DNA of 24,768 nt, from the IMG/VR virus record IMGVR_UViG_3300025102_000272, positions 1 to 24,768 of that record. One strand, written 5' to 3'. Shown here one piece after another: positions 1 through 24,768 of this stretch. Position 1 is the stretch's first letter. Each line of letters begins with the position of its first letter. Made by a program: the position numbers and the translations under genes. Origin of the DNA: a virus. Under the pieces are notes generated by a model, which saw nothing but the letters and a program-made list of their open reading frames with translations, had not been told where the DNA came from and did no database searches.

Positions 1-1
1 A

Positions 2-571
2 AAGCAGCTCGCAAAGCTTCAATCTGAAGTTCAACAGTTGCAGGAAACTCAACAGAGCGCAGTGCGTGAAAACCTTGAAAGCCAAGGTGCTTACAAAGAG
101 TTATATGAAGCGGAGAAGGAGCGTTGCAAAACGCTAGAGAACCGACTTCTTACTGAGACTGCTGAATTACGAACTGAGTTGGAGTCTGTGACCCAATCAG
201 CTAGTCAGGAGCGTCTCAAATCAAATTCTTTATCAGCGATCTCACAATCCAACGCATTAAACCCAGAGCAAATGTACACGTTGCTCCAACCTCAATTGCG
301 TCAAAGTGACGAAGGTAATCCGACTGTGTTAAACGGGGGCGTTGAACAGAGTCTTAGTGATTATCTCGCTAATTTGAAGCAATCAAAGGAATGGCAACAT
401 CATTTTGCAGCGGGTGGAAGTCGAGGAATGGGATCAAACGCAGCCGCGCCAAGCGTCGCACCCGGAATGAAAAACCCCTACAAACTAGGGAATCTAACGG
501 AAGCGTTAAAGCTTGAATCTGAGAATCCTGAACTAGCGCGAGTACTGAAAGCAGAAGCGCAACGAGGGTAA
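2..571 (+). CDS. Capsid scaffolding protein, 5' end missing
   Basis: The reading frame is open from base 2, so the true start lies left of the window. A TTG at 38 is internal and I do not treat it as the start. The visible 189 residues begin with a glutamine- and glutamate-rich coiled coil (about the first 80 residues, with heptad-like E, L and K spacing), then a flexible serine/asparagine stretch, a glycine/alanine/proline linker, and a C-terminal segment NPYKLGNLTEALKLE...NPELARVLKAEA. That tail resembles the MCP-binding end of scaffolds encoded just upstream of HK97-fold capsid genes. No protease motif is visible in this portion, but the missing N-terminus could hold one. It would chaperone procapsid assembly and then leave or be degraded. 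It sits 27 bases upstream of the capsid gene and is probably cotranscribed. Role rests on position plus the C-terminal motif. Confidence 0.75.
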   Translation, partial: KQLAKLQSEVQQLQETQQSAVRENLESQGAYKELYEAEKERCKTLENRLLTETAELRTELESVTQSASQERLKSNSLSAISQSNALNPEQMYTLLQPQLRQSDEGNPTVLNGGVEQSLSDYLANLKQSKEWQHHFAAGGSRGMGSNAAAPSVAPGMKNPYKLGNLTEALKLESENPELARVLKAEAQRG

Positions 572-598
572 TCACAGTAAACTCTCGCAACCAAAAGT

Positions 599-1663
599 AT
601 GGCTGCCCCATATCAAAATTATACCGGGGGTACATTCCTCGGAGATCTAGTCACACGTCCAGAATTTCTGGGCTATGTGCAGGAAGACATTTACAACGCC
701 TGTAAGTTTGTGCAGTCCGGCGCACTTGTTCGCAACAGTGCATTAGACGCAAAAGCCGGTGGTGTAAAAGTTCAAGTTCCTTTCTTTAAACCCATTGCGC
801 CAACTGAAGAAAGAATCACTTCAGCGAACAACTGGGGTACATCTGGAGCCGGTTACTTAACGCCTCAAAAAATAGAGGCGACTGACCAGATTATGCCTAT
901 AATTCATAGGGGTTTCAGTTACGCTGTAGACGATTTATCTAGGCTAGGAACCGGATCTGACCCAATGGGTGCTATCCGTAACCAAATCTCCCAAGCAATC
1001 AACAAGCTAAGAACAGCAACAATGCTGAATCAGCTTGACGGTATCTTCGGAGCAGTAACCGGTAACGCAACAGACGTATCTAGCAACGCAGCTTCTACAG
1101 AAACCAACTACTTGTCTATCTCTAACGTCATCAAGGCTAAAAACCTACTTGGCGAAAGATCTAGTGAGTTAAGTGTGATCGCAATGCACTCCGATGTATA
1201 TGCGTATCTACAGCAAGCAGGTTCATTGCAATTCTCATCCACAGCTTTAGCTGCATCTGGAGCAATCCAGTGGGGTGGCGGTGGAATCGGTCAAACAAAG
1301 ACCGAAGTTGCGTTCTTTAATGGCCTTCGCGTCATTCAAGATGACCTATGCGCTCCAACACTTAACGCAGGTGGTTCTGACCAGTACCCTGTTTACATTC
1401 TTGGTGCTGGTGCATTGAACGAAGGTGTTCAGCAAGAGCTAAAAATTGAAAGCGACAGGAACATCTTATCGAAACAAGATGTCATCTCTCTTGACTACCA
1501 CTACGGTTTCCATCTAGGTGGAACTAAGTACGGCGGTGCTGACAACCCAACAAATGCCAACTTATCTACAGCAGGTAACTGGACATTGGCTTACAGCGAG
1601 CGCAAGATGGTTGACGCTGTGAAGGTAACAGTTAACACTCCATTTAGTACAAACAAGGCTTAA
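599..1663 (+). CDS. Major capsid protein, HK97-fold type
   Basis: 354 residues, a normal size for a phage major capsid protein that is not fused to its scaffold. The N-terminus (MAAPYQNYTGGTFLGDLVTR) is followed by a segment on capsid-subunit insertion (VQVPFFKPI), the motif RGFSYAVDDLSRLGTGSDPM, a long helix (IRNQISQAINKLRTATML, like the spine helix), and a late segment ESDRNILSKQDVISLDYHYGFHLGG typical of the strand region near the C-terminus of this family. Established knowledge: such subunits build the icosahedral shell after scaffold-directed assembly. ATG 599 is chosen because it gives the family-like N-terminus and is the first start after the scaffold stop. No clear Shine-Dalgarno sequence precedes it (cgcaaccaaaagt), odd for what should be the most abundant virion protein. 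A terminator follows about 30 bases after the stop. Confidence 0.9.
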   Translation: MAAPYQNYTGGTFLGDLVTRPEFLGYVQEDIYNACKFVQSGALVRNSALDAKAGGVKVQVPFFKPIAPTEERITSANNWGTSGAGYLTPQKIEATDQIMPIIHRGFSYAVDDLSRLGTGSDPMGAIRNQISQAINKLRTATMLNQLDGIFGAVTGNATDVSSNAASTETNYLSISNVIKAKNLLGERSSELSVIAMHSDVYAYLQQAGSLQFSSTALAASGAIQWGGGGIGQTKTEVAFFNGLRVIQDDLCAPTLNAGGSDQYPVYILGAGALNEGVQQELKIESDRNILSKQDVISLDYHYGFHLGGTKYGGADNPTNANLSTAGNWTLAYSERKMVDAVKVTVNTPFSTNKA

Positions 1664-1672
1664 TTGCTAACG

Positions 1673-1686
1673 CAACTAAGTTAAGT
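1673..1686 (+). repeat. Intergenic dyad element, copy 1 (CAACTAAGTTAAGT)
   Basis: Matches 12 of 14 positions of CAACTTGGTTAAGT, found before the genes at 13525 and 18899. It lies 10 bases after the capsid stop, preceded by TAATTGCTAACG, and just upstream of the terminator. This is the only copy not directly upstream of a start codon, which argues against a simple promoter or ribosome-site role. Confidence 0.45.
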
Positions 1687-1691
1687 AAAAT

Positions 1692-1728
1692 AAAGGGGGC
1701 GGCCTTCGTAAGCTTCCCCTTTTTATTT
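1692..1728 (+). terminator. Rho-independent terminator after the capsid gene
   Basis: AAAGGGG (1692-1698) can pair with CCCCTTT (1716-1722), enclosing a 17-base loop with a small inner CTT/AAG pairing. A U-rich run TTTTTATTT (1720-1728) overlaps and follows the descending arm. Placed 28 bases after the capsid stop, it would reduce read-through into the neck genes and make capsid transcripts more abundant than those downstream. Confidence 0.75.
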
Positions 1729-1763
1729 AGTTCACTAAGATTGAGATAGTTATCGGAGTACAG

Positions 1764-1928
1764 ATGATTAACGTGGTTCGTCTGTATTTAGAGCCTCGAA
1801 CGGAAATACCAGAGCATCAATTACCGCCTCACTATCCAAAAGTTGTTGATGTATTACCCCACGAAGTTAGAAAAACCCGCCGACGGTTAAAAAAAGCCGG
1901 TTTTGAAGTTTTCGCTGTACCGATCTAA
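1764..1928 (+). CDS. Small basic protein of unknown function, 54 aa
   Basis: ATG 1764 has a good ribosome site (GGAG at 1755-1758, five bases upstream). The frame runs 54 codons to a TAA that overlaps the next ATG by one base (TAATG at 1926-1930), a coupling used repeatedly in this cluster. That makes it a real gene despite its size. The product MINVVRLYLEPRTEIPEH... is proline-rich in the first half and has a basic helix VRKTRRRLKKAGFEVF in the second, ending AVPI. There is no signal peptide or membrane segment. I do not recognise the family. Position between capsid and connector suggests a small head or neck factor or a capsid accessory protein, but nothing in the sequence proves it. Confidence 0.7.
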   Translation: MINVVRLYLEPRTEIPEHQLPPHYPKVVDVLPHEVRKTRRRLKKAGFEVFAVPI

Positions 1929-2449
1929 TGCCACTCCCCTCCACCACAAGCTACGTTCCAAGAGCCGACGCTGACACGTATTTCGCTACTACATTTAACA
2001 GTGCAGCATGGACAGCACTAACCAATGCTCAGAAGGATCTTTGTTTACAAGTAGCCACTAGGAATTTAGAAAGTCTTCAGTGGTACGGAACCAAATGCAC
2101 AGATGATCAGGCATTGCAATGGCCGAGGGAGATAGCAGCCGACGGTTCTTGCGATGCCACTGTCTGCACAACTATTCCAGATAAGCTAGTCGAAGCAACT
2201 TGTGAGTTAGCCCTCAAGCTTCATTCAAACCAATCAATTTATATTGATGGACCCGAATCAACGACAACAGGAACGTATGTGTCAAAGCAACGTCTAGGTG
2301 AGCTTGAAGTTGAGTATGAAGAATATGACGGAGTTAAGAATGTATCTACCGGTCCTAAGATCATTGTTTTATTTCCTTGGTTAAAGGACTTACTACGCTG
2401 CTACGCGAAAGTAGGTAGTCAGACAATCATGTTAGCGGTGAGATCGTGA
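1928..2449 (+). CDS. Head-tail connector (adaptor) protein, 'DnaT-like' family
   Basis: 173 residues. The N-terminal SYVPRADADTYFATTFNSAAWTAL, the next helix QKDLCLQVATRNLESLQWYGTK, and QALQWPRE followed by IPDKLVEATCELALKL form the pattern of the small helical connector family annotated in phages as putative DnaT-like or gp6-like head-tail adaptor proteins. Such proteins dock as a ring beneath the portal. The helical core occupies roughly residues 8-105; the C-terminal 60 residues (YVSKQRLGELEVEYEE...) look extended. The start overlaps the upstream stop (TAATG) and its stop overlaps the next start (GTGA at 2446-2449). Placement between capsid and head-closure genes supports the role; the DnaT label is a family name and does not imply replication. 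Confidence 0.75.
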   Translation: MPLPSTTSYVPRADADTYFATTFNSAAWTALTNAQKDLCLQVATRNLESLQWYGTKCTDDQALQWPREIAADGSCDATVCTTIPDKLVEATCELALKLHSNQSIYIDGPESTTTGTYVSKQRLGELEVEYEEYDGVKNVSTGPKIIVLFPWLKDLLRCYAKVGSQTIMLAVRS

Positions 2450-2826
2450 GCGAAGTCGATACCGTATTTGGTCCAATACCCGGTCCCATCATTGCAAAAT
2501 GGGGTCAATCAATGGTGTTCATAAGATCTGAGAGAGTCGGGTCTTACTACGATCAAGACAGTGGTGAAGTGATTGTCCCTGAGACAAGGTTGGCAGTTAA
2601 AGCAGTCATCACCCGCGTAACCCCAACTGAAGTAAATGGAACATTGCAATCAACGGATGTAAAGATCTTGATTGATGCAGCCCAACTAGGAACAACGTAT
2701 ATAACAACAGCCGATCAATTCGAGTACACAGAGGACACTGATACCATCACAGCCAACATAGTGAGAGTTGATGCATCAAGAGGAGATAAGCCTATTTTCT
2801 ACACTTGTTTTGCGAGGCCACAGTAA
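2446..2826 (+). CDS. Head closure / head-tail joining protein (second adaptor)
   Basis: 126 residues, mostly predicted beta strands, starting at GTG 2446, which overlaps the upstream TGA (GTGA). The alternating segments VFGPIPGPIIAKWGQSMVFIRSE, TRLAVKAVITRVTP and ADQFEYTEDTDTITANIVRVD resemble the small beta-barrel joining or closure proteins found at this position in siphoviruses. There is no membrane segment and no catalytic motif. It would sit between the connector ring and the tail terminator and hold DNA in the packaged head. The assignment leans mainly on gene order and length; an alternative is an uncharacterised neck protein. Its stop overlaps the next start by one base. Confidence 0.55.
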   Translation: MSEVDTVFGPIPGPIIAKWGQSMVFIRSERVGSYYDQDSGEVIVPETRLAVKAVITRVTPTEVNGTLQSTDVKILIDAAQLGTTYITTADQFEYTEDTDTITANIVRVDASRGDKPIFYTCFARPQ

Positions 2827-3293
2827 TGCCGAAGCCAATATCTCAACTCATCCCCGATTTCAGAGAAGCGTTGAAAGACGGTATTAAAGACGCGGCTGAG
2901 AATATTGTCGAAGGATTAATCGAAGATGGGCCTTATTGGGATGGTATTTTTGCCGCTTCATGGGAAGTAAAGAAGGGACAAAGAACTATTACGACTTACC
3001 CCATCAATATGAAAGGAGCGAAGAGGTCTCCTGTAGCAAAACCTAAACCAAAGAACGTAAAGCCCTTATTACCAGCGATTCCAAATAACGAAAAGTTAGA
3101 GGGTTATACCATTGGGAATATGACGCGATACCGTGGCTATGCAATGGATTTATTACCGACACCGACAGGAAGACAGCAGGGAGATGCACCTAATAAAACA
3201 GCTAGAAAAGACTGGTATCTCCGTTACGTGCGGGGCGGTCGTATGCAAAAGAGATATGACGAAGCAATGACCAATGTATTTAAAAAATACTAA
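2826..3293 (+). CDS. Tail completion / neck protein (gp10-like)
   Basis: 155 residues from ATG 2826, which overlaps the upstream TAA (TAATG). A longer in-frame start at 2805 would overlap the preceding gene by 22 bases and is less likely. The product starts with an amphipathic helix (SQLIPDFREALKDGIKDAAENIVEGL), then DGPYWDGIFAASWEVKKGQRTI, and ends in a strongly basic tail (RRYDEAMTNVFKKY-like, here RMQKRYDEAMTNVFKKY). A DG.Y..G....SW pattern near the N-terminus is typical of phage neck or tail-completion proteins of the HK97 gp10 type, which act at the head-tail interface. A proline- and lysine-rich stretch (residues 58-78) looks flexible. The stop overlaps the next start. Confidence 0.6.
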   Translation: MPKPISQLIPDFREALKDGIKDAAENIVEGLIEDGPYWDGIFAASWEVKKGQRTITTYPINMKGAKRSPVAKPKPKNVKPLLPAIPNNEKLEGYTIGNMTRYRGYAMDLLPTPTGRQQGDAPNKTARKDWYLRYVRGGRMQKRYDEAMTNVFKKY

Positions 3294-3727
3294 TGACTCT
3301 TCAATCCATCCGAGCAATCTACGAAGCCCCAATCATTTCGGCTCTTGCGGCTTTAACTCCTACAGTTAACTGCTTTGTAGATAACCAGCCAGTTAAAAAG
3401 ACTGACGCAGTAAAAGAACATGCTTTAGTCCGTTTAAGTTTCAGTGGTATGACTGAACCAACACTCGGACCAAGTATGGAGAATATACGTGGGGTCTTAA
3501 TTGTTGAGTGTTTCGCTAAAAAGAATAAGGGGCCAGCTAGAGCGCAAGAGATGATTACTGCGGTAATGACGGCGTTAAACAATCTAAATACCTGTAAACC
3601 ACATCCATCGACAGGTAGTTATGGAACTGTTGGTATGATTGACGGCCCTAACTTCGCAGCGTTAGAAGATCAGCCACATTACATGGCAAGCATTAGCTGT
3701 CCTTTCAAAGCAACTCACTTAAGTTAG
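3293..3727 (+). CDS. Tail terminator protein (gpU-like)
   Basis: 144 residues starting at the ATG that overlaps the previous TAA. The pattern of an N-terminal helix (LQSIRAIYEAPIISALAAL), a strand with VNCFVDNQPV, then HALVRLSFSGMTEPTLGPSMENIRGVLIVECFAKKNKGPARAQEMITAVMTAL, and a late strand PHYMASISCPFKAT matches phage tail terminators of the lambda gpU kind: a small alpha/beta fold with GxLxVxxFxxKxxGxxxA. These form a hexamer that caps the tail tube and stops polymerisation. Its position directly before the tail tube gene agrees. A structured 77-base intergenic leader follows the stop. Confidence 0.7.
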   Translation: MTLQSIRAIYEAPIISALAALTPTVNCFVDNQPVKKTDAVKEHALVRLSFSGMTEPTLGPSMENIRGVLIVECFAKKNKGPARAQEMITAVMTALNNLNTCKPHPSTGSYGTVGMIDGPNFAALEDQPHYMASISCPFKATHLS

Positions 3728-3738
3728 AATCCAAATAA

Positions 3739-3796
3739 GTACTAGCCCCCGAGTACAGCAACGCCCCCGCTGTAGTTTCAACTCTCTTTTAGAGAG
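3739..3796 (+). promoter_or_regulatory. Structured leader before the tail tube gene: overlapping hairpins
   Basis: Three inverted repeats lie in the gap 3728-3804. GTACT (3739-3743) pairs with AGTAC (3752-3756). TACAGC (3754-3759) pairs with GCTGTA (3769-3774). CTCTCT (3782-3787) pairs with AGAGAG (3791-3796), closing a three-base TTT loop. The first two share bases 3754-3756, so their full-length forms exclude each other, and both loops hold the same C-rich heptamer GCCCCCG (3745-3751 and 3763-3769). The third occupies the ribosome-site region of the TTG start at 3805 and is followed after CTAG by ATTTTT. This could be an attenuator, a translational switch or an RNA-stability element; pairing is read from sequence only. 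Confidence 0.45.
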
Positions 3797-3804
3797 CTAG
3801 ATTT

Positions 3805-4587
3805 TTGCCAGTTTCTTGCTCTTCGCAAGTCTTAACAGGTACAGATGGAAGCGTTTGGTTTCAACCAGCGTCTACCGAATTTTGCCTGAAAGACTATACA
3901 GACTTTCCCGCCGGGACTTCTATAACAGTTCCTTCGGATCACGATTTTCGTGTTAACGACCCAGTTAAGTTCACTGCTCAAGGTACAGGGCATATAGATG
4001 CCAACCTCACAGCAGGAACAACTTATTATGTCGTCGCTAAAGCAGCAACAACAATAGATGTATCAGCATCAGCCGGTGGTACTGCCATAACTCTCGCGGG
4101 TGATGGCGGTACAGGTAGTGCAGATTCATCCAATACTGCTGTCAATCACATCAAGATTGACTACGCGGAATTTGCTGCGATCTGTCAGGTGAAATCATTC
4201 TCTCTCGACTTATCTCGCGAGGAGATTGACACAACTGTTCTACCTTGCACAGTTAACACCACAGGTTCACTTGCTTCATTTAGAACAATGCAAGCGGGTT
4301 TTGCCTCTGGGTCTGGAACAATGGAAGTTCAGTTCACTGACGATCAAACCAATCTTGCTAACAGACTTCTCGGCAACAGCATGAGAAGGAATCAAGATGG
4401 AGCTTCTGTTCGTTTATTTATCAACACTGTTGGTACAACTGCGACACCATCCACAACAGACAGCCTATACATTGAAGCCCCAATCTCAATCATGGGATTC
4501 AGTTTGAATGTATCTCCAGAGGATGTAATTGTCGGTTCGTTAAACTTCAGTCTTTCAGGTCAGCCAACACATCTTTTGGGTAACTAG
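3805..4587 (+). CDS. Major tail protein (tail tube) with inserted FCCH/Ig-like domain
   Basis: 260 residues from a TTG start (3805) just downstream of the hairpin leader. The tail-tube core is split: residues 1-32 (SSQVLTGTDGSVWFQPAST) and 115-260, where VKSFSLDLSREEIDTTVLPC, AGFASGSGTMEVQF and IEAPISIMGFSLNVSPEDVIVGSLNFSLSG are typical tube-protein strands. Between them, about residues 33-112, lies a separate all-beta module with FPAGTSITVPSDHDFRVNDP and LTAGTTYYVVAKAATTIDVS, of the kind seen as FCCH-like or Ig-like decorations in phage virion proteins. Stacked hexameric rings would form the tube through which DNA passes. A strong terminator 20 bases after the stop insulates it from the chaperone genes, consistent with high-level expression of a tube protein. 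Confidence 0.8.
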   Translation: MPVSCSSQVLTGTDGSVWFQPASTEFCLKDYTDFPAGTSITVPSDHDFRVNDPVKFTAQGTGHIDANLTAGTTYYVVAKAATTIDVSASAGGTAITLAGDGGTGSADSSNTAVNHIKIDYAEFAAICQVKSFSLDLSREEIDTTVLPCTVNTTGSLASFRTMQAGFASGSGTMEVQFTDDQTNLANRLLGNSMRRNQDGASVRLFINTVGTTATPSTTDSLYIEAPISIMGFSLNVSPEDVIVGSLNFSLSGQPTHLLGN

Positions 4588-4608
4588 ACTAAGTTTGGGA
4601 ATGTTCGC

Positions 4609-4638
4609 AAGCCTCCTATGTCTGCGGGAGGCTTTTTT
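4609..4638 (+). terminator. Strong Rho-independent terminator after the tail tube gene
   Basis: AAGCCTCC (4609-4616) and GGAGGCTT (4627-4634) form a perfect eight-base-pair stem around a ten-base loop, followed directly by a run of six T (4633-4638). It is the clearest terminator in the window and separates the tail tube transcript from the chaperone and tape-measure genes, which are needed in smaller amounts. Confidence 0.9.
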
Positions 4639-4643
4639 ATGCT

Positions 4644-4663
4644 TATAATTAACTTAACTAAGT
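4644..4663 (+). promoter_or_regulatory. TATAAT hexamer plus dyad element, copy 2, before the chaperone genes
   Basis: A perfect TATAAT (4644-4649) starts six bases after the terminator T-run. Two bases beyond it is ACTTAACTAAGT (4652-4663), an inverted repeat (ACTTA/TAAGT) whose reverse complement matches ACTTGGTTAAGT at 11 of 12 positions. No convincing -35 hexamer is visible 16-18 bases upstream, where the terminator stem lies. A start site would fall inside the dyad, the usual place for an operator or an element for a phage-specific factor. Restarting transcription immediately after a strong terminator makes biological sense here. Confidence 0.5.
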
Positions 4664-4671
4664 AATTATTT

Positions 4672-5043
4672 ATGGCCGCGTTGAATCTGATCGAGAAACT
4701 CAAGAAAGCAGCAAATTTAAAGCCATCTAAAAAGACTGTTGTTTTAACGAACGGAGAAGTTGTTGAGTTTTACTGCGCTCCCTTAACGATGGCAGAGAGA
4801 CAAAAAGCCCAAGCCCAAGCAAAGAATGACGACACCAACGAACTAGCTCTTCAACTACTGGTCAATAAAGCAGTTGATGATAAGGGTGAGCGTTTATTTA
4901 ACGTCAGTCACATCAGTGAGTTGAAGTACATGTGTCGTGAACAGGATGTCCAAGCACTCATGCTTGCAGTAATCAATGATTCAGAAGAAGAGGAGGCACC
5001 AACCGACATGAAAAGAACTAGAAAAGCAGCTTCGGAAGGATAA
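4672..5043 (+). CDS. Tail assembly chaperone, G-like upstream frame
   Basis: 123 residues, ATG 4672, eight bases after the dyad element. The sequence KLKKAANLKPSKKTVVLTNGEVVEFYCAPLTMAERQKAQAQA, then an acidic/helical body (DTNELALQLLVNKAVDDKGERLFNVSHISELKYMCREQDVQALMLAVI) and an acidic-basic tail, is the standard pattern of phage tail chaperones (compare the 'VxYxxPLTxxERxxA' strand-helix motif). Such proteins bind the tape measure and recruit tail-tube subunits. Its position directly upstream of the T-like frame and the tape measure is diagnostic. The last 11 codons overlap an open +1/-2 frame (from 5012) that continues into the T-like domain. Confidence 0.8.
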   Translation: MAALNLIEKLKKAANLKPSKKTVVLTNGEVVEFYCAPLTMAERQKAQAQAKNDDTNELALQLLVNKAVDDKGERLFNVSHISELKYMCREQDVQALMLAVINDSEEEEAPTDMKRTRKAASEG

Positions 5044-5050
5044 TTTCTTG

Positions 5051-5203
5051 ATGCTTTCCTTCGGAGTCGCGAAGGAATTAGGTATGACCCTGCAACAGCT
5101 TTATCAAAACATCACTTTAGAGGAGCTTTTAGCGTGGTCTGCATATTTTTCAATCATCAATCAAGAGCAAGATGAAGCTATGAAAAAGGCAAGACGACGC
5201 TAA
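5051..5203 (+). CDS. Tail assembly chaperone, T-like downstream frame
   Basis: A 50-codon frame from ATG 5051, seven bases after the G-like stop. The product FGVAKELGMTLQQLYQNITLEELLAWSAYFSIINQEQDEAMKKARRR has the hallmarks of the T half of a phage G/GT chaperone: an 'A.E.GMT..qL....t..EL..W.AYf.l..e' core and a basic C-terminus. In lambda-type phages it is made only as an extension of G by a -1 frameshift. Here the frame continues upstream without a stop to 5012, overlapping the G-like end, but reaching it needs +1 or -2. No classical slippery heptamer is seen; AAA followed by G at 5023-5026 would allow +1 re-pairing. Independent reinitiation at ATG 5051 is the alternative. Confidence 0.75.
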   Translation: MLSFGVAKELGMTLQQLYQNITLEELLAWSAYFSIINQEQDEAMKKARRR

Positions 5204-5214
5204 AGTAATGAAAT

Positions 5215-5229
5215 AACCAAGTTGAGTTA
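5215..5229 (-). repeat. Intergenic dyad element, copy 3, inverted, before the tape measure gene
   Basis: AACCAAGTTGAGTTA is the reverse complement of TAACTCAACTTGGTT, which matches 14 of 15 bases of AAACTCAACTTGGTT at 13503-13517. It sits between the chaperone stop (5203) and the TTG start of the tape measure (5235). This is the only clearly reversed near-exact copy; the AAGT arm is replaced, so the dyad is incomplete. Confidence 0.45.
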
Positions 5230-5234
5230 GACCG

Positions 5235-13980: not shown

Positions 13981-14831
13981 TGGCTGTATATTTTGGTTCT
14001 ACCGGTTTAGTAGAACTTAAACGAGATAGTTTTGAGGGTGCTTTAAGGACCACACTAAAACCTGACGATGTAACAACATCAAAGAAAAGGTTTTCGGTTG
14101 AGAACGCTGTAGATTCCATCATCACAGGCGATCAAATTGAGATTAGTAGCGTAGATAAAAGCAGCTTTGAACTAATCTCAGGCCATAATTACCCTGACTT
14201 GGTTCGATATGTTTATGTAGACGAGGTTGGCGGGATTAAACTTTATGACGAGTTTAATGACGCGCTTTCAGGCGACTTAGGTTCTGCTTTAACTCTCGTA
14301 GATACGTTTACTGCTTTAAATGTAGAGATAAGAACAAGGAACGTAGCTTATCGAAGCTTGGCAAAAATAAAGGACTACAACATCACAACGACAAGAGAGA
14401 ACATTGATCTAAGTATCTTAGGAGAACAATATAGAAAGCAATTTGAGCAAGGTCGAATTAGTGGTCAAGGTGATCTGAATTGTTTGTGGGACTACAAGAG
14501 TGTTAATTGTGAGTTCAGTGATATACCTGAGTTTCCCCAATATCTAGCGCGTTTACTTTTACGGGTAAATCAAGGCTCTTCTTTTGATGGGAGATTTTTT
14601 ATCTACTTCGAGTCTGTTGATTCAAGTAACAATGTTTGGTATGAATCCTCTTGTGTCATAACGAACGTAGCTATAACTGCCCCGGCTGATGGTTTAATTA
14701 CAAGTCGGATTGAATTTGTAACCAACGGACCAGTTGTTTTAAGAAGCGGTACGCTTCCTTCTTACCTCCTACAAGAGGATAGCGACTACATATTGCAAGA
14801 GGATGGGAACAAGATCACGTTAGAAGACTAG
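13980..14831 (+). CDS. Structural protein with C-terminal tail-tube-like half
   Basis: 283 residues, coupled to the previous gene by TAATG. The first half (1-115) is beta-rich (FGSTGLVELKRDSFEGALRTTLKPDDV, VDSIITGDQIEISSVDKSSFELI), with a helical stretch (YPDLVRYVYVDEVGGIKLYDEFNDALSG). The second half carries LAKIKDYNITTTRENIDLSILGEQY...GRISGQGDLNCLWDY and YESSCVITNVAITAPADGLITSRIEFVTNGP, again the tail-tube layout. The last 20 residues hold a short tandem repeat, YLLQEDSDYILQEDGNKITL (LLQED/ILQEDG), a tail often seen on phage structural proteins. A ring component of the distal tail or fibre adapter is the likeliest role. I see no enzymatic motif. Confidence 0.55.
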   Translation: MAVYFGSTGLVELKRDSFEGALRTTLKPDDVTTSKKRFSVENAVDSIITGDQIEISSVDKSSFELISGHNYPDLVRYVYVDEVGGIKLYDEFNDALSGDLGSALTLVDTFTALNVEIRTRNVAYRSLAKIKDYNITTTRENIDLSILGEQYRKQFEQGRISGQGDLNCLWDYKSVNCEFSDIPEFPQYLARLLLRVNQGSSFDGRFFIYFESVDSSNNVWYESSCVITNVAITAPADGLITSRIEFVTNGPVVLRSGTLPSYLLQEDSDYILQEDGNKITLED

Positions 14832-14851
14832 ACTGGTAATAATTGACCATG

Positions 14852-14862
14852 ACTTAACTAGG
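14852..14862 (-). repeat. Intergenic dyad element, copy 5, degenerate
   Basis: ACTTAACTAGG shares ACTTAACTA with the copy at 4652-4663 and is preceded at about the same distance by TAATAAT (14837-14843). Its reverse complement contains TAGTTAAGT. The final GG runs into GGGGG, the strong ribosome site of the TTG start at 14871. Confidence 0.35.
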
Positions 14863-14870
14863 GGGCAACT

Positions 14871-16733
14871 TTGGCAGACCTTAAGATTACTCAGTTACCA
14901 AGCCTAACTTCATTAGATGCGACTGACCCAATTCCTGTAGCGGATTTAAGTGCGACTGAAACGCGGAAGATAACAGCAAAGAATTTTGTTCAGCAAGGCG
15001 TTGCCTTTATAGACAACAATTCAATACCAGCCAATAAGATTACCTACCCGTTAACAGCGGCGCAGGTGGTCACGGCATCCCTAGCCGACTCGGCTGTAAC
15101 AGCAGCGAAGATTGCTGCCGACGCAGTAGGAAGTTCTGCTATAGCTGCAAATGCAGTGGGGGCTAGTGAATTAGCCGATGCGTCTGTGGATACTGATGCG
15201 CTCCAAGACGCATCCGTGACATCGGCAAAAATTGGAAGTGATGTAATTGTCGCCGGGAACATAGCAGCAAACGCTATTGGAAGTTCAGAATTAGCTGACT
15301 TAAGTGTGGATGCGGCAGCCCTACAAAGTAACAGCGTATTAACCAGTAAAATAAATGCTTTAGCCGTAACAAATGCTAAATTAGCAGGGAGTATTACAGG
15401 GGATAAGTTAACAGATTCAACAATAACTTCGACTCAGTTAGCGACAAATAGCGTCACAAGTGTTGAGCTTGGTGACGCATCTGTGGATACCGCTGCTGTC
15501 GTAGATTCTGCAATCACGGATGCCAAGGTTGCTAGTGGTATCAGTGGTTCTAAAATAACTGATGATACACTTACTGCGGCTAAAATCCCAACGTCAGCAT
15601 TAGATAGAGGCTTAAGTCGTGTTGGTACAGCTATTGGTATTACTAATGCTGTGTCGGGTGGAGCCTCTACAAGATCAGGAATAAGCTATGACAATCAGGG
15701 TTTAATAACTGCGACGCAAGCTTTAGCAGCAGCAGATTTACCTTTAAGTTCAGCTAGTGCAGTAGGTGGTGTATCTGTTCCTAGTGCAGGTGGTTTAGCT
15801 GTTGATAATTTGGGAGCGATATCAATCAATAACACAATTGCCGCCGCGACAGTAAATGGAATTACATATTCAGCTAAGGGAATAATCACATCTACTACGG
15901 CGTTAGTAAGTTCTGATTTACCTGTGGCGACGGCAACAGCGATAGGTGCTATATCAGTACCTTCGGGCAGCAGTCCATTACAAGTAGACGGGGCAGGTGT
16001 TTTATCCTTATCAACTAGCGGTGTTACTGCTGGTACTCATGCAAAAGTTACAGTTTCATCGACTGGAATAGTTACAGCAGGTTCAACTTTAACGGTGGCA
16101 GATATACCAGCTCTTGATGCTACGAAGATTGTATCAGGAACATTCGGTTCAGCTCAGATCGCATCAAGCTCTATCCAGATGGGTAAGCTTGCTGATGAGA
16201 GTCTTGGCTTTATACAAGAGGCGCAACCTGATATAACCAACCTGCCAAAGGGTGTGTTCTGGTTACAGGAGAGTACATCAGAGTACAAGATTTTTAACGG
16301 TAACAGTTGGTATAGCGTCGGTTTAAGCGGTACAACAGGCGACAACTTGAGGTTTTCGGGAACTGTTAATGCAAGTAATGGTCAAATCGTTTCGCTTACA
16401 GAATTTGGTACTTCAGGAGGTTTTACAGTTGGTTCTCAAATTAACGCGGCTAATGCTGGATTAGTCGGTGCTTACTTCCTAGTTGTTACCGCCGGTTCTT
16501 CTATAAATGTTGTTTCAGGATCTAGTTTTGATGTAGGTGACTGGGCTTTATGCTCCAAGGATGATACTTGGATTCGCGTTGACCTTGCAGGTAGTGGTGG
16601 AGGAAGTGGTGCAACAAGTTTAGATGGGTTATCTGATGTATCTATTACAAGTGCAGCAACAGGAAACTTGATTCAGTATCAGTCAGGAGGAAATTGGACT
16701 AACGTATCACTCATTTCAGGTGGAACGTACTAA
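14871..16733 (+). CDS. Repetitive tail fibre protein, 620 aa
   Basis: 620 residues from TTG 14871, with a G-rich ribosome site (AGGGGG at 14860-14865). The start DLKITQLPSLTSLDATDPIPVADLSATETRKIT is a common phage fibre N-terminus. Residues about 50-245 are a low-complexity series of short turns (SxVTxAKIAxxAVGSSxIAANAVGASELADASVD), likely a triple-stranded beta-helical shaft. Residues 270-440 hold three longer repeats built on (I/V)TYxxxGIITxxxALxxxDLPxxxAxxxG. The C-terminal part (FIQEAQPDITNLPKGVFWLQESTSEYKIFNGNSWYSVG, then WALCSKDDTWIRVDL) looks globular and aromatic, possibly a trimer cap or receptor-contact domain. It ends ISGGTY, a tail shared with two later fibre genes. Side-fibre role is inferred from composition. 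Confidence 0.75.
   Translation: MADLKITQLPSLTSLDATDPIPVADLSATETRKITAKNFVQQGVAFIDNNSIPANKITYPLTAAQVVTASLADSAVTAAKIAADAVGSSAIAANAVGASELADASVDTDALQDASVTSAKIGSDVIVAGNIAANAIGSSELADLSVDAAALQSNSVLTSKINALAVTNAKLAGSITGDKLTDSTITSTQLATNSVTSVELGDASVDTAAVVDSAITDAKVASGISGSKITDDTLTAAKIPTSALDRGLSRVGTAIGITNAVSGGASTRSGISYDNQGLITATQALAAADLPLSSASAVGGVSVPSAGGLAVDNLGAISINNTIAAATVNGITYSAKGIITSTTALVSSDLPVATATAIGAISVPSGSSPLQVDGAGVLSLSTSGVTAGTHAKVTVSSTGIVTAGSTLTVADIPALDATKIVSGTFGSAQIASSSIQMGKLADESLGFIQEAQPDITNLPKGVFWLQESTSEYKIFNGNSWYSVGLSGTTGDNLRFSGTVNASNGQIVSLTEFGTSGGFTVGSQINAANAGLVGAYFLVVTAGSSINVVSGSSFDVGDWALCSKDDTWIRVDLAGSGGGSGATSLDGLSDVSITSAATGNLIQYQSGGNWTNVSLISGGTY
15050..15590 (+). repeat. Coding repeats in the fibre shaft
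   Basis: Degenerate coding repeats: the protein unit IAANAVGASELADASVDTDAL (from about 15144) returns as IAANAIGSSELADLSVDAAAL (from about 15260), some 120 bases later, and GACGCATCTGTGGATACC (15474-15491) resembles GATGCGTCTGTGGATACT (15177-15194). Such stretches allow shaft length to change by recombination. Confidence 0.6.
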
Positions 16734-16740
16734 CTTAAGT
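16731..16740 (+). repeat. Intergenic dyad-like palindrome ACTTAAGT, copy 6 (weak)
   Basis: TAACTTAAGT overlaps the TAA stop of the 620-residue fibre gene; ACTTAAGT (16733-16740) is a perfect eight-base palindrome formed by the two outer arms of the dyad without its spacer. A partial second match, CTAGTTAGG, follows 14 bases later. The same ACTTAAGT occurs at 3717-3724 and inside coding sequence near 15299, so chance is possible. Confidence 0.25.
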
Positions 16741-16778
16741 AGACTGTATTTATCTAGTTAGGTTGGTCTTTAAAAGTT

Positions 16779-18662
16779 ATGGCTGTAAACATCCAATTAA
16801 AGTATTCAAGCACTGAAAACTCAGCACCCTCCGCATCAGATTTTTCGGATGTTGGGATACTAGCGATCAATGCTCATGCGAATAGTCCGGCTATCTACAT
16901 GAAAGATAGTGGTGGGTCTGTCGTAAAGATGGCAGGGGTAGGCTCTATTACAACTCCCGCTGCTAGTGATTCAGTCGCAGGTATATCTGAATATGCGACT
17001 AACGCAGAGACAACAACCGGTACAGCAACGGATCGCTCTGTTACTCCCGCAGGTTTAGCCGCTGTTACTTCAGCAGAGAGAACAACAAGTAATACTAATT
17101 ATCTGGCGAAGTCAGGAGGCACACTTACAGGAGTGTTAGCAGCAACAGCAGGTACAGCAGCAGCCCCATCAATTCATTTTTCCGACACTGATTCGGGTAT
17201 CTATGGAGGTACAAATACAGTTGCCTTAACCTCGGCAGGGGCAGCAACTTTAACTTCTTTATCGACAGGTTATATCCAAGTTGCAAATCGTTTAGGTATT
17301 GGTATAGCCCCCGATATTGCTTTACAAATTAAAGGTGCGGGGGAATTGGTACGCTTTTCTGATGCTAACGATGCGGGTTATTTAAGTGCGCTAACTCATA
17401 CTGATGGACAGTTTGTTATTAGTGCTGATTTAACGAATACAGCGAGTAACTCAGAAGTCCGTTTCCAAGTTGATGGCTCAGATGCAGGGCGTTTTGACGC
17501 AGGGCAAAGATTATTACTCGGACCTACAGCAGCTAGAACACTTTACCAGTCTCAAAATAGTAAGTTACAGATAGAAGGAACGGATATCTCAACAAGTAGT
17601 CTATCTATTCTAACTAATCAAAATAATACAAATCCTGCGATACTTACACTTGGTAAGACAAGAGGAACAGCGGTTGGAGCTACCACAACAGTTCAGCAGA
17701 ATGATGAATTAGGACAACTTCTCTTTCAGGGTTCGGATGGAACTAACCTATTAATAGGAGCGAAGATCGCAGCCCTTGTTGACGGTGAACCCGGCACAGG
17801 CGCAGATACTTCAGATATGCCGGGAAGACTGGCTTTTTACACAACTCCAGACGGTAGCGACACACCTGCGGAGAGGATAACCATAAAAAATAGCGGAGTT
17901 GTAGGAATCAATAATACAAACCCCATTTATACCTTAGATATCGGAGGTCATACTAAAGCTTGGACATATGAGGCAACTACCAGTATTCAAGCCCCGATGA
18001 TTGAGATTGATGCTTCTACTTTTGGGTATATTGATTTCAAAGATGGATCAACTGGAACTGAAGATTACGACGTTCGCATAAAACAAGGTACTTCCAATGG
18101 TCTTGATATTGATGTAGGTGGTCATGGTAATACAATTATTCGCGGTTTGACTATTGATGGAGATGGTTCAGTTAGTGCTGGTGGTACGGTAGCTGAGTCA
18201 AACAGGTCTGCTTCTCATGGCGCTGTAAACGCTACGGGTTTCTCATCAAGAACAGGTGCAGGCGGTGGTTTCACAGGTAATTTATTTAATATTGCGTGGG
18301 TTAGTAATACTACTCCGAAACTTTATATAGATAACACTGATCTTGGAACTATTTCAGTAACATCTGATTACCGAGTAAAGCAAAATGTAGAGAGTCAGAC
18401 TGCATCAGGTATTGATCGCGTTAAGAACCTAAGACCTGTTACCTATGACTTTGCTGATTACGGCACTTTATTCAAAGCTGATGGAGTAACAAGAGAAGGA
18501 TTTATCGCGCATGAAGTAGCCGAGGTCATTCCTAGTGGCTGTGAAGGCGAGAAAGATAAAGAAGATTCACTTCAAAGCTTAAGAATAGATGCTATTGTTT
18601 CTGTCCTAACAAAAGCAGTGCAAGAGTTAGCGGTTAAAGTCGAGGCATTAGAAGCGAAATAG
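16779..18662 (+). CDS. Tail fibre with C-terminal S74 intramolecular chaperone/protease
   Basis: 627 residues. Residues 1-50 (NIQLKYSSTENSAPSASDF...GILAINAH...AIYMKDSG) are a virion-attachment-type domain also found in the proteins at 19470 and 20649. The central region is beta-rich: IHFSDTDSGIYGGTNTVAL, NRLGIGIAPDIALQIKG, EVRFQVDGSDAGRFDAGQRL, ITIKNSGVVGINNTNPIYTL. The last about 100 residues are an S74 peptidase domain: SDYRVKQN with Ser529 and Lys534, spaced as in endosialidase-type fibres, then RPVTYDF, GFIAHEVAEVIP, and a final helix ALTKAVQELAVKVEALEAK-like (VLTKAVQELAVKVEALEAK). Family knowledge: the domain trimerises the fibre and then cleaves itself off before the serine. A mature protein of about 528 residues is predicted. 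Confidence 0.85.
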   Translation: MAVNIQLKYSSTENSAPSASDFSDVGILAINAHANSPAIYMKDSGGSVVKMAGVGSITTPAASDSVAGISEYATNAETTTGTATDRSVTPAGLAAVTSAERTTSNTNYLAKSGGTLTGVLAATAGTAAAPSIHFSDTDSGIYGGTNTVALTSAGAATLTSLSTGYIQVANRLGIGIAPDIALQIKGAGELVRFSDANDAGYLSALTHTDGQFVISADLTNTASNSEVRFQVDGSDAGRFDAGQRLLLGPTAARTLYQSQNSKLQIEGTDISTSSLSILTNQNNTNPAILTLGKTRGTAVGATTTVQQNDELGQLLFQGSDGTNLLIGAKIAALVDGEPGTGADTSDMPGRLAFYTTPDGSDTPAERITIKNSGVVGINNTNPIYTLDIGGHTKAWTYEATTSIQAPMIEIDASTFGYIDFKDGSTGTEDYDVRIKQGTSNGLDIDVGGHGNTIIRGLTIDGDGSVSAGGTVAESNRSASHGAVNATGFSSRTGAGGGFTGNLFNIAWVSNTTPKLYIDNTDLGTISVTSDYRVKQNVESQTASGIDRVKNLRPVTYDFADYGTLFKADGVTREGFIAHEVAEVIPSGCEGEKDKEDSLQSLRIDAIVSVLTKAVQELAVKVEALEAK

Positions 18663-18664
18663 CA

Positions 18665-18679
18665 TATACTTATTTAAGT
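18665..18679 (+). promoter_or_regulatory. TATACT overlapping dyad element, copy 7
   Basis: ACTTATTTAAGT (18668-18679) has both outer arms of the ACTT-NNNN-AAGT dyad and matches ACTTGGTTAAGT at 10 of 12 positions. TATACT (18665-18670), one mismatch from TATAAT, overlaps its left arm. It occupies the 30-base gap before the ATG at 18693. Confidence 0.4.
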
Positions 18680-18692
18680 TAAAACAACTCAA

Positions 18693-18872
18693 ATGGATCT
18701 ACAGGGTCGCCTCGACGTAAGAAAAGCAGAATTAAAAGCAATTCAGCAAGATTTTGAGACTAAAAAGTTAGAGATGACGGCTATTGAAGATCAGTACAAG
18801 CTAAAGTTAGGTTCAATACAAGAGTTAGAGTCACAATTAAAAGAGGAGACACCGGCTTGTGAAGTGAGCTAA
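18693..18872 (+). CDS. Small coiled-coil protein, 59 aa
   Basis: A 59-codon frame filling the space between two well-supported genes and bounded on both sides by dyad elements. The product MDLQGRLDVRKAELKAIQQD, then FETKKLEMTAIEDQYKLKLG, then SIQELESQLKEE is almost entirely one charged amphipathic helix with heptad-like leucine/isoleucine spacing, followed by a short PACEVS tail. There is no membrane segment and no clear ribosome site (caactcaaATG). Small helical proteins of this sort are common beside phage fibre genes and could act as a fibre chaperone or trimerisation aid, but I recognise no family. Codon use and strand match the neighbours, so I consider it genuine. Confidence 0.6.
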   Translation: MDLQGRLDVRKAELKAIQQDFETKKLEMTAIEDQYKLKLGSIQELESQLKEETPACEVS

Positions 18873-18894
18873 TATAAACCCAACTTGGTTAAGT
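18873..18894 (+). promoter_or_regulatory. TATAAA plus dyad element, copy 8, before the Ig-like gene
   Basis: TATAAA (18873-18878) overlaps AAACCCAACTTGGTTAAGT (18876-18894), the closest relative of the copy at 13503-13521 (18 of 19 bases). The dyad ends four bases before ATG 18899. The pair of near-identical copies about 5.4 kb apart, each directly abutting a start codon, is the best evidence that the element is a conserved signal. Confidence 0.5.
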
Positions 18895-18898
18895 CGGG

Positions 18899-19240
18899 AT
18901 GGCAATCGAACCGGGAACTTATAACATGAGGATTCAGCGACGATCAGATCATGCTGTTGACTTTGAATTGAAACATAACGGAACTGCGATTGACTTAACG
19001 GGTTATACTGTTGCCTCTCAAGTATGGGATGCGTCTCGTACCAGTAAGGCTGCGGACGTGACCATTACTGTGACTAACACAACAGGTGGTTTATTTACTT
19101 GGAAAGTAACAGATACCCAGACGACGACTTTTACAGCTAATGCTTATAACTACGATATTCTCCTAACTGACCCCGGTGGTTCTAAACAATATTGGGTCGA
19201 AGGAGAAATTTTCATGTCGGAGGGATATACGGGAACATGA
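18899..19240 (+). CDS. Ig-like/BppU-N-like small virion protein, 113 aa
   Basis: 113 residues from the ATG beside the dyad element. The sequence AIEPGTYNMRIQRRSDHAVDFELKHNGTAIDLTGYTVASQVWD, then DVTITVTNTTGGLFTWKVTDTQTTTFTANAYNYDILLTDPGGSKQYWVEGEIFMSEG, follows the Ig-like sandwich domain found at the N-terminus of baseplate upper proteins and in many fibre-associated phage proteins (F.l...g..iDLTGYtv..qv.d and y.yDi.ltd..G....w..G). It is short enough to be that one domain alone. It may anchor the downstream fibres to the tail tip. The stop overlaps the next start (ATGA at 19237-19240). Confidence 0.65.
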   Translation: MAIEPGTYNMRIQRRSDHAVDFELKHNGTAIDLTGYTVASQVWDASRTSKAADVTITVTNTTGGLFTWKVTDTQTTTFTANAYNYDILLTDPGGSKQYWVEGEIFMSEGYTGT

Positions 19241-19470
19241 CTGCAGTAAATGTAAGTACGAATAAAAATGTAATCACCGTTAAAGAGGGTGATTCAACCG
19301 TAGTCACAGTATCTACGGCCGGACCTCAAGGCCCAGCGGCGGAGGGTTTTGACATAGATAGCTCCGCTAAAGTAGATAAAAGTGTCGTTTACTACGACTC
19401 GTCTGCTGGTCAGTTTAAGGCTGACAATCTTCAAACAATTCTCACCCTTACTGACGGAGGTAACTTTTAA
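19237..19470 (+). CDS. Short fibre adapter protein with collagen-like GPQGP, 77 aa
   Basis: 77 residues from ATG 19237, preferred over the in-frame start at 19192 because it overlaps the previous TGA by the usual ATGA. The first 25 residues (AVNVSTNKNVITVKEGDSTVVTVS) are two beta strands, then TAGPQGPAAEG, a short collagen-like turn, then IDSSAKVDKSVVYYDSSAGQFKADNLQTILTLTDGGNF. The V.Y...A..FKAD pattern is frequent in phage fibre connectors. It ends in GGNF, the C-terminal tail shared with the 620- and 391-residue proteins, and the stop overlaps the start of the 391-residue protein. Probable linker between the Ig-like base and the next fibre. Confidence 0.6.
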   Translation: MTAVNVSTNKNVITVKEGDSTVVTVSTAGPQGPAAEGFDIDSSAKVDKSVVYYDSSAGQFKADNLQTILTLTDGGNF

Positions 19471-20645
19471 TGGCTAACACAATTCGGATCAAAAGATCAA
19501 CTGGATCTTCAGCACCTTCAAGTCTTGCAAATGCTGAATTAGCATACGCTGAAGGCTCAAATATTCTTTATTACGGAACAGGTACTGGGGGTGCGGGAGG
19601 TTCCGCAACATCTATTGAAGCTGTTGGTGGAGATGGAGCGTTCTTTGATAAGACAACAAGTCAAACAGCTAATTATGTACTTGCCGCACCAGATGGCAGT
19701 GCAGGTGCAGCTACATATCGCGCTCTTGCAGTCGGAGATATACCAACTTTAACGGCATCAAAAGTTAGTGATTTTGATACACAGGTAAGGACAAATAGAC
19801 TTGATCAGCTAACTGCCCCGTCTGCCTCTGTATCTCTGAATAGTCAGAAGATTACAAACCTAGCTAGTCCGGTCGCTTCAACTGATGCAGCCTCAAAACA
19901 ATATGTCGATAATAATTCGCAGGGACTTGATGTAAAAGCCTCAGTAAGAGTTGCTACTACTTCCAACGGTACACTTGCTTCTGCTTTTGCTAATGGGCAA
20001 ACAGTTGATGGAGTAACCCTTGCAACAAATGATCGAATATTGCTTAAAGACCAGTCAACCGGGACGGAAAATGGGATTTACGTTGTTGCAGCAAGCGGCG
20101 CACCAACAAGAGCCGATGATTACGCGGCGGGTGCAGGTGTAGCTTCTAGTTTCTGTTTCGTTGAAGCGGGTACAACTAACGCAGATAGCGGTTGGACTTG
20201 TACTAATAATAAATCAAGTGATGTAGTGGGATCTGATGCTCTTACTTATGCCCAGTTCTCAGGTGCGGGACAGATACAGGCGGGAAATGGTATTGAAAAA
20301 TCAGGCAATACAATATCGGCTGATTTGAAGGCAAACGGCGGCGTTGTTATTGAATCAGGAGAGATAGCGATTGATCTCTCAGCTTCCAGCATTACTGGAA
20401 CACTCGGACTTTCTGATGGTGGGACAGGAGCGACAACAGCAGCAGGTGTTAGAACTGCGCTTTCTTTAGTTGTCGGTACAGATATTCAGGCTTATGACGC
20501 ACAGTTAGCAGATGTAGCTGGCTTAGCTGTAACTGATGGTGGTTTTATTGTTGGTAATGGTTCTAATTTTGTCTTAGAAACAGGAGCAACAGCACGTACC
20601 AGTCTAGGAATACCAGATATGGAAATAGATGGAGGTACTTTCTGA
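19470..20645 (+). CDS. Tail fibre protein, 391 aa
   Basis: 391 residues, start overlapping the previous stop (TAATG). The N-terminal domain NTIRIKRSTGSSAPSSLANAELAYAEGSNILYYG is paralogous to that of the next gene and of the 627-residue fibre. Residues 65-145 carry a fibre-shaft pattern (NYVLAAPDGSAGAATYRALAVGDIPTL, QKITNLASPVASTDAASKQYVDNN). Residues about 150-270 form a module I know from many marine phage fibres: QGLDVKASVRVATTSNG, VDGVTLATNDRILLKDQSTGTENGIYVVAASGAPTRADDY, DSGWTCTNN. Then GNGIEKSGNTISADLKANGG and GLSDGGTGATTAAGVRTAL follow, typical of shaft-to-tip joints. It ends MEIDGGTF. A structural fibre segment is well supported; the ligand is unknown. Confidence 0.8.
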   Translation: MANTIRIKRSTGSSAPSSLANAELAYAEGSNILYYGTGTGGAGGSATSIEAVGGDGAFFDKTTSQTANYVLAAPDGSAGAATYRALAVGDIPTLTASKVSDFDTQVRTNRLDQLTAPSASVSLNSQKITNLASPVASTDAASKQYVDNNSQGLDVKASVRVATTSNGTLASAFANGQTVDGVTLATNDRILLKDQSTGTENGIYVVAASGAPTRADDYAAGAGVASSFCFVEAGTTNADSGWTCTNNKSSDVVGSDALTYAQFSGAGQIQAGNGIEKSGNTISADLKANGGVVIESGEIAIDLSASSITGTLGLSDGGTGATTAAGVRTALSLVVGTDIQAYDAQLADVAGLAVTDGGFIVGNGSNFVLETGATARTSLGIPDMEIDGGTF

Positions 20646-20648
20646 TTT

Positions 20649-21458
20649 ATGTCAAATGTAATTAAGCTAAAGCGAGGAACAAGCACACCTACCACCAGCA
20701 ATATTGTTGATGGTGAGGTTGCTGTTGATACTTCTGCAAAGAAATTATATATAAGAGATAGCAGCACTATTAAAGAGATAGGAGGAGGTCTACAAAATGT
20801 TTCTGAAGATACTTCACCTCAGTTAGGTGGGGCACTTGATGTTAATGGTCAAGATATTGTTACGACATCAAATGCAGACATTGAACTAGCTCCAGATGGT
20901 ACAGGTAAAACAGTATTAAAAGGCAATACAAATCCGGGCACACTGGTTTTTAATTGTGAAAGTAATTCACACGGACAAACAGTAAAGGCTCAACCTCATA
21001 GTGCTTCTGTAACTAATGCTTTAACTTTGCCCGCAGGAGCAGATCAAGAAATTGTAGGCACAGTAGCAACTCAAACACTTACTAATAAAACGTTGACATC
21101 TCCTGTCTTAAATACAGGTGTTTCAGGTTCGGCAATATTAGATGAAGACAATATGGCAAGCAACAGTGCAACACAACTTGCCACGCAGCAGTCAATAAAA
21201 GCGTATGTAGATGCAAATTCTGGAGGAGGTGGATCTACCAGTCCGGGCGGTTCTAATACACAGGTTCAATACAACAACTCTGGATCGTTTGGGGGTAGTA
21301 GCAATATGACATTTGATGGTACAAACTTAGCTGTTACAGGAACAGTTGCGGCTGCTAGTCCTGCTGTTGCTACTGCGGGTTTAAGGAAAATCCATGCTTC
21401 ATCATCTGCCCCCGGAAATTCGGACGGCAGTGTAGGTGATCTTTGGGTGAAATTCTAA
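20649..21458 (+). CDS. Tail fibre protein, 269 aa
   Basis: 269 residues, three bases after the previous stop. The N-terminal domain SNVIKLKRGTSTPTTSNIVDGEVAVDTSAKKLYIRDSS is paralogous to the start of the 391-residue protein. Then come SPQLGGALDVNGQDIVTTSNADIELAPDGTGKTVLKG, NPGTLVFNCESNSHGQTVKAQPHSASVTNALTLPAG and TVATQTLTNKTLTSPVLNTG, repeat modules widespread in marine phage fibres. A glycine-rich hinge (NSGGGGSTSPGGSN) leads to TQVQYNNSGSFGGSSNMTFDGTNLAVTGTV and an end SSAPGNSDGSVGDLWVKF, which often occurs just before a receptor-binding or tip gene. It probably forms the middle of a fibre to which the following 890-residue protein attaches. Confidence 0.75.
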   Translation: MSNVIKLKRGTSTPTTSNIVDGEVAVDTSAKKLYIRDSSTIKEIGGGLQNVSEDTSPQLGGALDVNGQDIVTTSNADIELAPDGTGKTVLKGNTNPGTLVFNCESNSHGQTVKAQPHSASVTNALTLPAGADQEIVGTVATQTLTNKTLTSPVLNTGVSGSAILDEDNMASNSATQLATQQSIKAYVDANSGGGGSTSPGGSNTQVQYNNSGSFGGSSNMTFDGTNLAVTGTVAAASPAVATAGLRKIHASSSAPGNSDGSVGDLWVKF

Positions 21459-21464
21459 TTTTTT

Positions 21465-24137
21465 ATGACTGTTTTTTACGTTGATCCCGAAGGCGAAGCT
21501 GGAGATGGAACAGGCTCCAGTTTTGCTAATCGTGCAGTAGGAACTAATAGCACCAATTCAACAATTCTAAGTAATATTGCCGCAGGTGATGAGGTAAGAA
21601 TCAAGAAAAGTCCAGACCCTACGTCTCTAGGTACGGGTGTTGTTAACGATAAGTGGGCTGATGGTTCGTACTACATGAAAGATATTAATAGTGTTCAAAC
21701 GTGGAGTACAACGGCAGGTGCTAGTGTTTTTTACGCTTGGAGTCACAGGATAGCGACAGGCGATTTTATTTATATTCAGAATGAGACTGCTTTATCTACT
21801 CATAGAATTAATGGGATTTGGCAATGTACGAAAGTAGATGATAATTATTTTAAATTAGATGGCTATGTTGCTGCCTCTACAAGCCAAGGAAGTATATCGG
21901 GGGCTGATTACAGCATTATTTCTGGAGGTTGCTACAAGTTAAATACCAGTAACGTCACCAAGATGTTGATGGGTGGAAATGATGTTGACTATACAAATAA
22001 CGTAAGACCAACTTGGACTACAACAAGTGATTGCACTTACGCACAACAGACAACTCCTACAAGTAATTGGAGTAGTAGCGGTGCAGATTGTTTATATCCT
22101 CCAATCTCTGACCGTTTTACGATCAATGCAAATACCAGTGCAGGGAAAGTTGCTCATGTTCAACTTGACTCAACACTAGATCTCTCTGCCTATCAACAGA
22201 TTTCTATAATTATCAATCAAGATTCGGCTAATGCCAATGTAAATGGCAATATAAAAGTTTGTTTATGTAGTGATAATAGTGGAGATACGATTGTTGATGA
22301 GGCTGTTCAAAAATTCAACTATAACAATACAAGCTACAATAATAATTTATGGTGGCATAACACGGAAAATACGGGAGCTGCTTTAGGTTCAAGTATTAAT
22401 TCAATCGCTATATATGTTACGAATACACATACCAGTCAAATGGTATTTAATATCAATAGTTTAATTGTTTCAAAAAGTGCTTCGTCTAATGATTGTCTAA
22501 CTTATAATTCTTTAGTCGGATTAAATACAACTGCTGATCCTTTTTGGCACTCAGTTGGTTATATAAGAAACGATATAATTGTTTTAGAAAAGACCAATAA
22601 AAACAGAGGTACACCTGCTTATACTTATTACTCAGGAGTAGGTTATTACACTTCTGTTAATAGTAATTCTGCGACTATATATGTTAGACAGCCCTTAATA
22701 TTTGGAGCCATTAGAGAGACATGGGGATCTCAATTTAGTAATGGAATATTATATTTTAGTTCCAATAGCGGAGCAAGTGGAAATCCTATTGTTGTATCAG
22801 GAGGGTGGGATACCAGTGCAATGAGCAATCAAACTGGGAGTACTTTTGTTGACATGAAATGCGGTCAGGAAGAATTTATTTATATGAATAATTGCAGTTA
22901 TATTCAATTCTCTAAATTAGGTGCTGTCAGATTTTATACGGGTGTTTTTAGTAATGGAAATTACAATACTGGAACGTCGAATTATGTTGAGATGACAGAT
23001 ATTGATGTTATTTGTTGCGACCAAAGTGGTGCTGATCTTTATAGTACTAAATTCAATAAATTAAAGATAAACTTCTCATACGGTGGTCAAAATAACAGAG
23101 GCATTTCTCTTCAACAAATAGGGATTGCCTCTGGAGCAAATAAAGCTGATTTTGTTTTAAAAGGTCGAGCCTTGCGGAATGGTGGAGGCTATGGAGTTTA
23201 TATAAATCATTGGGTTCCTGAGTTCTTACATTTCCATACAATTGATATGAGAGGTTTGTCAGCACAAGGTTTGAGAATAACTTCCATAAATGATATGGAA
23301 ATAGAGAATTATTACGGAGGATGTATGCAGCAACTTAATAGTGGTTCAAATGATGGTTCTTTAGTCGTTCATTCAGATGTTGGAGGGAATATTGTCATGA
23401 ACAATGTTTATATCGAGGGTGGTACTTATGCCATGAAGTTAGCTTCTGGAATAACGATAAATAATTTACAACATACTATTTTGACTGATACGGATAAAAT
23501 GATGGGAACGGGAGGTGGTTATAGCATTTGGAATACTAATTCCAATCCTAATCAGCCTGTAGTTGTTTTAGGAGGGCAAGTTGCAAAAGAAATAAGACCT
23601 CAATCTAACTCTTATATGAAGTTACATAATTTGGCAATGAATATGACTGGCACAGAAATAGGTACAGGTGGGCTTTCTAATGGTTATGTATGGGCTTCCG
23701 ATTATGACCAAACATCAGGCGATTTAAGATCTTTCTATAAAAACCATACTGTCTATGCTGAAACATCTACAACGCAACCGGGTAGCGGTACAGCTTGGAA
23801 GCAAGAATTGGATTCTGGTTTAGGTACTACGAGTACAACACCTCAAGAATTTTCACTTGGGAAAGTTGCTGTTAATGGAGGAAGCCAACTAACAGTTTCC
23901 ATTTATGTGAGACGATCATCTACAAATGTTTTTCCGGGTATTCATATAAAGAAGAATGGTTTGATTGGGGTTACAAGTGACGTTTCGGCATATATAACTG
24001 CGGCGGCTGATACTTGGCAACAAATCTCTGCAAGCTGTACTCCTACAGCAGCAGGAGTTTTAGAAATCACACTTGGAGCGTATCGTGCCGGAACTGGTGA
24101 TTCTTTTTACGATACCTTTAGTGCTACTCAAGCATAA
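21465..24137 (+). CDS. Large beta-rich tail protein, probable receptor- or glycan-binding, 890 aa
   Basis: 890 residues, six bases after the previous stop. The start TVFYVDPEGEAGDGTGSSFANRAVG...NIAAGDEVRIKKS resembles the first rungs of pectate-lyase-type beta-helix proteins. Residues 85-140 (FYAWSHRIATGDFIYIQNET..HRINGIWQCTKVDDNYFKLDG) match the FCCH-like module (tGD.v.i....ingtw.v..v....f.ldG). Residues 195-340 look like a carbohydrate-binding jelly roll (AHVQLDSTLDLSAYQQISIIIN, SINSIAIYVTNTH). About 430-740 is asparagine-, glycine- and serine-rich, compatible with a long beta-helix. The last 145 residues (PQEFSLGKVAVNGGSQLTVSIYVRR, ADTWQQISASCTPTAAGVLEITLGAYRAG) resemble another jelly roll. 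I see no certain catalytic residues, so depolymerase activity is possible but not shown. Confidence 0.65.
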   Translation: MTVFYVDPEGEAGDGTGSSFANRAVGTNSTNSTILSNIAAGDEVRIKKSPDPTSLGTGVVNDKWADGSYYMKDINSVQTWSTTAGASVFYAWSHRIATGDFIYIQNETALSTHRINGIWQCTKVDDNYFKLDGYVAASTSQGSISGADYSIISGGCYKLNTSNVTKMLMGGNDVDYTNNVRPTWTTTSDCTYAQQTTPTSNWSSSGADCLYPPISDRFTINANTSAGKVAHVQLDSTLDLSAYQQISIIINQDSANANVNGNIKVCLCSDNSGDTIVDEAVQKFNYNNTSYNNNLWWHNTENTGAALGSSINSIAIYVTNTHTSQMVFNINSLIVSKSASSNDCLTYNSLVGLNTTADPFWHSVGYIRNDIIVLEKTNKNRGTPAYTYYSGVGYYTSVNSNSATIYVRQPLIFGAIRETWGSQFSNGILYFSSNSGASGNPIVVSGGWDTSAMSNQTGSTFVDMKCGQEEFIYMNNCSYIQFSKLGAVRFYTGVFSNGNYNTGTSNYVEMTDIDVICCDQSGADLYSTKFNKLKINFSYGGQNNRGISLQQIGIASGANKADFVLKGRALRNGGGYGVYINHWVPEFLHFHTIDMRGLSAQGLRITSINDMEIENYYGGCMQQLNSGSNDGSLVVHSDVGGNIVMNNVYIEGGTYAMKLASGITINNLQHTILTDTDKMMGTGGGYSIWNTNSNPNQPVVVLGGQVAKEIRPQSNSYMKLHNLAMNMTGTEIGTGGLSNGYVWASDYDQTSGDLRSFYKNHTVYAETSTTQPGSGTAWKQELDSGLGTTSTTPQEFSLGKVAVNGGSQLTVSIYVRRSSTNVFPGIHIKKNGLIGVTSDVSAYITAAADTWQQISASCTPTAAGVLEITLGAYRAGTGDSFYDTFSATQA

Positions 24138-24139
24138 CT

Positions 24140-24385
24140 ATGACTTACGAAATTCTTTCTACAACTGATGCTGCAAGAGGTCTTAAGTATTACACAGTTA
24201 AAGTAAGTGATACTTACAACAAGAAATTAAAAATGCCTAACAATTCAACTCAAGCTGAGATAGATGCGGTTGTAGACGAGGAGTTAGAAAAAGAAAGAAT
24301 TGAAGACGAAAGAAAAGCAACAATGGATAAAGCCATTGAAGAGGCTTATGCACCTTTGGAGGTAAGAAATGGCACTTCCGAGTAA
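24140..24385 (+). CDS. Small acidic helical protein, 81 aa
   Basis: 81 residues, two bases after the previous stop, with no obvious ribosome site, so likely translated by coupling. Residues 1-33 (TYEILSTTDAARGLKYYTVKVSDTYNKKLKMP) look like beta strands; 38-71 is a highly charged helix (AEIDAVVDEELEKERIEDERKATMDKAIEEAY). The 3' end contains a strong Shine-Dalgarno sequence (GGAGG, 24358-24362) for the next gene, which starts inside it. I do not recognise a family with certainty. Its place after the large tip protein suggests a tail-fibre assembly chaperone or a small attached subunit; this is inference from context only. Confidence 0.6.
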   Translation: MTYEILSTTDAARGLKYYTVKVSDTYNKKLKMPNNSTQAEIDAVVDEELEKERIEDERKATMDKAIEEAYAPLEVRNGTSE

Positions 24386-24671
24386 GTCCAATGTTGAAAG
24401 TTTAGATTATATAGATTGGAGTCTACCTTCAGTTTTTGTTGACGCAAAAGCAGCAGTCAATAGCTATTCGTTAGATGTAGTCGAGTGGTCTTTACCTGTT
24501 ATTTGTACATCCGCAGGTGCAGCCCCAGTTGATCCAACAAATATTATTTACATAAAAACTGGTGCGTCTACTTGGTCGCAAGCCTCCAATATTTATTTAA
24601 AAACTGGAGCTAGTACATGGACAGAAGTAGATGATGTGTATATTAAGACTGACTCTGGCTGGAATAGCTAA
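24369..24671 (+). CDS. Repetitive small virion protein with KTGASTW repeats, 100 aa
   Basis: 100 residues from ATG 24369, six bases after GGAGG and overlapping the previous gene by 17 bases. The first half holds two related segments, SLDYIDWSLPSVF and SLDVVEWSLPVIC. The second half holds three units of one repeat: IIYIKTGASTWSQA, NIYLKTGASTWTEV, DVYIKTDSGWNS. Such (I/V)Y(I/L)KT..STW repeats recur in phage tail and fibre proteins and form beta hairpins that pack in trimers. There is no signal peptide. The likely role is a small fibre-end or baseplate decoration. Its TAA overlaps the next ATG (TAATG at 24669-24673). Confidence 0.6.
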   Translation: MALPSKSNVESLDYIDWSLPSVFVDAKAAVNSYSLDVVEWSLPVICTSAGAAPVDPTNIIYIKTGASTWSQASNIYLKTGASTWTEVDDVYIKTDSGWNS

Positions 24672-24768
24672 TGCAAAAAGTCATCAACACTCTATCTATC
24701 ATTTCCTTTACTGCTTTTTTAGCAGGTCTTGGGGGTCTTGGGTATGGTTGGTTTAATAGACAGAAGTT
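24671..24768 (+). CDS. Small membrane-anchored protein, 3' end missing
   Basis: The frame starts at ATG 24671, overlapping the previous stop, and runs off the right edge after 32 codons. The visible product MQKVINTLSIISFTAFLAGL, then GGLGYGWFNRQK, is one hydrophobic N-terminal segment (about residues 5-26, with a GLGGLGYG glycine patch) followed by basic residues, so an N-terminal membrane anchor with a cytoplasmic or periplasmic body. It could be a lysis-associated protein (holin or spanin part) or the short single-pass protein often found after marine phage fibre genes. The visible part does not decide between these. Confidence 0.6.
   Translation, partial: MQKVINTLSIISFTAFLAGLGGLGYGWFNRQK

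Follow-up and report, generated by a model that had tools for sequence, protein, structure and literature searches.

The window, as we call the whole stretch of DNA analysed here, is the IMG/VR virus record IMGVR_UViG_3300025102_000272, 24,768 bases of a marine phage, the main genes of which lie on the + strand. Some of these genes match PHROG families for head scaffold, major head protein, tape measure, tail and fibre, and judged from its sequence the window is a fragment of a long-tailed phage. The genes and features considered in this work are listed in Table 1, where the short C-terminal tail is labelled plug and the N-terminal domain is labelled socket, after the interpretation proposed below.

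Table 1 Genes and features at the three tail-domain junctions of the window.
Feature	Position	Strand	Remarks
P620, tail-fibre-like, plug only	14871..16733	+	620 aa; PHROG tail fiber families
P620 plug ISGGTY	codons 16713-16730	+	C-terminus read from sequence
P627, socket only	16779..18662	+	N-domain about 16779-16910, weak, E 1.1e-4
P627 Peptidase_S74 domain	residues 529-586	+	Pfam-type profile match
P113, LtfC/BppU_N-like, both below Pfam cut-offs	18899..19240	+	phrog_1084; phrog_3304
P77, plug only	19237..19470	+	77 aa from ATG 19237, stop ends 19470
P77 plug TDGGNF	codons 19450-19467	+	
P391, socket + plug	19470..20645	+	391 aa; socket about 19470-19601
P391 plug IDGGTF	codons 20625-20642	+	
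P269, socket only	20649..21458	+	socket about 20649-20780; Mtd_N 15.0 bits, below cut-off 26.3

Three junctions in the window

A preliminary description of this DNA had reported that the proteins ending in ISGGTY (620 aa), TDGGNF (77 aa) and IDGGTF (391 aa) are each followed by a gene that begins with one shared domain, and that no other protein of the window has either feature. Both observations hold, although the first pair is weak. A domain profile built from relatives matched, at E<0.001 over the 27 genes of the window, exactly P391 (1.8e-21), P269 (9.9e-20) and P627 (1.1e-4), and none of the 27 genes beyond P620, P77 and P391 carries the tail. The spacing ranges from a 45-nt gap between P620 and P627 to a 1-nt overlap between P77 and P391, with a 3-nt gap between P391 and P269. 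P113, upstream of P77, matches phrog_3304, a family labelled as L-shaped tail fiber protein assembly.

P620-P627 is the weakest pair: the P627 domain (NIQLKYSS) scores 13 bits, far below the other two, and the only relatives of this junction that we found are the copy of the window and locus L457, which is 89% identical and shows the same tail and the same gap.

Tails and domains beyond the window

The order of tail and then domain is confirmed as a real observation, and it extends more widely than the window. We compared complete neighbouring + strand genes in a set of 79 loci related to P391 plus the window itself, leaving out its copy (L001): 142 neighbouring pairs have both features, 481 have neither and 0 have only one. 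As 142 of the 145 tails adjoin P391, just before or just after it (a tally that includes L001), these 142 concordant pairs are not independent, and nearly all of them represent two homologous junctions. P391 follows P77 in 71 of 71 cases of this set, and P113 precedes P77 in 69 of the 71 loci, the remaining two being contig edges. All complete P391 relatives (73 of 73, with the window and its copy included) end in [IVL][DN]GG[TSL][FY]. In every third locus, which we viewed individually, P77 has the tail only, P391 the domain and the tail, and P269 the domain only. There is little conservation upstream of the last six residues of the plug proteins. P77 has no matching record in the phage collection. 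P113 is a probable base adaptor.

Two DNA-pattern searches of IMG/VR, each covering at least 120 stretches, looked for the start MANTI(K)LK(R) (scan 1) and for IDGGTY followed by a stop (scan 2). Among the matches listed in scan 1, 119 stretches were examined, in which four domain genes have no readable upstream gene because of a contig edge; the readable upstream genes end in [DE]GG[TSV][FY] in 115 of 115 cases, two of them with an extra S. Since 111 of these 115 upstream proteins are P391 relatives, scan 1, which was meant as an independent test, mostly re-samples one junction.

The 122 listed matches of scan 2 are all in-frame C-termini of open reading frames of at least 40 aa. A domain gene lies within 150 nt in 71 of them and within 1.2 kb in 9 more, and with L175 the count rises to 81 of the 122 listed; L175 was added by eye, its domain starting at about residue 15 (the automatic count of tails without a domain was 37). 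As for the remainder of these listed matches, 5 tails meet a contig end, and for 36 of the 117 evaluable tails the next 1.2 kb contain no domain gene. When the listed tails are grouped by their preceding 54 residues, a domain gene is found downstream in 46 of 56 groups. The tail GG.[FY] ends 0 of the 1262 genes in 120 random viral stretches, the strict and the loose tail patterns each likewise giving 0 of 1262, and the same stretches contain one weak domain match. The statement that such tails always precede a domain gene is thus borne out in P391-type loci, where no pair is discordant, and is too sweeping beyond them, where 36 of 117 evaluable tails lack a nearby domain gene. Across the 126 loci from the listed matches of both scans that hold all their tail and domain genes in full, the numbers of tails and domains are equal in 80 (70 of them with two of each), while 25 have one tail and no domain and 21 have other unequal numbers.

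A more independent test runs from the domain to the tail. It uses the 72 KR-type sockets of the listed scan-2 loci that have a readable upstream gene other than the one with the scanned tail; 7 of the upstream proteins resemble window proteins. A canonical tail stands directly before 34 of the 72 sockets and one gene further up in 20, and in 12 of those 20 it is the scanned tail itself. These 12 were dropped as biased, which leaves 60 sockets: 34 with a direct tail, 8 with one gene between, 6 with a D/E-[ACSN]-G-x-[FY] variant (IDAGTY, LDAGSY and IDAGTF are examples) and 12 with none. A tail or variant therefore precedes 48 of the 60, a figure biased in that every locus holds an IDGGTY tail and that the loose variant was defined after the misses were known. 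Four of the 12 tail-less sockets are on contigs where tail and domain are not neighbours, here called trans-type (L115, L129, L160, L200), and 7 more show gaps of 76 to 350 nt. Adjacency of tail and domain is a strong rule, not a strict one.

Of the 36 domain-less tails among the listed scan-2 matches, 30 belong to one family of adaptor proteins of about 77 aa (SNYTK..., IIKGTEFxTEFD); the 77-aa adaptor has no matching record in the phage collection. Upstream of these adaptor genes there are commonly genes of about 215 and 508 aa, and downstream an unrelated one. A domain search over the whole contigs shows that 7 of these 30 carry exactly one domain gene, in every case at E<=2.3e-14, and all 7 are at least 13.9 kb long; the other 23, including 6 of the 13 large ones, have no domain gene in the fragments that these contigs represent. 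As a control we searched every contig of at least 13 kb among 80 listed random ones, 50 in all, and found the domain in one of them, weakly (E 3.8e-4). The difference between 7 of 30 and 1 of 50 has a Fisher value of 0.004; for contigs of at least 13 kb it is 7 of 13 with a Fisher value of 2e-5, a size cut chosen after the result was known. In 6 of the 7 contigs the upstream neighbour of the domain gene has no tail, and 5 of these 6 have what we take to be the major head protein (or its end) one to four genes before the domain gene. The seventh contig, L444, has a second tail gene immediately before its domain gene. Plug and socket thus co-occur when they are not adjacent, even kilobases apart; ribosome sites do not account for this, nor does gene splitting. 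Outside the adaptor family there are six domain-less tails (L102, L119, L124, L135, L139 and L203), and those of L102, L119 and L139 precede a gene that, on our assumption, resembles a T4-type neck protein.

A candidate joint and competing explanations

We consider it likely that the tail and the N-domain form a plug-and-socket joint of the gp36-gp37 type. The tail is read as a plug mainly because gp36-gp37 of phage T4 has the same pair, joined C- to N-terminus: two reviews, PMC9603124 and PMC3004832, describe binding of the gp36 C-terminus to the gp37 N-terminus. The plug would be [ILV][DN][G/F/Y]G[TS][F/Y]-COOH and the socket the N-terminal domain of the partner, about 42 residues long (M-x-N-x-I-K-L-K-R ... 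GELAINT ... KLY). If the proteins are trimers, as their fibre families suggest, the three plugs at one trimer's distal end would insert into the three sockets heading the next, and two separately folded rods would thereby be joined end to end. A protein with the plug only (P620, P77) would start a chain, one with both features (P391) would be a middle link and one with the socket only (P627, P269) would end it. Two chains are predicted for the window, P620-P627 and (P113-)P77-P391-P269, which would also be their order in the virion. The Peptidase_S74 chaperone domain at the C-terminus of P627 fits a distal position.

Such a joint would make it possible to tell, from sequence, on which partner a fibre protein sits and how the chain is ordered, and the rule would apply also to metagenomic phages in which no fibre is annotated. 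It would likewise name the residues of the T4 gp36-gp37 joint, reducing an old question to six residues. For T4 the order in which the parts meet at this junction is already known; our searches, mostly outside subscription journals, found no description of a six-residue tail or a shared domain as a joint code.

The survey of relatives shows that tail and domain are associated far beyond the family of the window, and also that they occur independently in part, since not every tail has a domain nearby and not every domain has a tail. The preliminary description had offered two ideas, a head-to-tail docking of the tail into the next protein or old splits of one long gene, and docking is the better supported of the two, by the association beyond the family, by the trans pairs and by T4 gp36/gp37, even though AlphaFold monomers leave the tail undocked.

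We modelled two read-through chains (tail, linker, domain) as AlphaFold monomers. The domain is confident in both monomer models (block means 88-94) and has four short strands, while the strands give no evidence of tail docking in either, the tail blocks averaging 56 and 63; a monomer cannot show a trimer joint, so that the undocked tail neither supports nor excludes docking. In the second model short, low-confidence bridges flank the DGG turn, at residues 34-35 and 38-39. A Foldseek search of predicted viral proteins with the domain gave 22 matches at E<=0.001, including gp37 of T4-like phages, and the fold search against the PDB gave none at E<=0.001. Weaker structural matches are the N-termini of Mtd and phage hyaluronidase (Z 2.3-2.9) and a collagen trimerisation domain (Z 3.2), a likeness of the modelled fold that is suggestive only. 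The domain sequence has no match in the PDB, and its profile returned chance-like rows only. Covariation between tail and domain is strongest at tail position -4 with domain columns 7/8/1; we rejected it as evidence, the signal being that of the T4 clade against the rest.

The tail might instead be a signal for a third factor (a chaperone, an adaptor or the tail tip), with the N-domain only a trimerising cap and adjacency reflecting a shared cassette. Tails without a neighbouring domain gene and the 12 of 60 sockets without a plug agree with this, as does the weak likeness of the domain to Mtd/hyaluronidase N-termini and the collagen trimerisation domain (Z at most 3.2). We nevertheless judge it unlikely: the association spans many unrelated plug bodies, P391-type loci contain 0 discordant pairs, tail and domain co-occur in trans, and gp36 and gp37 of T4 bind end to end according to the review PMC9603124.

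We give little credence to the tail as a cap that closes off the beta-structure of its own trimer at the C-terminus, with the next trimer merely abutting it. The low-confidence bridges that flank the DGG turn in the second AlphaFold model point in this direction, but a cap leaves unexplained why the last links (P269, P627, T4 gp37) have no tail.

The second idea of the preliminary description, which takes the junctions for places where a long modular fibre gene was once split, is very improbable and not supported. The genes do abut or overlap in one direction, yet a search with one regular expression found 0 fused relatives in 15,877 stop-to-stop open reading frames of all loci gathered, sequence ahead of the last six residues is little conserved, and the trans pairs do not agree with such a history.

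Hardly tenable is the Gly-Gly tail as a by-product of the Shine-Dalgarno sequence of the next gene (GGAGGT) overlapping the coding end: two of the three window junctions do have GGAGGT close ahead of the next ATG, at 8 and 12 nt, and there the overlap may favour it, but the first junction has GGTGGA with the next ATG 45 nt past the stop, the 115 listed junctions (111 of them P391-type) encode Gly-Gly in 14 forms (GGAGGA 31, GGTGGA 24, GGTGGT 12, GGCGGT 11 and others), 96 of these 115 have a Shine-Dalgarno-like sequence between stop and start, and neither the D and the aromatic last residue nor the non-neighbouring pairs are accounted for, so that codon variety and separate ribosome sites refute the overlap as sole cause.

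Comparison with Mtd, T4 and other phages

We entertain, almost as readily as we doubt it, one transferable code, made of a six-residue C-terminal plug and an N-terminal socket of about 42 residues, that would join successive fibre proteins in phages of several tail types, could be chained several times and would also work between the products of non-neighbouring genes, of which T4 gp36-gp37 would be one instance and Mtd-type sockets a divergent branch with plugs of the D[YFWL]G[SAG] type. Mtd_N (PF18454) is the N-terminal domain of the Bordetella phage major tropism determinant. Eight of 22 diverse sockets match it at E<=0.05 (best 4.9e-5); in the window P269 falls below the curated cut-off and P391 and P627 have no listed match. 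The modelled domain aligns with Mtd at only Z 2.4-2.8, the Z 2.8 alignment having an rmsd of 2.5 over 42 residues.

In the listed scan-2 loci, 17 of 19 Mtd-type sockets have no canonical tail before them, and bbp9 of BPP-1, the gene before Mtd, ends in LADLGGIA and has no F/Y plug. We predicted in advance, for four records, that genes before Mtd-type sockets end in [DE][GYFLHI]G[STAG]x(0-2). The prediction failed as written: S-CAM1 and S-CAM3 end in TYGWII, and a Syntrophomonadaceae phage ends in DWGSLT, a near miss. A pattern widened afterwards (W, N and up to three end residues) covers 18 of 26 Mtd-type cases and also ends 5 of the 1262 random genes. Phosso, the fourth record, has an Mtd-type socket with no upstream gene on that strand.

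P-HM1, Melnitz and S-CBS2 have two tail-domain junctions each, and their cassettes show the same order of plug, plug-and-socket and socket genes as the window. P-HM1 also has an 'L-shaped tail fiber protein assembly' gene in front, and Melnitz, by eye, a similar small gene. They differ from the window in that a 68-aa gene separates one plug of P-HM1 from its socket and one Melnitz plug has an extra S (IDGGTYS). Two Vibrio Zobellviridae phages each have two junctions and, in addition, one tail before a domain-less gene; in CRP-3 a domain gene follows one whose product ends in DFDFGSI. Two relatives of the P391 body, P-SS2 gp074 and a protein of HTVC106P, have neither tail nor domain; gp074 appears in the P-SS2 structural protein table of PMC2784084.

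In T4, gp36 ends in VQDFGYY and the next gene, gp37, has the domain at residues 6-46, scoring 30.0 bits against the window-type profile and 37.6 bits on its first 55 residues. We read 12 junctions, from T4, two Acinetobacter phages, one further search hit and eight divergent records picked among the 40 listed of 1259 with a gp37-like N-terminus, Colwellia 9A being one of the 12; phT4A (L088) was left out for runs of N at the junction. All 12 have a tail of this type, and a profile derived exclusively from window-type loci finds the domain in each of them at E<=1.4e-8; 11 of the tails are D[FY]G[TSY][FY], that of STP4-a carrying one more S, and Colwellia 9A has MDGGVF. The Pfam family Phage_T4_gp36 (PF03903) matches T4 gp36 itself and none of P620, P77 and P391 at E<=0.5. 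At E<=0.1 no Pfam family covers the N-terminus of T4 gp37 or the C-terminal 26 residues of gp36, and a sequence search of our PDB copy found no entry for T4 gp36, nor for residues 1-97 of gp37.

The likeness to T4 lies in both halves of the pair: gp36 ends in DFGYY and other T4-like gp36 proteins in [ILQ]D[FY]G[TSY][FY], and residues 6-46 of gp37 match the window domain. Measured against the T4-type tail D-x-G-x-[F/Y], P77 and P391 have DGG and P620 has S for D; the window plugs carry GG where T4 gp36 has FG. The window further differs from T4 in that the predicted joint would occur twice in a row, along P77-P391-P269, and once more between P620 and P627.

Further C-terminal signatures of the domain proteins

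We find that, among the 61 pairs examined, all six domain proteins (carriers of the ~42-residue N-terminal socket domain) encoded 5' of a P890-type protein end in GD[LV]W[VI]K[FY], in one case with TS appended. The P890-type N-terminus reads ..YVD..G..G.GTSFANR.. or similar, and no Pfam or PHROG match was found for P890, the 890-residue window protein. The GD[LV]W[VI]K[FY] end is possibly a second kind of joint.

Several socket-only proteins, as well as one protein of HTVC106P, terminate in A[ML]AI[AV][LF]G or SI[AV]FG[GN], and the next gene often encodes a protein of ~110 residues starting with MA[NS]xFK. These termini could represent a third kind of C-terminal signal. The socket-only P627 carries a C-terminal Peptidase_S74 (chaperone of endosialidase) domain at residues 529–586.

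Small genes and a repeated DNA motif

The tail-bearing family of ~77 residues, found at the tabulated locus and 29 similar loci, gave no match in the phage collection at E 0.01; its members are likely fibre adaptors. In several marine phages, a small gene with an MD[AES][KQ].. start separates the plug (tail) gene from its socket gene.

The motif AACTTGGTTAAGT recurs in the window, with eight matches at ≤2 mismatches against 1.2 expected; five of the eight are intergenic, and the motif may be a promoter.

Coordinates of the features
Feature	Locus	Position
Domain protein + P890-type protein	window	20649-21458 + 21465-24137
Same order	L023, L050, L056, L066, L078	
A[ML]AI[AV][LF]G or SI[AV]FG[GN] end	L082 (HTVC106P)	4068-5939
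Same ends	L097, L106, L107, L114, L118, L137, L152, L180, L289	
P627	window	16779-18662
~77-residue protein	L093	9525-9758 (- strand)
MD[AES][KQ].. gene	L083 (P-HM1)	4856-5062
Same	L104, L132, L133	
AACTTGGTTAAGT	window	13509-13521, 18882-18894
AACTTGGTTAAGT variants	window	1674, 4652, 5211, 9430, 10496, 16665
Genes before Mtd-type N-domains	L178, L185, L205, L213, L236, L163, L462, L458	

Genes upstream of Mtd-type N-domains

Genes located 5' of N-domains resembling Mtd_N (PF18454), from the major tropism determinant of Bordetella phage, frequently have a D[YFWL]G[SAG][ILT]-like C-terminus, a possible divergent plug. One family (five cases) ends in LFW[ST]EAQA instead, and the S-CAM phages, with TYGWII at this position, are a further exception.
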